A stretch of DNA of 64,000 nt from Paenibacillus sp. FSL H7-0357 (lineage in GTDB: Bacteria; Bacillota; Bacilli; Paenibacillales; Paenibacillaceae). The notes beneath the pieces were generated by a model. It saw only the letters and a program-made list of their open reading frames with translations, searched no databases and was not told the DNA's origin. The position numbers were made by a program, and so were the translations under genes. Shown here in pieces: positions 1 through 64,000 of this stretch (positions within the stretch are counted from its first letter, which is position 1; each line of letters starts with the position of its first letter). The stretch covers positions 7,421,501 through 7,485,500 of the forward strand of contig NZ_CP009241.1 in NCBI RefSeq assembly GCF_000758525.1. Direction: 5' to 3'.

Positions 1-1116
1 GGCTCCTACCGCGCCATTCAGCGGAACGTGATCTGCAAGGGCGACGCCAAGATCGTTCACGATGCCGTGCGAGCCGCCGGGCAGCGTGTTCCCAAACAGC
101 TCGGTGAAGGCCGAATCACCGAGATAAAAGAAGGCCGCGATGGGGATGACCGGGCCAAATACTTTAAAACCAAAGACAAATCCCTCGATCAGGTAAGAGG
201 TGATTTTCTCCAGCCCCTGGTTATGATGGGCCAGCAAAGTGATCGTAATCAGGATCAGCACGGCGGTTCCGCCAACCAGGGCCGTAGCATCTCCACCCTG
301 CAGGTCAAGGATAAACATCGCGACTACATCGAGCAGGAACAGCAGGGGGATGGCGATAGCCAGCCCTTTTTTCAGACCGGGGCTCATCAATACCGGAGCT
401 GTATCCTCCGCTCCTGCTGACAACGGACCTGAAGAACCTTTGACCGACACCAGCCCGTCTCTCCAGGTTCCATTTCTCTGATCTCTGCGCATCATCCAGA
501 ACGCCGTGACCGTAGTGACCAGTCCCATCACTATAACAAGCGGTAGGCTCGCCTCCATAACACTGGACACCGGAAGGCCTGCGGCATCTGCGGTCAGTTT
601 CGGTGCCCCCTGAATTATATAATCACCGGATAAGGCAATCCCGTGGCCGAACAGATTCATCGCCATCGCTGCGCCAAGCGCAGGCAGACCCACCCGGACA
701 GCCACCGGGAGCAGTACCGCCCCGACCAGCGCCACCGCAGGTGAAGGCCAGAAGAAGAGCGAGGTAACCATCATAATCAGCCCGATCCCCCAGTAGGCCA
801 TAGCCGGCGTGCGCAGGAACCGGGTAAGCGGAGCCACCATCGTTTCATTAATGCCTGTAACCATCAGGATCCGGCTCATGGCCACAATAATGGAGATGAT
901 CATAATTGTGCTCATCAGCTCTTTGGTCGCATAGACAAACGAATTGAAGATTCCTGACACTGAACCGCTGAGCGTACTTGTTGCAAGCAGCCCCAGGGCA
1001 AAAATCCCGGTCACACAAATCATCGTTGTATCGCGCCGCCTGATCAGCAGCGTCATAATAAACACAATAAAGACCAGATACACCCAGTGAACCGCAGATA
1101 ACTGAATGCTCATCAT
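1..1116 (-). CDS. Multi-pass permease, YhfA/ion-transporter-like (3' end outside window)
   Basis: An open minus-strand frame of 372 codons starts at an ATG at 1116 and runs off the left edge, so the C-terminus is missing. AAAGGGGG lies 8 bases upstream of the start. The product is almost entirely hydrophobic, with many membrane segments separated by short loops. Examples are VYLVFIVFIMTLLI near the N-terminus and a conserved-looking stretch with FFWPSP and GHGIALSGDYIIQGAP. This architecture resembles the ion-transporter permeases (YhfA, GntP/CitM-like), which carry organic anions across the membrane. The substrate cannot be told from sequence. It follows the 1185-1880 gene by about 70 bases with no obvious terminator, so the two may be co-transcribed. 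The family placement is tentative; the coding call is firm because the frame is uninterrupted. Confidence 0.75.
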   Translation of the reverse strand, partial: MMSIQLSAVHWVYLVFIVFIMTLLIRRRDTTMICVTGIFALGLLATSTLSGSVSGIFNSFVYATKELMSTIMIISIIVAMSRILMVTGINETMVAPLTRFLRTPAMAYWGIGLIMMVTSLFFWPSPAVALVGAVLLPVAVRVGLPALGAAMAMNLFGHGIALSGDYIIQGAPKLTADAAGLPVSSVMEASLPLVIVMGLVTTVTAFWMMRRDQRNGTWRDGLVSVKGSSGPLSAGAEDTAPVLMSPGLKKGLAIAIPLLFLLDVVAMFILDLQGGDATALVGGTAVLILITITLLAHHNQGLEKITSYLIEGFVFGFKVFGPVIPIAAFFYLGDSAFTELFGNTLPGGSHGIVNDLGVALADHVPLNGAVGA

Positions 1117-1184
1117 CTTTGGCGCCCCCTTTCCTCCTCAAGCAAGATGGTGCTATATGCTATGCGGAGGGTTGGGCTATTGTT

Positions 1185-1880
1185 CTACTGCCTCTTGTCT
1201 GACTTGCTGTTTCTGATCAGCAAACTTAGCTTTAGCAAATCCCTGGAGGACAAAGCTCTGATGGCTGCAGGAAGCGCTGGCTCCCCTGGCTGGGTAACAG
1301 GCTGCTTCCCGCAACCCTCCGGCATGACCAATTCGCTTTCATTCCGCGCTACTGCAGCAATATGTGCCTGCTCCGCTTTTTCCTTCAGCTTATCTGCCTC
1401 GATTCGTCTGCCTTTCTCCACTTCCCCGGGAGAAGCTACTGATGCAGACCAAACCGTATATGTACCATCTTTGTGTATAATCAGACTGTGCCCTGTCACC
1501 GTGACCCCATGCAGCTCTTCCATCTGGGCCAGACTCTTCAAATCTTCATGGATATAGCTATCAATATAACCGTAAACCTTCTTCTTTATGGAAGGGTCCT
1601 TGCTCATTAGATGCAGAATGTTCGGTGCCACCACCACTTCCTGCAGGCTGCCGCTTGTACCTCGCTTGGTAATGTCCTTATCATCTGCCGGGATGGTTTC
1701 GATACTGACTGTAAAGTCGTAAATATCCCTAATCTTCTGCGCCTGTTCCTCAGTCATAGCCGTAACTGAAGCCAAGGTTTCAGAGAAGCCAAGGGAGGGC
1801 GCTGCTGCGGTATCCCTGATCTTGGACTGCGGCGGTCTTTTTATTGAGCTTCGCTGAACTCTGGATATTGAAATGTTCAT
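1185..1880 (-). CDS. Hypothetical protein (possibly DUF6033-like)
   Basis: A 231-residue soluble protein with no signal peptide or membrane segment. The start at 1880 is chosen because GGAAGGAGG sits at the right distance upstream; the frame stays open further upstream without a ribosome binding site. The N-terminus is basic and serine-rich. The middle holds a predicted helix and strand region with the phrases GHSLIIHKDGTYTVWSA and EEQAQKIRDIYDF. The last part has a lysine/glutamate-rich helix (residues about 150-180). I do not recognise a function; the layout resembles small secreted or flagellum-associated DUF6033-type proteins of spore formers, but that is a weak impression. It lies between the exported reductase and the permease on the same strand. 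Confidence 0.7.
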   Translation of the reverse strand: MNISISRVQRSSIKRPPQSKIRDTAAAPSLGFSETLASVTAMTEEQAQKIRDIYDFTVSIETIPADDKDITKRGTSGSLQEVVVAPNILHLMSKDPSIKKKVYGYIDSYIHEDLKSLAQMEELHGVTVTGHSLIIHKDGTYTVWSASVASPGEVEKGRRIEADKLKEKAEQAHIAAVARNESELVMPEGCGKQPVTQPGEPALPAAIRALSSRDLLKLSLLIRNSKSDKRQ

Positions 1881-2019
1881 CCAGCATTCCTCCTTCCTGC
1901 ATAAACAATGCACTATACCCTATTTATCGGCGCATAAGAAAGAGTTATTAAACCGTGCAAGCTCCCGGTGAAATCTAAAAGAATAACCAACAGTGCCGTC
2001 ATAACTGCGCTGAATCCGC

Positions 2020-2055
2020 AAAAAAAAACCACCCCGGCAGTTAGCCGAAATGGTT
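2020..2055 (-). terminator. Rho-independent terminator of the FMN/FAD reductase gene
   Basis: Read on the minus strand, ACCA-TCGGC pairs with GCCG-TGGT across a short loop and is followed at once by a run of eight or nine T residues. It lies about 25 bases past the stop codon of the reductase, so it separates that transcript from the 1880 gene. Confidence 0.8.
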
Positions 2056-2079
2056 CATTCAGAAAAATATTGGGGAAAC

Positions 2080-4068
2080 TCATTTCTCCAAGGCGCTACT
2101 GGCAGCATCTTCCCCGCCAAGACGGCCGGAAGTGAATGAATAGCCGATGCCGACACCGTTACCCACATAGGTATCGTTGAACAACACGCCTTCCGACTCC
2201 AGTCCGACAGCGTACAGACCTTTAACAGGCACACGTTTGTCGTTCAACACCTGGAACTGGGTATTGACGAGCAATCCGCCGACAGAGCCCAAGTTGTTGA
2301 TCTCGGCAATAATCGCATAGTACGGGCCGCTTTCTCCCATAGGAAGCAGATAGTCCTTCGCTTTGCCGAATTCAGTATCCACGCCTGTCTTGGTCGCTTC
2401 CTGGTATTTGCTGAAGGCCTCTGCGAATACAGCCGCGTCCATTCCGGCATTTTTAGCCAACTCTTCAATGGTGCTGCCTTTATAGCCATCTCCATTCTCT
2501 ACCATGGAGTCAAAGACTTTGTCCGCATCCTTCCAAGGGTTCTCCAGCGTGAACTGCTTCGCAAATGTTGCATAGAATTCCGGCGGCATTCCCGGCAGAC
2601 TAGGTGCTTGTACACCGTTCATCCCTTTAGCCTTCAAAGCGTCGATCTGTGACTTGGAGACAATCACATAATGATAGGCACCGTTAAATGCACTAGTATT
2701 AGCAGCTGCTACTGCAGTAAGCGTAGCCGCTTCGTCTCTGAATCTCGCCCCGGACGAACCTACATTCATGAAGTTCGGCAGGTAGGAGAGCATCAGCGGG
2801 TAGCTGGCCTCAAACGGCTCATATTGTGTCTTCAGCTTCTCTGTTGCTCTGGCCAGCGTCTGGTGCAGCATTTGTCCGCCGAAGTTATCAGGAACCTTGG
2901 CCCCGGCAGCCCAGGACATTTCCAGGCCTTCGCCGATATTCTGGCCAAGTCCGCCGTTTACGCCCTCAAACCCGAAGGCTTCCTTAACCATTTCCTTGTT
3001 GGCGGCATAACCGCCGGTGGCCATCACGATGCTTTTGCCGGTAATCTCCAGCGTTGTACCGTCTGCCTTCTCGGCTACTACACCGGTCACTTCTCCATTA
3101 CTGCCTGTAATCAGCTTCTTGGCTGTAGTTTCTGTGATGACCTGTCCGCCTTTTTTCTCCACCGATTCTGCCAGCATCGCCCGGAGCAGGTCCTGGCGGG
3201 TCTCGTAGGCCGGAAGCATATGCAGCTGTTCACCTGCGAAATTGATAAAGGTGGTTTTGTAGCCTTTTTGATTCAGCCAATCATAGGTATCCCCGGACTT
3301 CGTCACATACTGGCGGATCGCCGCCGCGTCCACACGCCAATGGTTATTGACGATCCAGTCGGAGATTTCTTTCTCCACACTGATCTTAAGCCCGCTGCTG
3401 ACGGCAGCCGATGAATTGTAGAATTTACCCGCCCAGGATAAATTGCTCGCTCCGCCGATCGTTGCCGTCTTCTCGATAATAATGACCTTTGCGCCTTTAT
3501 CCGCTGCGGATACCGCCGCAGACACGCCAGAGGCTCCCGCGCCTACAACGACAACATCGGCGGCCAGCTGTTCTGTTTTGCCTTCGCCGGCTTTGGCCAC
3601 AGTTCTGGATTTGAAGGCTTCCACATTGCCGCCTGCCTGCTTCAGCGCATCTTCAACAGCAGTCAGGATCGCTGTGCTGGATTCGGAAGCTCCGCTCACT
3701 GCATCGATGGCCAAGGTTTGGCCGGCTATGATTTCTTCCTTCACTTTATTGATAGCTTCAACGCCGATGCCTGCCGTCTCATTCTGGCTTACGACCTGAA
3801 TGTCCGTAATCTTCTGGGCTGCGTCCAGTGTAACTTCCACCTGAACCTTGCCGTCTTTGCCATCAGCTTCCGCCTTGTAGGTTCCCGCTTTGAAAGAAGC
3901 CGGGATTTCACCCGAATCGGCTGTTGGCTGCGTCGCTTCAGGCGATGCAGACGGCTGCTCCGAAGCGGCCGGTTCACTCGAATTGCCGCTGCAGCCTCCG
4001 ATGATCGACAGGATCATAACCAGGCACAGCGATAACATGAACATTTTGGTGATGGATAACTTTCGCAT
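2080..4068 (-). CDS. Exported FMN- and FAD-binding reductase (fumarate/urocanate reductase family)
   Basis: A 662-residue lipoprotein: signal peptide with lipobox IIGGC (Cys26), then a Ser/Pro/Glu linker. Residues about 57-147 form an FMN-binding domain with the flavinylation signature DAVSGAS (122-128), the kind of site to which ApbE attaches FMN covalently. From about 170 onward is an FAD-binding fumarate-reductase-type domain, opening with the dinucleotide motif GAGASG (176-181) and an acidic end to the second strand (IIIEK). Homologues reduce fumarate, urocanate or related enoates outside the membrane using electrons passed through bound flavins. The electron donor and substrate here are unknown. 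It has its own terminator and a MerR-type promoter 75-105 bases upstream; the MerR gene is the next one upstream. No ApbE gene is in the window. Confidence 0.9.
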   Translation of the reverse strand: MRKLSITKMFMLSLCLVMILSIIGGCSGNSSEPAASEQPSASPEATQPTADSGEIPASFKAGTYKAEADGKDGKVQVEVTLDAAQKITDIQVVSQNETAGIGVEAINKVKEEIIAGQTLAIDAVSGASESSTAILTAVEDALKQAGGNVEAFKSRTVAKAGEGKTEQLAADVVVVGAGASGVSAAVSAADKGAKVIIIEKTATIGGASNLSWAGKFYNSSAAVSSGLKISVEKEISDWIVNNHWRVDAAAIRQYVTKSGDTYDWLNQKGYKTTFINFAGEQLHMLPAYETRQDLLRAMLAESVEKKGGQVITETTAKKLITGSNGEVTGVVAEKADGTTLEITGKSIVMATGGYAANKEMVKEAFGFEGVNGGLGQNIGEGLEMSWAAGAKVPDNFGGQMLHQTLARATEKLKTQYEPFEASYPLMLSYLPNFMNVGSSGARFRDEAATLTAVAAANTSAFNGAYHYVIVSKSQIDALKAKGMNGVQAPSLPGMPPEFYATFAKQFTLENPWKDADKVFDSMVENGDGYKGSTIEELAKNAGMDAAVFAEAFSKYQEATKTGVDTEFGKAKDYLLPMGESGPYYAIIAEINNLGSVGGLLVNTQFQVLNDKRVPVKGLYAVGLESEGVLFNDTYVGNGVGIGYSFTSGRLGGEDAASSALEK

Positions 4069-4143
4069 TGCTTATTTGCCCCCAGTATAGTTTAGTGGCC
4101 GTCCTTATTTCTCTCTTCTCGGACGGCCCATGCGTATGTCCAG

Positions 4144-4174
4144 AGTGTAAACCTTGGTGCGGCACCAAGGTCAA
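4144..4174 (-). promoter_or_regulatory. MerR-type promoter with 19-bp spacer and palindromic operator
   Basis: On the minus strand a TTGACC -35 box (4169-4174) and a TACACT -10 box (4144-4149) are separated by 19 bases, the over-long spacing typical of promoters untwisted by MerR-family activators. The spacer is filled by a palindrome with perfect 10-base arms and a one-base centre at 4151-4171. Transcription would start near 4137 and run into the reductase gene. The upstream MerR protein is the obvious candidate regulator. Confidence 0.85.
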
Positions 4175-4267
4175 TGAATTATATGTGAAACTTTTCTCAA
4201 AGTGGGGGATAGAACGGGCAACCCTCTGCTTTTTGAAGCAAGTCAGGTTGTCATCCAATAGGCAGGT

Positions 4268-5074
4268 TTAGATAGGAATATTAATCTCCAGATAGGTTTT
4301 ATTCGTTCCGCTCCTTCGTTCCGTGAACAGAATTTTTCCGATAATATCACCCGTGATGGCATAGCGGTGCTCTTCGGCATAATCCAGCATGAATTGAAAA
4401 GCACTCCGCTCGATGTACTCTTCACAAGAGGTAGCAATCACCGAAGATATGCAGGTCGCCGGCTGAAGATATTCAACACTTTCATTCAGGCCCACCTCAA
4501 GCTTCTCCTGATCCTCCTCAAGCAAAGCCAAACCCCAGCTATAATCCAGCTCCGCGCTCCCGTAGATACTTTCCGTATTTTCAATCCGGAAGGAATAGAA
4601 CGTAAAGGGCAACAGCTCCATCCAGGCTTGGACCGTTCTTTTCAGGCAATCCTTCTGCAGCAAATGATTTTTGTTCGTCTGTTGGATTCTGTATATTCCC
4701 GGCAGCTGCTTGATCCGGCACTTATAGAAAGAATGGCTGATCACCTTCAGCTCCTTATGGATCTCATTGATCTTGTTCAGCAGCATCGTGCTGCGCCTGA
4801 TTTCCGCTTCCAATTGCAGCTGCGCGGCGGCGATCGACTCCACTACCTGCTCCGAAGGCGCATCATTAATCAGCTCGGCGACATCCTGAAGCGGAATCTG
4901 CATACTGCGGTACCACCGGCTGGACAACAGATTCCGGGCATCCAAATCATCAAAATAACGGTAGTTGTTATGATGATCCTTCATTGGTCTGACAATATCA
5001 TGCTTCTCATACAGCCGCAGCGTATCAGCCGTTATCCCCAGAATGGATGCGAACTCCCCGATTGAATATTTCAT
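4268..5074 (-). CDS. MerR-family transcriptional regulator with C-terminal effector domain
   Basis: A 268-residue protein. Residues 1-70 form a MerR winged helix-turn-helix (starting YSIGEFASILGITADTLRLY, then NNYRYF), followed by a long dimerisation helix (about 80-120). A C-terminal GyrI/BmrR-like effector-binding region occupies about 140-268. The length fits the BmrR/BltR drug-sensing group (about 270-280 residues). It is on the same strand as and 200 bases upstream of the flavin reductase. The 19-bp-spacer promoter in that gap makes it very likely that this protein activates the reductase gene in response to a small molecule. The ligand cannot be deduced. Confidence 0.88.
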   Translation of the reverse strand: MKYSIGEFASILGITADTLRLYEKHDIVRPMKDHHNNYRYFDDLDARNLLSSRWYRSMQIPLQDVAELINDAPSEQVVESIAAAQLQLEAEIRRSTMLLNKINEIHKELKVISHSFYKCRIKQLPGIYRIQQTNKNHLLQKDCLKRTVQAWMELLPFTFYSFRIENTESIYGSAELDYSWGLALLEEDQEKLEVGLNESVEYLQPATCISSVIATSCEEYIERSAFQFMLDYAEEHRYAITGDIIGKILFTERRSGTNKTYLEINIPI

Positions 5075-5272
5075 GAAATCCCCCCAGTTTTGTCGAAATT
5101 TATATTTTATATCCTTAATGATAAGGGGTTTTGACGGGAGCCTTTGTGGGTTATATCACATCGCCATATTTCTCACACGCAGAGCGGAACATCGGACTTT
5201 TCCAGTCGCCGCCGCCAATAGCATCGTTTATACTAGAATCTACTAGAGAACGCAATCAGCGGAGGAGATTTC

Positions 5273-6367
5273 ATGCCTATGAATCTAACAGAAAAGGTGG
5301 CAGCCCTCCCTTTATCGCCCGGAGTCTATCTGATGAAGGACAGCCTCGGCCATATCATCTATGTCGGCAAAGCCAAGCAGTTGAGGAAAAGGGTGCAGTC
5401 CTACTTCTACAATTCCAAGGGGCATTCGCCCAAGGTAAACCGGCTGGTCAGCAACATCAGGGATCTTGAATATAGGGTGACCGATACGGAATTTGAAGCC
5501 TTTATGCTGGAGTGCCAGCTCATTAAGGAAATTAAGCCGATGTACAATAAAAAAATGAAAAATCCGCTCGCCTACACCTATATCACCATTCGCAATGATA
5601 CCGCCTACCGGCAGCTCGAAGTGGGCTATGATCCAGGACAGGCTGAGAACAGCCTATCCTTTGGTCCCTTTACCAGCAGAAGCACGGTGGAACGGGCGGT
5701 GCAAGGCATTAAGGAATGTCAGAAGATCCTTTGCAGCAGTCCGCATGCCCAACGGACGCTCTGTCTCAACCATTCTCTGGGCCTATGCATCGGGATGTGT
5801 GGAGGCGGAGAAGCGCTGGAGAAATACAATGGCATTATCGACCGGATCATCGCCCTGCTGAATGGAGAGGACACGGGTATCCTTGAGGATCTGGAGCGGC
5901 GAATGGATGAGGCGGCGGAGAGATATGATTTCGAAGCGGCGGCCAAATATCGCGACTATGTCGGAGCTGTCCAGTCCCTGCTGCAGAAGGAGAAGGTTAC
6001 CCGCTTCACGTCAGAGAACCAGAACATCGTCGTCCTGGAACCGGTGAACGAACAACTTCTAAAGCTTATTCTGATTAAAGGCAGCCGCATTCTCTTCCGG
6101 GCCAAGCTGGAAACCGGACATCCGGATATGGCGCAGCTGCAGGCCGGCATCCAATCCGCTATTGCTGAGACCTTCACCCAATTGACACCGGAACCGCCGG
6201 AAGCGGTCAACCGCCATAAAATTGACGAAGCTCAAATCATCTACAGCTATTTAAAAAGCAATTCCGGCAGCTATATCCTTGTTCCCCAGGAGCTGCTTCA
6301 TCCAGAGCATCAATCGTCTCTTCGCGGGGCAGTGCGTGAACTGCTGGAGAATTATTTCGGGCTGTAA
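5273..6367 (+). CDS. GIY-YIG nuclease, UvrC-like without the C-terminal half
   Basis: A 364-residue protein starting at ATG 5273 behind GGAGGAGATTTC. Residues about 14-95 are a GIY-YIG nuclease domain (PGVYLMKD, then IIYVGKAKQLRKRV, then EFEAFMLECQLIKEIKP). This is followed by the UvrC linker region with cysteines near 153, 163, 171 and 175. A UVR-type helical segment lies near 205-240 (DEAAERYDFEAAAKYRDYV). Full UvrC is about 590-600 residues and also has an RNase H-like nuclease and helix-hairpin-helix domains, which are absent. The protein therefore resembles Cho or UvrC-N paralogues that make a 3' incision only. A 132-bp stretch of this gene recurs at 8110-8241. Confidence 0.85.
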   Translation: MPMNLTEKVAALPLSPGVYLMKDSLGHIIYVGKAKQLRKRVQSYFYNSKGHSPKVNRLVSNIRDLEYRVTDTEFEAFMLECQLIKEIKPMYNKKMKNPLAYTYITIRNDTAYRQLEVGYDPGQAENSLSFGPFTSRSTVERAVQGIKECQKILCSSPHAQRTLCLNHSLGLCIGMCGGGEALEKYNGIIDRIIALLNGEDTGILEDLERRMDEAAERYDFEAAAKYRDYVGAVQSLLQKEKVTRFTSENQNIVVLEPVNEQLLKLILIKGSRILFRAKLETGHPDMAQLQAGIQSAIAETFTQLTPEPPEAVNRHKIDEAQIIYSYLKSNSGSYILVPQELLHPEHQSSLRGAVRELLENYFGL

Positions 6368-6479
6368 CAAAAACGGCTGAATGTAATCGTTGGAGTGCAT
6401 ATCGAGATTCGTACGATTTCAGCAGTTACGTCCTCGCCAAAATGGGAAATCTTTAATTCAATCTATAGGAGGAAAACAA

Positions 6480-7070
6480 TTGAATCTCAAAAGAACTTAT
6501 ACCTTATTAACAGCAGCTCTTCTACTTCTTGTACTGGCAGGATGCAGCAGCGGCAATGCCGAGGCCGTTAACATGGAGCCGGATACTTTCTCCAAGCAGG
6601 ATATGGCCATCTACAAGGCGGTTAACAGCAAGGAACGCGTCAGCTACGGCATGAGCCGCAAGAATGCGGAGAAGGTGCTGGGGACCGGAAATAAAGGGAT
6701 TCCGAATTCGTATACATATGATCCTGGAGTGAGCGTGATCTACAGGGATGATAAGGTCGTATCCATAGCGCTGCGGAAAGAATCTCAAGGGGTATATAGA
6801 ACTGCCCGGGGAGCTGAAGCTGGCATGAGCCATGCGGGTATTAAAGAGTTATATGGAGAGAAATACGCGATAGAGAATGCTGAGAATTATATGGATTATT
6901 ACTACGATACAGAAACACGTCAACTTGTGAAAAGTTCTGTACAGGAGTTGAATTCGCTCTCGGGGGAAGCGCTCAGAGGCATACATATGGTTTCAACAGT
7001 CTATGATGAGGAAGGAAAGGCCACGATAATCATACTGATGGATATGCAGGCAGCCACTACTATGAAATAG
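6480..7070 (+). CDS. Putative lipoprotein, hypothetical
   Basis: A 196-residue protein if started at the TTG at 6480, which sits behind AGGAGG with a 7-base gap. This start gives a clean lipoprotein signal peptide ending LAGC. After it come two similar segments: the first contains SYGMSRKNAEKVLGTGNKG and a strand YDPGVSVIYRDDKVVSIAL, and the second GMSHAGIKELYGEKY. The repeated helix-plus-strand layout recalls small BamE/SmpA-like envelope folds, but I would not name a family. It lies 110 bases after the UvrC-like gene on the same strand. Confidence 0.7.
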   Translation: MNLKRTYTLLTAALLLLVLAGCSSGNAEAVNMEPDTFSKQDMAIYKAVNSKERVSYGMSRKNAEKVLGTGNKGIPNSYTYDPGVSVIYRDDKVVSIALRKESQGVYRTARGAEAGMSHAGIKELYGEKYAIENAENYMDYYYDTETRQLVKSSVQELNSLSGEALRGIHMVSTVYDEEGKATIIILMDMQAATTMK

Positions 7071-7161
7071 TTCCTTGAGAAGGAATACACAGATACAGAA
7101 ACTAACAATTATTATAATAACTTCCGATTAAATAATGTATTACATTATTTAGGAGGTTGGT

Positions 7162-7833
7162 ATGAGCGATTTTTTCCAGGATTTCAAGCTGTTCGAGAGC
7201 AATGCGGAAGAATTTCATATTTTGACACCGGAGTACATCTATTCAGAGATTGGAAAAGAGAATGAAGCACTTGTCGTCCAAGCACTTGCGAGAGGAGAGG
7301 ATTTTCCGGCAGAAGTCCGTCATGGAAAAATATTTTCAATCGGGGATATTGAATCCGTATCCTCGAACAAAAAGGGAATGTTTACGAATATTGTAACTAG
7401 ATCTAGTTTCGGAAAAACAGAGACTGACTTTATCGTAATTACGGATCCCGACATTCGCGAAGATTTCATCAGGTTATTACACATACATATGGGTAGTGAA
7501 TATAAATTTAACAAAAAGCAGCTAACAAGCGTCACAGCTTCCTTAAAGCCCTTATTTTATGTGCTAATAATTCTGGGGGTAGGGGCTGTTATGACTCAAC
7601 TTTCAATCAATGCTCAAACTGAACCTATTGAGGAAGGTCGCATTTTGAAAGCTAGGGTTCGTGTTCTTTATTATTTACTGGGCCTGATTAACCCCGTCTG
7701 GGTAATGGTTTTTACCGGGATTGCCTTGTTCATTGCACTTGTAATCGTCATTCGCAGAATTGCAAATCCGCCACATATTATCCAAATCAAGCCTGCTAAA
7801 AGAAGGGTAGCTTATTTGGCCAGATTTCGATGA
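7162..7833 (+). CDS. Hypothetical membrane protein with N-terminal soluble domain
   Basis: A 223-residue protein behind a strong AGGAGG site. Residues 1-115 are soluble and strand-rich, with a run resembling a PH-like or YcxB-like module (EVRHGKIFSIGDIESVSSNKKGMF). Two membrane segments follow near 128-148 (FYVLIILGVGAVM) and 173-195 (VWVMVFTGIALFIALVIVI), ending in a basic cytoplasmic tail. I do not recognise the function. It is the last intact gene before the UvrC-like fragment and the AT-rich island. Confidence 0.65.
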   Translation: MSDFFQDFKLFESNAEEFHILTPEYIYSEIGKENEALVVQALARGEDFPAEVRHGKIFSIGDIESVSSNKKGMFTNIVTRSSFGKTETDFIVITDPDIREDFIRLLHIHMGSEYKFNKKQLTSVTASLKPLFYVLIILGVGAVMTQLSINAQTEPIEEGRILKARVRVLYYLLGLINPVWVMVFTGIALFIALVIVIRRIANPPHIIQIKPAKRRVAYLARFR

Positions 7834-7916
7834 ACTGTTGAGTTAACTAACTATGCAGGTATGCGGCATGGCATTGCTGCCCTGTATTCAAAAAAGAGTC
7901 TGCCCTCCGGTTATGA

Positions 7917-7941
7917 CCGCTCCTACTGGGGCGGTTTTCTT
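7917..7941 (+). terminator. Probable Rho-independent terminator
   Basis: CCGCTCC pairs with GGGGCGG (one G-T pair) over a TACT loop, followed by TTTTCTT. It lies about 80 bases beyond the stop of the 7162-7833 gene. Confidence 0.6.
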
Positions 7942-8109
7942 GTGGCCGGATATCAAAAAAAGCCATCCCGAAGAACCGCTTTATCATGAGCTATGTCAGG
8001 AGAAGCAAGCGAAGCCTCTCTTATCGGTGAACCTTCTTCTAATGGGCCCTGCCCTTGCTTTGCCAATAGTCCGCTGGCTCCCGGTCAAGCACCTCCGTGC
8101 CTCCATTTT

Positions 8110-8241
8110 GATCCCTTTACCAGCAGAAACACGTTGGAACGGGCGGTGCAAGGCATCAAGGACTGCCAGAAGATCCTCTGCAGCAGTCCGCATGCCAAAC
8201 GGACGCTCTGTCTCGACCATTCTCTGGACCTATGCATCGGG
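8110..8241 (+). pseudogene. Duplicated fragment of the UvrC-like gene
   Basis: This stretch matches 5663-5794 of the UvrC-like gene with no gaps and, by hand alignment, 10 mismatches in 132 bases. It encodes part of the region from PFTSR to LCIG (44 codons) and has no sequence similarity to the gene on either side. It is a dead gene piece rather than a working gene. It abuts the left end of the AT-rich sactipeptide island at 8246, so it probably marks a recombination or insertion junction. Confidence 0.85.
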
Positions 8242-8245
8242 TTGT

Positions 8246-8443
8246 CTACTCTTTAAAGATAGATGGCTCCTTAACATACCACTCCGTCAAACCACAGGTT
8301 GAACAGACATAGGGAACAAGTTCACTGGTTTTTTTAGTTGTAAATGCTCTATCCTGCTTTTTGATAGCAGAAAATTGTCCAACCGTATTTGTCGCTGTAC
8401 ATCTTGTTAGCTTGACGCCGCAATTCCGGCACATATAAATCAT
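8246..8443 (-). CDS. Small zinc-ribbon protein of the sactipeptide cluster
   Basis: A 65-residue protein with two CxxC pairs, CRNC near the start and CSTC near residue 50, separated by a basic, Thr/Lys-rich middle; this is a zinc-ribbon layout. The start at 8443 is chosen because it falls one base after the TGA of the S41-type peptidase gene and has AAGGAG 9 bases upstream. The upstream ATG at 8452 would sit directly against that site. The overlap-style junction shows translational coupling, so it belongs to the cluster operon. Function unknown; a nucleic-acid or protein-binding role, or a part in immunity, are all possible. Confidence 0.7.
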   Translation of the reverse strand: MIYMCRNCGVKLTRCTATNTVGQFSAIKKQDRAFTTKKTSELVPYVCSTCGLTEWYVKEPSIFKE

Positions 8444-8444
8444 T

Positions 8445-9257
8445 TCAATCATCTCCTTGTATAATTTTCAATATCTGATTCATATACCCGTCCGTTTCTA
8501 CAGGGATGATATTGCTCTGCAGGTCGTGTACATCACAGTGATCTACATACCATCTTGCATCCGTTATCGAGAAATGATAGTGATACTTGAGATTGGTTAC
8601 AGCATGCAGGGTTACTGTCTTTTTCACTGTACCCTCTCCAATTAAATGCACGTTGTGCAGTTTTTGGACAAGCATCAACGCCAATATTTCACTACAGCTT
8701 GCTGTATGAGGGTTTACAAGTATGAATATTTTTTTAAAATCATAAAATTCATTATTGATTTTTTGGTGTATTACTTGCTTCTCCTTGTAATTCAAGATCA
8801 ACATACTACATCTGGGAAGAAGCTGCCTGGCGATTTTTAGACAAGCGCCTAATTTACCACCGCTGTTATTTCTGAGATCCAGGATCAAATAACTCATTTT
8901 AGCGTACTTATCAAGCAGGCTGCCAATCTCCGCTGCTGACTCATCATTAAAACTAGTAAACGCAATGTACAAAATATCATGCAGCTTGATATCATATTTT
9001 ATCTCATTCATTCTTTTCCGCTTTGCGAATGATTTCACTGGGTAAAAGTAATTAAATTGAGTATATATCGAATCCGTTGTACTATTCACAAATTGCTGAA
9101 AATCCAAATGAGAGATCTTCCGTCTGTTCAATAGAGCCTGCTTTTTCTCTTTATAACTATCCTCCATTACCAAATTTAATTCCTTTTCTTCATATACCTC
9201 GACAAGCATCTCCACCAGGCGCTTTGGAATATAGCGATGCGATCTGAGTTTGAGCAT
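8445..9257 (-). CDS. S41-family (tail-specific-type) peptidase of the sactipeptide cluster
   Basis: A 270-residue protein with the S41 core but no PDZ domain and no signal peptide, so probably cytoplasmic. Motifs visible are DLRNNSGG (127-134), the nucleophile region TASCSE with Ser187, and GEGTVKK (207-213), where Lys213 or Lys212 aligns with the general base. The first 90 residues are a basic helical region. Its start is 3 bases after the stop of the second membrane subunit gene, so it is co-translated with the exporter. In a RiPP cluster the plausible job is leader removal or trimming of the modified peptide. S41 enzymes are uncommon in that role, so degradation or immunity is an alternative. 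Confidence 0.8.
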   Translation of the reverse strand: MLKLRSHRYIPKRLVEMLVEVYEEKELNLVMEDSYKEKKQALLNRRKISHLDFQQFVNSTTDSIYTQFNYFYPVKSFAKRKRMNEIKYDIKLHDILYIAFTSFNDESAAEIGSLLDKYAKMSYLILDLRNNSGGKLGACLKIARQLLPRCSMLILNYKEKQVIHQKINNEFYDFKKIFILVNPHTASCSEILALMLVQKLHNVHLIGEGTVKKTVTLHAVTNLKYHYHFSITDARWYVDHCDVHDLQSNIIPVETDGYMNQILKIIQGDD

Positions 9258-9260
9258 TTT

Positions 9261-9950
9261 TTATTCCTCTATTGTGTTGCTATCCTCAAATGTCTTAAGT
9301 AGCTTCTGTGTATTGATAATTAATTTCTCTTTATTCGGGTTATTAACGATCCAATAAGAAATCAGTAAAATGAATAGGGACAAGACAAATGATACAGCTG
9401 TAATTTGCAGAGACACCTCTATCCCTTTACCATAATAAAATAAAAACAGAAAAGGATTGGCATAAATCAACAAACCTGCTGCAGATGCCAAGACTTGCTT
9501 AAGTTTGGAGTAATCCGCAAAATGAATCGTAGAAAATCCTATTATAGAAGCTCCAACTACAATATTCAGAACATTTTGCAGTATCGCCTGACTGGTTATA
9601 TTGAAGTCTATATCGAATAGGAAAGGACCGCTAAGAACAGCTATCCATAAGATAATGTTGGAATATATGAATCCAATTACTGTAGTGCATACAAGGTTTA
9701 CCAACCATATTTTTTTTATCGAGGTGTTAGTCGCCAATATAACTTCTGTGGATACAAGTTCTTCAATTGAGAAAAATACAAAGGTTTGCAGTAGAATTAC
9801 GCTCAGAGAATAAAATGCAACTACATTTTCTGTTTTTATATTCAATATTAATAATAGAAACAAGTAAGCTACTGGTAGGATAAAAAATACAAGCACTCTG
9901 ACTTTGCTTCTTTGGAATTCGCTATATTTCTTCCACATTAACGCTCTCAT
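9261..9950 (-). CDS. ABC transporter membrane subunit 2 of the sactipeptide cluster
   Basis: A 229-residue protein with six predicted membrane helices (for example VLVFFILPVAYLFLLLIL and VLSLFILLISYWIV) and a charged C-terminal tail. It starts one base after the stop of the neighbouring permease gene (TAA-T-ATG), so the two are translated as a pair. I see no conserved family motif beyond the general ABC-2 permease look. With the ATPase at 10573-11487 it should form the exporter, or the self-protection transporter, for the peptide product. Confidence 0.75.
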   Translation of the reverse strand: MRALMWKKYSEFQRSKVRVLVFFILPVAYLFLLLILNIKTENVVAFYSLSVILLQTFVFFSIEELVSTEVILATNTSIKKIWLVNLVCTTVIGFIYSNIILWIAVLSGPFLFDIDFNITSQAILQNVLNIVVGASIIGFSTIHFADYSKLKQVLASAAGLLIYANPFLFLFYYGKGIEVSLQITAVSFVLSLFILLISYWIVNNPNKEKLIINTQKLLKTFEDSNTIEE

Positions 9951-9951
9951 A

Positions 9952-10557
9952 TTACAGGCTCCTTCTCACGATTCTTTCTTTCCTTATTTTCCTTCTGAGA
10001 ACACCGTTCATTACTATAATCAATAGAAAACTGACGAGCACTGCAATAATAAAATCTTGTTTATTAAGGCTTAAGATCATGTAGTAGACAAGGTAATCAA
10101 GCAACAACACAGCAAATTTATATTTTTTCCCAAAATGCCATATCAATTTATATAACATTAAATGATATGCAGTAACCCAGGTTAATAAGCACGCAACCTC
10201 AAGGAAATTCATGTTGAAAGATACATCTGCTGCAAATAGAATCATAATATTAACAACTGAAACTACAATACACTTGCAAATTAAATATATTGTTTTTCCA
10301 AGCCACACATCTTCAACATTTATGGGCAATGCCAGCAAGGACTCTATACTTTGGTTTATATCTGAAATGATCATTTCCATCTGAAAGACAAAATAAATTG
10401 CCAGCAGCAAATAAACATCATAATTTTGAAAAGCACTTTTATATCTGATTAAAACGTAGTTTCCAAGAATAATGAAGAATATAGAAAGCAAATTTGCCTT
10501 AATCCTTAATTTATCTTTTTTCAGTTCTCGCCATAATATAGTTTTATATATGCTCAT
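9952..10557 (-). CDS. ABC transporter membrane subunit 1 of the sactipeptide cluster
   Basis: A 201-residue protein with five or six hydrophobic helices (such as VYLLLAIYFVFQMEM and FAVLLLDYLVYYMIL) and a basic C-terminus. It starts at ATG 10557 behind TGGAGG, 15 bases after the ATPase gene. It is small for an ABC-2 permease, which suggests that the two membrane subunits pair as half-units. Codon use is AT-rich like the rest of the island. Confidence 0.75.
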   Translation of the reverse strand: MSIYKTILWRELKKDKLRIKANLLSIFFIILGNYVLIRYKSAFQNYDVYLLLAIYFVFQMEMIISDINQSIESLLALPINVEDVWLGKTIYLICKCIVVSVVNIMILFAADVSFNMNFLEVACLLTWVTAYHLMLYKLIWHFGKKYKFAVLLLDYLVYYMILSLNKQDFIIAVLVSFLLIIVMNGVLRRKIRKERIVRRSL

Positions 10558-10572
10558 AGGCCTCCATACAAA

Positions 10573-11487
10573 TTACTCATTAATAATTTTATTGTACAAG
10601 TGCTTCAGATCATTATTCACTCTCTTCATTTCCAGAATTTCTACATTATCACTCACAATCCATCGGGATAAATAATTTGCTTCATCCTTTAGTTGAACAA
10701 ATACCCCATCCTCTATCAATTTGCAGGATAGAACAAAAGGCTGGCTCTTTAGTTTGTTTATCAGTTGATTATTATCTTCTGATTTTAGAACATATGTGTT
10801 GTCTGAGTATGCTTTCTCAAGTTCGTTGTATGTATTCACATGAAGAATGTTCCCCTTTTTGAGAAATGCCACATGCGAGCATACCTCCTGCAATTCGTTA
10901 AGATCATGTGAATTAAAAATAATGGTACATCCTTTGCCTGTAAGCTCTTGGATAAACTCCTTAAGGAGCATTCTGCCTTCTACATCAAGCCCTCTACTAG
11001 GTTCGTCTAAAATCAATAATTCCGGTTCATTAATGAGTGCACGGGCAATAGCCAGTCTTTGTTTCATACCCCTGGAGAAAAATGAAATCTTATCAGATCT
11101 TTTATCATACAAGTCAACCTTTTTCAGCAGCCGTCCTATTCTTTCTGATCTTTCCGGATATTTTGCCGAAGGGTAGTAAATGCGATCAAAGAACTCCAGA
11201 TTATCCCAACAACTCAGATCTTTAAACAGGCCGATATTGTCCAGCAGGAAACCTATTTTTTTTCTGACTGAAGTATATTCCTTAGAAGAAACATCAACAT
11301 TATTAACCAGCACTTTACCCTCGGTTGTGTTGTACAAATTCAAAATCATTCTAATAATCGTTGTTTTCCCGGCGCCATTTGGCCCTACAATAGAGAATAC
11401 GGACCCCTTATGAATGTGAAGATTAATTTTGCTAATAATCTCTTGTTCGCCTATCCTTTTTGTAACATCTATTAATTTGACTTCCAT
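10573..11487 (-). CDS. ABC transporter ATPase of the sactipeptide cluster
   Basis: A 304-residue nucleotide-binding subunit. Walker A is GPNGAGKTT (near residue 35), the signature is FSRGMKQRL, Walker B is LLILDEPSRGLD, and the H-loop is in FNSHDLNE. Residues about 215-304 form an accessory C-terminal domain as in bacitracin/lantibiotic-type ATPases (BcrA, NatA). It overlaps the preceding radical SAM gene by 16 bases and starts behind TGGAGG. With the two following membrane proteins it makes a complete ABC system, probably for export of, or immunity to, the mature peptide. Confidence 0.9.
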   Translation of the reverse strand: MEVKLIDVTKRIGEQEIISKINLHIHKGSVFSIVGPNGAGKTTIIRMILNLYNTTEGKVLVNNVDVSSKEYTSVRKKIGFLLDNIGLFKDLSCWDNLEFFDRIYYPSAKYPERSERIGRLLKKVDLYDKRSDKISFFSRGMKQRLAIARALINEPELLILDEPSRGLDVEGRMLLKEFIQELTGKGCTIIFNSHDLNELQEVCSHVAFLKKGNILHVNTYNELEKAYSDNTYVLKSEDNNQLINKLKSQPFVLSCKLIEDGVFVQLKDEANYLSRWIVSDNVEILEMKRVNNDLKHLYNKIINE

Positions 11488-12566
11488 AGTCCAGCCTCCA
11501 AATTGTACTCGCAGCTTTTTTCGATATTTACTTTATTGCATGCATTGCATGCGTATTTAAACTCACATCGAATGCACTTGCCAGATGTATCCTTGGTATA
11601 AACCGGCTTATTCCAGTATTCTTCTACTAGTATCTTTAATATGCTTGATATGCCCATTTTATTTACATTTCCAACCACCTCATCTTGTTTGCCTAAACAG
11701 CTTATGACATCCCCATTATGACAAATGGTTACTCTGCCGCTTAAGCACCAGTCATTCATTTTCTTTATGAAAAATTTATTCATGCCCGTTTTAATAATGG
11801 AGCTCTCTTTAATCACCGGATTTTGTAAGGAAGTTCTCACACTCCTCCATGATTGTTTGATGGCCACCGGCAAAAAATCTATATCTATTAATGCAATAGT
11901 GACGTTGTCATATGAATCGTAATTAGTTGTGACTTGCCCAAGGTCTGCTGAATCAAACAGATTAATATATAAATGGGTCTCCAGCGGCAGTTCATTAATT
12001 TTAATCAGGCCATTGGTACTTATGGTGATATTGATCTGTTTATTCAATCCGTAATTAACAATGTCAACCACCTGAGGAAAAATAGCCGGTTCTCCCCCTG
12101 TTAACACTAAATTCGTTACTCCAAAAAAGTTAAGCTCGTCAATGAGTTTATACCAATCCTCAACCCTCATGTCGTTGGTATTATTTTCTAATTTTATACA
12201 CATTGGACAAAAAGCGCTACTACAAAAACTGCAGTCAAGATTACACTGATTAGTCAGTTGTAATACTGCAGAGCTGATTACCGGAGTGTCCTTCCAAAAC
12301 TTCTTTTGATTAAAAACATTAACCGTTCTCAATTTATCTATAAAGATTTTGGTATCTGAGAAAAACCCCCAGCCCATATTGCTTAATTCCTTAACCAGTT
12401 TCTCATCGGTGCTAACCAATTCATTTTTTTCACATTTCAACAGTAGCTGGGTACTCTCTTCATCCAGCACTACCATTCTTTCTTGCAATAGATTGTGAAT
12501 GACTGAGTTCTTCTCCCCTACTTCCAAGTAACATTCAGGGTACAAATTAAAATATTTATAGTTCAA
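11472..12566 (-). CDS. Radical SAM/SPASM peptide-modifying enzyme 2
   Basis: Starting at the TTG at 12566 (GGGAGGAG 6 bases upstream, 11-base overlap with the preceding gene) gives 364 residues. Residues 1-80 form an N-terminal domain (YFNLYPECYLEV and a helix ending LSNMGWGFF) that resembles the recognition part of SPASM peptide maturases. The radical SAM cluster motif is CNLDCSFC (cysteines 108, 112, 115), followed by the LTGGEP motif. An extra CPMC lies just after the cluster. The C-terminus carries SPASM-like cysteines in CHNGDVISC, CIRCEFKYAC and CNAC. Two different radical SAM proteins for one precursor suggest either two modifications or a paired complex. Confidence 0.85.
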   Translation of the reverse strand: MNYKYFNLYPECYLEVGEKNSVIHNLLQERMVVLDEESTQLLLKCEKNELVSTDEKLVKELSNMGWGFFSDTKIFIDKLRTVNVFNQKKFWKDTPVISSAVLQLTNQCNLDCSFCSSAFCPMCIKLENNTNDMRVEDWYKLIDELNFFGVTNLVLTGGEPAIFPQVVDIVNYGLNKQINITISTNGLIKINELPLETHLYINLFDSADLGQVTTNYDSYDNVTIALIDIDFLPVAIKQSWRSVRTSLQNPVIKESSIIKTGMNKFFIKKMNDWCLSGRVTICHNGDVISCLGKQDEVVGNVNKMGISSILKILVEEYWNKPVYTKDTSGKCIRCEFKYACNACNKVNIEKSCEYNLEAGLWKSN

Positions 12567-13977
12567 TTCGTTCTCCTCCCTTCTCATAGATTGTGTTGAA
12601 ATAGTCAACAGTTATATCTTCAAAAATATCCGGTCTCTCTTCCAGAATGTTTAAAAAATGGGTCAGCCTTTCCCGGACAGATCTTTCAATGTTAGTACAT
12701 AAGGATGGGGATTTCACAAAAGCTGTATCCGTTGCACACTGTACAAAGCACATGCTGCAGAACCGGGTAAAATTGCAATCCTCACAATGATCACAAATGT
12801 TCTTGTTGTATTCATTGATGATGGAAGTGATTTTCCCATAGTCCAAGCCGTCATCAACATTACCAATCCAATGCTTCTCATTAATTTTTTCGCACATGTG
12901 TATTTTCCCGTCTGCAGTCACATATATTTTTTCCCCGGGAACGCAAGTTGATGTAAATGGAAGGCACTCTGTACGTCTTTCATTAATAACTGAGTGAAAT
13001 GCCAGTTCAGAATAATTAATTCCGATTAGAGCATACAAAAATGAGTCCTTTTTAATCTTATTTTCGCTGGCCAAGTTATAGAATTTGTTCTGCAAGCCTG
13101 CCATCATATCATCGAAATCATTCAAATCACAGGAGGAAAACTGCTGATAGTATGTAGAATTAACCGCTTCAACCCGAGCAAGCTTAACCATGAACAGATC
13201 TTCCTCATCCAGAAACTGCTCATAGTCAAAGAGATTGCTCTTCAAGTCATAACAGGCGCTTATCCCAAATTTCGAATAATCCTTATAATCCTTTTTAAAT
13301 TCACGGATGTTCGTAATTACTTCATCAAAACTGCCTTTACCGTTAAGCTTCACTCTATTTCTGTCGTGGTTTTCCTTATTGCCATCTAAACTTACGATGA
13401 TGGAAAATCCGTTTTCGACCAAAAATTTTTGTACTTCCTTATTAAAGAGCACTCCATTCGTCGTTACATTAAATAGTATTTCTCCATATTGCGTGTAAGT
13501 AGACTTTGTATATTCAACAATTTCCCTAATTGTTTTAATATTAATTAAGGGTTCCCCGCCGTAAAACCCTATAACAGGTTTCCTGTTTGGATTTCTATAC
13601 TGAATTGTTTTGAAATTTTCAAAGTAAAAATCTATTGCTTTTTTGCCAACCTCAAAGGTTAGCTGGGTGTTCTCATACCCTTTAGTGTATTGATAGTGGT
13701 CTGAGTATATGCAATATTTACATCTCAGATTACAACTGGAGGTGCTTTCTAGTATCAATTGTCTGAAACCATTGGCTTGCCGGAATAAATAGTCTTTCAC
13801 TTGTCGGGTATCTACAGGGTATGATCTTAGATTCTGCTGAACAGGTATTATTGATTGATATTTATTGAAATGCTCTTCTTTTGTCCATGAGTCACCTGTA
13901 ATCGGATTAATAATGCCTGTTGTGTCGTCATAAAAATACCTGTTCCCTGCTTTACTTTCTAAAAACAAACCTTTCAT
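12556..13977 (-). CDS. Radical SAM/SPASM peptide-modifying enzyme 1 (sactisynthase-like)
   Basis: A 473-residue protein with the radical SAM motif CNLRCKYC (cysteines 82, 86, 89) and the GGEP motif inside VIGFYGGEPLINI. A C-terminal SPASM region has cysteines in CVPGEKIYVTADGKIHMC and a run CDHCEDCNFTRFCSMCFVQC. Enzymes with this layout install thioether bonds on peptides (AlbA for subtilosin, and ranthipeptide maturases) or act as sulfatase-maturase relatives. It is the first gene after the Cys-rich precursor, separated from it by a 131-base gap containing a strong hairpin. It is the prime candidate for Cys-to-alpha-carbon (or beta/gamma) crosslinking of that precursor. Confidence 0.9.
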   Translation of the reverse strand: MKGLFLESKAGNRYFYDDTTGIINPITGDSWTKEEHFNKYQSIIPVQQNLRSYPVDTRQVKDYLFRQANGFRQLILESTSSCNLRCKYCIYSDHYQYTKGYENTQLTFEVGKKAIDFYFENFKTIQYRNPNRKPVIGFYGGEPLINIKTIREIVEYTKSTYTQYGEILFNVTTNGVLFNKEVQKFLVENGFSIIVSLDGNKENHDRNRVKLNGKGSFDEVITNIREFKKDYKDYSKFGISACYDLKSNLFDYEQFLDEEDLFMVKLARVEAVNSTYYQQFSSCDLNDFDDMMAGLQNKFYNLASENKIKKDSFLYALIGINYSELAFHSVINERRTECLPFTSTCVPGEKIYVTADGKIHMCEKINEKHWIGNVDDGLDYGKITSIINEYNKNICDHCEDCNFTRFCSMCFVQCATDTAFVKSPSLCTNIERSVRERLTHFLNILEERPDIFEDITVDYFNTIYEKGGERIEL

Positions 13978-14035
13978 TAACTACACTCCCCGTGAAACAA
14001 GATATGAAATTTAACGTTTGTGAAAATTTGCACTA

Positions 14036-14060
14036 AGGGAAGTAAACAAATTACTTCCCT
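14036..14060 (-). terminator. Strong hairpin between precursor and radical SAM genes (attenuator/processing site)
   Basis: A perfect 10-base stem (AGGGAAGTAA with TTACTTCCCT) and 5-base loop lie in the gap after the precursor stop. No long T run follows in the direction of transcription, so it looks like a leaky terminator or RNA-stabilising element. Such elements often make the precursor more abundant than the enzyme messages. Confidence 0.7.
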
Positions 14061-14108
14061 CGTCAGCTACCGTCTATTATGGATATAAAAATTACGTTTA
14101 AGTATGTC

Positions 14109-14306
14109 CTAGCTGTTTGCTACATTGATACCGACTGCCCCGGCACTTGTAGTTGAACCGGCAATTTCCAATGTGGCTGCAGCTGTAGCAGCTTGTCCCA
14201 GAACAGGAATAATACAAGCCAAGCAAGCCAAACAAGCTATACAAGCGACACAAGCATAACAAGCTATGCAACCAGCCATACTTTCTTCCGTTCCAATCTC
14301 CCGCAT
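14109..14306 (-). CDS. Sactipeptide-type RiPP precursor with seven-cysteine ladder
   Basis: A 65-residue peptide starting at ATG 14306, with AAAGGAGG 8 bases upstream. Residues 1-9 (MREIGTEES) are a short charged leader-like part, close in length to the 8-residue leader of subtilosin. Residues 13, 16, 19, 22, 25, 28 and 31 are all cysteine, each pair separated by a hydrophobic residue and alanine (C-x-A-C). Residues 32-38 (IIPVLGQ) could form a turn. Residues 39-65 are rich in Ala, Thr, Ser, Gly and Asn, like the acceptor strand of hairpin sactipeptides such as thurincin H. The adjacent radical SAM genes, exporter and peptidase support a RiPP precursor. The exact cleavage and crosslink sites cannot be read from sequence. 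Confidence 0.88.
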   Translation of the reverse strand: MREIGTEESMAGCIACYACVACIACLACLACIIPVLGQAATAAATLEIAGSTTSAGAVGINVANS

Positions 14307-14360
14307 CCTTTTCGCCTCCTTTCCCTATTGCGATTAGCTCTTGTTTCAATGAGCAGCTCA

Positions 14361-14389
14361 ATTATACTTCCAATACTTGTTAATCAATC
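14361..14389 (-). promoter_or_regulatory. Likely promoter of the sactipeptide operon
   Basis: Reading the minus strand, a perfect TATAAT (14361-14366) lies 17 bases from a poor -35 (GATTGA, 14384-14389). This gives an untranslated leader of about 48 bases before the precursor. A weak -35 suits control by an activator; the AgrA-like regulator is encoded divergently. Farther upstream, three TTAA blocks repeat at 7-base intervals near 14447-14465 and could be part of a binding site. Confidence 0.55.
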
Positions 14390-14580
14390 ACTTAGTGTCC
14401 CAATTGCAATAATTAGAGTCCGAGTGGCATATTAGCTAAAATTTTTTAAGCGTTAACGTTTAATGGAATGAATGTAAAATCTTTAATTCTATAATAAATT
14501 TTATGTAAAATAATAGAATATTATTGTATACTATTTCTTGCCTTATTTTTGCGTATTCATTTGCAGGGAGGGATAATAAA

Positions 14581-15333
14581 TTGATTAACATTGCAGTATG
14601 TGATGATGATATTAGTGAAATTGCCCGTTTACAAAAGATGTTTGCAAGACTTGCTGTCTGCTCTTCATTTGACATACAAATACATTACTTCACGTCAGGC
14701 AAAGAACTGCTTCGAAAATACAAAGAACATACCCCCTCAACATTTCAGGTTTTATGCCTTGATATAGAAATGCCTGATATTAATGGCATTGAGTTGGCCC
14801 AAGAAATACGGAATTCCCCGGATTTTGATGTGCAGATCATCTTCCTGACAAGTTATCCGGCTTATATACTCGACAGCCTTGACACCCAGCCCTTTCAATA
14901 TTTAATAAAGCCAGTTCTCTATGAGTTTTTTGAATCCAAAATGTTCAAACTGTTAAATTACCTGTATTCGCAATCCAAAAAGTATTTAACTATTAAAATT
15001 GAAGGGGAAGACTTTTTTTTTAGATATTCAGAGATTATTGCAATACAGAAAAGTAAGAAGGTAATTGGGCGAGACTATATGGAGATCATTACTACGGCAA
15101 AAGATTATTACACCACAAAAGGAATATTGTCGGAGATCCAATCAAAGCTAGAATTTCCGTTTCTGCAAGTTCACCGTTCAGTACTTATTAATCTGGATCA
15201 TCTCCGTAAGTTGACAGCATCATCGGTTATCATGATCAATGATTCTGAATTCCCTCTCAGCCGTTCTAAATCCAAGCTCGTCAAGGAAGCATTAGCACGA
15301 AATTTGGTTATGGGTCTTAAAGACAATGTATAA
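14581..15333 (+). CDS. AgrA-like response regulator (receiver + LytTR)
   Basis: Started at the TTG at 14581 (GGAGGG upstream) this is 250 residues, beginning MINIAVCDDD. The receiver domain has the acidic pocket DDD, the phospho-acceptor region LCLDIEMPDINGIE and the conserved lysine in YLIKP. From about 145 onward a LytTR DNA-binding domain follows (DFFFRYSEIIAIQKSKK, then FLQVHRSVLINLDHLRKL). LytTR regulators of the AgrA/ComE class bind paired repeats and activate peptide-signal operons. It is divergent from the sactipeptide operon and overlaps its kinase gene by 8 bases, so it very likely controls the cluster. Confidence 0.88.
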   Translation: MINIAVCDDDISEIARLQKMFARLAVCSSFDIQIHYFTSGKELLRKYKEHTPSTFQVLCLDIEMPDINGIELAQEIRNSPDFDVQIIFLTSYPAYILDSLDTQPFQYLIKPVLYEFFESKMFKLLNYLYSQSKKYLTIKIEGEDFFFRYSEIIAIQKSKKVIGRDYMEIITTAKDYYTTKGILSEIQSKLEFPFLQVHRSVLINLDHLRKLTASSVIMINDSEFPLSRSKSKLVKEALARNLVMGLKDNV

Positions 15334-16606
15334 AGAACTTTCGATATGGTATATGGGGGCTTCTTTATTTTCCATTTTTATAGCCAAACGTTACTTTTCA
15401 ACACATTTCCAGACGCTTCGGAATAACACGATCATACGATTATTTTGCCTATCTGTAGGAAGCATTCTATATACAATATCAAATTCACTCATTCTTCCCA
15501 TTACTTTTCACGCCTGTTTGACGGTTTCCGGGACCCTACTATTTGCTTTTATTTATAGAGAAGAAACTTTCAGGACTCTATACTATTCATTCAAGTATCT
15601 ATCTCTAATAGCCGTAACATATATTGTATCAAGTTGCCTTTTTTTTCTATTCTTGAAATTTTCACATCTGTATTTATCAGAGAATGAATCCCATTTAATA
15701 GTTATCACACTGTCATTGATATTTTTATTTCTCCTCATAACTTTTAGCTCAACAATCAAAAAAAAATCTAAGCAGGGGTTGCCTAGATTACAATACTTCG
15801 TCTTTATTCTGATCCTTCTCAATAATACATTTGTCGCAGCTTATCTTTTAATCAACAACAAACACAACACACTCTATCTTTTCGCTACGATAGCAATATC
15901 ATCCACTAGCTTATTTATCATTTACTATTCTGAGTTAGCTGCCAAAGCAACTAAGCTGTCTAAAATAAACAACCGGCTAAATGAACAATTTCTAGCTCAA
16001 GATAACAATTTAAAACATATGACGAATACATTTAAGAATATCCAGAGCGTAATTCACGATGTCAACAAGCAATTAATATACATCGAAAAATGCATTGTTG
16101 AAAACTCATCACAAGATGCTGTTATACATATCAACCAAACTCTTCAAACAGTTCATAATTCATATCACCTTATAAATACTGGGAATTTAATCATTGATGC
16201 GCTTGTTGGCTATACCCTAAATACCGCTAAACATAGAAAAATTGATGTCACCCATCAAATTCATGCAGTCCCGAATAACATCAGCATTGAACGGTATGAT
16301 CTGTGTATTCTCATGGGGAATATTCTAGACAACGCAATAGAAGCTGTGGAGGGAGTTAGACAGAGAACGAAGTGGATTAAGATCAATATTCACTCTAAAA
16401 AAAATTTTCTAATTGTACAAGTGATCAATCCCTATGAAATTTCTCATGTTGAATCCAAATCCTGTAGGCACGATTGCAAAACACACGGATACGGTTTGGA
16501 TAACATTAGAAGTGTTGCCGATAAATACGGAGGAAGCATGAGCATATTAAAAAATGAATCAACCTTCGATATCATTGCTGTTTTGCCTTTTTCAAAAAGA
16601 ATATAA
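15326..16606 (+). CDS. AgrC-like sensor histidine kinase (GHKL type)
   Basis: A 426-residue protein. The first 205 residues contain six or seven membrane helices. A coiled linker leads to the phospho-acceptor box (VIHDVNKQL near 245), and a GHKL ATPase domain follows with N-box GNILDNAIEA and G-box HGYGLDNIR. This is the architecture of AgrC/FsrC/ComD peptide-sensing kinases. It overlaps the regulator gene. No AgrB protease or AgrD propeptide is nearby, so the natural candidate ligand is the product of the 14109-14306 precursor itself. Confidence 0.88.
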   Translation: MYKELSIWYMGASLFSIFIAKRYFSTHFQTLRNNTIIRLFCLSVGSILYTISNSLILPITFHACLTVSGTLLFAFIYREETFRTLYYSFKYLSLIAVTYIVSSCLFFLFLKFSHLYLSENESHLIVITLSLIFLFLLITFSSTIKKKSKQGLPRLQYFVFILILLNNTFVAAYLLINNKHNTLYLFATIAISSTSLFIIYYSELAAKATKLSKINNRLNEQFLAQDNNLKHMTNTFKNIQSVIHDVNKQLIYIEKCIVENSSQDAVIHINQTLQTVHNSYHLINTGNLIIDALVGYTLNTAKHRKIDVTHQIHAVPNNISIERYDLCILMGNILDNAIEAVEGVRQRTKWIKINIHSKKNFLIVQVINPYEISHVESKSCRHDCKTHGYGLDNIRSVADKYGGSMSILKNESTFDIIAVLPFSKRI

Positions 16607-16643
16607 AAGAGAAAAGAGCTCTTAATAAAAACTCTCTTCTCTC
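16603..16643. terminator. Hairpin between convergent genes at the right end of the island
   Basis: AAGAGAAAAGAG can pair with CTCTCTTCTCTT (one mismatch) over a 13-base loop. The minus-strand side is followed by TTTTATA. It may serve both the kinase gene and the convergent oxidoreductase gene. Confidence 0.45.
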
Positions 16644-16708
16644 TTGGCCTTTACTTTCTAGAACGGCGGGCAAGAAACTACCCTGGCGTTCTGAACCCTT
16701 AAATGGTC

Positions 16709-17575
16709 TTACGCCTTCGCACCGTTCAACATTTCACTTACGCCTTCGCTAAGCGTCGTGAGCGGACGCTGCAGCAGCTTCCCGAAATCATCACTCTCGA
16801 TGTCCAAAGCACCTTCGCGGATCGCGGCTTGAATCGCGACCACAATCGGGAGCGCTGCTTCCGGCACGCCCGCTCCGGCCATAACGCTGGAGTAGGTGGC
16901 ATCATCCACCTGCTGCACAGCAACGTCCTTGCCCAGCACGCTGCCGACTGTTGCAGCCAGCTCTGCCTGGGTTGCCGGCTTGCCGGACAATTCGTACACG
17001 GCGTTCTCTGTACCTTCGCCAGCCAGAACGACGGCTGCTGCCTCTGCATAGTCGCGGCGGGTAGCCCAGCCAACCTTGCCTTCGCCAGCCGAAGTCAGCC
17101 AAGGGGCTCCGGCTTGAACGGCCTGAATGGAGCCGATCTCATTCTCCAGATACCAGTTGTTGCGCAGGAAGGCATAAGGAATGCCTGACTCAATAATGAA
17201 TTGTTCCGTTGCACGGTGCACCGGAGCAAGGAACAGGGTACTGTTGTCGGCATGGCCAACGCTGGTGTACACGATGTAGCCTACACCTGCCCGCACAGCG
17301 GCATCAACTGCTGCCTTGTGCTGGCGGATCCGGGTATCATTATCTCCGTCTGCTGATACGATCAGCAGACGGTCCACACCGGCAAACGCCGCATCCAGTG
17401 TCTCCGGCTGATCGAAATCACCATGACGGACGTCGACTCCACGGGCCCGCAGGCTCTCAGCCTTCTCCGGGTTTCTTACACTGGCTACAAGCTTCTCAGC
17501 CGGTACGGATTTCAGCAAGGTTTCTGCTACGATAGAACCAAATTGTCCTGTTGCTCCTGTTAATGCGATTGTCAT
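16709..17575 (-). CDS. NmrA/QorB-like NAD(P)H:quinone oxidoreductase
   Basis: A 288-residue atypical short-chain dehydrogenase with the N-terminal dinucleotide motif TGATGQFG (residues 6-13) and GDFDQPETLDAAFAGVDRLLIVSA after it. The sequence has the NmrA/QorB (QOR2) layout: no Tyr-x-x-x-Lys catalytic pair in the usual form and a variable C-terminal substrate region. Members reduce quinones or sense NAD(P). The gene has its own promoter with a palindrome over the -10 box. Base composition returns to the chromosomal level here, marking the end of the AT-rich island. Confidence 0.85.
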   Translation of the reverse strand: MTIALTGATGQFGSIVAETLLKSVPAEKLVASVRNPEKAESLRARGVDVRHGDFDQPETLDAAFAGVDRLLIVSADGDNDTRIRQHKAAVDAAVRAGVGYIVYTSVGHADNSTLFLAPVHRATEQFIIESGIPYAFLRNNWYLENEIGSIQAVQAGAPWLTSAGEGKVGWATRRDYAEAAAVVLAGEGTENAVYELSGKPATQAELAATVGSVLGKDVAVQQVDDATYSSVMAGAGVPEAALPIVVAIQAAIREGALDIESDDFGKLLQRPLTTLSEGVSEMLNGAKA

Positions 17576-17650
17576 GTCAATTCCTCCATTTGGATATATT
17601 TATTTGAATGCCGTATTGTATTTCATGCTGTGTTGAGGTTTCGTTGATCC

Positions 17651-17686
17651 TGTAACTATTGTAGTTACATGTAGACGAAATGTCAA
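17651..17686 (-). promoter_or_regulatory. Promoter and palindromic operator of the QorB-like gene
   Basis: On the minus strand TTGACA (17681-17686) and TACAAT (17658-17663) are 17 bases apart. A palindrome with perfect 8-base arms, TGTAACTATTGTAGTTACA (17651-17669), covers the -10 region. Its TAACTA-N3-TAGTTA form resembles HxlR/YodB-type or MarR-type sites that repress quinone-responsive genes. No such regulator is adjacent. Confidence 0.75.
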
Positions 17687-17845
17687 ATATATTGTTTCCC
17701 GCCTTTATTATTTTCAAAAAAAAGCGAACTACTCCGCTTTTACAGCGTCTGTATAAATAAATACTGAAGCTCATGCTTCCGAAGTGAGTTTTGTACAAAG
17801 TCGATTCAAGGATGTTATGCTCACAAAACTTTTAGGAGGTTATTC

Positions 17846-18394
17846 ATGAACAAGCTGATTGTTTATTCGTTGGCTGGAATCTTAACAATTGGAATTATGG
17901 TATCTTGTGGTGATAAATCCGGCACAAATGCTGCATCGCAAGCGGTGAACGCTGGAACTGAGATTTCGGCATCCCCTCAGGCAACGGCTCAACCAACCGC
18001 ACAAGCGACTGATCAACCCGCAACTACCCCTCAGCCCAGTCAGGGGGATTTTACTACAGGTGTATTTCTAGATTTAGATTCGATCGAAGATCCCTTATTT
18101 AACGAGGAGATTAAGAATCTATTGAATACAACATTGGAGGCCTTGGCTAATAAAAAGGAGGAGGCCTTCCGCAGCGTGTTCAAAGACAGTCAGTCCGCGG
18201 ATGCATTTATGTATTTGTTCGGGAGAGATTATTATTTTGATACTATAGGTACCGTTGATCAAGATAAAGAAGGAAGAGTAATCGTAGAAATTAGAGGAAA
18301 AGTCAAAGACAGCGGTGAAATAAAAGAGCCTAATTCGTTCTACTACTTCATGAAGGACGCAGACAATCACTGGAGTTTGCGGGCGATTGATTAA
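17846..18394 (+). CDS. Putative lipoprotein, hypothetical
   Basis: A 182-residue protein behind TTAGGAGG. A signal peptide ends in the lipobox MVSC, followed by a low-complexity Ala/Thr/Gln/Pro linker to about residue 65. A compact C-terminal domain contains LALEA-type helices and strands (GRVIVEIRGKVKDSG, FYYFMKDADNHWSLRAID) like small NTF2-type or DUF folds. I do not recognise the family. It stands alone and converges on the flavodoxin-fold reductase gene. Confidence 0.7.
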   Translation: MNKLIVYSLAGILTIGIMVSCGDKSGTNAASQAVNAGTEISASPQATAQPTAQATDQPATTPQPSQGDFTTGVFLDLDSIEDPLFNEEIKNLLNTTLEALANKKEEAFRSVFKDSQSADAFMYLFGRDYYFDTIGTVDQDKEGRVIVEIRGKVKDSGEIKEPNSFYYFMKDADNHWSLRAID

Positions 18395-18402
18395 CCGCCC
18401 GG

Positions 18403-18439
18403 CTCCCGCGCCCGCCAAATGACCGGCGGGCACGGGGAG
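18403..18439. terminator. GC-rich hairpin between convergent genes
   Basis: CTCCC-G-C-GCCCGCC pairs with GGCGGGC-A-C-GGGGAG over an 8-base loop, in the 69-base gap between two convergent genes. There is only a short T run downstream, so termination efficiency is uncertain. Confidence 0.6.
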
Positions 18440-18463
18440 TGATCTTTCAGAACGGAGAGCCGC

Positions 18464-19051
18464 TTATGCACTGACCGTTTTGAAATAGCGGTACACCTGC
18501 TGAAGCTTCTTCGCGTGCTTGCCCCGCGGGCTCTCCATGCTGCCGAACTCGAAGAATTTCACCTTGCGGATACCCACGTAGTTAAACAGCGCTTTACGCA
18601 TCAGGGCTTTGTGCGAATTATTCAGCCACAGCAGCGGATAATGCGCCGGACCTTTCATGCTGGATACACATACCACCGATTTCCCCTTCAGCAGCCCTTC
18701 CGGCAGAAGCCCGCCCTTATCCTTGTACGCAAATCCCGAAGCAAACATCTGATCAATATAGCCCATTAACATTGCCGGAGGCCGTCCCCACCAGATCGGG
18801 TAGACCAGCACGATTTGGTCCGCCCAGATCAGCTGTTCCCTGTACTTCGCCAATGCCGGATCACTATGCATATCCCTCCTGCGTTTGTGCTCATTAAAGA
18901 CCAGCACCGGGTCAAAACCCTCCTCATATAAATCCAACACCTTAATTTCCTTGATCTTGCCATTCTCCTTGCTCCCCCGGATCACTTCCTGCAAAAAAGC
19001 ATAACTGAGGCTCTTGTGATTCGGATGTGTATAGATAACCAGTGTGTTCAT
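18464..19051 (-). CDS. Flavodoxin-fold NAD(P)H oxidoreductase (KefF/YwrO-like)
   Basis: A 195-residue protein using the ATG at 19051 (AAAGGGG 8 bases upstream). It begins MNTLVIYTHPNHKSLSYAF, the FMN-binding start of the NQO/MdaB/KefF family. Later motifs are the typical DLYEEGFDP, QIVLVYPIWWGRPPAMLMGYID and KGKSVVCVSSMKGP. These enzymes reduce quinones or electrophiles with NAD(P)H. It is divergent from a MarR regulator, and MarR-type palindromes lie in the shared promoter region, so it is probably the main target of that repressor. Confidence 0.88.
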   Translation of the reverse strand: MNTLVIYTHPNHKSLSYAFLQEVIRGSKENGKIKEIKVLDLYEEGFDPVLVFNEHKRRRDMHSDPALAKYREQLIWADQIVLVYPIWWGRPPAMLMGYIDQMFASGFAYKDKGGLLPEGLLKGKSVVCVSSMKGPAHYPLLWLNNSHKALMRKALFNYVGIRKVKFFEFGSMESPRGKHAKKLQQVYRYFKTVSA

Positions 19052-19068
19052 ATGCGCTGCCCCTTTAC

Positions 19069-19082
19069 TTATCATTTGATAA
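19069..19082. promoter_or_regulatory. MarR-type operator, site 1
   Basis: Perfect palindrome TTATCATTTGATAA just upstream of the flavodoxin-fold reductase start. A second, imperfect copy is at 19110-19123. Confidence 0.7.
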
Positions 19083-19109
19083 CAAAAGAGTAACATATCC
19101 CGAATTTAG

Positions 19110-19138
19110 TTGTCAAATGATAATTGTTTTTTGATAAT
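19110..19138 (+). promoter_or_regulatory. marR promoter overlapping operator site 2
   Basis: TTGTCA (19110-19115) and GATAAT (19133-19138) are 17 bases apart and lead into the MarR gene. The operator-like TTGTCAAATGATAA covers the -35. On the opposite strand TTGACA (19111-19116) can serve as the -35 of the divergent reductase, with TTACTC 17 bases away. Confidence 0.65.
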
Positions 19139-19171
19139 TATTTTGCTATGGTGTCATGTAGAGGTGATCCT

Positions 19172-19600
19172 ATGGACCAGAATAATTTATTCCAGAAATT
19201 CGTGACTTTCACCACCGCTGTCCATCAAATAACAAGCGATATTTCCAAAGACGTGAAATCCGAGGCGCTAACGCCTGTTCAGTATAAAATTCTTGAATAC
19301 ATTGCCGTCAGCCAGCCCGTCACGCTCAGCGAAATCAGCGAATGCATGCATATGTCCATGCCCAACACGAGCCGTGAGCTGAAGAAATTAAGCGAAAAAC
19401 ATCTATGTCACAAAATCACCGATCCCGCCGACCGGCGCAAGCAAGGCATCACCCTCTCTCCTGAAGGCGAAACCATGATGAACGAGGCCTTCCAGCACAT
19501 CGCCGTCCGGTTTGCTGACCGCCTCGCACATGTTACAGCAGAGGAACGCAAAGAGATCGAGCACGCGCTCGATCTGCTGCAGGAGAAAGTATTTTATTGA
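19172..19600 (+). CDS. MarR-family transcriptional regulator
   Basis: A 142-residue protein started at ATG 19172 behind GAGGTGATCC. It shows the MarR winged-helix core (LTPVQYKILEYIAV, then SEISECMHMSMPNTSRELKKL) and the beta-wing motif ITDPADRRKQGITLSPEG (the conserved DxRxxxxxLT region). MarR proteins repress divergent detoxification genes until they bind a phenolic or oxidised ligand. The palindromes between this gene and the flavodoxin-fold reductase fit self-regulation plus control of that neighbour. Confidence 0.9.
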   Translation: MDQNNLFQKFVTFTTAVHQITSDISKDVKSEALTPVQYKILEYIAVSQPVTLSEISECMHMSMPNTSRELKKLSEKHLCHKITDPADRRKQGITLSPEGETMMNEAFQHIAVRFADRLAHVTAEERKEIEHALDLLQEKVFY

Positions 19601-19695
19601 GCGGAAGTTCCGTTACCAACATTTAACACAAAACCATTTCGGCTTGTCATCGTCCAACTGTATAGAATCAAATCTATCAGTAAGGTGATGAATAC

Positions 19696-20742
19696 ATGAC
19701 GAAAAGCAAAACTGTACTATTCTCTTTATTGGGCCTGTCCCTCTTCTACTCGGCTTCTGCTCATGCAGACACAGTGACCCAGACGCAAATCACGCCGAAG
19801 AAGATCTCCATCTATTTGGACGACAGGCAGCTCCAAGCCGAGGTTCCGCCGGTCAGCCTACGTGGCGCTGTGCTGGTTCCAATGCGCGGACTGTTCGAAG
19901 AACAAGGGGCCAAGCTCAATTGGAATAACACGGCAAAGATCGTTACTGCCACCAAGGGTGACAAGAAGCTAACCTACCGCATCGGGGATACCACCGCCCA
20001 GTTGAACGGGCAATCGCTCCAGCTGGATGTTCCCGGTCAAATTACAGATGGCTACACTTTGATTCCACTGCGCTTCGTCAGCGAAGCACTCGGAAGCAGC
20101 GTAACATGGGAGCCGGTTACCCAGTCAGTGCGGATCTTTTCTCCAATAACCTATGAGACCTCCATCCTCTGGGGTGTCAACTTGCGGAGTGCCCCGGACG
20201 CCCAAAGCGGCTCCGTCCAGTCAGAAATGCTGCCTAGCGGTGCGAAGGTTCATGTGATCCGTGAGGTTAACGCTTTATGGCTGGAAGTGCGGACCGAAGA
20301 CAACCAAAGAGGGTACATATCGGCGAAACCGAAATACAGCGATTATACCAGTGCTTCTCTGCTGGATAAGCAGGCCGATGCGCTGATATCCTACGGAAAG
20401 ACCTATCTAGGCACCCCGTATGAATTCGGGGCTTCTCCGGATCAGACGAAAACCTTTGACTGCTCTTCGTTTGTGAAGCGATTATTCGGGGACACCCTGT
20501 CCATTGAGCTTCCGCGCGTATCCTACGACCAGGCCAAAGAGGGCAAGAAAGTCGGCATCGACTCCTTGCGCAAAGGTGATTTGCTGTTCTTCAGCGCACG
20601 CGGCCTCGATATCGGCCATGTGGCCATCTATGCCGGAAACAATCAGATTTTGCATACCTATTCCAAAGACCTGAATGTTCACGTTGAAGCCTTTGACGGC
20701 CAGTGGAGAAAACGGTTTGTGACTGCCCGCAGAATTCTATAG
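19696..20742 (+). CDS. Secreted NlpC/P60 peptidoglycan endopeptidase with stalk and SH3 domains
   Basis: A 348-residue protein with a signal peptide (ending near SAHA). Residues about 36-155 form a copper-amine-oxidase N-terminal-like stalk domain (VPMRGLFEEQGAKLNWN and IPLRFVSEALGSSVTWE, its two typical repeats). Residues about 160-215 are a bacterial SH3-like domain (VNLRSAPDAQSGSV). From about 228 is an NlpC/P60 domain with the catalytic cysteine in FDCSSF and the histidine in DIGHVAIYAG. Such enzymes cut stem peptides of the cell wall. The stalk domain is a frequent surface module in Paenibacillus. A long terminator follows. Confidence 0.92.
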   Translation: MTKSKTVLFSLLGLSLFYSASAHADTVTQTQITPKKISIYLDDRQLQAEVPPVSLRGAVLVPMRGLFEEQGAKLNWNNTAKIVTATKGDKKLTYRIGDTTAQLNGQSLQLDVPGQITDGYTLIPLRFVSEALGSSVTWEPVTQSVRIFSPITYETSILWGVNLRSAPDAQSGSVQSEMLPSGAKVHVIREVNALWLEVRTEDNQRGYISAKPKYSDYTSASLLDKQADALISYGKTYLGTPYEFGASPDQTKTFDCSSFVKRLFGDTLSIELPRVSYDQAKEGKKVGIDSLRKGDLLFFSARGLDIGHVAIYAGNNQILHTYSKDLNVHVEAFDGQWRKRFVTARRIL

Positions 20743-20750
20743 AACAATTT

Positions 20751-20815
20751 AACACCCCCTCCAAGGCGCATGAATTAGATCCTTACTGCGCCCTTTGAGG
20801 GGGTGTTGTCTTTTC
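20751..20815 (+). terminator. Rho-independent terminator after the NlpC/P60 gene
   Basis: A long stem: AACACCCCCTC-AAGGCGC pairs with GCGCC-TT-GAGGGGGTGTT over a 16-base loop, followed by GTCTTTT. Confidence 0.85.
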
Positions 20816-20847
20816 GCCGTTGGCAGCACTAAGCGAACAAGATCACC

Positions 20848-21064
20848 CTATATAGATTGAACTGAAAAGTTTAGAGTAAAGGGTTAGTCGCAACTACGGT
20901 GAATATTTGGACTTCCGGCCGCTGTTGTCTTCCGATTCCTTGATTATGACCGCTGTTTGCGGTTGAAATCCGAAGACAAAGGCGGTCGCTATCGCTCCTA
21001 CAGTTCCAAAATCCCCCTCCGTCGCTCCGCTCTCTTCCTTCAAGTTTCAAGTTCATTCTATATA
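20848..21064. repeat. MITE-like dispersed repeat, family A, copy 1
   Basis: A 217-bp non-coding element with imperfect terminal inverted repeats (TATATAGATTGAACT at the left, TATATAGAATGAACT read inward from the right). The core GGACTTCCGGCCGCTGTTG is shared with copies at 42924-43143 and 55974-56225. Inside is a stem built from TTGTCTTC-GATT and GAAATCC-GAAGACAA around ACCGC-TGTTT-GCGGT. No transposase is present. Confidence 0.85.
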
Positions 21065-21411
21065 ACGGGTGAATAAGCTGGTTCACTTGAGAGATAACGG
21101 CAACGGGACCTCTATTATTATTTAATCCTCTGGCCCGCATACGGCCAATTCAAGTGCATCTTTACCTCTCATTCCGCTTTAGCAACTTGTAGCGGATGTA
21201 AGGTTACTTTTCGTGCAGTATTCCTCACAGTGTTCACCATAACGCGAGCAGAAAGACAACGCGCCTACGTATCACCAAGTTTATCTACAACCTTTCAGAT
21301 TGCACAATTTATACAACAAAAAGCGCCTTTACAGAAGCTTTACAGCTGCTAAATCAAGACTGTGGGTGGCACCATTCCAGCCATTTTCTTCATTCCAAAT
21401 GAATTTATCTC
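21065..21411. other. Gene-free stretch between repeat A1 and the MerR-type promoter
   Basis: About 350 bases with no convincing reading frame, ribosome binding site or terminator on either strand. It does not match repeat family B found at the other two A copies. I see nothing further in it. Confidence 0.5.
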
Positions 21412-21442
21412 TTGCAGGTGACGTTGCGTCACCCGTTATACT
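21412..21442 (+). promoter_or_regulatory. MerR-type promoter of the MerR-methyltransferase gene
   Basis: TTGCAG (21412-21417) and TATACT (21437-21442) are separated by 19 bases, and the spacer holds the palindrome GGTGACGTTGCGTCACC (21417-21433). The gene that follows has a MerR domain, so this looks like autoregulation. Confidence 0.8.
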
Positions 21443-21489
21443 TGAAGTAATGATTGTTATTCAGCCGCAAAGTTGAGGTGATAGACAGG

Positions 21490-22698
21490 ATGCACAAAGG
21501 CTTAACCACCGGACAAATCTCCCGGATAACCGGCGTGACCGTCAGGGCGCTGCGGTATTATGACCGGATCGGACTGCTGAAGCCCTCCCATTTCGAAGGA
21601 GATACCCGCCTGTATAACGAGGAGGATATCGCCAGGCTCCAGAAGCTCTCGGTGCTTAAATTCATTGGGCTTTCCCTGGAAGAAATGAGCACCGTGATGG
21701 AGATCGGCAGCGGGAGTGATCTGCGCAGCGCTCTACAGCTCCAGAAGCAGCTTATCCGCCAGAAAATAGATCATATGGAGAGCGTGGTCCAGGCCATCGA
21801 CGCCTCCATGGACTATATGGAGCAACAAGAGCAGGCAGCGGACTGGGAAGAGCTGGCCCGGATCATCCACATGATCCGCACAGAAAGGGATTGGGGCCGG
21901 CAGTATCAGAATGCCGCCCGGCTGCAGGCGCGAACCCGGCTGTATGATCAGTTCAGTACAAATCCGCAAGGGTGGCACAACTGGTTCTTTGAATACATGC
22001 TGGAGGCAACGCAGGAACTGCGTTCATCCTCTACCCGTCCTTTGCGGGTGCTGGATATCGGCTGCGGCGATGCGGCTCTTTGGGTTCGAAACCGGGAGCG
22101 GATTCCGCCCCGCTTGGAGATCACGCTTGCTGATGCCTCCCCGGGGATGCTGGAAGCTGCGCGCAGCGCACTTGGGGCGGCGGCTGGAAGATTTCAGTTC
22201 CGCCAGGCCGATGTAATGGCCATGCCTTTTGCGGATAACGAATTTCAGATCGTGATTGCCAATCACATGCTGTACCATGTGGAGCAATTGACGCCGGCAT
22301 TCACGGAAATTTCCAGAGTGCTTAGCCCACGGGGAAGCTTCTTCGCCTCTACGATGAGCAGCCGGCACTTGCGGGAGATGGAAGAACTCGCCCGCGAATT
22401 CGATCCAGCCCTCCGGGTACTGGATGACACACTGGAACAATTCAACCTGGATAATGGCGCAGAGCTATTGCAGCCCTGGTTCCCGGCTGCACGGGTTGAA
22501 CGTTATCCTGATTCTCTTGTTGTGACGGAAACCGGTCCGCTGATCAGCTATATGACCTCTACACCCATGAATGCGGGCAAGGTGCTGAAGGGTGAGACAC
22601 TGGAACAATTTATGGCTTTTGTAGAGCGTAAGATGGCGGACCAGGGAAGCCTGGTCATTTCCAAGGATATGGGCGTGTTTACATGTCGCAAACTATGA
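21490..22698 (+). CDS. Fusion of MerR regulator and SAM-dependent methyltransferase
   Basis: A 402-residue protein from ATG 21490 (GAGGTGATAGACAGG upstream). Residues 1-70 are a MerR helix-turn-helix (TTGQISRITGVTVRALRYYD, then DTRLYNEEDIARL), followed by a dimerisation helix to about 130. From about 180 a class I methyltransferase fold appears with motif I VLDIGCGDAALWV, motif II LADASPGML, and VIANHMLYHV. The whole is a one-component sensor in which the effector domain is an enzyme-like or enzymatic domain. Its own promoter has the 19-base MerR spacing. Whether the methyltransferase is catalytic or only a ligand-binding domain is unknown. Confidence 0.88.
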   Translation: MHKGLTTGQISRITGVTVRALRYYDRIGLLKPSHFEGDTRLYNEEDIARLQKLSVLKFIGLSLEEMSTVMEIGSGSDLRSALQLQKQLIRQKIDHMESVVQAIDASMDYMEQQEQAADWEELARIIHMIRTERDWGRQYQNAARLQARTRLYDQFSTNPQGWHNWFFEYMLEATQELRSSSTRPLRVLDIGCGDAALWVRNRERIPPRLEITLADASPGMLEAARSALGAAAGRFQFRQADVMAMPFADNEFQIVIANHMLYHVEQLTPAFTEISRVLSPRGSFFASTMSSRHLREMEELAREFDPALRVLDDTLEQFNLDNGAELLQPWFPAARVERYPDSLVVTETGPLISYMTSTPMNAGKVLKGETLEQFMAFVERKMADQGSLVISKDMGVFTCRKL

Positions 22699-22737
22699 CG
22701 TAGCGGCTGGATCCAACAAAAAAAGGAGGCTTTACCT

Positions 22738-23700
22738 ATGAACCCTAACGTGCGAATCAAGCAAATTGACCTGCTATCTGACAACTGGTATACATTGAAG
22801 AAATACACCCTGGATTATCGGAGCGGCGACGGGACCTGGGAAGAGCAGCAGCGCGAGGCTTATGACCGTGGCAACGGCGCAGCCATTCTGCTCTACAACC
22901 GCAAGAAGCAGACGGTTGTCCTGACCCGGCAATTCCGTCTGCCTACCTATATTAACGGTAATACATCCGGCATGCTGATCGAAGCCTGCGCCGGACTGCT
23001 GGATCAGGACAGCCCGGAAGAATGCATCCAGCGCGAAGCCGAGGAGGAGACCGGCTACCGCCTGTCGGAGGTGCACAGTATCGGCGGAGTGTATATGTCG
23101 CCGGGCTCGGTAACGGAGATGCTGCATTTATTCGTCGCGGAATATTCCGACGAGATGAAGACAGGGCGGGGCGGCGGACTGGATGAGGAACAGGAGAACA
23201 TCGAAGTGCTGGAGCTTCCGTTTGACAAAGCGATGGAGCTGGTGGAGAGCGGTGAGATCAGGGATGCCAAGACCATTCTTTTGCTGCAGCATGCGAAGCT
23301 TCACCGGCTGGTCGAACCGGAGGAGCCGAAACCTCTGCACATCCTCATTGCCGGTCCCTATCGCTCGGGAACCGGAGACGATCCGGCATTAATTGCAGCT
23401 AATCTGCAAGCCATGAATGAAGCTGCCTTGCTGGTGTACAGGCTCGGCCATCTGCCGGTGCTGGGCGAGTGGTACGCATTGCCGCTGATGGAGGCGGCAG
23501 GCTCAACAGCCATCGGCGACGAGGTGTTCAATGAAATGTTCCACCCTTCCTCCGTGCGGCTGCTCAGCCATTGCGATGCCGTCCTGCGGATCGGCGGGCC
23601 TTCTCAAGGCGCTGATGAAATGGTGCGGATTGCCAAGGAGAGCGGGAAAAGAATCCTGTATGGGTTAGAGAATGCGAACACTTCCTTATGCCATATGTAA
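22738..23700 (+). CDS. NudK-like Nudix hydrolase fused to a DUF4406 domain
   Basis: A 320-residue protein behind AAAAGGAGG. Residues 1-195 match GDP-mannose/ADP-sugar pyrophosphatases of the NudK type, with the Nudix box near 85-107 (begins GLLDQDSPEEC, ends REAEEETGY) and MSPGSVTEMLHLFVAEY after it. Residues about 205-320 form a DUF4406 / nucleoside 2-deoxyribosyltransferase-like domain (LHILIAGPYRSGTGDDPALI, then LPLMEAAGSTAI and HCDAVLRIGGPSQGADEMV). This joins a nucleotide-sugar hydrolase and a nucleoside-binding fold in one chain. It lies 40 bases after the MerR-methyltransferase gene and may share its transcript. Confidence 0.85.
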   Translation: MNPNVRIKQIDLLSDNWYTLKKYTLDYRSGDGTWEEQQREAYDRGNGAAILLYNRKKQTVVLTRQFRLPTYINGNTSGMLIEACAGLLDQDSPEECIQREAEEETGYRLSEVHSIGGVYMSPGSVTEMLHLFVAEYSDEMKTGRGGGLDEEQENIEVLELPFDKAMELVESGEIRDAKTILLLQHAKLHRLVEPEEPKPLHILIAGPYRSGTGDDPALIAANLQAMNEAALLVYRLGHLPVLGEWYALPLMEAAGSTAIGDEVFNEMFHPSSVRLLSHCDAVLRIGGPSQGADEMVRIAKESGKRILYGLENANTSLCHM

Positions 23701-23719
23701 GATGCTGTCCCCCTAAAGC

Positions 23720-24538
23720 CTACAGTTTCTTGGCAAACTCATTCAGCTTCTCAGACATTCCCTGAATCTCATCAATAAACGCGGACATCTGCTCGGAGGA
23801 CTCCGCCTGCTCCTGAATAATTGAGGCAATGCGTTCAATGGAAGTTCCCATTTGCGATGTTGCCTCTTTGAACGACAGCAATGTGTCTTGAATCCGTTTG
23901 GTAGAATTCACGGTTTCATTCGACAGCTTGCGGATTTCACCCGCGACAACACCGAATCCTCTGCCTTTATCTCCGGCATGGGCGGCTTCGATAGCCGCAT
24001 TAATGCCGAGCAGGTTCGTCTGGCTGGCAACATTCTTGATAATGGAGACCACCTGATCAGTTTCGTTCACCTGCTCCCCGGTGCGGAGTGCAAGCCCCAG
24101 CAGCTTTTGGGTGAAACCCGCCAGCTCATTGGAACCTTCAGCTACCTCACCAAGCCTTGCGGCGGCCTGGGTGAGCGAGCTTGAGATTTGATCCGATATC
24201 TTTCTCAGCTCACTCTGACGCCTCAGCTGCACTGCTATCCCCCCGATGACCTGTCCCTCCCGGTCATGAAGCGGCGTAGCCGTCCCCGTGAACTCAAACC
24301 CGTAAAACTCCGCAGGCACCTCGGCTCTCAGCGGGATATTGCTCTGAATGACCACAGTCAGCGGCTCTTCCGGATGCAAAGATTGCCCTACTTTAATATT
24401 CAGATTAATATCCTCCCCCGGCCAATAAGCAATAAATTTCTCCAGATCGCATATTGCGATAGACAGGTCCGCCGGAACGGCTGCTTTGAGCACCGGAATT
24501 AACGCTACAATATTCTCAAGTGAATCCACCTTATTCAT
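23720..24538 (-). CDS. Soluble methyl-accepting chemotaxis-type signalling protein
   Basis: A 272-residue protein without membrane segments, starting behind AGGGGGAC. Residues 1-110 form a PAS/sensor-like domain (FTGTATPLHDREGQVIGGIAVQ). The rest is a chemoreceptor signalling coil containing the hairpin tip (VASQTNLLGINAAIEAAHAG, followed by DKGRGFGVVAGEIRKLS). The signalling part is short, so it is a cytosolic receptor that would signal to CheA/CheW. No chemotaxis genes are nearby. Ligand unknown. Confidence 0.9.
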   Translation of the reverse strand: MNKVDSLENIVALIPVLKAAVPADLSIAICDLEKFIAYWPGEDINLNIKVGQSLHPEEPLTVVIQSNIPLRAEVPAEFYGFEFTGTATPLHDREGQVIGGIAVQLRRQSELRKISDQISSSLTQAAARLGEVAEGSNELAGFTQKLLGLALRTGEQVNETDQVVSIIKNVASQTNLLGINAAIEAAHAGDKGRGFGVVAGEIRKLSNETVNSTKRIQDTLLSFKEATSQMGTSIERIASIIQEQAESSEQMSAFIDEIQGMSEKLNEFAKKL

Positions 24539-24792
24539 TTTCTATGTCCCCCTAATTGCTGAACCCGGGCTCAATGCAAATACTGCTCCCAAGCTTTATT
24601 CATCCTTACTTTTAATATATCGAATTTTCATTAGTTTTTTTTTAATTATTCAGCTCTACCGATCCCAGTCATGTGTAAAAGAATGAAAGACATCATGCTT
24701 GATAAGCTGCTCCGGGTTTAAGAAAAAAAATAATGTGGTAATAATTGAGAGGCTGATTAGACCGTGAAATGATACGAGGAGGGACTACGAAC

Positions 24793-24957
24793 ATGAAAGA
24801 GACGAATTCATCAGGCGCTCTTCCTGATAATGAATTACACCCGTCCGGCCTTGCTGCACAAGCGGTAGATGCCATCGAGGATCTGTCCGGCGTCCATCCC
24901 GGTTACCGCCGCACCGCCTATGCTGATTCCCATCAGAGACGCAGCAGGGAATTATAA
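24793..24957 (+). pseudogene. Small ORF resembling a truncated catalase N-terminus
   Basis: A 54-codon frame from ATG 24793, with GGAGGGAC upstream. Residues about 25-45 (AAQAVDAIEDLSGVHPGYRR) look like the N-terminal segment of SrpA-type heme catalases, where a similar phrase precedes HAKG. The match then stops and the frame ends after 10 more residues. The most likely reading is the remnant of a deleted catalase-like gene. A genuine small protein remains possible because the ribosome binding site is intact. Confidence 0.4.
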
Positions 24958-24984
24958 ATCTGTGCCCTCCACAACAAAGCACAA

Positions 24985-25030
24985 AGAAGCGTCAGAGACA
25001 CCCTTTGGGGCTTCGGCGCTTCTATTTATT
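24985..25030. terminator. Hairpin terminator between convergent genes
   Basis: AGAAGCGTC pairs with GGCGCTTCT over a long loop, followed on the plus strand by ATTTATT. It lies at the 3' ends of the small ORF and the convergent double-MerR gene. Confidence 0.6.
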
Positions 25031-25035
25031 ATTCC

Positions 25036-25794
25036 TTAATGATCTTTAGTGTAAGTTGGCCTGTTCAGTGTAAGCGAAACCTCGCTCCCGTCCATGAATC
25101 CGGCCTCTACACATAACTCCACCAGTTTATGCACTCCGTTAAATTGCTGACGGTTGCGCCGGTCAATTTTGACCATTGCTTCCACTGTAACCTCCTTCAG
25201 CTTCTCCACACTGTTCTGCTCCAGGGCTTGCACCAGCTCTTTCATCTTATCCAAATAATACACCGTGGTTCTAAGCGTTCGAATCAGCATGATTTGCCTT
25301 GCGTGTACCGGAGTGTACAGGCGGTAGCCGTTCTCCGGATTTCTCTCCGGGGACAGCAGCCCTTCCTTCTCCCAGTGCCGGATGGCGGAGGTCTGCACAT
25401 TCGTGATAGCCGCCACTTCTCCGATGCTCATCTTATGCTTCATTCCTTTGCCCATAACCGGATGGAGTCCGGGGTCCTGCAGCAAAGCAAGCGTTCTGCC
25501 CGCGGTGACTTTCTCTTCCTGCAAACGGGCCTGCTCGGCGCTTACCAGCCATAAGGCAGTGTCCAGCTCCCCTTTCTGAATATGCCGAAGCACCTCATAG
25601 GTCAGCGGGTAGCCAAAGCCGGGAACCATGGACCGAAGACAACGGAAATACGCCATATGCAGCCCGGTGTACAACCGGTATCCGTTAGGAGCCCGTTCCG
25701 GTGGCGGAACCACGCCCCAAGCCTCGTAATGTCTTAATGCACTGGTGCTGATGCCAAGCGCCTTGGCGATTTCAGCCGGTTTGTATATAACCAT
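25036..25794 (-). CDS. Regulator with two tandem MerR DNA-binding domains
   Basis: A 252-residue protein from ATG 25794 (GAGAGGTGA upstream). Domain one (residues 1-70) reads YKPAEIAKALGISTSALRHY and then APNGYRLY. Domain two (about 120-190) reads KMSIGEVAAITNVQTSAIRHW and then PENGYRLYTPVHARQIMLI. A helical tail without a clear effector domain follows. Two MerR heads in one chain is unusual, since MerR proteins normally dimerise to obtain two; a single chain might act as a pseudo-dimer. Its target is not visible. Confidence 0.85.
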   Translation of the reverse strand: MVIYKPAEIAKALGISTSALRHYEAWGVVPPPERAPNGYRLYTGLHMAYFRCLRSMVPGFGYPLTYEVLRHIQKGELDTALWLVSAEQARLQEEKVTAGRTLALLQDPGLHPVMGKGMKHKMSIGEVAAITNVQTSAIRHWEKEGLLSPERNPENGYRLYTPVHARQIMLIRTLRTTVYYLDKMKELVQALEQNSVEKLKEVTVEAMVKIDRRNRQQFNGVHKLVELCVEAGFMDGSEVSLTLNRPTYTKDH

Positions 25795-26019
25795 CTGCCG
25801 TTCACCTCTCTGCATACCTGATGATTGTAACAGTAGCAAAACTGCCCCGTGATGGCAAACCTTCAATCATAACCTTAAAGTGCTCTGATAGCCTTCGGGA
25901 ATAATTTAACCTCTGGGGGCAAGGGTCCTTCAGCTAAAGCTTCTCTCTTGCATCAATGTTGTATATTGGTTGGTGTAATAGATTATGCAGTAACAAATAG
26001 CGGAAATGGAGGGCTGATC

Positions 26020-26877
26020 ATGCTTACAGCAAAATTGCATGATGGAAGTGAAATCGAGGTCATAATTACGGGCGACGGACCGAACCTGCTGCTGCCGGTT
26101 AATCCGTATCCTGTTATAGGTCCCCAGGCAGCGGAAATGCTCAAATGGGGGGCTGATCCGGCACTGGGACGTTCACTGATCGACGCGCTCAGCGGTAAAT
26201 ACCGGGTTATTGCCTTTGACTATGAAGGGCATGTCCAGAGCAAGCCGAAGCCGGATACGCTGACACCCGCCAACATTGCCAAGGACTTTCTGTCCATTGC
26301 CGATGCTGCGCAAGCGCCCCAATTCGCCTATTACGGCTACTCTTGGCTGGCGCTTAGCGGACTGCAGCTGGCTCTTCGTACAGACCGCATTACCGCGCTT
26401 GTCATGGGAGGATTCCCTCCCATCGGCGGACCCTACAAGGAGATGCTCCGGGTAACGATGGCTGCGCATGAGCTGTCTCAAGCCTCACATCAACATCCGG
26501 CCCCTTCGCCGGACAGCCAGAGTGAAACCAGGGACGACTTCGACTGGTACACAGTGGAAGTCACCCTGAACGAAGCACAGACGCGGCAGTTCGTCACGTT
26601 GTATGAGGCGCTGCAGCCATTCGATGACCATGCCGCGCAAACCGCGCTCAACTGTCCCCGGATGTGTTTTGCCGGGGCTGCCGATACTATTGATTATGAT
26701 GAACGCTGGGGAGGTGTGAGGGTCGACATCGCCGGGCCTTTTCTCCGGCAGCGCGAAGAGCTCGAAGCGCTGGGCTGGAAGGTCTTGGTGCTGCCAGAGC
26801 TCGACCATACCGGGGCCATGCAGGCGTCACACGTCCTGCCCATCCTGATTCCCTGGCTTAACTCCAAGCTGCTGTAG
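26020..26877 (+). CDS. Alpha/beta-hydrolase family protein
   Basis: A 285-residue protein from ATG 26020, with TGGAGGG upstream. It has the alpha/beta hydrolase pattern: a strand with VIAFDYEGHVQSKPKP, a nucleophile elbow in YYGYSWLALSGLQLAL (Ser in the GYSWL position), an acidic residue region FAGAADTIDYDE, and a C-terminal His in LPELDHTGAMQASHV. The catalytic Ser-Asp-His set therefore seems complete. Substrate unknown. No signal peptide; it stands as a single gene. Confidence 0.85.
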   Translation: MLTAKLHDGSEIEVIITGDGPNLLLPVNPYPVIGPQAAEMLKWGADPALGRSLIDALSGKYRVIAFDYEGHVQSKPKPDTLTPANIAKDFLSIADAAQAPQFAYYGYSWLALSGLQLALRTDRITALVMGGFPPIGGPYKEMLRVTMAAHELSQASHQHPAPSPDSQSETRDDFDWYTVEVTLNEAQTRQFVTLYEALQPFDDHAAQTALNCPRMCFAGAADTIDYDERWGGVRVDIAGPFLRQREELEALGWKVLVLPELDHTGAMQASHVLPILIPWLNSKLL

Positions 26878-26978
26878 CCATGCGGAAATAAATGATTTGA
26901 GCGTAGGATCAAAGCCGGTATTTTCGGGTAAAGGTATGCAACGAATCCTATATCAGCTGGACAGAAAGGATGTTGTGC

Positions 26979-27875
26979 ATGCAGCAGGCTATGATTATCA
27001 TTAATCCCTCCTCCGGCAAGGAGGACGCGCTCGAATATATTAGTCAGGCAGAAGAGATTCTACAGAATAACGGATACATGGTTACGGTCAATGAGACGGC
27101 AAAAGAAGGCGACGCCACCCGCTTCTGCATTACTGCATGCCGGGAAGGTTATGAGCTGGTCGTTTCCATCGGCGGCGACGGCACGCTCCATGAAGTCATT
27201 AACGGGCTGATTGATCAGGAGCACCGCCCGCGGCTGGGTATAGTTCCGCTTGGAACGGTCAATGATTTTGCCCGCGCTTTGCAGGTTCCCCTGGATCCCG
27301 GACAGGCCATCGCTGCACTCACATCCTCAAGGATTCAACCAGTCGATGCCGGCCGCCTAAATGACCGGTTATTCGGAAACGTCGTCGCCGCCGGTTCACT
27401 CGCCGAAACGCTGTCAGGCGTATCGTCAGATGATAAATCGAGGCTGGGAGCCTTTGCCTATTTCAAGGAAGGCTTCAAAGAGCTTGCCGGAAGCGGCAAC
27501 CCGGCTCATTCCTTGACCATCCAGTATGATGGCGGGATATGGGAAGGCGAATCTCCGCTGTTCGTCGCCGCTCTTACCAACTCTGTAGGCGGATTCGAAA
27601 AGCTTGCGCCGGGTGCGCAAGTTGACGATGGCCTGCTTCACTGCTTTATCATCAAAGACCTCAATATCTTCAATACGCTTACAGTCAGCATCTCTTTGCT
27701 GCTGGGCAACCTGAAGGATCATAAGGATGTCATTTATTTCACGGCCAGCCATGTCACCGTAAGCTCACCCGCCCCCGTCCGGACCAATGTGGATGGCGAA
27801 GAGGGCCCGGCTCTGCCGATCCGGTTAAGCACCCTTCCCCGTTATGTTCAGGTAATCGTGCCTGAAGAGGAGTAG
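26979..27875 (+). CDS. Diacylglycerol/lipid kinase of the DagK/YegS family
   Basis: A 298-residue protein from ATG 26979 (AGAAAGG 9 bases upstream; an in-frame ATG 9 bases earlier lies too close to that site). Motifs are IIINPSSGKE at the N-terminus, the nucleotide-binding SIGGDGTLHEVINGL, and GIVPLGTVNDFARAL, all hallmarks of the DAGK catalytic family. The C-terminal beta-rich part ends in the conserved NVDGEEGPALP. It should phosphorylate diacylglycerol or a related lipid with ATP on the cytoplasmic face. The CdsA-like gene nearby also belongs to phospholipid synthesis. Confidence 0.92.
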   Translation: MQQAMIIINPSSGKEDALEYISQAEEILQNNGYMVTVNETAKEGDATRFCITACREGYELVVSIGGDGTLHEVINGLIDQEHRPRLGIVPLGTVNDFARALQVPLDPGQAIAALTSSRIQPVDAGRLNDRLFGNVVAAGSLAETLSGVSSDDKSRLGAFAYFKEGFKELAGSGNPAHSLTIQYDGGIWEGESPLFVAALTNSVGGFEKLAPGAQVDDGLLHCFIIKDLNIFNTLTVSISLLLGNLKDHKDVIYFTASHVTVSSPAPVRTNVDGEEGPALPIRLSTLPRYVQVIVPEEE

Positions 27876-27908
27876 CGGGCACTCCCAGGGGAATACCCTA
27901 TCCCCTCC

Positions 27909-28451
27909 TCATACTCCAGGCTTATACTGGTTTAATTTCCCTTCGTAAATCAACTGCAGCCGGTCGCTCTGCCGAAAATCATCGGGCGTAACGAGCGCTG
28001 GCAGCTTGTTCCATAGCTTGATGCCGGAACGGTCCAGAATTTCCGCAACAAATTGTGAGCAAAAATAAGAGTTGCTGAATTCGACCGGCTCCTTCAGTGC
28101 GATACCGATAACACCGAGGATGTTATATAGATACTTCTGCTGGCTGCGGATAAAGATGTGCAGCACACGTTTCATTTTCTCCACCTCGCGGTCCGTGACC
28201 TGAAGCTCGTAGATGACGCATGTTGTATTCGGATATTTGCTGAATGTGCCTGTCTGAACATCCTCCTTCACAAATCCGCCGTTCAGAGGATTGCTTGGAT
28301 GCTTTCTCCCGAAGCTGTACATTTCCGAAAGCCCGCGGTCAAAAGCGATCGAGGCGTGATTATACGGCGCTTTCGTGTAGCCTTGAATGAGCTTCGTAAA
28401 TAACGTGCCGGTATTCGTAAGCAGGATAAAGACCGATTGATTACCTGTCAT
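27909..28451 (-). CDS. Permuted NlpC/P60 (YiiX-like) hydrolase
   Basis: A 180-residue protein with the circularly permuted papain-like layout: a histidine in APYNHASIAFDRG (near residue 31), then the cysteine near 130 in SNSYFCSQFVAEILDRSG. Such proteins act as amidases or peptidases on lipids or cell-wall pieces. There is no signal peptide. It is divergent from the CdsA-like gene, with the starts close together. Confidence 0.8.
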   Translation of the reverse strand: MTGNQSVFILLTNTGTLFTKLIQGYTKAPYNHASIAFDRGLSEMYSFGRKHPSNPLNGGFVKEDVQTGTFSKYPNTTCVIYELQVTDREVEKMKRVLHIFIRSQQKYLYNILGVIGIALKEPVEFSNSYFCSQFVAEILDRSGIKLWNKLPALVTPDDFRQSDRLQLIYEGKLNQYKPGV

Positions 28452-28535
28452 TTACAAAATTTCCCCTTATCAAGTTTGGAAGTTTCCTTCATAATAACAT
28501 ATGATTCCTTTAATGGAATCCTACCCTGCGACAAG

Positions 28536-29462
28536 TTGGTGATAGCTATAGACCGCTCCTTATTAACATTAGTGCTAATTTTCGCTGCCCTTTCGGCCAT
28601 CCATTTAATTTATGTTGTAGTGAGCAGACTCCAAAAGAACAAGGACTATACCGGCATCGGCTTTCGCATCAAAACCTGGTGGGGCATGCTCCTTATCTTT
28701 TGCCTGGCCACCTTGTTCAATCCGGTTGTCTCGCTGCTGTCGCTGATGGCGCTCACTTTCTTCGCCCTAAAGGAATATTTCTCGATGATCCGGACCCGAA
28801 AAGCCGACCGCCGGCTGTTCCTCTGGGCGTACCTGGCGATTCCTTTGCAGTTCTATTGGATTTATATTGAGTGGTACGGGATGTTTATCGTCTTCATTCC
28901 CGTGTATGTATTTCTGCTCCTGCCGCTCCCGCGGCTGATCAACAAAGGCACGCTCGGCTTTCTGCGCAGCGTCAGCTCCACCCAATGGGGACTTATGCTG
29001 ATGGTGTTCGGGCTTAGCCATCTGGCCTACTTTCAATTTGCCACCCCGGAATACGGAGCCGGACTCGTCCTGTTCCTGGTCGTATTAACCCAGCTCAATG
29101 ATGTCATTCATTATCTGGCCTCGATCTATTTCGGCAAACATAAGGTGGTTCCGACCGCCAACCCCAACCTGACCTGGGAAGGGTTCATCTGCGCATTTGT
29201 GGTAACAACAGGGGTATCCTATCTGATCTATCCCTACCTGACGCCGCTTAACCCGACCTTCGGACTTTTGTCCGGCATGCTGATCAGTCTCAGCGGTTAC
29301 TTCGGCAGCTTAACGGTTTCCGTGCTGAAACGGGATTTGCTGATCGGAGATGATGACAAGTTCGACGCGCTCAAAAAAAGCTATTTAAGCCGGGTCGACA
29401 GCCTGACTTACACCTCGCCGGTCTTCTTCCATGTCATCCGTTATTTCTTCGATTTCATGTAG
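28536..29462 (+). CDS. CdsA-like phosphatidate cytidylyltransferase family protein
   Basis: Started at the TTG at 28536 this is 308 residues; GTG 28539 is equally possible and no ideal ribosome binding site exists. There are eight or more membrane helices. The C-terminal third carries the family region with LNDVIHYLASIYFGKHKVVP, NPNLTWEG and the closing SVLKRDLLIGDDDKFD-type motif. The classic CdsA signature (S-x-x-K-R-x-x-x-K-D-x-x) is recognisable but altered. The enzyme would make CDP-diacylglycerol from phosphatidate and CTP. It is probably a paralogue rather than the housekeeping copy. Confidence 0.8.
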   Translation: MVIAIDRSLLTLVLIFAALSAIHLIYVVVSRLQKNKDYTGIGFRIKTWWGMLLIFCLATLFNPVVSLLSLMALTFFALKEYFSMIRTRKADRRLFLWAYLAIPLQFYWIYIEWYGMFIVFIPVYVFLLLPLPRLINKGTLGFLRSVSSTQWGLMLMVFGLSHLAYFQFATPEYGAGLVLFLVVLTQLNDVIHYLASIYFGKHKVVPTANPNLTWEGFICAFVVTTGVSYLIYPYLTPLNPTFGLLSGMLISLSGYFGSLTVSVLKRDLLIGDDDKFDALKKSYLSRVDSLTYTSPVFFHVIRYFFDFM

Positions 29463-29473
29463 GAGAAACAGCA

Positions 29474-29512
29474 AGCAGCACGCCCCCGCTGACCGGAGAC
29501 GTGCTGCTTTCT
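29474..29512. terminator. Terminator between convergent genes
   Basis: AGCAGCACG pairs with CGTGCTGCT over a 17-base loop, followed on the plus strand by TTTCT. It is placed between the CdsA-like gene and the repeat lipoprotein gene and can serve either. Confidence 0.75.
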
Positions 29513-29530
29513 GCATTGTACTACCTTCTT

Positions 29531-31687
29531 TTACTGCTGAACTTCGCCCTCAGCTCCGGTCGGTGGACTACCTCCGCCGCCAAATCCGCCTTCAGGTCTC
29601 GTTCCGCCGCCGCCTCGGCCGCCACCCATGCCGCCGCCCATACCGCTCGTGGCAGTGGTTACTCCGGATTCATTCAACCAGGTTACGCTGCTGGAGATGT
29701 CGAAGGATACCACTTCGGTACCACCGCTATAAGCGCCGTCGTTGTACAGGCCATCCACTGCCGTACCTGTCGAGCTTCCGCCGGTGGAGAGGGTATACGA
29801 CCCGCCTTCTTTAAGATCCGGCGAGCTGATGACTACTGATCTGTAGCTCTTCGATGGAGCGAACGTAGCAATCGTATTGCCGTCGCTGTCCTGCAGATGA
29901 ACCAGTTGTCCAGCCTCCTGCGAATCCGTGAACGTCATGGCGATCGAGTATTGGCTGGATGCATCACTTGGAGCCTGAAGCATACCCGCACTTCCCGCTA
30001 CTACCAGATATCCGCCAGTGATCTCGAAGGTTCCGTCATAATCCAAAGTGCCATTGCCATCAGCAGTTGGACCATTGGTGATCACAGTACCGCCCGTCAT
30101 CACGACCGATCCGTTCGAATCCAATCCGTCCCCTGCAGCATCAACGGTTAATGTGCCTCCGCTAATCGTGAGCAGGTTGTTGCCGGAGCTGGTGAACTGG
30201 TCCTGTCTCTGTGTTCCTTCTGCAGAATTATCATCATTGCCTCCGGCAACATTCACACCGTCATCGGACGCAGTCACATCAATCTCACCGCCTGAAATGG
30301 TGATATTCGCACCTTCAATTCCTTCATAGCTCTTTGTAATATTAACCGTTCCACCCGACAGGCTTGTCAGGCTATCCGCATGAATACCGTCATCGCCTGC
30401 AGCAATCTGGAGTTCTCCATCTGTGATGGAGACATTGCTGTTGCTGTGCACCGCATCATCGGCGGAATCAATCGTGAAGCTTCCGCCGTTCACCGTAAGA
30501 TCTCCTCCGGCTTTCAGCCCTTTAGCGCTCGTGGATTCGGTTTCTGTTGCAGTTGCCGTATCAGCAGATGCTGCTGTCGTGTCACTCGTTGCAGTCGTCG
30601 CAGCGGTTCCAGCGGTTGCGGCAGGTTCGGCTGCCTGATCTGCCGGTGCCTGACCCGAACCCGTACCGTCTGCAGGAGCCTGAGTACCTCTCATACCCCG
30701 GCCGCCGCCCATTCCCATGCCTCCTCCTTGGTCGCCCGTCTTCACTTCGGCGTTAGCATTGCCGCCGCCGGTCAGAAGGTTAAATGTCCCTCCATCAGCA
30801 ACCAGCGTTGTCTCGGCCTGGATTCCGTCGTTGCCGGCCACAATATCAAACGTTCCGGCCGTAATGGCAATGAATCCTTTGTCAGCATCCTCATCGTTGG
30901 TCGATTTGATCCCGTCTCCCTCGGCATTGATAGTCATTGTGCCGTCTTGAATAGCGATCAGATCTTTGCCGACAATCCCGTCATCGGCTGCCTGCACTTC
31001 AATCGTGCCCGACACAATCTTCAGGTCATCCTTGCTGGTGATTCCGTCCTTGTAGCTGGCGGTAACCGACAGCTTGCCTGTTCCGTTAATCGTCAGGTCT
31101 GCCTTGCTGAAGATAGCCGCACTTGGCTCATCGGTAGTATCATCAGCCAAGATATAGGTGATGCCGTCGGTAATCTTGTTGTCCGTACCTTCCTGCAGGG
31201 TCATAATGACCTTGCCTGCTTCCTTAATGTAGACCGGTGCGCTGCTGCTGTTGTGAAGCGTAGCGCCGTTCAGCACCAGATGAACACTTCCTTTATCCTG
31301 AACATCAATAATGATCTGCCCTTCATTCAGCGTTCCGCTGACAACATAAGTACCTGCCGCTGTAATCGTTACTACTCCCCCGGAGGCTGCTGCGCCGGAA
31401 CCGCTAACGGTTGCGCCCGTTTCATTCAGCGCTATCGCGGTGGAGCTGTCCGCGCTCCATGCTATAGCGGTATCTTCTTCGTCAAAGGTAACCAGATCCG
31501 CTGCCTTGACACTTGCCAGCTGTACACTGGAAGCCGTTGTGCTCTGCGCGGATGCCGTCGTTACGGCTGCTGTTGTTGCAGTGGTCGAGGCCGATTGTGT
31601 TGCGGAACTGGCTGCGCCGCAAGCTGACATTACAGCAGCGAGCAACAGCACCAGCCCTACTTTACTTCCCATGATAAATTTATTCAT
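29531..31687 (-). CDS. Large beta-helix-like repeat lipoprotein (carbohydrate-binding domain type)
   Basis: A 718-residue lipoprotein (signal MNKFIMGSKVGLVLLLAAV, lipobox SAC) from ATG 31687. After a Ser/Thr/Ala linker, the body is made of many short repeats of the kind I-x-G-G-T/E-x-x-x-x-A-x-D-D-G-I, as in parallel beta-helix proteins of the DUF4353 carbohydrate-binding type. A long Ala/Thr-rich insert lies near 340-400, and the C-terminus is rich in Gly and Met. It is the last gene of an operon with DUF4956 and VTC-domain genes, a grouping often seen in Firmicutes. Role probably in surface or extracellular matrix; substrate unknown. Confidence 0.85.
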   Translation of the reverse strand: MNKFIMGSKVGLVLLLAAVMSACGAASSATQSASTTATTAAVTTASAQSTTASSVQLASVKAADLVTFDEEDTAIAWSADSSTAIALNETGATVSGSGAAASGGVVTITAAGTYVVSGTLNEGQIIIDVQDKGSVHLVLNGATLHNSSSAPVYIKEAGKVIMTLQEGTDNKITDGITYILADDTTDEPSAAIFSKADLTINGTGKLSVTASYKDGITSKDDLKIVSGTIEVQAADDGIVGKDLIAIQDGTMTINAEGDGIKSTNDEDADKGFIAITAGTFDIVAGNDGIQAETTLVADGGTFNLLTGGGNANAEVKTGDQGGGMGMGGGRGMRGTQAPADGTGSGQAPADQAAEPAATAGTAATTATSDTTAASADTATATETESTSAKGLKAGGDLTVNGGSFTIDSADDAVHSNSNVSITDGELQIAAGDDGIHADSLTSLSGGTVNITKSYEGIEGANITISGGEIDVTASDDGVNVAGGNDDNSAEGTQRQDQFTSSGNNLLTISGGTLTVDAAGDGLDSNGSVVMTGGTVITNGPTADGNGTLDYDGTFEITGGYLVVAGSAGMLQAPSDASSQYSIAMTFTDSQEAGQLVHLQDSDGNTIATFAPSKSYRSVVISSPDLKEGGSYTLSTGGSSTGTAVDGLYNDGAYSGGTEVVSFDISSSVTWLNESGVTTATSGMGGGMGGGRGGGGTRPEGGFGGGGSPPTGAEGEVQQ

Positions 31688-31709
31688 ATCAATCAATCCC
31701 TTCATTCTT

Positions 31710-32393
31710 CTAGTATTCTGTGAGAGTCGGGCTCATCGTCAGTGACAGATCCAGGTTGCCGTTGCGGCAGCGGATCGCATCCAGCAGTTCCTTCTGGCTC
31801 GTGTGCTCATCAATCGTCACGGCGTAGACCAGTTCATATAAGCTGCCAAGCTCAGTGGTGCGGATCTTTTTCAGTTCATAAGCGACATTGAATTTGGCAA
31901 AAACCTCTGCGAAAGCCTCCTCGTAACCCAGGTTCTCGGGAATGGTCACTTTCAGCGTTTTTTGCATTGTTTTTCTCACACCAAAACCTGTGCGGTTCAG
32001 GATAAACATAATAATGCAGAGAATAATGGTAAATAGTGCAGCGTAACCGAATGCGCCTACGCCGCAGGCAAGGCCGGAGGCCATGGTGAACAGGACAAAG
32101 GTGATATCCTTAGGATCACCCGGCGCACTTCGGAAGCGGATGATCGAGAACGCCCCGGCCAAGCTGAAGGCTCTGGCGACATTGCTGCCGATCAGCAGGA
32201 TGATGATGGCCACAATGACCGGCAGCAGCACCATCGTGAGTGTAAAGCTTTGCGAATATCCCGTCGGGCTTGTTTTCATATAGGTCAGACTAATAATCGC
32301 GCCCAGGGCGATAGCGGTCAGGATGGTTAGAATAGCGTTTGTGAACGTTAATTCTGTACTCGTCAGAGCCGCCGAAAAGAGGTTATCAAGCAT
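31710..32393 (-). CDS. DUF4956 membrane protein
   Basis: A 227-residue protein from ATG 32393, overlapping the VTC-domain gene by 8 bases. It has four membrane helices in its first half and the characteristic RAFSLAGAFSIIRFRSAPGD region between helices. A soluble ferredoxin-like C-terminal domain (about 150-227) follows. DUF4956 genes almost always accompany VTC-domain genes, so the two likely form one membrane-bound complex. Exact activity is not known. Confidence 0.88.
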   Translation of the reverse strand: MLDNLFSAALTSTELTFTNAILTILTAIALGAIISLTYMKTSPTGYSQSFTLTMVLLPVIVAIIILLIGSNVARAFSLAGAFSIIRFRSAPGDPKDITFVLFTMASGLACGVGAFGYAALFTIILCIIMFILNRTGFGVRKTMQKTLKVTIPENLGYEEAFAEVFAKFNVAYELKKIRTTELGSLYELVYAVTIDEHTSQKELLDAIRCRNGNLDLSLTMSPTLTEY

Positions 32394-33129
32394 ACAGGAC
32401 ACTCTCACTTTCTGTTTTACTGTTTCTCAGCATTTTTTTATATTCATTGCCGTATTTGGAGAAGCTCGTGCGGTACATTTGGTGCTCAGAGAGCATTTTG
32501 GAGAGCCAGACCGGGATCGTTTTTTCCGCCTTCACTTCCATCAGACATTGACCCGGTTCCATCAGCGGTTCGCCGTGAGTGCCATGCTCCATCTTGAGAT
32601 CGTACCGCCGGCTGCGGATATTCGTATCGAACGTGATGCGGAGATCGCGGTTATTTTTGCAGAACATCGCTTTGCGGTCATAGGACAGATACACCATAGG
32701 CTGCAGATCATATCGTGTCAGGAAGTATTTGATTTCCTCAATAACCTGCTTGTTCATATAATCCTTGTATTCCGGTTCAACTCCTGTGCGGACAAAATCA
32801 TATGCCTCGTGCAGTGTCAGCGAAGTTCTTCTTTTGTTGACCAGGCCGAACACCTTTTTCTTAATCTCCAGATACACCTTCGTCTCTCCATTGGGTATCC
32901 CGTAAGCTCTTAACCTAAGCTTCTCCTTGTATTTCGGTTTAGCCAGGCTGTTGCGGATCAGCGTATGGTGCGCCGTGTCATAATACAGATTGGTGATGGA
33001 GTAATATTCATGCTGCTTGTTGTAATCGTCAGGCTCCATATATTGAAGCAATTCATTGTAAAGGTGGAGGTAGGCTTCATTGTCGAACAAATACTTGTTC
33101 TCATATCGGTTAAAAACTTCGATCGCCAT
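32386..33129 (-). CDS. VTC-domain (polyphosphate polymerase-like) protein
   Basis: A 247-residue protein with the tunnel-fold VTC pattern: FNRYENKYLFD at the N-terminus, YSITNLYYDT, KEKLRLRAYG, VYLEIKKKVFG, and CLMEVKAEKTIPVWLSKML near the end. The basic Arg/Lys and acidic Glu pairs are those that bind nucleotide and phosphate in Vtc4. It is soluble and first in an operon with DUF4956 and the repeat lipoprotein. Bacterial members are proposed to make polyphosphate or another polyanion. The divergent OmpR-type system is its probable regulator. Confidence 0.88.
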   Translation of the reverse strand: MAIEVFNRYENKYLFDNEAYLHLYNELLQYMEPDDYNKQHEYYSITNLYYDTAHHTLIRNSLAKPKYKEKLRLRAYGIPNGETKVYLEIKKKVFGLVNKRRTSLTLHEAYDFVRTGVEPEYKDYMNKQVIEEIKYFLTRYDLQPMVYLSYDRKAMFCKNNRDLRITFDTNIRSRRYDLKMEHGTHGEPLMEPGQCLMEVKAEKTIPVWLSKMLSEHQMYRTSFSKYGNEYKKMLRNSKTESESVLYA

Positions 33130-33383
33130 GGGGTTCAGATCCTTTCTTATTCGAGTATTTCGTGTGTCCCGCTTGCTTATGAATGTATCTTAGTCCCCGA
33201 ACCTTTAGTGAAGCTTAAATGGTTTTACACAGGTTTAATTTTTTTACACAGGCCTAACAAAAGGGCACATAGCGGCGCTTGCTATATATGAAGAAAGAGA
33301 TTCCATTAAGGTTCGCTAAAGGTAATCTTGTTATAATGGCGTAAGCAGCAAGCACACAATTTATGCAGAGGATGTTTAACCCT

Positions 33384-34061
33384 ATGAGAATATTAATAGT
33401 AGAAGACGAGGTGCATCTGGCGGAAGCCGTCACGCAAATCTTGAAGAAACATAATTATTCGGTAGACGCCGTGCATGACGGCAGATCGGGACTTGATTAC
33501 GCATTAAGCGGGATCTATGATTTGCTGCTGCTCGACATCATGATGCCGGAGATAGATGGAATCAGTGTGCTGAGGGCCCTCCGGAATAAGGAAGTGGCTA
33601 CACCTGTCATTTTTCTGACCGCCAAAGGCGAAATTACAGATATGGTAACTGGGCTCGATTATGGGGCTGATGACTACATCGCCAAACCTTTTTCATCAGA
33701 GGAATTGCTGGCCCGGATACGGGCGGTGCTGCGGCGCAAAGGCGAGGTTCTGCCGGATGATGCGCTGAAGTTCGGGGATTTGGAGCTGAATACGACCAAT
33801 CTGCGGCTTACGGTGAACGGCAAGGAAATGAAGCTGAACCTCAAGGAAAGCGAGCTGCTGGAGCTGCTGATCATACGGAAACAATCCGTAACCTCCAAGG
33901 AGCAGATTATTGAGAAGCTGTGGGGATTCGATTCCGAGGCGGAGCATAACAATGTGGAGGTCTATATCTCTTTTCTGCGCAAAAAGCTCACGTTCCTGGG
34001 TTCGGCTATACGCATCAGCACAATCCGGAACGTCGGCTATGTATTAGAGGTGAATACCTGA
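33384..34061 (+). CDS. OmpR-family response regulator
   Basis: A 225-residue protein beginning MRILIVEDE, with the acceptor aspartate in DLLLLDIMMPEIDG, the threonine in VIFLTAKGE and the lysine in DDYIAKPFSSEELLARI. A winged-helix DNA-binding domain follows from about 125 (LNLKESELLELLIIRK, then VEVYISFLRKKL). The start at 33384 is preferred to an upstream in-frame ATG because the conserved start follows AGAGGAT. It overlaps the stop/start of its kinase by one base and is divergent from the VTC operon, its likely target. Confidence 0.9.
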   Translation: MRILIVEDEVHLAEAVTQILKKHNYSVDAVHDGRSGLDYALSGIYDLLLLDIMMPEIDGISVLRALRNKEVATPVIFLTAKGEITDMVTGLDYGADDYIAKPFSSEELLARIRAVLRRKGEVLPDDALKFGDLELNTTNLRLTVNGKEMKLNLKESELLELLIIRKQSVTSKEQIIEKLWGFDSEAEHNNVEVYISFLRKKLTFLGSAIRISTIRNVGYVLEVNT

Positions 34062-35350
34062 TGTTCAAAAAGCTCAGAAACCGGTTCCTGATCGTCAATC
34101 TGGTCACTATCTCCGTGATGATGCTTGCCGCCTTCGCCGCCATCTACATCATTTCCTACCTGGATGTGCAGGCTAAGAATGAAATGGAGCTGCACCGGAG
34201 TGTAGAGTTGTACCAGAAACGGAAGGGCAACAATTCTGACGGGCCGCGGGATAACGGCACTGTCACCGGAATGCCGCTGCCGGATGGCGGGGGCATGGGC
34301 AGCATGGGCGGCGGAAATCCCCCGCCGGAACGTTCCGTGTCCTTCATGATTGAAACGGATGATCAGTGGAACCAAACAGGGACGCCAAAATCACAATTCA
34401 CCATGGAAGACGAGTTCTATCAGCAGGCGCTGCAGGAAGCGGTATCCACAGGCAAAAATACCGGGCGCTTCACCCTCGACGGCAGCGACTGGACCTTTGA
34501 GATTCAGCCAACCACTGACGGGCATATGCTGGTCTTCCTCGACATCACCGCCCGGCAGGAGATTCTGACCAATCTCAACTATACTTTTACTATCGTAGGC
34601 GTGGTCATGCTGATTATTCTCTATTTCACCAGCCGGTATTTTGCCAACCGCTCAATCCAGCCGGTCAAAGAAGCCTTTGATAAGCAGAAACAGTTCATCG
34701 CCGATGCCTCCCATGAGCTGAAGACACCGCTCGCCATCATTAGTACCAATACCGATGTGCTGCTCTCCAATGGGGAGGACACGATTGACCAGCAGTCGAA
34801 GTGGCTGCACTATATCAAGTCGGAAACAGAGCGGATGGCCAAGCTGACGAATGACTTGCTCTATTTAACGGAAATAGATGATTCGCGGACGGGCATGATC
34901 CATACCCCCTTTGATATCAGCGAAGCGGTCGAGAATATCATTCTGACGATGGAAGCTGTAATCTTCGAGAAGAACGTTGCTCTGGAGTATGATATTGAGC
35001 CTCATCTGACCGTTCAGGGCAACAGTGAGCAGATCAAGCAAGTGGTCATGATTCTGCTGGACAACGCTGTGAAATATACCGGCCCGAAAGGTGAGGTGAG
35101 CCTATCCTTGCGCAAACAGCATAATGATGTGGTGCTGGCCGTTACCAATACCGGCGAGGGCATCGCCCCGGAGCATCTCCCGCGGATCTTCGACCGGTTC
35201 TACCGCACCGATGCTTCCCGGGCACGCAAGCAAGGCGGGTACGGGCTTGGTCTTGCGATCGCGAAGTCGATCGTGGATCAGCACAAAGGGAAAATCTACG
35301 CCAAAAGTGTTGTCGGGGAGTCGGCTACGTTCTATGTGCAGCTGCCCTGA
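34061..35350 (+). CDS. Sensor histidine kinase partner of the VTC-operon regulator
   Basis: A 429-residue kinase with membrane helices at about 10-32 and 172-193 around an extracellular domain of some 140 residues. That domain includes a low-complexity stretch rich in Gly, Met and Pro (about 75-90). The H-box is ASHELKTPLAI, the N-box LLDNAVKYT, and the ATP lid GYGLGLAIAKS. The Gly/Met-rich stretch mirrors the tail of the divergently encoded repeat lipoprotein, which may be a coincidence of low complexity. Ligand unknown. Confidence 0.9.
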   Translation: MFKKLRNRFLIVNLVTISVMMLAAFAAIYIISYLDVQAKNEMELHRSVELYQKRKGNNSDGPRDNGTVTGMPLPDGGGMGSMGGGNPPPERSVSFMIETDDQWNQTGTPKSQFTMEDEFYQQALQEAVSTGKNTGRFTLDGSDWTFEIQPTTDGHMLVFLDITARQEILTNLNYTFTIVGVVMLIILYFTSRYFANRSIQPVKEAFDKQKQFIADASHELKTPLAIISTNTDVLLSNGEDTIDQQSKWLHYIKSETERMAKLTNDLLYLTEIDDSRTGMIHTPFDISEAVENIILTMEAVIFEKNVALEYDIEPHLTVQGNSEQIKQVVMILLDNAVKYTGPKGEVSLSLRKQHNDVVLAVTNTGEGIAPEHLPRIFDRFYRTDASRARKQGGYGLGLAIAKSIVDQHKGKIYAKSVVGESATFYVQLP

Positions 35351-35419
35351 AAGACACACAAGGAGTGTAAACAAATGATATAATACCAGCATTAAATGTT
35401 TTGAGCTGGAGGAATCACA

Positions 35420-36091
35420 TTGTTTCGAATCATGCTTGTGGAAGACGACGAGAAGATCAGAAGAATTGTAGCCGACACACTTCGCAAATGGAAATATGAG
35501 GTCATCGAGATATCATCCTTTGAACAGGTATTGGACGAGTTCACAGCAGGTCAGCCTCACCTGGTGCTGCTCGACGTAAACCTGCCGGTGTACGACGGGT
35601 TTTACTGGTGCCAGCAAATACGTTCTGTCTCCAAGGTGCCGATTATTTTCCTGTCCTCACGCAATCAGAATATGGATGTCATCATGGCCATTAATATGGG
35701 GGCGGATGACTTTGTGCAGAAGCCGTTCGACCTTGGCGTGCTTGTGGCGAAGGTGAGTGCGCTATTGCGACGCAATTACACCTACCAGGATGAGAGCCTG
35801 CAGATGGCTCACCGTCAGCTTATTTTTCATCTGTCCAACTCCTCCATCGAGTACGGGGGACAGACCGCAGAGCTGTCGCGGAATGAATTCATTATTCTGC
35901 AGACCATGATGAGAAATATCGGCAAAATCGTATCCCGGGACAGCTTGATGCAGGTGCTTTGGAGCGATGAGCAATTCATTGACGACAATACGCTAACCGT
36001 TAACGTAAATCGCCTGCGCCGCAAAATCGCGTTGCTGGGGCTGGAGGATTTCATCGTCACCCGCAAGGGAATGGGGTATATCATCGAATGA
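35420..36091 (+). CDS. BceR-like response regulator
   Basis: A 223-residue OmpR-type regulator starting at TTG 35420 with GCTGGAGG upstream. Key parts are LVEDDEKI, the acceptor LVLLDVNLPVYDGFYWC, the lysine in DDFVQKPFDLGVLVAKV, and a winged-helix domain ending VNRLRRKIALLGLEDFIVTRKGMGYIIE. The -VYDGFYWC- phrase and tail are typical of BceR/YxdJ regulators, which respond to cell-wall antibiotics. It overlaps the kinase gene by 4 bases. Confidence 0.9.
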   Translation: MFRIMLVEDDEKIRRIVADTLRKWKYEVIEISSFEQVLDEFTAGQPHLVLLDVNLPVYDGFYWCQQIRSVSKVPIIFLSSRNQNMDVIMAINMGADDFVQKPFDLGVLVAKVSALLRRNYTYQDESLQMAHRQLIFHLSNSSIEYGGQTAELSRNEFIILQTMMRNIGKIVSRDSLMQVLWSDEQFIDDNTLTVNVNRLRRKIALLGLEDFIVTRKGMGYIIE

Positions 36092-37071
36092 GCTTCTGGC
36101 GATTCCTGAAATATGAGAGACCGTATATTTTCCTGTACGGCGCCGCATTTCTTCTGACGGTTACCGTGTTTGCTGCCGATCCGCAAATTCCCTGGCGCTG
36201 GAAAACCTTCTTCTATGCGCTCGCGCTGGTCCTTTTATGCCTTGCTGTTTTTTTGCTTCACCGTTATATGAAGAATGTGCAGACCCTCCGCCGGATAGCC
36301 GATGAAGATACGGAGCCGCTGTCACTGGAGGCCGAGGTTTGCCGGGAAGCTATGGAACAGCTGCAAATTCAGCATATCCGCGCCATGAACGAAGTGCAGA
36401 TGCAGCAGAAGGAGCATTATGATTTTATCGTTACCTGGTTTCACGAGGTGAAGACGCCCATCGCCGTGCTCCGGTTGATGCAGCAGACGGAGATCGATCA
36501 CAACAGTCTGGAAGAAGAGTTATCACGGATTGAGCACTACGTCGACCAGGCGTTATATTATTCCAGGCTCGACACCTTCAACCAGGACTATGAAATCGTG
36601 AACTGCAATTTGGAGCTGCTAATCAAGGAAGCTGTCAAAGCCCACTCCAAGACGTTCATCTTCAAAAAAATCAAAATCCGGCTCGATGTACAATCCACGA
36701 TGGTGCAAAGCGACTCCAAATGGCTGTCCTTCATTATCAACCAGCTGATCACGAACAGCCTGAAATATACCAGGGATCAAGGAGAAATATCCTTCGCTAC
36801 CCGGGTTACCCAGCATGAGAAACTGCTTATTGTACGTGATAATGGCATCGGGATTGACCGCAAGGATCTGCCGCGGGTGTTCAACCGCGGATTCACTGGC
36901 ACCAATGGACGCGCGTATACGAAATCAACAGGAATGGGGTTGTATTTGGCCCAGGAGCTATCCAAAAAACTGGGGCACTACATTTCCTGCGAATCCGAGG
37001 CAGGAAGCTTCACCGAATTCACCATCCACTTCCCGAAGAACCATGATCCTTATTTGAAAATACTGCAATAA
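36088..37071 (+). CDS. BceS-like intramembrane-sensing histidine kinase
   Basis: A 327-residue kinase with two membrane helices close together (about 12-30 and 36-58) and almost no extracellular loop, the hallmark of BceS-type kinases that sense through their ABC transporter. The H-box is WFHEVKTPIAVL, followed by NSLKYT, DNGIGI and GMGLYLAQELS. The partner transporter is the BceAB-like pair at 39212-41919 on the opposite strand. The system likely detects and resists a peptide antibiotic. Confidence 0.9.
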   Translation: MSFWRFLKYERPYIFLYGAAFLLTVTVFAADPQIPWRWKTFFYALALVLLCLAVFLLHRYMKNVQTLRRIADEDTEPLSLEAEVCREAMEQLQIQHIRAMNEVQMQQKEHYDFIVTWFHEVKTPIAVLRLMQQTEIDHNSLEEELSRIEHYVDQALYYSRLDTFNQDYEIVNCNLELLIKEAVKAHSKTFIFKKIKIRLDVQSTMVQSDSKWLSFIINQLITNSLKYTRDQGEISFATRVTQHEKLLIVRDNGIGIDRKDLPRVFNRGFTGTNGRAYTKSTGMGLYLAQELSKKLGHYISCESEAGSFTEFTIHFPKNHDPYLKILQ

Positions 37072-37620
37072 GTGATCTCTACTATAAGTATATTTTCTGG
37101 CATAGAAGACAGCTTGTCTTGGAGTGAACAAATGAGGGTTGGAGCTAACAACGTCAGCATTTGTTGTACAATGTGCAGGATTTTTTTAATTTGGTGCTTG
37201 AATCATAACAAACTCAAGTGGAAACAGTGAACTTAAATCCCCCCTTCCCGTTTCCCAGCAAGCGATAGTTGGAAATAGGATATCTGCTCTCACTGATTCC
37301 ACTTTTTCGGGTGAATGCCACTTCATTTTTCTGCAACTTCCACGCCCGATCCCGCTTTTTATCTTTTGATTCCGCAGTCTCTCCAAGCAGCGCCCGCGGG
37401 TTCAGAACACTTTTTGTTTTTTGTATTTGTTTTAACCAAAAATCTGGTGGAGCATAGCCGATGATTGAATAATCAAGTTCATAACCTTGAGGAATTGCTA
37501 ATTGAATAAGCAACAACTTACTTAAACAACGCCGAGCAGCGATCCTCCAATAACCAAAGAATCGCTGCTGTCTCATTCTAAAAAAAACAACTTGAATAGA
37601 GGAGTTACACGTCAGACCGG
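37072..37620. other. Gene-free stretch between convergent Bce genes
   Basis: About 550 bases. A minus-strand frame is open from 37777 to 37214 but overlaps the serine hydrolase's 3' end, has no ribosome binding site and shows no protein-like pattern, so I do not call it. No clear terminator was seen. Confidence 0.5.
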
Positions 37621-39141
37621 TTATCCATGAATTTTGCCGGCGGTTCTTCCCTTCCGATTTAAACCTATGCTGCGTACGAACAACAACATTTTGACCGCAC
37701 CGATGCATAGCGACAGAATACTCAGTACAAAGGCCAAATGTCCAATCCCCGGCAGAAACGAAAAGGCGACACTCCAAGTTGCAGCAGATCGGATCAGGAC
37801 ATATAAGACGGCAGCAGGCACCGCCAGATTAAAAATAAGCAGGCACAAGATGAAAAGAGTGATGCGTAGCGGGCTGAGCCGGAATCTTTTATTCCACCGG
37901 AATAGGTTGTATACCGACAAGCCCAGTAAAATAATGGCCGCCACGCCGGCAAGGTCAATGATCATGTTGGTTCTGATGACGCCGTCCGCTCCCTCCAGCG
38001 AAGGTTCCTTATGATGCAGAATGTCGCGGATACCCGATACAATCATGCCAAACTTTGAACCACGCACAAAATAATCATGGGCATTGATCAACACCACAAT
38101 TCCTGTGTCTCCATCCAACAGCATATCGGAAGCGAAATTTTGGACAGCCCCGTTATGCCAGACAGCGCCATCGGATATCTGCCACCCCATTCCATAGTAC
38201 CCGCCCGAAGGGTCAGGGACGGCGGGCTTATGCATTTGGGCGATGCTGTCAGCGCTTGCTACTACGCTACCCTCGAAGCGGCCTTTATTGATTTGCGCGA
38301 TTAAGTAATTGGACATATCCTCAGCGGTGGAGATCAGAAAGCCGGAAGCAAGCATGGACGGATTATACGGCAGTTCTGTCGGCATCATAAAACCAAACAC
38401 AGACTGATGTCCTGATGCCATCCCCTTTTTCTTCGCCTCCGTCTTAGAGGTGAAGCTGTTCTTCATCTCCAGCGGGTCATAAACATGTTTCTGAATATAG
38501 TCGGCATAGGACATGCCAGTGACAGCCTTAATAATTCCGCCTAATATGTCGTAGTTAAAGTTGGAGTATTGAAATTTGGAGCCAACGGGTTCGGTCAGCG
38601 ATATGTTTTTGAGGTCTTCAATGAGCCGGTCGATCGTCGGAGTATTATTGGCAAACGCACGCCGCCCATCATGAGTAGAGAGACCGCTCGTCTGATTCAG
38701 CAGTTGTCTGACCGTGATTTGGCCGGAGGCTTCCTTGTCGGCCAGCTCAAATTGCGGCAAATACCGCCGCACCGGATCATCCAGTTCAATTTTCCCTTGT
38801 TGGACCAGTTGCATGATGGCCAGAGCAGTAAAGGATTTCGAGATCGATCCCAGAATAAAAGGCGTCTGCGGAGTTACCGGACGCTGGTCGGAACCCGCTA
38901 CTCCGTATCCTTGCATGTAGACAGGCTGATCTCCTTTGACGATGCCGACAGCCACCCCGGGAATGTCCAGTCTGTCCATCATTGATTTTACAAACGCATC
39001 GATCTTCGCAGTATCCGGGGCAGTAAGTGCCGGATCTGCATACGCTGTATCCGATGGCCGAACTGTCATCATCACAGTTCCTCCAACCAGGACCAGTATG
39101 AACATTATAACTTGAAATTTTATGAATACGTTCTGTTTCAT
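37621..39141 (-). CDS. Membrane-anchored beta-lactamase-family serine hydrolase
   Basis: A 506-residue protein from ATG 39141 (GAAGAGG upstream). A signal/anchor helix is followed by a class C beta-lactamase/DD-peptidase-like domain with the SxxK nucleophile motif in GSISKSFTAL, the Tyr motif in QYSNFNYDILGG and the third motif WHNGA. A C-terminal part with three membrane helices follows. Such proteins are usually esterases or D-amino-acid peptidases. It is 70 bases downstream of the BceB-like permease on the same strand, so it may share the antibiotic-resistance operon. Confidence 0.88.
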   Translation of the reverse strand: MKQNVFIKFQVIMFILVLVGGTVMMTVRPSDTAYADPALTAPDTAKIDAFVKSMMDRLDIPGVAVGIVKGDQPVYMQGYGVAGSDQRPVTPQTPFILGSISKSFTALAIMQLVQQGKIELDDPVRRYLPQFELADKEASGQITVRQLLNQTSGLSTHDGRRAFANNTPTIDRLIEDLKNISLTEPVGSKFQYSNFNYDILGGIIKAVTGMSYADYIQKHVYDPLEMKNSFTSKTEAKKKGMASGHQSVFGFMMPTELPYNPSMLASGFLISTAEDMSNYLIAQINKGRFEGSVVASADSIAQMHKPAVPDPSGGYYGMGWQISDGAVWHNGAVQNFASDMLLDGDTGIVVLINAHDYFVRGSKFGMIVSGIRDILHHKEPSLEGADGVIRTNMIIDLAGVAAIILLGLSVYNLFRWNKRFRLSPLRITLFILCLLIFNLAVPAAVLYVLIRSAATWSVAFSFLPGIGHLAFVLSILSLCIGAVKMLLFVRSIGLNRKGRTAGKIHG

Positions 39142-39211
39142 AATTGCTATACCTCTTCCTTCTCCAAATTTCAAATTCAATCTAAGTCCGTAAGCGATTG
39201 CCCTGGAGGAG

Positions 39212-41176
39212 TTACGGGTTTTCGTTGACAGTTTTATAATAGACATTCGTGGAAGAAGCGTAGAACAGTACGTAAATAAGGAAATATACGCCCATAATGC
39301 CCCACACGATTGCCGTATGTCCAGTAAAGGCCTGTACGGAATCCAGGATGTAATATTTGATAATAAACCAGCTATGCAGCACTCCGAGCGCGAGCGGCGG
39401 CAAAAAGACAAACAGCAGTTGCTTGCGGATCACGCTTTTCATTTGCCGGTCATCCACGCCCATTTTTCGCAGAATCGTATATTGCAGCCGCTCGTCCGTG
39501 GCTTCGCGCAATTGCTTGAAATAAATCACACTGGCAAGCGCGAAGATCGCAATCAGGGCCAAAAAGCCACTGGCGAACAGCATGAGCGATGAGCCTTCAA
39601 TTTGCTTGGAGTACACGTCTGCGAACGCGGAGTAATAAGCGCCTGGCGTCTCCGTGACGATCGCATGCACCTGCTTCGACAGTTCTTCAGCCCGGTCAGC
39701 AGCAGCAATATCGTAGATTTCAAAAGACTTCTTATCCGCATGCTCCCGCAGGTTCTGATAGGCCTCGTCAGAAATCACGAGCACCGCAGGTATGATCAGC
39801 ATGGATTTCACCGGATCTGACGACCAGCCAAGATAGGCATAGTCCTTCTTCTCTATAATCCGAAAGGTCGTTTCCACATTCGTCTTCACCGTAAATTCCG
39901 GCTCCTTGTTTGCGGCATAGAATTGCGAGAAGTCCGACCCACGGGCAAGGGTTACCGCTTCATCGCCTTGCAGATCTAGGATCTGCTTGGGGTCCCGTTT
40001 CTTCATCAGCCCGTTATAGGTTTGCTCGGATACAAGCAGCAGGGATGGAGTATAGTACTCGGGCTTCTCAAAGGCTGAACCCATGTCCGATACCGGATCA
40101 GCCACTATGGCCTCTTGCGTCAGGTGGTACCGGACCTCGTGGCCGGAGCTTCGAATCAGGCTGTCGATCTGGTTGTTTTTTTCAGAGGCCAGCGATTCAA
40201 ACGCTATATCATTAGGCAGGTTTATCCCCGCAGCTTCGAACTGCACCTTATAGTTAATGGTCATGAAGCTCAACATCAGCATAATCGCCGCACTGAACAA
40301 GGAAATAAAGGTTAAGTTCAGCGTATTGCCTCTAATCTGAAAGCGCAGGGAAGAGGTCCATAGCATCGTGTTGCCTTCGTAATATTTTCTGCGGCGGCTT
40401 ACCGCCTGTAGCAGCCAGCCGGCAAATTGACGAAAGAACAGGAAGGTGCCCGCGATAATGCCAATGGCCACGGCAATCATACTTACGGTCGCGTAGTCCT
40501 GCCAGAACACCGAACCTTTCCCGCTACTGATCAGAGCAAAGGCCATGCCCAGCAGAAGTACAGAAATCATAGCCATTGCAGTGGAAATGCGCACGGGCTT
40601 CTCCATCTTTTTCACTGCATGGAACAATTCCGTAAGCTGCACCCGGCTCAGCATCATGTGGCTCTGAATGCTAATAATTACAGCAAGCAATAAGAAAACA
40701 CCGGCAGTAGAGGCAATCGACTGGATGGGGAATGTCAGTGAGATCACTTGATCGTAATGCATTAAATTCATCAGCAGCATCCCAAACAGCTTGGACAGCA
40801 AGCCGCCGGCCAATATCCCTGTGACCAGTGAGATCGCGCTCATGAACAGTGTTTCATAAAATACCATCCGTGTGATTTGCCGTTCGTTCAGGCCGTATAG
40901 CAGATACATGCCGAACTCTTTTTTGCGCTGCTTCATGAAGAAGGAATTGGCATAAAGAATAAAAAATATGATAAATAAAAACACAACGAGCGAAGCGATG
41001 CCCACACCCGTCTGGAAGTTGGCCCGGTTCTGCAGCGCATCCATAATATCTTCGTTGTACATCAGGGATGAGAAGGTGAATTGAATAATAACGCCGGTAA
41101 TCATTGAGAACAGATAGATTGTATATAGACGGAAGTTGCATTTAACGTTTCGGACAGTAAGATCGAGCAGGCTCAT
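39212..41176 (-). CDS. BceB-like ABC transporter permease (FtsX-type)
   Basis: A 654-residue permease with ten membrane helices in the Bce arrangement: an FtsX-like block in the N-terminal half (KKEFGMYLLYGLNERQI), a large extracellular domain of about 200 residues between helices seven and eight, then a C-terminal FtsX block (QYTILRKMGVDDRQM). BceB proteins remove peptide antibiotics from lipid targets and also serve as the sensor for the cognate kinase. It overlaps the ATPase gene by 4 bases. Confidence 0.92.
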   Translation of the reverse strand: MSLLDLTVRNVKCNFRLYTIYLFSMITGVIIQFTFSSLMYNEDIMDALQNRANFQTGVGIASLVVFLFIIFFILYANSFFMKQRKKEFGMYLLYGLNERQITRMVFYETLFMSAISLVTGILAGGLLSKLFGMLLMNLMHYDQVISLTFPIQSIASTAGVFLLLAVIISIQSHMMLSRVQLTELFHAVKKMEKPVRISTAMAMISVLLLGMAFALISSGKGSVFWQDYATVSMIAVAIGIIAGTFLFFRQFAGWLLQAVSRRRKYYEGNTMLWTSSLRFQIRGNTLNLTFISLFSAAIMLMLSFMTINYKVQFEAAGINLPNDIAFESLASEKNNQIDSLIRSSGHEVRYHLTQEAIVADPVSDMGSAFEKPEYYTPSLLLVSEQTYNGLMKKRDPKQILDLQGDEAVTLARGSDFSQFYAANKEPEFTVKTNVETTFRIIEKKDYAYLGWSSDPVKSMLIIPAVLVISDEAYQNLREHADKKSFEIYDIAAADRAEELSKQVHAIVTETPGAYYSAFADVYSKQIEGSSLMLFASGFLALIAIFALASVIYFKQLREATDERLQYTILRKMGVDDRQMKSVIRKQLLFVFLPPLALGVLHSWFIIKYYILDSVQAFTGHTAIVWGIMGVYFLIYVLFYASSTNVYYKTVNENP

Positions 41177-41919
41177 CGCAGCTTGCCCCCCATCAAGCTT
41201 TGGGTCTCCAGAATCCGGTCATAGAATGCTTTTTGCGTCTGTTCACCTGTGTAGAGCTCGTTGACAATTCCCCCGTCTCGCAGAAAAATCACCCTTTTAC
41301 AGTAGCTGGCCGCATAGGGATCATGAGTCACCATCATAATCGTTGTGCCGAACGTCTCATTCAGCCCCACGAGCTGCTCCAGCAGTTGTGTTGCGGACCG
41401 TGAATCCAGCGCTCCCGTTGGCTCATCTGCAAAAACAATGGACGGTTTAGTAATGATGGCCCGCGCTGAAGCTACCCGCTGCTTCTGTCCGCCTGATATC
41501 TCGCTCGGATATTTATGAAGGACTCCTTCAATATTAAGCGCCTGCACAATCGGCTGCAGCAGCCGTTCCATCTCTTCCACTTTCACTTTGCGCAAAGAGA
41601 GCGGCAGCAGAATATTTTCTTTGGCCGTCAATGTATCCAGAAGATTATAATCCTGAAAAATAAATCCCATGCGCTCCTGCCGGAATTGCCTCAGCGACTT
41701 TTTCTTGAGATTCAGCAGGGATTGCCCTTCCAGCCACACTTCGCCACCCGTGAACCGGTCAATCGTAGACAATACATTCATCAGCGTCGATTTCCCTGAG
41801 CCTGAAGGCCCCATGATCGCTGTAAGCTCTCCGGACTCAATGATCAAATCAATATTCTTAAGTACTGCTGCCGTTCCATAATTTTTCGATAGATTTTTGG
41901 TCTGAATGACAGTTTGTAT
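41173..41919 (-). CDS. BceA-like ABC transporter ATPase (non-canonical start)
   Basis: The conserved core has Walker A GPSGSGKST, Q-loop FIFQDYNLLDTL, signature ISGGQKQRV and Walker B VFADEPTGALD, as in BceA. The expected N-terminal strand (IQTVIQTKNLSKNYGTAAVL) is encoded in frame up to about 41919. Yet between the upstream stop and the TTG at 41847 there is no ATG, GTG or TTG in this frame. The best-placed codon is ATA at 41919, with GGGAGGAG 6 bases upstream. An ATG one frame over leads to an early stop. I set the start at the ATA (248 residues); TTG 41847 would delete the first strand. Confidence 0.85.
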   Translation of the reverse strand: MQTVIQTKNLSKNYGTAAVLKNIDLIIESGELTAIMGPSGSGKSTLMNVLSTIDRFTGGEVWLEGQSLLNLKKKSLRQFRQERMGFIFQDYNLLDTLTAKENILLPLSLRKVKVEEMERLLQPIVQALNIEGVLHKYPSEISGGQKQRVASARAIITKPSIVFADEPTGALDSRSATQLLEQLVGLNETFGTTIMMVTHDPYAASYCKRVIFLRDGGIVNELYTGEQTQKAFYDRILETQSLMGGKLR

Positions 41920-42184
41920 TTCATTCTCCTCCCTTTCCTGTTTTTTATCTTAGCCGTGATGTGGACTTGCAACCATAGAAGCAGAATGAATCTGAGTGAC
42001 ATTTTTGTCACTCACAGACCGGATATGATTAAATGTCATTAACCATGCGGTAGGCGCGGGTATTTATTAAGAAGATTTCTCCTGCCTGTGATAAGGCAGA
42101 ATGATGCATACAATCATCCATTTTCGATCAACCTACTGGTTAGCGTTCCTATGGGGCGCGTTAATAACAGGAGGCGATCAACCT

Positions 42185-42409
42185 ATGGCAAAACCGGATA
42201 ACCGTGCAGACAACGTAGAGCATTTACAGCAGAGCATTCAGAATACAGAGCAGAACCTTGAAGAAGCCGAAGGCTACTTAAACGAGTTTGCTTCGGAAAT
42301 CAGCAGTGAAGAACGGAACCAGATTGAAGAAAAGAATGAACGGCGCAAGGAAAGCATCCGGGGCTTCCGCGCGGAAGTTAAGGACGAGGCAGCTCATTCC
42401 CAGGAGTAG
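42185..42409 (+). CDS. tlp: Small acid-soluble spore protein Tlp
   Basis: A 74-residue highly charged protein from ATG 42185 (AGGAGGCGATC upstream). It begins MAKPDNRADNVEHLQQSIQN and continues with the Tlp pattern NLEEAEGYL, EERNQIEEKNERRKESI and VKDEA. Tlp is made in the forespore and stored in the mature spore. Its presence identifies an endospore former. A strong terminator follows. Confidence 0.92.
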   Translation: MAKPDNRADNVEHLQQSIQNTEQNLEEAEGYLNEFASEISSEERNQIEEKNERRKESIRGFRAEVKDEAAHSQE

Positions 42410-42417
42410 TTGACCGC

Positions 42418-42463
42418 AAACGGCGGCCCACCCGATTTACCCGGGCTGGACCGCCGTTTGTAC
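42418..42463. terminator. Bidirectional terminator after tlp
   Basis: AAACGGCGG pairs with CCGCCGTTT, with an inner partly paired CCCG/CGGG region. It lies between tlp and the convergent RidA gene. Confidence 0.75.
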
Positions 42464-42475
42464 GTCGATATTTTA

Positions 42476-42847
42476 CTATTTGCGGGGGTTATAGGCCACT
42501 GCGTCTATCTGCACCTTGAGTCCATCCGGACCACCCACATGGGCAAACTCGGTGGAAATGGTTTTTCTGGCCGGATATTTACCTTTGAACCTGCGTTTGA
42601 ACACCTCTTCCATGACCGGAATATCCCATACATCCCTAAGCAGGATATCCACCTTTACGACAGCATCCAGCTGCAAATTCACCTGCTGCAATCTCTGGCT
42701 CATATCATTCAGCGCCCCTTCAACCTGCTCCGCTGGCGATCCGCCCACATTGCCGACACAGAAGCTGAGAAAGATAAAATCCCCCGCCACAACAATGCCC
42801 GAATAGGCATACTCTTCATTTACATCAAGTCTAACGATTTCGCTCAT
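42476..42847 (-). CDS. RidA/YjgF-family protein
   Basis: A 123-residue protein of the Rid superfamily: FIFLSFCVGNVGGSPAEQVEGALNDM, then VVKVDILLRDVWDIPVMEEVF, and the closing VGGPDGLKVQIDAVAY. In place of the arginine-containing motif of true RidA deaminases (IEC/R) it has PDGLKVQIDA, so imine hydrolysis is less certain. It stands alone, convergent with tlp. Confidence 0.85.
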   Translation of the reverse strand: MSEIVRLDVNEEYAYSGIVVAGDFIFLSFCVGNVGGSPAEQVEGALNDMSQRLQQVNLQLDAVVKVDILLRDVWDIPVMEEVFKRRFKGKYPARKTISTEFAHVGGPDGLKVQIDAVAYNPRK

Positions 42848-42923
42848 CTAATTGTCATCTCCCTATACAAGATACACCGATTATATAGGGTGATATCGGA
42901 CAACAGTTTGTCGCAGATCTCAA

Positions 42924-43143
42924 CTATATAGTTTGAACTTAAGACCTTTCTGGTTTGGGGTATTGTCGTAACTGCGGAGAATGTTTGGACTTCCGGCCGC
43001 TGTTGTCTGCAGATTTCTTGATTTTATTCCGCTGTTTGCGGTTGAAATCCACGACAAAGGCGGACGCTATCGCTCCTCCAGTTTCAAACCTCCCCTCCGT
43101 CACTTCCACCCTTTTTTTTATTTTCCAAGTTCATTCTGTATAG
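42924..43143. repeat. MITE-like dispersed repeat, family A, copy 2
   Basis: A 220-bp copy of the element at 20848-21064, with ends CTATATAGTTTGAACTT and, read inward from the right, CTATACAGAATGAACTT. The same GGACTTCCGGCCGCTGTTG core and internal stem are present. It is followed directly by repeat family B. Confidence 0.85.
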
Positions 43144-43180
43144 CAAAGAAATATTTACTCAGAGGCTGATCTAGGGCGTC

Positions 43181-43571
43181 TCGCCACTAGGTAGTTTTTT
43201 CGGTGGAGGCTTACGTCTCGGTGTTATAAAGACTTCGCTCTTTTTCCGAAGGCGTGTGTGCGTCCGGAAAGTGTATTCCTGGCTCTGAGCACGAACGGAC
43301 CGAGTTGCACTTATTTGGGGATTTTAGCCCGTTACAGTACAACACCGGACTCCAGCGCAGTTATTTCTCCCTGCTGGCCGTTTTTAGATAGAATGCAGAG
43401 CAGATAAGGTCACCTGGGTCCGCATAAGAGAATAAACAGGTGTTTTACTCTCTATAGCGCCTCCTGAATCCGTTACGAGTAAACAAACCCGCTGCGGGCT
43501 TTTAGGGACCCTACTTTCAATACTAAATTCCTGCTTCCCCAGAGCTCTTCCAGTTTGAAAACATGCTCTAG
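43181..43571. repeat. Dispersed non-coding repeat, family B, copy 1
   Basis: About 390 bases from TCGCCACTAGGTAG to ACATGCTCTAG, matching 56337-56722 almost base for base with scattered substitutions and a few short indels. No reading frame is kept between the copies. The last few bases overlap the stop codon of the Lrp gene. Confidence 0.9.
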
Positions 43572-44002
43572 AGCAGAATCCGGTTTTCCAAAATATTTTT
43601 CAGGCTGATATGCGACTTGGAGGGTCCGAGCTTCATCAGGGAGTCCTGGAATTCCGCCACTTCGCCGATGGATGCCGTCTGCACTTTGATAAGGTAGTTG
43701 TATTCTCCGCTGATGCGGAACAAGTCCGTCACCTCCCAGGCTTGTTCGCAGAAATCAACGAGTTCCTGGCAATATTCTGTTTTGAGCAGGATGAACGTAG
43801 TCGTGCCCCGGTTCAGCTTATTTAAATTTAATGCCGCAGTATACCCGGAAATGATGTTCCGCTCTTCCAGCTTGATGATCCTCTCCTTTACGGAGGGTTG
43901 GGACATGGAAATTTCTTTACTGATCTGGGACACGGGCATCCGCGCGTTGCGCTGCAGCAACTGCATAATCTGTTTATCAGTTTCATCCATTGGATACTCC
44001 AT
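43568..44002 (-). CDS. Lrp/AsnC-family transcriptional regulator
   Basis: A 144-residue protein with an N-terminal helix-turn-helix (MDETDKQIMQLLQRNARM, then ISMSQPSVKERIIKLEER) and a C-terminal RAM ligand-binding domain (FRISGEYNYLIKVQTASIGEV). Such regulators sense amino acids. RBS is AGGAGGTGCC. It is divergent from the glyoxalase-fold gene. Its stop codon lies inside the end of a family B repeat. Confidence 0.9.
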   Translation of the reverse strand: MEYPMDETDKQIMQLLQRNARMPVSQISKEISMSQPSVKERIIKLEERNIISGYTAALNLNKLNRGTTTFILLKTEYCQELVDFCEQAWEVTDLFRISGEYNYLIKVQTASIGEVAEFQDSLMKLGPSKSHISLKNILENRILL

Positions 44003-44160
44003 TTAGGCACCTCCTGAGCAAGTTTTAACAAAATAACGCTTTCCAGCTGAAAAACCTTATAATAAATAATCATTTTACTATAAAACCCTTATTATTCGTA
44101 TGTAATTCAATGTTTCTTTTCCCTATAATTAATTGCATCTTAGTTAGGGGGAGATTAGAC

Positions 44161-44616
44161 GTGAGTATTAAAGGCCTTGCCCATGTGGCAATCCAAGCGA
44201 AGGATTATCAGGCAACACTTGCTTTTTATACAGAAGTGTTAGAGTTCAAGGTGGCGCATCATTGGAGTCTGCCTGCTTTCAAGATCAACGAGGCTTGCAT
44301 GCTGATCTCACCGGATCAAAGAACCTGCATTGAGCTTTTTGACGATGAAGCGGTGATTGCGGCTCAAGGGAAAAAAGCGAAGCGCGAAGAGGATGTTGCT
44401 CACGGGGCGCTGCTGCATCTGGCCTTCTATGTCGACAATGCCCGGGAAACATATCAAAAAGCCCTTGCTCATGGAGCAAAGGCCTGTATAGAGCCCGACC
44501 AATTGTCGCTCGGTGAACCGCCGCTCATTGTACGAAACGCGCTCGTTCACAGCCCAAACGGGGAGATCATCGAATTCATTGAAGAGGTGGATTGGACTCG
44601 TTCCGCTGAGGGATGA
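44161..44616 (+). CDS. VOC-family (glyoxalase/dioxygenase fold) protein
   Basis: A 151-residue protein from GTG 44161 behind GGGGGAG. It has the two-repeat VOC fold: GLAHVAIQAKDYQATLAFYTEVLEF at the start, CIELFDDEAV, then HGALLHLAFYVDNARETYQKALAHG and PNGEIIEFIEE. Metal ligands His, Glu, His and Glu appear at the usual places. Reaction unknown; relatives are lyases, dioxygenases or resistance proteins. Confidence 0.85.
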   Translation: MSIKGLAHVAIQAKDYQATLAFYTEVLEFKVAHHWSLPAFKINEACMLISPDQRTCIELFDDEAVIAAQGKKAKREEDVAHGALLHLAFYVDNARETYQKALAHGAKACIEPDQLSLGEPPLIVRNALVHSPNGEIIEFIEEVDWTRSAEG

Positions 44617-44621
44617 TCTCC

Positions 44622-45281
44622 TTACATAAAATCATTGAAATTGATCAGCTTCAGCCGCCGGGCCTCCACTACCGCCTCGGCGCGGGAACGGACGCCCAGC
44701 TTCTCAAAGATACGCGTCAGGTTATATTCTACCGTCCGCTGGCTCATCAGCATCTTGGAAGCGATATCCTTGTTGCTGTTCCCGTTGGACACTTCCTGCA
44801 GTATCTCCTGCTCCCGTTCATTGATAGATACTTCCTCCAGCATTTTCTCTTCCTTGGACTCATTGAGACGGATATCCCTGCGCCGCAGCTGCCGCAGCAG
44901 GGAGACCGGGATGATTGCTTCATCCCGGAGAACGCAGCGGATCGCGTTAAGGAGCTGCTCGCGGGTAACCGTCTTGCTCACGAAGCCGGATACGCCGGAG
45001 TCAATCAGCAAGTTGAAGTTGGGGCTGATCTCATACCCTGTATAGATTAACACCCGGCTCTCGGGCTGGACGCTCATCATCCGCTTGGTCAGCTCAAGAC
45101 CGCTGATCACCGGCATATTCAGATCAAACAGCATGACATCGAAGCTCTCCGACTTAACCAGCTCCAGTGCCTCCATCGCTGAGAGAATCACCGTGACTTT
45201 CATGTCCGGGTCCTGCTCAATCATATTTTTGGTTCCTTCACCCACGGAAGGATGGTCATCAACCAGCAAGATTTTTATCAT
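44622..45281 (-). CDS. comA: ComA-like response regulator of comQXPA
   Basis: A 219-residue NarL-family regulator: receiver domain with ILLVDDHPSVGEG, acceptor in DVMLFDLNMPVISGLEL, lysine in GFVSKTVTREQL. A LuxR-type helix-turn-helix follows (EREQEILQEVSNGNSNKDIASKM, split by the turn, then LMSQRTVEYNLTRIFEKLGV). It overlaps the ComP-like gene by 23 bases and ends a comQ-comX-comP-comA series. ComA~P activates competence, surfactant or other quorum genes in relatives; half-sites resembling ComA boxes lie in front of comX. Confidence 0.88.
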   Translation of the reverse strand: MIKILLVDDHPSVGEGTKNMIEQDPDMKVTVILSAMEALELVKSESFDVMLFDLNMPVISGLELTKRMMSVQPESRVLIYTGYEISPNFNLLIDSGVSGFVSKTVTREQLLNAIRCVLRDEAIIPVSLLRQLRRRDIRLNESKEEKMLEEVSINEREQEILQEVSNGNSNKDIASKMLMSQRTVEYNLTRIFEKLGVRSRAEAVVEARRLKLINFNDFM

Positions 45282-47634
45282 CTAAATCGTCCCCACCCTC
45301 TCTTGTCATACTTGCTGACTCCAGCGGCAGCGTGATGCAGACCTCAAGTCCTTCACCGACTACCGATTGGAAGAAGATTTCGCCCTCCAGACTGCGCACT
45401 CTCTCCTTAATGCCTGACAGACCCATGTGCTGGTAGGAATCATTCAATTCACCCAATTCCATCCCAACCCCGTTATCTTTATACATCAGCCGGATCGACT
45501 CCCGTTGCTCAAGTCCAATCTCAACCACTGTAGCTTTGGCATGCTTATTGGCGTTGCGCAGCAGTTCCTGAACGATGCGGAACAGCGCCAATGTCTGTTC
45601 ATCACTTAATTCTGTGATATGATCCGTCACCTGGAAATTGATCACATAATTTGAACGGATCTGAGCCTGCTCGAACAATTGCCCAAGCGCTTCGACAATG
45701 CCCATTTCCTTAAGCAGCGGCGGTCTCATCTCATTGCAGGTCTCGCGAATCTGGTGGATAACATCCAGCAGGCCTTCCCGTACAGTCTCAAGCTCGTGAT
45801 AGATATCCTCCGGCATCTGATGGTCGAGCATGACCGTTTCCAGCTTGCGGTACCAGATCAGCTGATCCTGCAGCGCCGAATCATGCAGGTCGGCAGCCAG
45901 CCGGCGCCGTTCCGTCTCCGAAAGATTAAAGATCAGACGCATCACCCACGGTGAAGCTCCCTTTTGCTTCTGAAATTCCAGTTCAAGATCTTCAATCAAA
46001 TTTTCGATCAGATATAGATTCTCGTACACGATAGCACTGTAATTAGCCAAGGTTTTCAGCCAGCTCAATTCATCCAGATTATATTTGGTGCGGTTCTCCT
46101 TATCCGCCAGCCAGAGGACGTGAAAGGTAGAGCCTTTCTGCCCCATAACAACACATAATCCTGAAGGAACGGCCACAGTCTCTCCAACGGCCAGTTTATG
46201 AGCAGCATCCCGCAGGGCAGAAATTACGGAGATAGGCACCTCACCGGAATCTGGCTTCGAGCTTCCCCGGGGACCCGATTCTCGGTTCACCTCCAGAAAG
46301 GCCACTTTCTTGACCAGTAATATGGAGAGGACCTCCTGTACCAGCAACCGCTCCAGGTCGGCCCGCTTCATCACCCGTGAAATTCGGGTAGAGAACCGGT
46401 CCAGGCTTCCCTGGAAGCTGTACAGGTTCTTGTTAAAACTTGGTCTGAACCGAAAATCGGCATACTCCTTGCTGAATAACAGAATCGTAACAATAAAATA
46501 CACCATCAGAAATAACTGTACCCATCGAACCCACGTATAATTGTGCTGCTGGGTAATCAGAATCCCGAAGGTGGTAATTAGCGAAGTTGGGATAAACGCA
46601 ATAATAATATGGTAAAGAAAACGGCTCAGAACAAAATCAATATCAAACAGCTGTCTTGTAGTGAACATATAAAGGTACACTACGGGAATTGCCAATAGAA
46701 AAATCGAGGCCACCTGTGGAGTAAGCAGGGTTATACCAAATAATCTCGGCACGCCAAATAACAGGATAAACGGCATAAATCCAAGCAAATGACCCAGCAA
46801 GGTCAGCTTAAATAAATTTCGCAGTGAATCCCGGCGGTGTACCACAAATTTCTGAATCAATTTATAAATAGTGTAGAGATTTGTAAAGATAAAAAAAGGT
46901 AACGAAGGCCGTGCTACTAAGAAGAAAAGCAAGTTATATCCCGTTAATATTGTGATGATCTGCACAATGATAATCGCACCTGTAATACAATAAAAGCCAA
47001 CAAATACGCTTTTGGGAACGAAAGGCTCTTGATACTGTTTTAAATACCGGTTGAGAAATTGCAGGAAAAATACCGGGACCAACGAGAAGGAGGCAGTAAA
47101 GATTATGTTGCCCAAGCTGTCAGTTCTCCCCGAAGAAGCAGCGCTGAAATAGGCAAAACCCGTCGATAAGAAAAACAGGATCAGATATATAGCTGCCTTG
47201 TCTTCTTTCTTGCGCTTGTAAACAAACAGTGAGAATCCGGCGAATAACAGCAAGGAGCATAACGGCAAAATAAATTCCAGCAGCAGATTCTCAGATCCAA
47301 TTCCTTTCGCTACAACAAGCGTGATTCTCTCCTGAACGCCATCAGGCTGATTCCGGTTCAGAGTGATGGTGGAAGCCCCTTCTATTACATCAAATCGCTT
47401 AACCGAATGAAATGAAGAGGCGGAGCTTCCATCTATCTCTTCTATAATATCGCCTGGAAGAATCTTTCCATATCCCCAGTAACCAGCAGTTGTATCTGCT
47501 ACCACGTAACGTCCCTGGCCATCCTTTTCGATATCGGTCCCAATCATTCTCTGCTGCAATATGCTCTGAGATAGATAGACGGCAAGGATAATGACAATGA
47601 CTGAGAAAGCGGCAACGTTCATTCTTCTCGACAA
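45259..47634 (-). CDS. comP: ComP-like pheromone-sensing histidine kinase
   Basis: A 791-residue kinase from TTG 47634 (TTGGAGG 8 bases upstream). The first helix is followed by an extracytoplasmic PDZ-like domain (LPGDIIEEIDGSSASSFHSV) and about eight membrane helices, the ComP layout. A GAF-like region leads to the dimerisation box ERRRLAADLHDSALQDQLIW and a HATPase domain with NANKHAKAT and DNGVGM. It lies 26 bases after comX and should detect the prenylated ComX peptide. Confidence 0.9.
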   Translation of the reverse strand: MSRRMNVAAFSVIVIILAVYLSQSILQQRMIGTDIEKDGQGRYVVADTTAGYWGYGKILPGDIIEEIDGSSASSFHSVKRFDVIEGASTITLNRNQPDGVQERITLVVAKGIGSENLLLEFILPLCSLLLFAGFSLFVYKRKKEDKAAIYLILFFLSTGFAYFSAASSGRTDSLGNIIFTASFSLVPVFFLQFLNRYLKQYQEPFVPKSVFVGFYCITGAIIIVQIITILTGYNLLFFLVARPSLPFFIFTNLYTIYKLIQKFVVHRRDSLRNLFKLTLLGHLLGFMPFILLFGVPRLFGITLLTPQVASIFLLAIPVVYLYMFTTRQLFDIDFVLSRFLYHIIIAFIPTSLITTFGILITQQHNYTWVRWVQLFLMVYFIVTILLFSKEYADFRFRPSFNKNLYSFQGSLDRFSTRISRVMKRADLERLLVQEVLSILLVKKVAFLEVNRESGPRGSSKPDSGEVPISVISALRDAAHKLAVGETVAVPSGLCVVMGQKGSTFHVLWLADKENRTKYNLDELSWLKTLANYSAIVYENLYLIENLIEDLELEFQKQKGASPWVMRLIFNLSETERRRLAADLHDSALQDQLIWYRKLETVMLDHQMPEDIYHELETVREGLLDVIHQIRETCNEMRPPLLKEMGIVEALGQLFEQAQIRSNYVINFQVTDHITELSDEQTLALFRIVQELLRNANKHAKATVVEIGLEQRESIRLMYKDNGVGMELGELNDSYQHMGLSGIKERVRSLEGEIFFQSVVGEGLEVCITLPLESASMTREGGDDLDDKNLAG

Positions 47635-47660
47635 TCCGGTTTCCTCCAAATAAGGCTAGA

Positions 47661-47834
47661 TTAGCTCCAATAAAATGCCATGCGTGGTTCAGCTTTGCCT
47701 TCTTTGCTGCTCAGCACGTCAATAAATGCTCTATGTTCAGTTTCACTCATTCCCGCCAATTGAAGTTGTCCAGTCTGTACACGGGCCCAAGCACTTGGAT
47801 CTGCCATCAACTTTTGAACCATTTCCTTCAACAT
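47661..47834 (-). CDS. comX: ComX-type pheromone precursor
   Basis: A 57-residue peptide from ATG 47834 with GGGGGA 7 bases upstream. Residues 1-48 are the propeptide part (MLKEMVQKLMADPSAWARV at the start). The C-terminus is AEPRMAFYWS, with a tryptophan second from the end at residue 56, the residue that ComQ prenylates in Bacillus. Position between the ComQ-like and ComP-like genes, length and the near-terminal Trp all identify a ComX homologue, though sequence outside these features differs from Bacillus ComX. Confidence 0.88.
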   Translation of the reverse strand: MLKEMVQKLMADPSAWARVQTGQLQLAGMSETEHRAFIDVLSSKEGKAEPRMAFYWS

Positions 47835-47880
47835 TTAACATTCCCCCAATCGGTTTATAAGAGATCTTCCTCTTGAATTC

Positions 47881-47909
47881 AATATATCAGGTGTTGTCCC
47901 AACTGGAAA
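47881..47909 (-). promoter_or_regulatory. Candidate comX promoter
   Basis: On the minus strand TATATT (47881-47886) is 17 bases from a weak TTTCCA (47904-47909). An inverted repeat, GTTGTC (47893-47898) with GACAAC (47911-47916), spans the -35. A weak -35 and upstream half-sites suit activation. Confidence 0.5.
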
Positions 47910-47930
47910 CGACAACCATACTAGTACTTT

Positions 47931-47995
47931 CCGCAAATGTAATTGCGGGGTGATTGCGGGCTTTTGCGGTGGTTTGTGGCGGTTTGTAGCGGGCT
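47931..47995 (-). promoter_or_regulatory. Phased array of ComA-like half-sites
   Basis: Plus-strand reading: CCGCAA at 47931, then TTGCGG at 47943, 47954 and 47964, followed by degenerate units TTGTGGCGG and TTGTAGCGG at the same 10-11 base step. TTGCGG/CCGCAA are the half-sites of the Bacillus ComA box. The array is just upstream of the candidate comX promoter. Confidence 0.55.
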
Positions 47996-48012
47996 TTACG
48001 GGACCCTCTGGC

Positions 48013-48930
48013 TCAGTCTGCCATCGCAAGCATCTGTTCCTGCCAGACGGGGGCAAGCCCAAGCTTGCCTACTAAATCCAGATAATTATAATAGTGAGTT
48101 CTCATTCGGATAGAAGAGTACAGGAACGTTCCCGATTGCTCGATAATACGCTCAATCTCTTCTTTGCGGTGGGCCACCTCCTCCAATTCCAGGCGTGCCT
48201 CAAAATAATCGGTGATCCAGCCCTCTCCCTCCGGGATGGACTGAAGCAGATACAGTGTCGGCAGTGTCTTTTTGCGGTTCCAGAAATCATTTTTGTTGTC
48301 CCAGTTCAGCAGGTCACGGATATCATTTTTCATTTGAGCTGCTATTCCGAGCTCCTCCGCATACTTTCTTACCTCTTCATGGATTTCGCCGGTTGCCAGC
48401 AGTGTTCCAATCATACAGGCGGCCACAAGCAGACCGGCAGATTTCTGCCTTACCATCTCTATGTATTCCTCTTCGCTCTCAATATCGTTCAGCAGATCTG
48501 TTGTTTGGCCATTAATGGCAGAGAGCACCTGCTCATTCATCAGCCGCGCGGCACCGCTTGCCCGCTCCTCCGGGAAATCGCTGGTCAATAGCATCTGCTG
48601 GGAAAGCGTCAACAGCCCAAGGGCAATATTCAGGGCGATTTCCGGACTCATCCGGCTCCATACCGTTTCTTTGTTATCCTTGTCCTGCAGATCATCAATG
48701 ATATCCAGGCTCAGGATCATCAGCTCTACAGCGGCGGCGGCCCGGTAAATCGCCTTACCGCTTCCGTCAAACGCCCGGTAATGAAGCACTGTCATTCTGC
48801 TGAACAGCAGTGATTCCCGCAGTTTCTCTTCCACACAGGCTGTTCCTTGCTCCAATAAATGCGGCACGGTAAAAAACGACCGCAATCCCGCTCTGATTTC
48901 CAGCTCTATCATTTCTGCACAGCCATCCAT
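48013..48930 (-). CDS. comQ: ComQ-like isoprenyl transferase
   Basis: A 305-residue all-helical protein of the trans-prenyltransferase fold. The first aspartate motif is DDLQDKD (residues 79-85) and the second lies in QMKNDIRDLLNWDNKNDF (near 200). Lengths and motifs match ComQ, which attaches a geranyl or farnesyl group to the ComX tryptophan. It is first in the comQXPA series; a gap of 178 bases to comX holds the half-site array and a candidate second promoter. Start at ATG 48930 is probable but the ribosome binding site is weak; ATG 48912 is the alternative. Confidence 0.88.
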   Translation of the reverse strand: MDGCAEMIELEIRAGLRSFFTVPHLLEQGTACVEEKLRESLLFSRMTVLHYRAFDGSGKAIYRAAAAVELMILSLDIIDDLQDKDNKETVWSRMSPEIALNIALGLLTLSQQMLLTSDFPEERASGAARLMNEQVLSAINGQTTDLLNDIESEEEYIEMVRQKSAGLLVAACMIGTLLATGEIHEEVRKYAEELGIAAQMKNDIRDLLNWDNKNDFWNRKKTLPTLYLLQSIPEGEGWITDYFEARLELEEVAHRKEEIERIIEQSGTFLYSSIRMRTHYYNYLDLVGKLGLAPVWQEQMLAMAD

Positions 48931-49178
48931 CCTCAGAAGCCCCCAATCAATTTCGGTCTCCTAAACGCATCACGGGGTACGCCAAAGTTGCCGCGCGTCA
49001 AGCAGATTCCTCTAATAGAAGGGTATTCTATATTCTCTTAGTATTTCCTTCTTCTGAGTGGTATAACATGGGGTATTCTTGTCAACATCGCTCTAATTCC
49101 GCTGTCGAACAATAAGACCCAGCCATTATCGGCAAGCCCGTAAACCGGATTACCGGTTCAGGAATATACCTCAAAGCT

Positions 49179-49379
49179 TCAGTGATAGTCAGTGATCGAA
49201 CGTTCAAAAATCAATTCCAAAAAGGCGGCAGTTCCAAAGCCATAGGTGTTCGGAGCAAAAATTTGAAACAGCCTCCACCCCTCACGGGCATGCTCATGAA
49301 TAAGTTCGTGATAATCCTCCTCAGGCTTGCTTTGCAGGATTCCCTTTAAATCGACTTTGACAAATTTGTATTGGTACAT
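49179..49379 (-). CDS. DUF4177 small protein
   Basis: A 66-residue protein with the DUF4177 pattern: YQYKFVKVDLKG at the start, EEDYHELIHEHAREGWRLFQIFAP in the middle (the conserved GW) and FLELIFER at the end. Its ATG follows directly on the stop of the SagB-like gene, so the two are coupled. Function unknown. Confidence 0.85.
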   Translation of the reverse strand: MYQYKFVKVDLKGILQSKPEEDYHELIHEHAREGWRLFQIFAPNTYGFGTAAFLELIFERSITDYH

Positions 49380-50117
49380 CTATTGCACCTCCTCTAGAAT
49401 CATACAGGAAAGCACCACTTCAGAATGCCCGTCTATTTCCAGCAGCTCCTGAACGGCCCGGTCATAAAAAGTGGCGACAGGCTGGAATTTCCATCCGAAT
49501 TTATGGGTGCACTGTGATAAACGCTCCGTTAACCGCCCGCCTTCCAGCAAGCTGAGCCGGTACCCCCGTTCTCCGAACAACTTCATGGAGCTTTGGATTT
49601 TGGCCGTTACAAATACGGCTGCCTCCGCCGTTCCCTGGATCAGATCGGAATGGAACATCCGGTTCCAAATGCCGGGGTCTGTCTCCTTCACTCGCTGAAC
49701 CACCATTTCTGCCGGATTGCAGTAGAACAGTTCATGCCTGCCGGATACCGGGCTTCTCGAAAAGATATACAGCTCCGGACCGTCCAGCTTGGCCCCGCCC
49801 AGCTCTCTTAAGGGTTCATAATCCAGAAACGGTCTGGACTGGACCTGAAGCTCCTGCAGATGGACAAGCAATTTCATCATGAACGGATGCTCTGCCAGCT
49901 CGCTCTTCTGCAGTCCGAAGGAAGGGGAAGAGAAATAACATTTTGCGGGCTTCACCTCAACATTCCTCTGGGCAAACAGTTGATTCAGCATTTTCATCCG
50001 CGAGCGGGTCAGCACCTCAAGCTGCGGATTCACATTGGAATTGGAATGATACTTCAGCGCCAGCCGCTCTTCCTCAAGTTCATGCTCCGACCGCCAATCC
50101 ATAGATTTAACCTGCAT
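49380..50117 (-). CDS. SagB-like nitroreductase-fold oxidoreductase
   Basis: A 245-residue protein from ATG 50117 (GAGGAT upstream; the frame is open farther upstream but lacks a start signal). It shows SagB/ThcOx-type features: a YHSNSN segment at residues about 20-25, PELYIFSRSPVSGRHELFYCNPAEM, RMFHSDLIQGTAEAAVFVTA, YRLSLLEGG and a C-terminal block FYDRAVQELLEIDGHSEVVLSCMI. Family members are FMN enzymes that oxidise azolines in RiPPs or act on other peptides. Similarity is moderate, so the flavin-binding residues need checking. Neighbours are an SDR, an ABC exporter and DUF4177. Confidence 0.65.
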   Translation of the reverse strand: MQVKSMDWRSEHELEEERLALKYHSNSNVNPQLEVLTRSRMKMLNQLFAQRNVEVKPAKCYFSSPSFGLQKSELAEHPFMMKLLVHLQELQVQSRPFLDYEPLRELGGAKLDGPELYIFSRSPVSGRHELFYCNPAEMVVQRVKETDPGIWNRMFHSDLIQGTAEAAVFVTAKIQSSMKLFGERGYRLSLLEGGRLTERLSQCTHKFGWKFQPVATFYDRAVQELLEIDGHSEVVLSCMILEEVQ

Positions 50118-50212
50118 TCTTAACACATCCTCGTAATAGATTTGGTCCTGGAATCTGATTGAAAAGGATGGGGGAGAGATCAGGCGCTGAGAGCGTCCAG
50201 GATAACCACAGG

Positions 50213-51055
50213 TTAAACTACAGTCCAACCGCCATCGACCACCAGATTATGCCCGGTGATCATGCTTGCGGAATCTGTGGCGAGAAACAGTACCGAATTC
50301 GCAATATCCTCCGGTACCGCAAACTTGCGGAGCGGAATACGCGGCAGGTTCGTACGCCGGAACTGAGGATCATCCATCACCTGCTCATTGGCATCGGTAA
50401 TGACAAAGGTTGGGGACACCGCATTGACTCTAATCCCGTGTTTCGCCCATTCAGCAGCCAGGGACCGTGTTAGATGAATCAGTCCTGCCTTGCTAACGCT
50501 GTAGGGCGCATGGTTCTCACTGCCTACTACACCGTCATGGGAAGCAATCATGATGATGGAGCCCCGCTTATGGCGGACCATCGTCTTCGCGACTTCTCTG
50601 GTCAGGAAGAACGTGCCCTTGAGATTAATATCTACGACGAAATCCCATTGCTCCTCGCTCAGACTCAGCGCAGGCGACGGCAGATTCACGCCTGCATTGT
50701 TGATCAGAATATCGATGCTCTCCACCTGTTCTTCGATAGAACGCACACAGCGCTCGATGTCCTCCACGCTGCGCAGGTCAAGGGGCTTGCACAGTACCTC
50801 AACACCGTATAAGCGCTGAAGCCGTTCAGCCTCATTCTCGGCATTCTCCAGAAATTCGGGCAGCTCCGTAAGCACTATAGAAGCGCCGGACTCTGCAAAA
50901 TGCTCAGCAATTTCCGCCCCTATCCCGCTTCCGGCACCGGTCACCATTACCCATTGCCCAAGCAGCTTCTTGCCTTCAACGGCACGGATCGGGCGCTCTT
51001 TCCACTGTGCCTTGCCCGGTTTCAGCTTCTCCGGTTTCATTGCATTTCCCATCAT
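50213..51055 (-). CDS. SDR-family oxidoreductase
   Basis: A 280-residue classical-type short-chain dehydrogenase with an N-terminal extension of about 30 residues. Motifs are VTGAGSGIG (cofactor), ILINNAG, the catalytic YSVSK and the closing GHNLVVDGGW. It uses NAD(P)H to act on an alcohol or carbonyl group of unknown identity. It is 13 bases after the ABC permease gene and in the same operon. Confidence 0.88.
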   Translation of the reverse strand: MMGNAMKPEKLKPGKAQWKERPIRAVEGKKLLGQWVMVTGAGSGIGAEIAEHFAESGASIVLTELPEFLENAENEAERLQRLYGVEVLCKPLDLRSVEDIERCVRSIEEQVESIDILINNAGVNLPSPALSLSEEQWDFVVDINLKGTFFLTREVAKTMVRHKRGSIIMIASHDGVVGSENHAPYSVSKAGLIHLTRSLAAEWAKHGIRVNAVSPTFVITDANEQVMDDPQFRRTNLPRIPLRKFAVPEDIANSVLFLATDSASMITGHNLVVDGGWTVV

Positions 51056-51068
51056 CTCATCCCCCCCT

Positions 51069-52304
51069 CTATAAGGCCTTTATAGCTTTGTAGAGCAGTT
51101 TAGGATTCAGCTTCTGTCCATACAGGAGGACACCCACCTGATAAATCTTCGCCGACAGCCAGCAAGCAGCCAGGGTAGATACGAACAGAATCAGCGTCGG
51201 AATTACAATCTCCAAGGCTGTCAGATCTGAGGCGCCAATTCTTGCGAACATAACGAACGGGGTAAAGAAAGGAATGTATGAGCCTACCACTGCCAGTGTG
51301 CCGTCAGGGTTCAGCATAGCTAACATAGCAACAATGAGTCCTGCCATAAGCAAAATCGAGATAGGCAGCGTCACCTGGTTGATTTCCTCGCTGCGGCTAA
51401 CCATCGATCCAGTTGCCGCGAACAAGGCAGCAAAGAAGAAATAACCGAGAATGAAAAAGAGAGTTAACAGCATAATTGTGGTTCCGCCCAGAATGGAGAA
51501 ATCCACCGGCATGCCGAACAGCTCCAGCACCCCGCCCGTACCCGACACCGTCAGGATGAGGTAAACCGCGCCAACAATAATGGCAAATTGCAGAATGCCC
51601 GCCAGGCCGACGCCAAACACCTTGCCGAAAAGAAGCTGTACCGGCTTAACCTTCGTAATCAGGATCTCCTTGACCCGGGAGCCTTTCTCTACGGATACAG
51701 ATACTGCTACATTGCTTCCGAACATGTAGATTAGAAGATACAGCATGAAAGTCACCATATAGACCGGCCAATACGTGGAAGTTAAGGATTTGCTTCCGGC
51801 TTCCATCTCCTGTATTTGCATTTGAACTGCTGAGGTCAGCTGCTTCTGCTGCTCCTGTCCCAGGCCCAGTTGGTGAATTTGAAATATCGTATACTGATTC
51901 TGAACGTAGCTATTCAGTTCACGGATATAAGGAGCATCATCCGCCTTGTTTACGGTTAAGGAAAGAACCGGCTGGCTGCCTTGATTCTCAATCTGAACAA
52001 TCCCAAGAAGTGCTTCCTTCTCTGCCAGACGCTTCAGCTCACTAGCCCTTTCATTCTCGGTAATCATCCGCCAGTCATAGGAAGCTGATACGTTCTCCTT
52101 GAAATTGTCTGCGTTCGGAATGGCTCCTGTCCTATCCAGCACATCAATTTCGCCCTTCGCGGAATCCCCGTCATTCTGAGTTAATTTTGGAACTAGTACA
52201 AGTGCAGCCACAACCACAATCATAATCAGTGTCAAATAGGTAAAAGCTTTGGAACGCAAGCGTTCCTTGAAGGAGTAAGCAAATACCAGACCAAAATTCC
52301 TCAT
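51069..52304 (-). CDS. NatB-like ABC transporter permease
   Basis: A 411-residue ABC-2 type permease: one N-terminal helix, an extracellular domain of about 160 residues, then five or six C-terminal helices. The phrase SVSVEKGSRVKEILITKVKP is typical of NatB/YhaP permeases. It overlaps the ATPase gene by 4 bases. Relatives export sodium, antibiotics or peptides. In this operon a peptide-type product is plausible. Confidence 0.9.
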   Translation of the reverse strand: MRNFGLVFAYSFKERLRSKAFTYLTLIMIVVVAALVLVPKLTQNDGDSAKGEIDVLDRTGAIPNADNFKENVSASYDWRMITENERASELKRLAEKEALLGIVQIENQGSQPVLSLTVNKADDAPYIRELNSYVQNQYTIFQIHQLGLGQEQQKQLTSAVQMQIQEMEAGSKSLTSTYWPVYMVTFMLYLLIYMFGSNVAVSVSVEKGSRVKEILITKVKPVQLLFGKVFGVGLAGILQFAIIVGAVYLILTVSGTGGVLELFGMPVDFSILGGTTIMLLTLFFILGYFFFAALFAATGSMVSRSEEINQVTLPISILLMAGLIVAMLAMLNPDGTLAVVGSYIPFFTPFVMFARIGASDLTALEIVIPTLILFVSTLAACWLSAKIYQVGVLLYGQKLNPKLLYKAIKAL

Positions 52305-53197
52305 GACACTTCACCTACCTTTTCCACAAATATCTCATGCAGTGTTGGCTCTTTAATCTCGAATTTCAGCAGCCGGATGCCCATCTGGGTTAAGCGCAGC
52401 AATAACTCATTGGCCTCATCCTCATCCCGCACCTTCATCTGCCATTCCTTTGCATCTGCGGTAAGCGGCTGAAGATGTGTTGCCACCAGATGCCGGCTGA
52501 GATCTTCATCACTTCGCAGCAGCACGTTGCAGCGCTCATAGGAGCGTTTAATGTCTGCTATGCTGCCCGATACTATCATTCTTCCACGCTTAAGAATGCA
52601 TATATCCTCGCAGAACTGTTCTACATGCCCCATCTGATGGCTGGAGAAAATCATGGTCTTTCCCAGGGACAACTGCTCTTTCACGATCATCGCAAGCATA
52701 TCCGAGTTAATGGGATCGAGGCCGCTGAATGGCTCATCGAGAATGATCAGCTCAGGATCATGCAGCAGGGCAGAGATAATCTGCACCTTCTGCTGGTTCC
52801 CTTTGGACAGCTGCTCTACGCGTCTATGTTCATGCTCTGCGACTCCGAGCCGCTCCAGCCAATGCTTCATGGCCTTTATAGCCGCCTGCCGTGACATGCC
52901 CTCCAGTCTGGCGAAATAAACCAGCTGTTCACTAACCTTTTCCTTAGGATAGAGGCCCCGTTCCTCCGGCAAATACCCAATGTTCGGACGGTTGCCGAGG
53001 ATCGGTTTTCCTTCCCACAGAATGCTTCCCGCATCATAATCCACTAATCCGAGGATGGAACGGATGGTCGTTGTTTTACCTGCCCCGTTTCCTCCCAGAA
53101 GTCCAAAAGCCTTGCCGGTAGGCGCCTCAATGGTGATATCGTGAATAACCCGATTGTTCCCATATTGCTTCATTAATCCATTAATCTGTAGTCCCAT
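52301..53197 (-). CDS. NatA-like ABC transporter ATPase
   Basis: A 298-residue ATPase with Walker A GGNGAGKTT, signature QLSKGNQQKVQII, Walker B LIILDEPFSGLDP and H-loop SSHQM, plus a C-terminal accessory domain (about 215-298). RBS is TGGAGG. It is the first gene of the NatAB-SDR-SagB-DUF4177 operon. Confidence 0.92.
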   Translation of the reverse strand: MGLQINGLMKQYGNNRVIHDITIEAPTGKAFGLLGGNGAGKTTTIRSILGLVDYDAGSILWEGKPILGNRPNIGYLPEERGLYPKEKVSEQLVYFARLEGMSRQAAIKAMKHWLERLGVAEHEHRRVEQLSKGNQQKVQIISALLHDPELIILDEPFSGLDPINSDMLAMIVKEQLSLGKTMIFSSHQMGHVEQFCEDICILKRGRMIVSGSIADIKRSYERCNVLLRSDEDLSRHLVATHLQPLTADAKEWQMKVRDEDEANELLLRLTQMGIRLLKFEIKEPTLHEIFVEKVGEVS

Positions 53198-53287
53198 GCT
53201 GTTTCCTCCATTACATCAATTTAATTCGGGTTAGATTTGCTGGTCCATATATGTATAACTAAGAAACTGTTATTTTCGGATTTATGA

Positions 53288-53317
53288 AAGCCTACAGCCA
53301 TAGGGCTGTAGGCTTGT
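53288..53317 (-). terminator. Strong hairpin terminator after the 818-aa gene
   Basis: AAGCCTACAGCC pairs with GGCTGTAGGCTT over a 4-base loop. It sits about 20 bases past the stop of the degenerate radical SAM gene and separates it from the NatA gene. Confidence 0.8.
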
Positions 53318-53334
53318 GAGGTGGCAAGCTACGT

Positions 53335-55791
53335 TCACAAAACTGCGACAGGATGTTTCAGGCATCCCTCCTGCATAAATAAATCTGTAGCCTGGGATAT
53401 GATTTGGTCAGCTTGTTCTTCTTCGACTTGGTAGCGGTCCCTAAGGGCCTGCTTCAATTCAAAGCGATTGGCACCCGCCATCATTCCTTCCAGCAGCAGT
53501 GCCATGGGCTCGCTCAGCTTCAGTAATTTCTGGCTGGCAGTCTGGTAGACCGTCGGAGTTTCCCCGATGAAGAACAGAAATACGGTATCTGCGACTGCCG
53601 AGCGGACATTTCCTCTTCGCTCATAGGGGTATTTGTGTGTGCAGGTTGGCAGCGACATCCGGAAGTTGTCCACACTAAGACCGTCTAAAGCCTGCGAGTA
53701 TTTGTTAAGCCCTTTGAGCAGTTCAATGGTCTGCATATATAAGTGCATTGTGTTATGTTTTTTGCGGATATTACAATATTGCTGGCGGTTCATGTAGGCA
53801 GGCAGGAAACTGCATTTGGTGCAGGAAGCGCTGATTTCACAAGTCGCGCAGCCTCTTACTAGCTGCTCCCGATCCGAGACCACCGCAGTCTGCAGCAGCA
53901 ACCTATCCATAGAATCATCTAGAGTGCCGATAGCGCCGCAGCCTCTGCACCCGGATACCGCCTGATTGCCGTCTACGAACAGCCTCGGAAGCTGCTTCAC
54001 TGTGCAAGTCTGGGCTCCTGACCAGCGGCAGCTATCCACCAGATACGACTGGATTTCATATCCGTGCTGGAAGGTCCCTGTTCGGCTGAAATGGTCCACA
54101 TCCTCCAGATAGGCCTCCAGATCTTCTGTGGATGTTATCCTTAGCATCTGGAACTCCACGTTGTTCTTATCCTGTTCCCTGGTTGCCGCTTCTGAATAGC
54201 CCATTTGCCGGATGCGGATCGGCTCCACCTGGAGAAAGTCATTCAGCTGCAGAATATATTCAGTTCCTTCCGTCTGCACCACTTGGTGAGCATTGGATAA
54301 ATAGTATTCTTCTTTGTCAGCAGCCTCCGACAATTCCTCAAATCTCCGGTTGCTGCGCTTCCATACCCCATCGGAATCATAATAGATATAACTCGGGTTT
54401 TCTCCCCTGTATACTTGGTTATATTCGTATATAAGTGCGCTATTGAGGGCTGTGTACTCCCCAAAATAATTACTGGGCACTTCTTCCTCTAGCGGTTCTG
54501 TGAGCCCGATATGCTTGACCCCGCCGCCGATCGCCTGCTGCGGATAGTATCCGGTCATATAGGCCGTATACTCGTTTAATAAGACCGGAGGCTGCTCTGT
54601 GGTCAGATGCTCAAGCATTACAGCGGCTAAAGCTTCCGGGAGAATGACGGGCTGAATGGCTTTGGCCCGGTCCATCGGTTCTGCCCGTACAGATATCGCC
54701 TCAATCACTCCTTCAGTGATCCATCTGTGCAGCAGCTCCGCCGTAAGGCTGGGGTCTGCTTCCCGGTTTCCGTCATCGGTAAGCGTAACGGAGAAGGTCA
54801 TCGGCTGACCGGTTTGCCTTTGCCATATCATATAATTAATTGCTTCATCTTTCGGGAAGGCATCCGGCGTGATGCCCAGCGGAACCTTGATCTGGAGTTG
54901 TTCTACCCCACACTGTTTAAATCGCTCCAGCATTGAATATGTGCAGGCTTCTAGCGGAACAGTCAGCTTATAACCAGCCTTGAACACCGCTTCTTCCAGA
55001 ACCTCCAGAATCTGCTCTCTCTGCACCTCATCCCGGATCAGGTCGAATCCCTCAATAGTAATGACGGGTGCCGTCTGTCTGGATGTCCGAACCGCAAGCT
55101 CCAGATCACGCTGCAGCCGCTCCGGAGAATGCCTCCGTATCCCTTGGGCAACATGATGAGGATTGCCGAGCTGATCCGCACATTTCACTGACAGCATCGC
55201 CACCCGCCTCCGGTCTGACGTGTCCTCCCATACCCCGGTCAGCTCATCCAGCTCCATGACGCCTGCTGCAGCCGCGGCTTCCTCCTCCGTGGGAAGGGCC
55301 TGCGAATCTCCACCAGGCTTTCTGCCAACCATGGTCCGGGATGTAAATCCATTCACAGCAGACCAGCCCTCTACCTCTGTATTCACCAGCCGGGAGAGCG
55401 TCCGTTCAGGACTCCACCTTACCAAACCGTCCACTTCTGTTTCCCCGAACACTTCCTCACCGATAACCGCTGCCAGATTACCAAACCAGATGACCCGGTT
55501 CCGCCCCTCCTGCTCCTTAAGGGTGGAGGTCAACCGCTTACATAACCGGTAGTTTGACGGTGTTACATGAAGCGCAATAATTTCATTCCCCATTGCAGCA
55601 ATATCTGCAGTTGTATCATATATGTTAGATAGATTAGGTTCGATATATTGAGTCGCCGTCATGCCTTGTCTTTTGAAGAAGGCTCTGATATACCTGCAAT
55701 CCAGATGATCACCGGCAGTGAACAACCTGGGTTTCTGCTGTTCGAAGTGTATCAGCGTGATCCCGTTCCCGAAGGATAGTCCAAGCACCAT
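53335..55791 (-). CDS. Degenerate B12-binding/radical SAM-like protein with PqqD-type C-terminus
   Basis: An 818-residue protein. Residues 1-130 resemble the cobalamin-binding-type domain of B12-radical SAM enzymes. Residues about 195-420 follow the radical SAM fold (RRHSPERLQRDLE, then a strand-helix series), but the CxxxCxxC motif is absent; only Cys204 remains at that place. Residues 615-679 contain CRGC, CATC, CTKC and a final Cys, like a SPASM auxiliary-cluster region. Residues about 742-818 form a PqqD-like winged helix (LLKLSEPMALLLEGMMAG), the usual leader-peptide recognition element. It is probably a scaffold or recognition protein for peptide modification. It has its own terminator. 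Confidence 0.72.
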   Translation of the reverse strand: MVLGLSFGNGITLIHFEQQKPRLFTAGDHLDCRYIRAFFKRQGMTATQYIEPNLSNIYDTTADIAAMGNEIIALHVTPSNYRLCKRLTSTLKEQEGRNRVIWFGNLAAVIGEEVFGETEVDGLVRWSPERTLSRLVNTEVEGWSAVNGFTSRTMVGRKPGGDSQALPTEEEAAAAAGVMELDELTGVWEDTSDRRRVAMLSVKCADQLGNPHHVAQGIRRHSPERLQRDLELAVRTSRQTAPVITIEGFDLIRDEVQREQILEVLEEAVFKAGYKLTVPLEACTYSMLERFKQCGVEQLQIKVPLGITPDAFPKDEAINYMIWQRQTGQPMTFSVTLTDDGNREADPSLTAELLHRWITEGVIEAISVRAEPMDRAKAIQPVILPEALAAVMLEHLTTEQPPVLLNEYTAYMTGYYPQQAIGGGVKHIGLTEPLEEEVPSNYFGEYTALNSALIYEYNQVYRGENPSYIYYDSDGVWKRSNRRFEELSEAADKEEYYLSNAHQVVQTEGTEYILQLNDFLQVEPIRIRQMGYSEAATREQDKNNVEFQMLRITSTEDLEAYLEDVDHFSRTGTFQHGYEIQSYLVDSCRWSGAQTCTVKQLPRLFVDGNQAVSGCRGCGAIGTLDDSMDRLLLQTAVVSDREQLVRGCATCEISASCTKCSFLPAYMNRQQYCNIRKKHNTMHLYMQTIELLKGLNKYSQALDGLSVDNFRMSLPTCTHKYPYERRGNVRSAVADTVFLFFIGETPTVYQTASQKLLKLSEPMALLLEGMMAGANRFELKQALRDRYQVEEEQADQIISQATDLFMQEGCLKHPVAVL

Positions 55792-55973
55792 TCATCTCTC
55801 CTCGCCGTCTTATGTAACTTATGGGCCGTATTATTTTTCTTATGGACTAATCATAATTCATATTTTTAGGTTTTACACCGAAAAGCACCCTTCGTCATCC
55901 CACAAACATCTTGCGGAATGCAGCAGCAAAAAGCGCAACAGCTGGCAAAACTAAGCAGGTATAGAATTCTTAA

Positions 55974-56225
55974 CTAGATAAGTTGAACTTTAGACTTACC
56001 GATCCGGCATAATATGCAACTGCGGTGAATGTTTGGACTTCCGGCCGCTGTTGTCTACAGATTTCTTGATGAACACCGCTCTTAGCGGTTGAAATCCGTA
56101 GACTGGTTATGCTTCCGAAGCGAGCTTTCCTGCGGAAAGCTTTCAGGCGGTCGCTATCGCTCCTACAGTTCCCCCCTCCGTTCCTCCCTTTCCTTATCTC
56201 AATTTTTTAAGTTGAATCTACATAG
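55974..56225. repeat. MITE-like dispersed repeat, family A, copy 3
   Basis: A 252-bp copy with ends CTAGATAAGTTGAACTT and, read inward from the right, CTATGTAGATTCAACTT. It carries the shared core and an extra internal hairpin of about 40 bases (AGCGAGCTTTCCTGCGGAAAGCTTT) missing from copies 1 and 2. Confidence 0.85.
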
Positions 56226-56336
56226 GTAGTTCTTTAGGGCGTGTCTTCAAACCGCTTCACCCGCCAAAACCTGCTGTATGCCCTAAGGAATGATAGGTAC
56301 AGTAGCATTTTCTGATCACATGCGGAGAAAGGCATT

Positions 56337-56722
56337 TCGCCACTAGGTAGTTTTTTCGGTGGAGGTTTACGTCTCGGTGTTTTAGAGACTTCGCTCTTCT
56401 TCCGAAGGCGTGTATGCGTCCGGAAAGTGTATTCCTGGCTCTGAGCATGAACGGACCGAGTTGCACTTATTTGGGGATTTTAGCCTGTTACAGTAGGAAA
56501 ACGGACTCCAGCGCAGTTATTTCTCCCTGCTGGCCATTTTTAGATAGAATGCAGAGCAGATAAGGTCGCCTGGGTCCGCAAAAGAGAATAAACAGGTGTT
56601 TTACTCTCCATAGCGCCTCCTGAGTCCGAGTAAACGAACCCGCTGCAGGCTTTTAGGGACCCTGCTTTCAATACTAAATCCTTGCTTCCCCAGAGTTCTT
56701 CCAGTTTGAAGACATGCTCTAG
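56337..56722. repeat. Dispersed non-coding repeat, family B, copy 2
   Basis: About 386 bases matching 43181-43571. As at the first locus it follows a family A element, here with about 95 extra bases between the two. Confidence 0.9.
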
Positions 56723-56734
56723 TTCAACTGATAT

Positions 56735-56759
56735 AAAAAAAGCCGCTTGGCAGCGGCTC
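56735..56759 (-). terminator. Rho-independent terminator of the polyimmunity gene
   Basis: On the minus strand AGCCGC-TGCCAA-GCGGCT is followed by seven T residues. It is 25 bases past the stop of the gene. Confidence 0.9.
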
Positions 56760-56784
56760 TCATTCCTTCTTAATAGTAGTTTAG

Positions 56785-58113
56785 CTAATCGAGTTCTGCA
56801 CGGGAGAATAAGTCACGGATAAGAGCGTCGTCCTCACAAGCTGCTTTGAAGCCCGCCGCAAAGCTCTGCACAGCCTCTCTATTGCTGGAATACGCGCAGA
56901 ACATATCCGCTTCGGGGTCAAAATGTATGCTGTCCGCGAGCTCGGGCATCTTCTCTTCCAGAAAGACAGATGCCAGGGAAGCCCAGTCATAACCGCTCCC
57001 TTCGAAGCCCTCGTCTTCCCGTGTCTGAAATAGCTCTGCTTTATAAGAGCCTGCGTTTAAGATGACTGACATGCCGCCGTTGTCCTGCTCTACCAGAATA
57101 AAGGGTTTCAACTGGTCTCCTTCTTCAATTGCCTCCTGAGTAAGCCCCTCATCCCCGTCATCCTCAGACACATCATAATCATATTCCTCATCATTCACCA
57201 ATCCGCGGATAAAGGCTTCAAAGCTGCCGGCCAGAAACGTAATTTCATAATCGCCTTCCTGATCGACATGAATAACCGCAGGTTCGCCTTCTCTGCCGCA
57301 TAAACGGTAATCCAGCATCACTACATCATGGCCTGCAGATGGGCAGTCGCAAATCACCACCCCAATATCCGGATACCCCCACTCTTCAATCATAAAGCGG
57401 CTGCCCAAATCTCCGCACAGTGAATAGCTTTTCTCACGCCCGATTCCCATAATACTTGAAATGGCAATATGGTCTTCCGCCCATGACGTCGCTTCCCCGG
57501 TAGGAAAACAGGTGTTTTGCGGGATCCCCCCATTCTGCAGCTTCATCAGTTCGATATAGGAGGCCGGCAGCTTGTAACCCAGCTCCTGCTCCACTGAGGC
57601 AATCATCTCCTCCGTCGGCGGCTCGGATACATATTCTTTTAAAGCATAATCGCTGTTCTCCCAAAAGTCTGAGAAATCCGCTGGCTCAAAGAAGCTGCTA
57701 TCACCGCTCTGTTCCTTGGCCATTTGCGCAGCCGCAAAACGCTTCTGCTCCCTTTTCTGCTTCTCAGCACCGCGCACACTCCAATTTAATAGCATTAGCG
57801 TATCCTGGTCTCCGGGATCCAGTTCGTCGGCCTTTTTAAAAGCTCTGGCAGCTTCCTCATATTGTTTCAAATAGTAGTAGGAATATCCCGCACGAAAATG
57901 CCATAACGGATCATTCGCTCCCTGCCCGGCAATAGCCAAAAGCTGTTCCAGCGCCTCTTCGTATCGCTCCAGATTATTCAGCGCTCTCGCCAAATGGCCA
58001 ATGACCGCATAATCTCTCTCTTGTGCAGGAACCTCCATAATGCTGTCGACGATTTGTTGATATTCATCCGCTTCATGCCAAAGCGTTAGTTGGTTCATCC
58101 AATGATTGTCCAT
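56785..58113 (-). CDS. TPR-SUKH-Imm51 polyimmunity-type protein
   Basis: A 442-residue protein. Residues about 1-115 form tetratricopeptide-like repeats (NNLERYEEALEQLLAIAG, then YYLKQYEEAARAFKKADELDPG). Residues about 165-315 form a SUKH (SMI1/KNR4) domain (ASVEQELGYKLPASYIELMKLQNGG in pieces, then IEEWGYPDIGVVICDCPSAGHD). Residues about 335-442 match the Imm51 immunity family (DEGFEGSGYDWASLASVFL and FDPEADMF). SUKH and Imm51 domains neutralise polymorphic toxins, so a chain with both may protect against several. No toxin gene is adjacent. Confidence 0.85.
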   Translation of the reverse strand: MDNHWMNQLTLWHEADEYQQIVDSIMEVPAQERDYAVIGHLARALNNLERYEEALEQLLAIAGQGANDPLWHFRAGYSYYYLKQYEEAARAFKKADELDPGDQDTLMLLNWSVRGAEKQKREQKRFAAAQMAKEQSGDSSFFEPADFSDFWENSDYALKEYVSEPPTEEMIASVEQELGYKLPASYIELMKLQNGGIPQNTCFPTGEATSWAEDHIAISSIMGIGREKSYSLCGDLGSRFMIEEWGYPDIGVVICDCPSAGHDVVMLDYRLCGREGEPAVIHVDQEGDYEITFLAGSFEAFIRGLVNDEEYDYDVSEDDGDEGLTQEAIEEGDQLKPFILVEQDNGGMSVILNAGSYKAELFQTREDEGFEGSGYDWASLASVFLEEKMPELADSIHFDPEADMFCAYSSNREAVQSFAAGFKAACEDDALIRDLFSRAELD

Positions 58114-58129
58114 AGTTCACCCTCCCGGA

Positions 58130-58588
58130 TTATTCTGCTATTTCAAAAATGGAATCAATGATAATCGGTAGATTCTCTCTCACGGATACCGCACCAAATA
58201 CTGATCGCGCATGCATTCCCCGGTCACCGAAGACCTCAAGCATTAAATCAGAGCAGCCATTCAGAACCTTATGATGCTCTTCGAACTCCGGTGTGGCATT
58301 AACGAACCCTTGAATCTTGACCACTCTTCGCACAAGCTCCAGAGATTCCAAAGCCGACGACAGCACGGCCAGAACCTCAAGCCCAGCCTGTCTGGCGAAT
58401 TGATAGCCTTCCGCAGTAGTAAAGGTATCGCCAAGTTTACCCTTGGGGTTCCCGGCAGGGCCCTTCCCTGACACAAACAACAGATTATTCACTTTGACAT
58501 AGTTTGCGTATTTAGCAGCAGGCTCACTGACATTAGGCAACACGATCCCCAATAACTCTAATCTCTGGGCTACAGTTTGTTCGGACAT
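58130..58588 (-). CDS. RidA/YjgF-family protein (YER057c/UK114-like group)
   Basis: A 152-residue protein with NNLLFVSGKGPAGNPKGKLGD, QAGLEVLAVLSSALESLELVRRVVKIQGFVN, and the ending DRGMHARSVFGAVSVRENLPIIID, which fit the longer Rid subgroup. These proteins hydrolyse reactive imines or bind small ligands. RBS is GGAGG. It is 16 bases upstream of the polyimmunity gene on the same strand and may be co-transcribed with it. Confidence 0.88.
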   Translation of the reverse strand: MSEQTVAQRLELLGIVLPNVSEPAAKYANYVKVNNLLFVSGKGPAGNPKGKLGDTFTTAEGYQFARQAGLEVLAVLSSALESLELVRRVVKIQGFVNATPEFEEHHKVLNGCSDLMLEVFGDRGMHARSVFGAVSVRENLPIIIDSIFEIAE

Positions 58589-58727
58589 GGCTGTTCCTCC
58601 CGCATAGAAGTGTTTAATTCTACTCTAACCGTTTAGATAATAAAATCAACCTTAGCGTATAGGTGAACCGCAGCCTCATTTCGTATAAAATAGGTTTAAC
58701 ATTGTTTACAAAGGAGGGCCCATTTCC

Positions 58728-59243
58728 ATGGCCGTATTCATCAACGAGCAAATCAAAGCATCCGAGGTGGTGCTGACCGGCCTCAAGGGGGAGAAGCTCG
58801 GCACGTTATCGCGAGCGGAAGCGCTGGCGATGGCCCGTTCTGCCGGTGCAGACCTCGTCTGCACCTCGCTGATGAGCAGCCCCCCTCCCTGCAGCCTGAT
58901 CGCTAAGGGCAAGGGAAAAGCGGCCGCGCAGAAGGAAGCCGCGTCCCGCAAAGCGGGCGCTGGACATGCCGGAAGCCAGAGCGGCAGCGGGAAGGTCAAG
59001 GAGCTTCGTTTCACCGCTCACATCGAAGAGCATGATTACGATACCAAGCTGCGCCAGGCAGACAAGCATCTGCGCTCCGGCAAGCCGGTGCAGCTGGTCG
59101 TGAAGGCGAACGGAGCGAAGGAGGCAGCAGCAGCCAAGGCAGTGCTGGAGCGGCTGCTGGGCGATTTGAAGGAAACCGGATTGAAGGAAAGCGGCATCCA
59201 AACCAGCGGCAAAGGCTCACAGGTAAAAGTAAATCCGCGATAA
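58728..59243 (+). CDS. Divergent translation initiation factor IF-3 paralogue
   Basis: A 171-residue protein behind AAAGGAGGG. It follows IF-3: N-domain INEQIKASEVVLTGLKGEKLGTLSRAEAL, DLVCTSLMSSPPPCSLIAKGKGK (standard IF-3 has a V-x-P-N-A-x-P-P-V-C pattern), then a long Ala/Gly/Lys linker. The C-domain is VKELRFTAHIEEHDYDTKLRQADKHL (split here: VKELRFTAHIEEHDY, DTKLRQADKHL) and GKPVQLVVKA. It is not in the usual infC-rpmI-rplT operon and its C-terminal helix is altered, so it is probably an extra copy that modulates initiation or ribosome state. Confidence 0.85.
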   Translation: MAVFINEQIKASEVVLTGLKGEKLGTLSRAEALAMARSAGADLVCTSLMSSPPPCSLIAKGKGKAAAQKEAASRKAGAGHAGSQSGSGKVKELRFTAHIEEHDYDTKLRQADKHLRSGKPVQLVVKANGAKEAAAAKAVLERLLGDLKETGLKESGIQTSGKGSQVKVNPR

Positions 59244-59300
59244 GCGGTAAGTCCCCGTTCGGGGCTTACCCCCTAGAGCTGACGCCCATGCTGGGCGTAC

Positions 59301-59338
59301 AAAAAAAGCAGTCCATCCCCTACAGGATGAACTGCTTA
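59301..59338 (-). terminator. Rho-independent terminator of the nucleotidyltransferase gene
   Basis: On the minus strand AGCAGTTCATCC pairs with GGATGGACTGCT over a short loop and is followed by seven T residues. A second hairpin, GGTAAGTCCCC with GGGGCTTACC near 59246-59270, lies at the end of the convergent IF-3-like gene. Confidence 0.85.
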
Positions 59339-59349
59339 CAGCTTGAAGA

Positions 59350-60105
59350 TTAACCTTGCTCCTCTTGGGTGTTCCCCAATCTAGCCCGCATCTGGGCATA
59401 AGCTTCCGGGGTGCCCACATCATCAATCGTACCTTCCGTATAGTAGGCCCGCATCTCTTGGCGGGAATGCAGCCACTCGGGAAAATAACTCGGCGCATCC
59501 GGGTTGCCCCCTTCGGCAAGATAACGGGAGAATAACGGCAATGTAGAGCGCTTGTAGATATAGAGTGCAAATACGCCAATGTTCGTCTTGGGTGACTGCG
59601 GCTTTTCTTCTAAAGAAAGGACACGCCTCTGTGCATCCAGCTCCGCCACGCCAACACTCTGCAGTTCCTCAATATCGTCCACTGTCCGGACCAGAATGCA
59701 GTCTGTACCCACTTTATGAAAATAATTCAGATACCCCTCAAGGCCAAAGCCGAGCACGTTGTCGCCCGCCAGCACCAGCAAATCCTCCTGCAGCTGTTCC
59801 CGCCCGATGACAAACTGGATATCGCCAATCGCTCCTAACCGCCCCTCTGGGGAAGAGGTTCCGTCATTCAGAATACGAATCGGCTTCGGCCCGCTATACT
59901 GCCGATGCCACTGCTCAAAAGCATGAAAGAAGCGGTCATTCGTCACAATCAGAATCTCCGTAATCTCCTCCAGTACCTCCAGACGGTCAATCAGCAGATC
60001 CAGAATCGTACGGTTTCCTTGAACCGGAAGCAGCGGCTTCGGCGTATCCCTGGTTAACGGATAGAGACGGGTCGCATACCCCGCAGCCAAGATTAATGCA
60101 ATCAT
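59350..60105 (-). CDS. Sugar-phosphate nucleotidyltransferase
   Basis: A 251-residue enzyme with the NTP-transferase start ALILAAGYATRLYPLTRDTPKPLLPV, the metal-binding aspartate in LLVLAGDNVLGFG and the later ETI-type sequence VLSLEEKPQSPKTNIGVFALYIY. It couples a sugar 1-phosphate to a nucleoside triphosphate in cell-surface polysaccharide synthesis. It is closest in layout to glucose-1-phosphate thymidylyl/uridylyltransferase-like proteins, but shorter. It is monocistronic as far as can be seen. Confidence 0.88.
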   Translation of the reverse strand: MIALILAAGYATRLYPLTRDTPKPLLPVQGNRTILDLLIDRLEVLEEITEILIVTNDRFFHAFEQWHRQYSGPKPIRILNDGTSSPEGRLGAIGDIQFVIGREQLQEDLLVLAGDNVLGFGLEGYLNYFHKVGTDCILVRTVDDIEELQSVGVAELDAQRRVLSLEEKPQSPKTNIGVFALYIYKRSTLPLFSRYLAEGGNPDAPSYFPEWLHSRQEMRAYYTEGTIDDVGTPEAYAQMRARLGNTQEEQG

Positions 60106-60192
60106 TCCCTGTTCGCTCCTCTACCTTGGAAAATGTCCCTCTACTATATACCACCGGCGACGGACAGCCAAGCGAACCTAGTAGAAATGGAT

Positions 60193-60683
60193 TCATTTAT
60201 AGTCTAAGCCCGCCACCTCATTGAACCAGAGTCTATCCTCTATATACAGGTTGGCACGGGCTAGGTATCTGAACTCCTCGGCTATTTCAACTCCGTCCTC
60301 ACCAAGGTCCTCCATCCAGCCAAGCTCGGCATAACAGTATATGGATCTCTAGCCTCCTCATACTTCCCCTGCTTCTGACACACGATGCCCCGCATCAGAT
60401 GACTGAACCCGAAATAATATACCAGAGGGCGCTCCGTATCCAGAATCTGTACCGGAAGCTTCTTAGCCTTGCAATACTGCCGCTCCTTATAGATACACTG
60501 TGCATAGCTGTACAGAATACCCGCCGTATTCAGCATCTTGTCCCAATCCTCGAAGCGATAAGCCATTTCCAGCATCTCAACAATAATATCCGGCTTCAGT
60601 GATTTCAGAATGGATGGGTACACGGTATGCCTTCTTTTTTCTTTATATATTAGCCAAGAAGTAGTACAATAAATCAAATACAC
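60193..60683 (-). pseudogene. Frameshifted C-terminal part of a helical (TPR-type) regulator
   Basis: A frame open from 60683 stops at 60282, but the neighbouring frame continues from about 60350 to a stop at 60193. Joining them gives ...KYEEAR followed by SIYCYAELGWMEDLGEDGVE and AEEFRYLARANLYIEDRLWF. The protein looks like the TPR half of Rgg-like or XRE-TPR regulators (MAYRFEDWDKMLNTAGILYSY). The DNA-binding half is absent, so the gene is both truncated and frameshifted. Confidence 0.65.
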
Positions 60684-60777
60684 TACTATAAAGTAGTATT
60701 ATCAATATATTTTACCGCCTTTATAACCCTGCTATTTGTGCCCATACTCTCCTAACCTTTAGGAGAGGTGATTACCA

Positions 60778-61126
60778 TGACAGACACTTACGGAATACAG
60801 TTGGAGACAGAATTCGGGCTATAAGAAAAGCAAAGGGATTAACACAACAACAGTTAGCGGAACTATCCAACCTGGATGATGCATACATAGGGGCAGTAGA
60901 GCGTGGCGAACGGAATTTTTCAATTGATACATTGGAGAAGATAGTTACAGCACTAAAAATTCAACCTACAGAGTTATTTCAAAATCATGATGATTTGAGT
61001 GAGATAGAGGCCGCACAGCGTAGAGCAATTGATGAATATGCGGCTACTGTTAGTGAGTTGAGTGTTAGGCAGATTGATACGATGAAAAGGATAGTTAGAG
61101 AGGTTAAGGGAGCTTTTGAGGCCTAA
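60778..61126 (+). pseudogene. XRE-family regulator with an apparent frameshift
   Basis: An ATG at 60778, behind AGGAGAGGTG, begins MTDTYGI and then goes out of frame. A different frame from about 60798 carries VGDRIRAIRKAKGLTQQQL and then YIGAVERGERNFSIDTLEKI, a clear XRE helix-turn-helix followed by a short tail. No start codon serves that frame until TTG 60932, which is inside the domain. A single-base deletion near 60799 (an expected CGAGTT reading CAGTT) would explain it. It is either a recent pseudogene or a sequencing error. Confidence 0.7.
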
Positions 61127-61150
61127 TAAAAAAGACTCATGCACAGTAAA

Positions 61151-61183
61151 AAGACCCTTACTTGGCGGTTAGGGTCTCTTTGC
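61151..61183. terminator. Bidirectional terminator
   Basis: AAGACCCTTA pairs with TTAGGGTCTCTT over a 9-base loop, with T-rich sequence on each side in the reading direction. It lies between the XRE gene and the convergent YetF-type gene. Confidence 0.75.
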
Positions 61184-61282
61184 ACTCGAGGTCTTACATG
61201 AAAAAAATATATGTGTCTCGGTCACCCGAGTATTACCAGTTTCCAAAGAACCTCATGGTTATAACTTTCTAATTGTGTGACC

Positions 61283-61993
61283 CTACTCCTGATCCAGCGG
61301 CTGCTGTATCCCGTCCTCATAGAAATCGAACACCACCTGCTGCCGCGTGCCTCTTACCGCATAGAACACATCGGCCAGCGACTTCCCTTTCTGCTTCTGC
61401 CTCAGCTCATTCTCCAGCCACTCCCGGGTCAGCCCGTTCCGCTTCAGATTGTCCTCCACCACCACGCCATCCATGATCAGCTCCACGGGAAAAACCTGCG
61501 ATTGCAGCGCCAGCCCCAGATCCTGCTTCGTGACGAACTGATACGCTTCCTTCTTCAGAACAGAGACCTGTCCGTTATCCTCAAGTACAGCATATTCGAC
61601 CTCTTCAATATTAAAAATATCCTTCTCTCTCAGCGCCTGGTCCAGCGAATCCAGCGTATAGTGGATCTTACGCATGTTGGCCTCCATAATTTTGCCGTCC
61701 TCGATCAGTACGGTGGGGGAGCCGGAGATCCAGCTGCGCAGGCTGCGGCTTTTGAGCGCAATGAAGGAGAGCAGGAACGAGATGGCTGTAATCACAACCA
61801 GAGACAGGACAAGATATGAGGATTTCAGGCTAATATTGAAGGCCAGGTTGGCCGCCAGGGAGCCCAGCGTAATGCTGGTCACGAAATCGTTCGATGTCAT
61901 GCTCGAAAGGGTCTGCTTGCCTAAGATTCGGGGAATGAGCAGCAGCAGTCCCACTGCGAGAATGGTCCGCATTAGAATTTCTACATAGTTCAT
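61283..61993 (-). CDS. YetF/DUF421 membrane protein
   Basis: A 236-residue protein from ATG 61993 (GGGGGAGG upstream). There are three membrane helices in the first 80 residues (with RILGKQTLSSMTSNDFVTSI between them). A cytoplasmic DUF421/YetF domain follows (SGSPTVLIEDGKIMEANMRK, then DSLDQALREKDIFNIEEVEYAVLE). Members are widespread in spore formers and have been linked to germination and spore structure. The exact role is unknown. Confidence 0.88.
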   Translation of the reverse strand: MNYVEILMRTILAVGLLLLIPRILGKQTLSSMTSNDFVTSITLGSLAANLAFNISLKSSYLVLSLVVITAISFLLSFIALKSRSLRSWISGSPTVLIEDGKIMEANMRKIHYTLDSLDQALREKDIFNIEEVEYAVLEDNGQVSVLKKEAYQFVTKQDLGLALQSQVFPVELIMDGVVVEDNLKRNGLTREWLENELRQKQKGKSLADVFYAVRGTRQQVVFDFYEDGIQQPLDQE

Positions 61994-62092
61994 CTTCAAG
62001 CCTCCTCCCCCCATTATTTCCAAACGGGTTCAAAAGAAACAGCAGGGCTTGAGAATCCTCACCTGTAGGGATGCGCTGCGGGACCTGGTTGA

Positions 62093-62674
62093 TTATTTAA
62101 GCAATGTAAGGATCTCCTTCACAAAATTATCGACGAATGACCGTTCAGGACGGGATTTCAGCATTACCGTGAGTCCTATCAGTGAAACGACCAGTGTCTG
62201 TGCCAAACTTTTGGCGTTAATAGAGGCATCCAGCTCGCCTGAACGCACCCCTCGTTCAATCGTTTCCTGAAATATTACCGAAAGATACATCTGGTGCTCC
62301 CTCGTCAGGATTTCAAACTTCTCATCATGAGGTGCAAGCTCCACCATTGAATTGATACAGAAACATCCCCAATTCGCGCCGTTTCCATATTCTTTTGCCA
62401 CCAGAGCATCAAAAAAATCACGGAATGCCTCTCTAACCGTTACATTCTTTTGAAGGCTAGTACGAACATCAGAAGCGTGGGCACTTGTGTATTTCCGCAA
62501 AGCTGCCTCAAATAGTCCTTTTTTATCTCCAAAAGCCGAATAGATGCTTGGCCGCTGAATGCCCATAGCAGATGTTAAATCGCTTAATGAGGTCGCTTCG
62601 AACCCCTTTTCCCAAAATAGCTGCATAGCTGCATCCAGTGCCTTTTCCTCATTAAATTCGCGAAGCCTAGCCAT
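62093..62674 (-). CDS. TetR-family transcriptional repressor
   Basis: A 193-residue regulator with N-terminal helix-turn-helix (MQLFWEKGFEATSLSDLTSA, then RPSIYSAFGDKKGLFEAALRKY) and an all-helical ligand domain with cysteines in GCFCINSM. The pattern resembles the TetR_C_16/YdhM-type group. It is divergent from the MFS exporter gene. Two near-identical operator sequences lie in the shared region, one at each gene, so it most likely represses both. Confidence 0.9.
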   Translation of the reverse strand: MARLREFNEEKALDAAMQLFWEKGFEATSLSDLTSAMGIQRPSIYSAFGDKKGLFEAALRKYTSAHASDVRTSLQKNVTVREAFRDFFDALVAKEYGNGANWGCFCINSMVELAPHDEKFEILTREHQMYLSVIFQETIERGVRSGELDASINAKSLAQTLVVSLIGLTVMLKSRPERSFVDNFVKEILTLLK

Positions 62675-62685
62675 AATGCACCCCT

Positions 62686-62706
62686 TTACGTATCGAGCGG
62701 TATGTT
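62686..62706. promoter_or_regulatory. TetR operator, site 1 (regulator side)
   Basis: Read on the minus strand this is AACATACCGCTCGATACGTAA, matching site 2 (AACATACTGATCAGTACATAA) at 16 of 21 positions by eye, directly upstream of the regulator start. Confidence 0.65.
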
Positions 62707-62784
62707 ATTAATCTATAATATCATAGATTACTTATCAATAATCCACATTTTTTAGCTCGACCCCGCATAATTTTGGTTTAATCC

Positions 62785-62814
62785 TTGACAACCAGCATTT
62801 TATAGCAGTATATT
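62785..62814 (+). promoter_or_regulatory. Promoter of the MFS exporter gene
   Basis: A perfect TTGACA (62785-62790) and TATATT (62809-62814) are 18 bases apart. The operator at 62827-62847 is just past the expected start point, a position that would block transcription. Confidence 0.75.
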
Positions 62815-62826
62815 TTCTAAGACTAA

Positions 62827-62847
62827 TTATGTACTGATCAGTATGTT
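62827..62847. promoter_or_regulatory. TetR operator, site 2 (exporter side)
   Basis: Contains the perfect palindrome TACTGATCAGTA (62832-62843) and matches site 1. Confidence 0.7.
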
Positions 62848-62889
62848 ATTATTAAATTACTCAATACTAAATTCATGGAGGTATTAGCT

Positions 62890-64000
62890 TTGAAGAAGCT
62901 TGATGCAGAAACGAAGTTCATTGCAGTAGAGGATACAGGCACCGGATTGGAGCCAGCTCAAGCAGAAGCACCCCGCTCTGCAATCCCCCGTTATGTGCCG
63001 CTCTTGTTTGCCATCGCCTGTGGACTGGCTGTCGCCAATATTTATTACGCACAGCCTTTGCTTGACGCTATTGCGGATGAGTTCCGCATCCCCCACTCAT
63101 CCGCTGGAATCGTTATTACAATTACACAAGCATGTTACGCCCTGGGACTGCTGCTGCTGGTGCCGCTCGGTGATCTTCTGAACCGGCGCTCGCTAATCGC
63201 CGGACAGATGCTTTTATCCGTCCTGGCTTTAATTGTGGTGGGAACTGCCTCTTCCAGCATCGTATTGTTCATAGGTATGGCCATTGTTGGCCTGCTCGCC
63301 GTAGTGACGCAGACGCTCGTTGCGTTCGCGGCAACCCTTGCGGCGCCAGCCGAACGCGGACGTGTCGTCGGTCTCGTAACCAGTGGAATCGTCATCGGGA
63401 TTCTGCTTGCACGGACGTTTGCCGGCCTATTGACGGATTTAGCCGGCTGGCGCTCTGTTTACGTAGTCTCTGCTGGATTATCGCTGCTTATGGCTGGCGT
63501 ATTGTTCCGGGTACTGCCTCATGATGAGCACGAAAGAGAGTCATTATCCTATTTGCAGCTGCTGCGCTCTACACTCACCTTGTTCTTGCAGGAACGAGTC
63601 CTGCGCATTCGTGCTGCCCTCGCCCTGATGATTTTCACTGCTTTCAGTATCCTATGGACCTCGCTTGTGCTGCCGCTTAGTGCTCCGCCGCTTTCTCTGT
63701 CACACACTGCGATTGGAGCGTTTGGCCTTGCTGGAGCCGCCGGGGCGTTAGCGGCAGCGCGGGCAGGGCGTCTTGCGGATCGGGGATTAGGACAGCGGAC
63801 CACCGGCGCGGCACTGATTCTGCTGCTTGTGTCATGGCTGCCTATCAGTTATACCGAACATTCGCTTTGGGCTTTAATCGCTGGTATCCTCCTGCTTGAC
63901 CTGGCAGTCCAAGCGGTACATGTCACCAACCAGAGCATGATTCTCTCTGTGCGGCCTGAAGCGCGAAGCCGGCTTACCGCTGGTTACATGATTTTTTATT
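62890..64000 (+). CDS. MFS transporter (3' end outside window)
   Basis: Starts at TTG 62890 behind GGAGGTATTAGC, and its frame stays open to the right edge (370 codons). After a 35-residue cytoplasmic N-terminus come repeated membrane helices. Typical MFS phrases include YYAQPLLDAIADEFRI, LLVPLGDLLNRRSL (motif A) and RGRVVGLVTSGIVIGILLARTFAG (motif C-like, in pieces). It resembles the YnfM/YgaY group of drug-efflux proteins. It is repressed, most likely, by the divergent TetR protein. Confidence 0.9.
   Translation, partial: MKKLDAETKFIAVEDTGTGLEPAQAEAPRSAIPRYVPLLFAIACGLAVANIYYAQPLLDAIADEFRIPHSSAGIVITITQACYALGLLLLVPLGDLLNRRSLIAGQMLLSVLALIVVGTASSSIVLFIGMAIVGLLAVVTQTLVAFAATLAAPAERGRVVGLVTSGIVIGILLARTFAGLLTDLAGWRSVYVVSAGLSLLMAGVLFRVLPHDEHERESLSYLQLLRSTLTLFLQERVLRIRAALALMIFTAFSILWTSLVLPLSAPPLSLSHTAIGAFGLAGAAGALAAARAGRLADRGLGQRTTGAALILLLVSWLPISYTEHSLWALIAGILLLDLAVQAVHVTNQSMILSVRPEARSRLTAGYMIFY

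Follow-up and report, generated by a model that had tools for sequence, protein, structure and literature searches.

The closest described systems are sactipeptide-type clusters that mature Cys-containing precursors with one or two radical SAM (rSAM) enzymes. The huazacin-family operon of the R. albus 7 plasmid pRUMAL03 (NC_014826) comprises LytTR and GHKL genes, two copies of one precursor whose four Cys are spaced 4, 8 and 4, two rSAM genes, an ABC ATPase and a membrane protein. Its regulators lie on the operon strand, and it encodes a CPBP/Rce1-like protease, with no S41 or zinc-ribbon gene annotated. The thuricin CD cluster (trn) also carries two rSAM genes, whose products act together, an ABC transporter and a C-terminal protease, and its descriptions, as far as they go, name neither a LytTR/GHKL pair nor a zinc ribbon (PMC8172795, PMC12093266, PMC3132745). 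It has two different precursors, each with three bridges and with Cys at 5, 9 and 13, i.e. at a pitch of 4 (PMC8172795), and its rSAM enzymes come together as a complex on the precursor (PMC12093266). In the case of thuricin Z, both rSAM enzymes act on one precursor (PMC8172795). The thurincin H cluster (thn) encodes three identical precursors, one rSAM enzyme (ThnB), a single regulator (thnR), a protease and an ABC transporter; its peptide has a short leader and nested bridges (Cys4-Ser28, Cys7-Thr25, Cys10-Thr22 and Cys13-Asn19), with Cys and acceptors both at a pitch of 3 (PMC8172795). Finally, SacP23 of Paenibacillus polymyxa is matured by a single CcpM/TIGR04068-type rSAM enzyme, and its cluster encodes an ACP-like protein, a subtilisin-like protease and a CLI_3235-type precursor (PMC10731318).

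The locus considered here lies in a window of 64,000 nt from Paenibacillus sp. FSL H7-0357 (NZ_CP009241.1, 7,421,501 to 7,485,500), to which all positions refer. Its ten genes (8246..16606) are where the initial annotation had placed them, with the start of the response regulator corrected to TTG 14581, and Pfam and NCBIfam searches agree with their assignments. The features are as follows:

8246..8452, minus strand: small protein of 68 aa resembling a zinc ribbon, with two CxxC pairs, overlapping the S41 stop
8445..9257, minus strand: S41-type peptidase, 270 aa, Pfam Peptidase_S41 78 bits (cutoff 24)
9261..9950, minus strand: ABC membrane subunit B, 229 aa, hydrophobic segments
9952..10557, minus strand: ABC membrane subunit A, 201 aa, hydrophobic segments
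10573..11487, minus strand: ABC transporter ATPase, 304 aa, Pfam ABC_tran 122.7 bits
11472..12566, minus strand: rSAM2, second radical SAM/SPASM enzyme, about 364 aa from TTG 12566, Pfam Radical_SAM 44.2 bits
12556..13977, minus strand: rSAM1, radical SAM/SPASM maturase, 473 aa, Pfam Radical_SAM 53.6 bits
14109..14306, minus strand: precursor peptide, 65 aa, AGGAGG upstream, counterparts in five other species
14392..14421, no strand assigned: direct repeat TTAGTGTCC-N12-TTAGAGTCC with a 21-base period, candidate regulator site
14581..15333, plus strand: response regulator of the LytTR type, 250 aa, divergent, Pfam LytTR 52.2 bits, Pfam Response_reg 48.0 bits
15326..16606, plus strand: GHKL sensor kinase, 426 aa, Pfam HATPase_c_5 83.5 bits, about six membrane segments

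The operon thus runs from the precursor through the two rSAM genes, the ATPase, the two membrane subunits and the S41 peptidase to the zinc-ribbon gene, and the two-component pair diverges from it. The precursor and rSAM1 are separated by 131 bases, and from rSAM2 to the zinc-ribbon gene neighbours overlap or are 1 to 15 bases apart. The segment from precursor to S41 is found in five more species, with two rSAM genes after the precursor in all six intact loci, and a chance assembly of the operon is rejected. Rfam gave no match at gathering thresholds in 8000-16900. Gene content, gene order and family scores all support a complete sactipeptide-type RiPP cluster with an adjoining LytTR/GHKL pair, as first annotated. 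The accompanying claim that this combination of parts had no known counterpart does not hold: the R. albus 7 operon joins the LytTR/GHKL pair to two precursors, two rSAM genes and an ABC transporter, in the same order as here, and thuricin CD-type clusters join two rSAM genes to an ABC transporter and a C-terminal protease (PMC3132745, PMC8172795). The identities to R. albus 7 are 31% over 467 aa for rSAM1, 25% over 408 aa for rSAM2, 41% over 233 aa for the ATPase, 27% for the regulator and 25% for the kinase. Unlike the plasmid operon as annotated, the window has one ladder-type precursor ORF, both an S41 and a zinc-ribbon gene, and a regulatory pair on the opposite strand.

The novel element is instead the long Cys ladder of the precursor, the list of parts being already known. 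Twelve residues, a short leader as in thurincin H, precede seven Cys at a pitch of 3 (13, 16, 19, 22, 25, 28 and 31), and these are followed by a C-terminal arm rich in Ala, Thr, Ser and Gly. Similar precursors are found directly before rSAM1 in the five other species, and the window precursor differs from its closest relative by 11 synonymous and 4 nonsynonymous codon changes; both observations indicate that it is not a chance ORF. The pitch is unbroken in all six peptides (7, 7, 7, 7, 8 and 8 Cys), and the end of the leader is conserved as [IV]G.[EK][EQ]..A[AG]C. A short Cys-containing precursor thus adjoins a radical SAM/SPASM enzyme, an arrangement expected of sactipeptide loci. According to the ORF lists, the window and its five relatives each have one ladder-type ORF ahead of rSAM1, where a thuricin CD-type system would have two different precursors. 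The window peptide has no match among Pfam and NCBIfam families or PDB sequences; with the E-value limit at 10 it did not match the huazacin model NF037972 (NCBIfam cutoff 35 bits), to which the R. albus peptide scored 50.1 bits in the same search. Searches of the open PMC literature, at the level of the papers listed, gave no description of a seven-Cys ladder. A genome scan for nothing more than seven Cys codons at a 3-codon pitch found at least 80 loci; among the matches listed, most are DNA repeats or other reading frames.

With the heterocycloanthracin model (cutoff 35 bits), the two 8-Cys relatives give weak matches of 14.3 and 15.8 bits, which would fit a thiazole/oxazole peptide or a metal-binding Cys peptide devoid of rSAM crosslinks. 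This reading is very improbable, as no cyclodehydratase/YcaO family appears among the matches listed for the ten cluster proteins and every intact locus has its two rSAM genes after the precursor.

Taken together, these data are best read, with a probability of about 0.65, as a regulated sactipeptide-type bacteriocin operon in which both rSAM enzymes would act on one precursor and build a ladder of Cys-to-alpha-carbon bridges. The first enzyme, rSAM1, carries the radical SAM motif C82-NLR-C86-KY-C89, and its motifs, including the CxxxCxxC and the SPASM-region Cys, are invariant in an alignment of five species. The comparison with models of sactisynthases and ranthipeptide maturases advised by the initial annotation put TIGR04068 (CcpM, 236.4 bits, below its curated cutoff of 500) first among the NCBIfam models; the RumMC sactisynthase scores 180 bits, and the ranthipeptide-type models PapB and SCIFF maturase score 142 and 128 bits. 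All of the best 25 of 54 NCBIfam models stay under their cutoffs. The CcpM-type maturase is the feature shared with SacP23. Rival chemistry would make the product a ranthipeptide or a member of another rSAM-thioether class, the same operon joining Cys sulfurs to beta or gamma carbons. The PapB and SCIFF scores are consistent with it, as is the best PDB match of rSAM1, 5wgg (E 2.5e-28), which we take to be the SCIFF enzyme CteB. It is nevertheless unlikely, since CcpM and RumMC score higher, the N-terminal Cys ladder followed by an Ala/Thr/Ser arm has the layout of a nested sactipeptide and not that of the PapA type (Cys-x-x-x-Asp), and the nearest solved relative of rSAM2 is the sactisynthase SkfB (6efn; E 1.3e-7, and 8.1e-13 by profile). 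Relatives of rSAM1, with identities of at most 34%, also occur at 43 loci on viral contigs.

The rSAM2 ORF opens at 12608. The TTG at 12566 is the more likely start, because it is preceded by GGGAGGAG and because translation from it begins with MNYKYF, as in R. albus MNYKYFRLYEEC. Just after its radical SAM motif, rSAM2 carries an extra CxxC (C134 and C137 in the 378-aa numbering) that is kept in all 12 aligned partners, with 12 Cys common to all. As for an RRE domain, the match obtained with rSAM2 in a profile search of the PDB was to the radical SAM core. AlphaFold2 models computed without relatives had mean pLDDT values too low to use (32.5 for rSAM2 and 36.8 for rSAM1). Within the sactipeptide reading, and compatible with it, rSAM1 alone might form the bridges while rSAM2 carries out a different modification or only recognizes the leader. 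The rSAM chemistry of only one thuricin CD enzyme is strictly needed (PMC12093266), and rSAM2 is less conserved than rSAM1 (61% against 70% mean column identity). Such a division of labour nonetheless appears somewhat unlikely: none of the 12 aligned partners has lost any of the three radical SAM Cys of rSAM2 or of the seven Cys in its SPASM region, and this speaks for a chemistry that is in use.

The sactipeptide operon can be envisaged to work as follows. The GHKL kinase would be activated by a signal from outside, the simplest candidate being the peptide, and the LytTR regulator would then switch on the operon from the divergent promoter. Both rSAM enzymes would bind the leader, probably as a TrnC/TrnD-like complex, and one or both would abstract alpha-hydrogens along the C-terminal arm, each Cys joining an alpha-carbon so that a nested hairpin ladder is formed. 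The S41 peptidase, which has no export signal, would trim the peptide in the cytoplasm, and the ABC transporter would expel it and protect the producer. In the window, the proposed register pairs C31-Q38, C28-T41, C25-A44, C22-E47, C19-G50, C16-T53 and C13-G56; the best-kept register between species would place, opposite the Cys and from the innermost outwards, Q/A, T/I, A/V, E, G/A/T, T and G/A/S. Against this preferred register, several acceptor positions are Gly, Ala, Ile or Val, and the loop has to be longer by one residue in the peptides with eight Cys. A loop of 5 as in thurincin H, which yields mostly small residues in the 7-Cys peptides, is possible for these.

Only tentatively, and at rather less than even odds, it can be proposed that the two-enzyme complex makes a nested sactionine ladder of seven rungs (eight in sister species) and that the extra CxxC of the second enzyme marks a whole family of partner maturases. 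Thurincin H has four bridging Cys (4, 7, 10 and 13; PMC8172795), and four bridges are the most given for any sactipeptide in the review passages covered; the proposed ladder is about twice as long. If it exists, this peptide may carry more crosslinks than any other nested sactipeptide, and the seven rungs of some species and eight of others would provide a natural ruler for the iteration of an enzyme pair at a fixed step of 3 residues. The conserved CxxC likewise offers a handle on the need of some operons for a second radical SAM enzyme. The initial prediction that seven crosslinks would lower the peptide mass by up to 14 Da is sound as a test; the calculated neutral monoisotopic mass of the entire precursor, with neither formyl group nor tag, is 6261.98 Da and would become 6247.87 Da.

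The initial description of the regulatory pair as AgrAC-like is apt for its architecture and not for its family: the AgrA and AgrC NCBIfam models score 26.4 bits (cutoff 400) and 15.8 bits (cutoff 500). An Agr quorum system is rejected as the identity of the pair on these scores, and no AgrB model appears among the Pfam and NCBIfam matches listed for the ten cluster proteins. Upstream of a TATAAT (14366-14361, minus strand), which a consensus promoter scan did not list as a promoter, the direct repeat at 14392..14421 may be the site of the regulator. GTCC recurs with the same 21-base period in three related loci (L018, L159 and L160), and L019 has no such direct repeat. A LytTR-like stretch upstream of the precursor of another genome (G001) was dropped for want of a Pfam match. 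The pair is absent beside two intact relatives (G081 and G387, 16-17 kb read), and two-component control is thus not essential to the system.

In two further species (L159 and L160), one shared deletion has taken out the precursor, the whole of rSAM1 and the beginning of rSAM2. Both species keep open frames for the ATPase, the two membrane subunits, the zinc ribbon, the regulator and the kinase (12 of 12). S41 was damaged separately, by an 85-base frameshifting deletion in one species and a 156-base in-frame deletion in the other. This pattern is suggestive of a transporter that protects and a peptidase that matures the peptide; the role of the peptidase in thuricin CD-like clusters is left open by PMC3132745. 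Private changes (synonymous:nonsynonymous) are 33:8 in the ATPase against 9:11 in the rSAM2 remnant (Fisher p 0.008), while the membrane subunits (33:30; p 0.61) are under constraint no greater than this pseudogene remnant. The remnant itself (9:13, L159 vs L160) is not clearly more relaxed than intact rSAM2 (43:24, window vs G040; p 0.08). Its main piece differs between the two species at 23 of 601 bases (3.8%), and its second piece at none of 55. Set against an ATPase dS of 0.20, this small divergence implies that the loss is young or was spread by recombination, so that retention of the other genes is a weak test. The shared deletion provides a ready genetic contrast between genes that make and genes that protect against the peptide.

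The same loci bear on whether the modified peptide is mainly a signal, i.e. a quorum-type RiPP sensed by the GHKL kinase and having little antimicrobial action. The divergent LytTR/GHKL pair recalls agr-type circuits, it is kept in the two precursor-less species, and among the kept genes it is the kinase that shows the highest dN/dS (0.29 for L159 against L160), as a receptor might. The two intact relatives lacking an adjoining pair nevertheless speak against a signal, the transporter retained with the pair in non-producers fits protection better, and the characterized relatives covered here are mostly antibacterial peptides (PMC8172795, PMC12093266). A mainly signalling role is hence quite unlikely, and the bacteriocin operon is still preferred.

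The two best NCBIfam models for the ATPase, drrA (199.9 bits) and a lantibiotic-protection ATPase (169.8 bits), stay below their cutoffs. The membrane subunits are strongly hydrophobic but give no Pfam match above cutoff. Subunit B has tblastn matches in all intact relatives; subunit A has an ORF of about 200-210 aa at the same position in these, with no detectable similarity in the G081 and G387 counterparts. The S41 peptidase has no PDZ domain by Pfam and no hydrophobic segment; its S187 and K213, invariant in five species, are aligned with the catalytic Ser and Lys residues of D1 protease (1fc7). The zinc-ribbon label rests on the two CxxC pairs and on sub-threshold matches, and this gene is present in four of the nine loci compared (the window, L018, L159 and L160).

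Eight consecutive genes on the minus strand (8246-14306) of the window, which is part (7421501-7485500) of a single-contig genome of 7.69 Mb, are flanked by a divergent regulatory pair:

precursor, minus strand, first gene of the 8246-14306 block, 65 aa
rSAM1, minus strand, after the precursor, radical SAM/SPASM enzyme, 473 aa
rSAM2, minus strand, after rSAM1, radical SAM/SPASM enzyme
ABC ATPase, minus strand, after rSAM2, 304 aa
membrane subunit A, minus strand, after the ATPase, 201 aa
membrane subunit B, minus strand, after subunit A, 229 aa
S41 peptidase, minus strand, after subunit B, 270 aa
zinc-ribbon-like protein, minus strand, last gene of the block, 68 aa
14581-15333, divergent from the operon, LytTR response regulator
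15326-16606, divergent from the operon, GHKL kinase, overlapping the regulator gene by 8 bases

Overlaps occur between rSAM1 and rSAM2, rSAM2 and the ATPase gene (16 bases) and the S41 and zinc-ribbon genes (8 bases), and the remaining intergenic gaps after rSAM2 are 15, 1 and 3 bases. The gene assignments of the initial annotation are backed by Pfam and NCBIfam, and the complete cluster that it described is a real, conserved operon, which represents, as judged from sequence, a new variant within the two-rSAM sactipeptide kind with predicted chemistry and activity. The GC content of the block (35.4%, versus 50% for its flanks within the window) suggests that it was acquired. A 55-residue uvrC-like fragment (8080-8244, plus strand) abuts the zinc-ribbon gene and is 78% identical to a full-length copy carrying GIY-YIG and UVR domains (5273-6367, plus strand); as L018, the locus of genome G040, has a full-length uvrC-like gene directly at the junction where the window has the fragment, the region beside the operon has undergone rearrangement.

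The combination of genes, which the initial annotation did not recognize, is already known in outline from R. albus 7 pRUMAL03, the best match of the rSAM1 plasmid search and the only one compared among the matching plasmid records (205 with rSAM1, 6 with rSAM2). Its operon encodes, in order, LytTR, GHKL, a hypothetical protein, two identical precursors of the huazacin family, an rSAM, an rSAM-like protein, an ABC ATPase, a membrane protein and a CPBP protease, with a further small hypothetical gene on the opposite strand before the precursors. BLAST links five of the proteins to those of the window with E values of 1e-19 or lower; for the membrane protein the match is weak (E 0.025). The window operon differs by its S41 peptidase in place of the CPBP protease, its zinc ribbon and its divergent regulators, and most of all by the cysteine ladder of its precursor.

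Fifteen of 100 genomes of the genus matched rSAM1 at E 1e-40, and five of these matches, including that of the window itself, stand out with at least 42% identity. Of the genomes searched with an rSAM2 profile, 8 of 394 in the family gave a hit at E 1e-30, 6 of 392 sampled across the order, and 2 of 398 sampled across the class at E 1e-25; these samples overlap. The precursor, both rSAM enzymes, the ATPase, two membrane ORFs and S41 are present in six loci (window, G040, G099, G001, G081 and G387; subunit A of G081 and G387 was assigned by position alone), and two loci are broken (G029 and G089). In G445, from another family, a Mutator-family transposase gene (L162 7881-9104) occupies the place of the precursor and of rSAM1 up to residue 450, while rSAM2, the ATPase, membrane and S41 genes remain open; the operon has lost its precursor end here too, as a second case. 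Other two-rSAM loci of the genus (L022 6356-9481, L023 4662-7580, L024 5472-8410 and L025 6551-9466) have small ORFs with four to six cysteines, mostly at a 4-residue pitch, before the first enzyme; neither of the two tried against family models, those of L022 and L023, attained a model cutoff. An IMG/VR viral contig (L164) encodes an rSAM1 relative (27% identity over residues 34-453).

After the seven cysteines of the window precursor (13, 16, 19, 22, 25, 28 and 31) comes an arm of 34 residues in which Ala, Thr, Ser and Gly are abundant, and no family was matched in Pfam, NCBIfam or PDB sequences. The pitch is exactly 3 residues in all six precursors, which have 7, 7, 7, 7, 8 and 8 cysteines and leader ends of the form [IV]G.[EK][EQ]..A[AG]C. 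The codon differences from the closest relative (11 synonymous, 4 non-synonymous) fit a gene that is translated and under selection.

The bridges of thurincin H are described as Cys4-Ser28, Cys7-Thr25, Cys10-Thr22 and Cys13-Asn19 (PMC8172795). If the cysteine partners likewise lie at equal pitch along the C-terminal arm, the acceptors with a loop of 6 are QTAEGTG, QTAEGTG, QIVEATA and QTVEATA for the four precursors with seven cysteines, and with a loop of 7 they are ATAETTSA for both precursors with eight; the fourth (E) and sixth (T) places are identical in all six. This register, picked by eye from six sequences, would be the preferred one. The thurincin H loop of 5 may be an alternative; its acceptors are mainly Gly and Ala in the peptides with seven cysteines and include several Ile, Leu or Val in those with eight. 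With loops of 4 or 7, the acceptors of G099 and G001 would include Pro.

The highest NCBIfam scores of rSAM1 are those for CcpM (236 bits), GG_samocin (206), RumMC sactisynthase (180), lachnocin (172), PapB (142) and SCIFF maturase (128), all under the curated cutoffs. rSAM2 is more remote, SkfB being its nearest solved relative. Twelve rSAM2-type proteins, each encoded after an rSAM1 relative (in G445, its remnant), were aligned, of which this family contributes seven, further Cys-peptide loci in the genus four and R. albus one, omitting the L159 and L160 remnants (from G029 and G089) and a 260-aa fragment in L026. All share 12 cysteines: the radical SAM triad, an extra CxxC (C134 and C137) 4 to 10 residues past it, and seven in the SPASM region. 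The extra CxxC is absent, as aligned, from SkfB, the single-enzyme maturase compared. ThzC and ThzD are each described as able to form bridges (PMC8172795).

The broken loci L159 and L160 lie between the same neighbours as L018 and are missing one common stretch (L018 7196 to 9131), which takes the precursor, the entire rSAM1 and the start of rSAM2; they also share a second rSAM2 deletion and an IS605 OrfB-type insertion. The inserted 379-aa ORF (L159 7600-8739, L160 7662-8801; assigned by Pfam on the L159 copy) lies at the same point of the rSAM2 remnant, with a 7-base overlap at its borders when compared with L018. Since the deletion stops at the TATAAT preceding the precursor, this promoter may still serve the genes that are left. 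In both loci the genes for the ATPase, both membrane subunits, the zinc ribbon, the regulator and the kinase have open frames (12 of 12), and S41 is hit by a deletion that differs between the two. Private changes of the two loci are 33 synonymous to 8 non-synonymous in the ATPase versus 9:11 in the rSAM2 remnant (Fisher p 0.008); those of the membrane subunits (33:30) do not differ from the remnant (p 0.61). The remnant itself (9:13 between L159 and L160) shows no clear relaxation beyond that of intact rSAM2 (43:24 between window and G040, p 0.08). The open transporter genes and separately damaged S41, in two species with one shared deletion, can be read as a transporter that would protect and an S41 that would mature the peptide. 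The remnants differ at 23 of 601 positions in the main piece (3.8%) and 0 of 55 in the second, versus an ATPase dS of 0.20; therefore, either the loss is recent or recombination has spread it.

LytTR sites usually have a 21-base period. A candidate regulator site with this period, the direct repeat TTAGTGTCC-N12-TTAGAGTCC (14392-14421), lies just upstream of the TATAAT, and GTCC at this period is kept in L018, L159 and L160; no such repeat was found in a further locus, L019. A consensus promoter scan gave 3 sites versus a shuffle mean of 3.0, the TATAAT by the repeat not among them. The two-component pair adjoins the operon in the window, G040, G099, G029 and G089 and was not found at the loci of G081 and G387; in G001 the contig extends only 854 bases upstream, and in G445 the transposase gene is on the side where the pair would be. 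LytTR regulators 49% and 38% identical to that of the window (L027 4261-5010 in G017, L028 5008-5733 in G046) adjoin different rSAM maturase loci, so different rSAM peptide loci of the genus share this regulator type.
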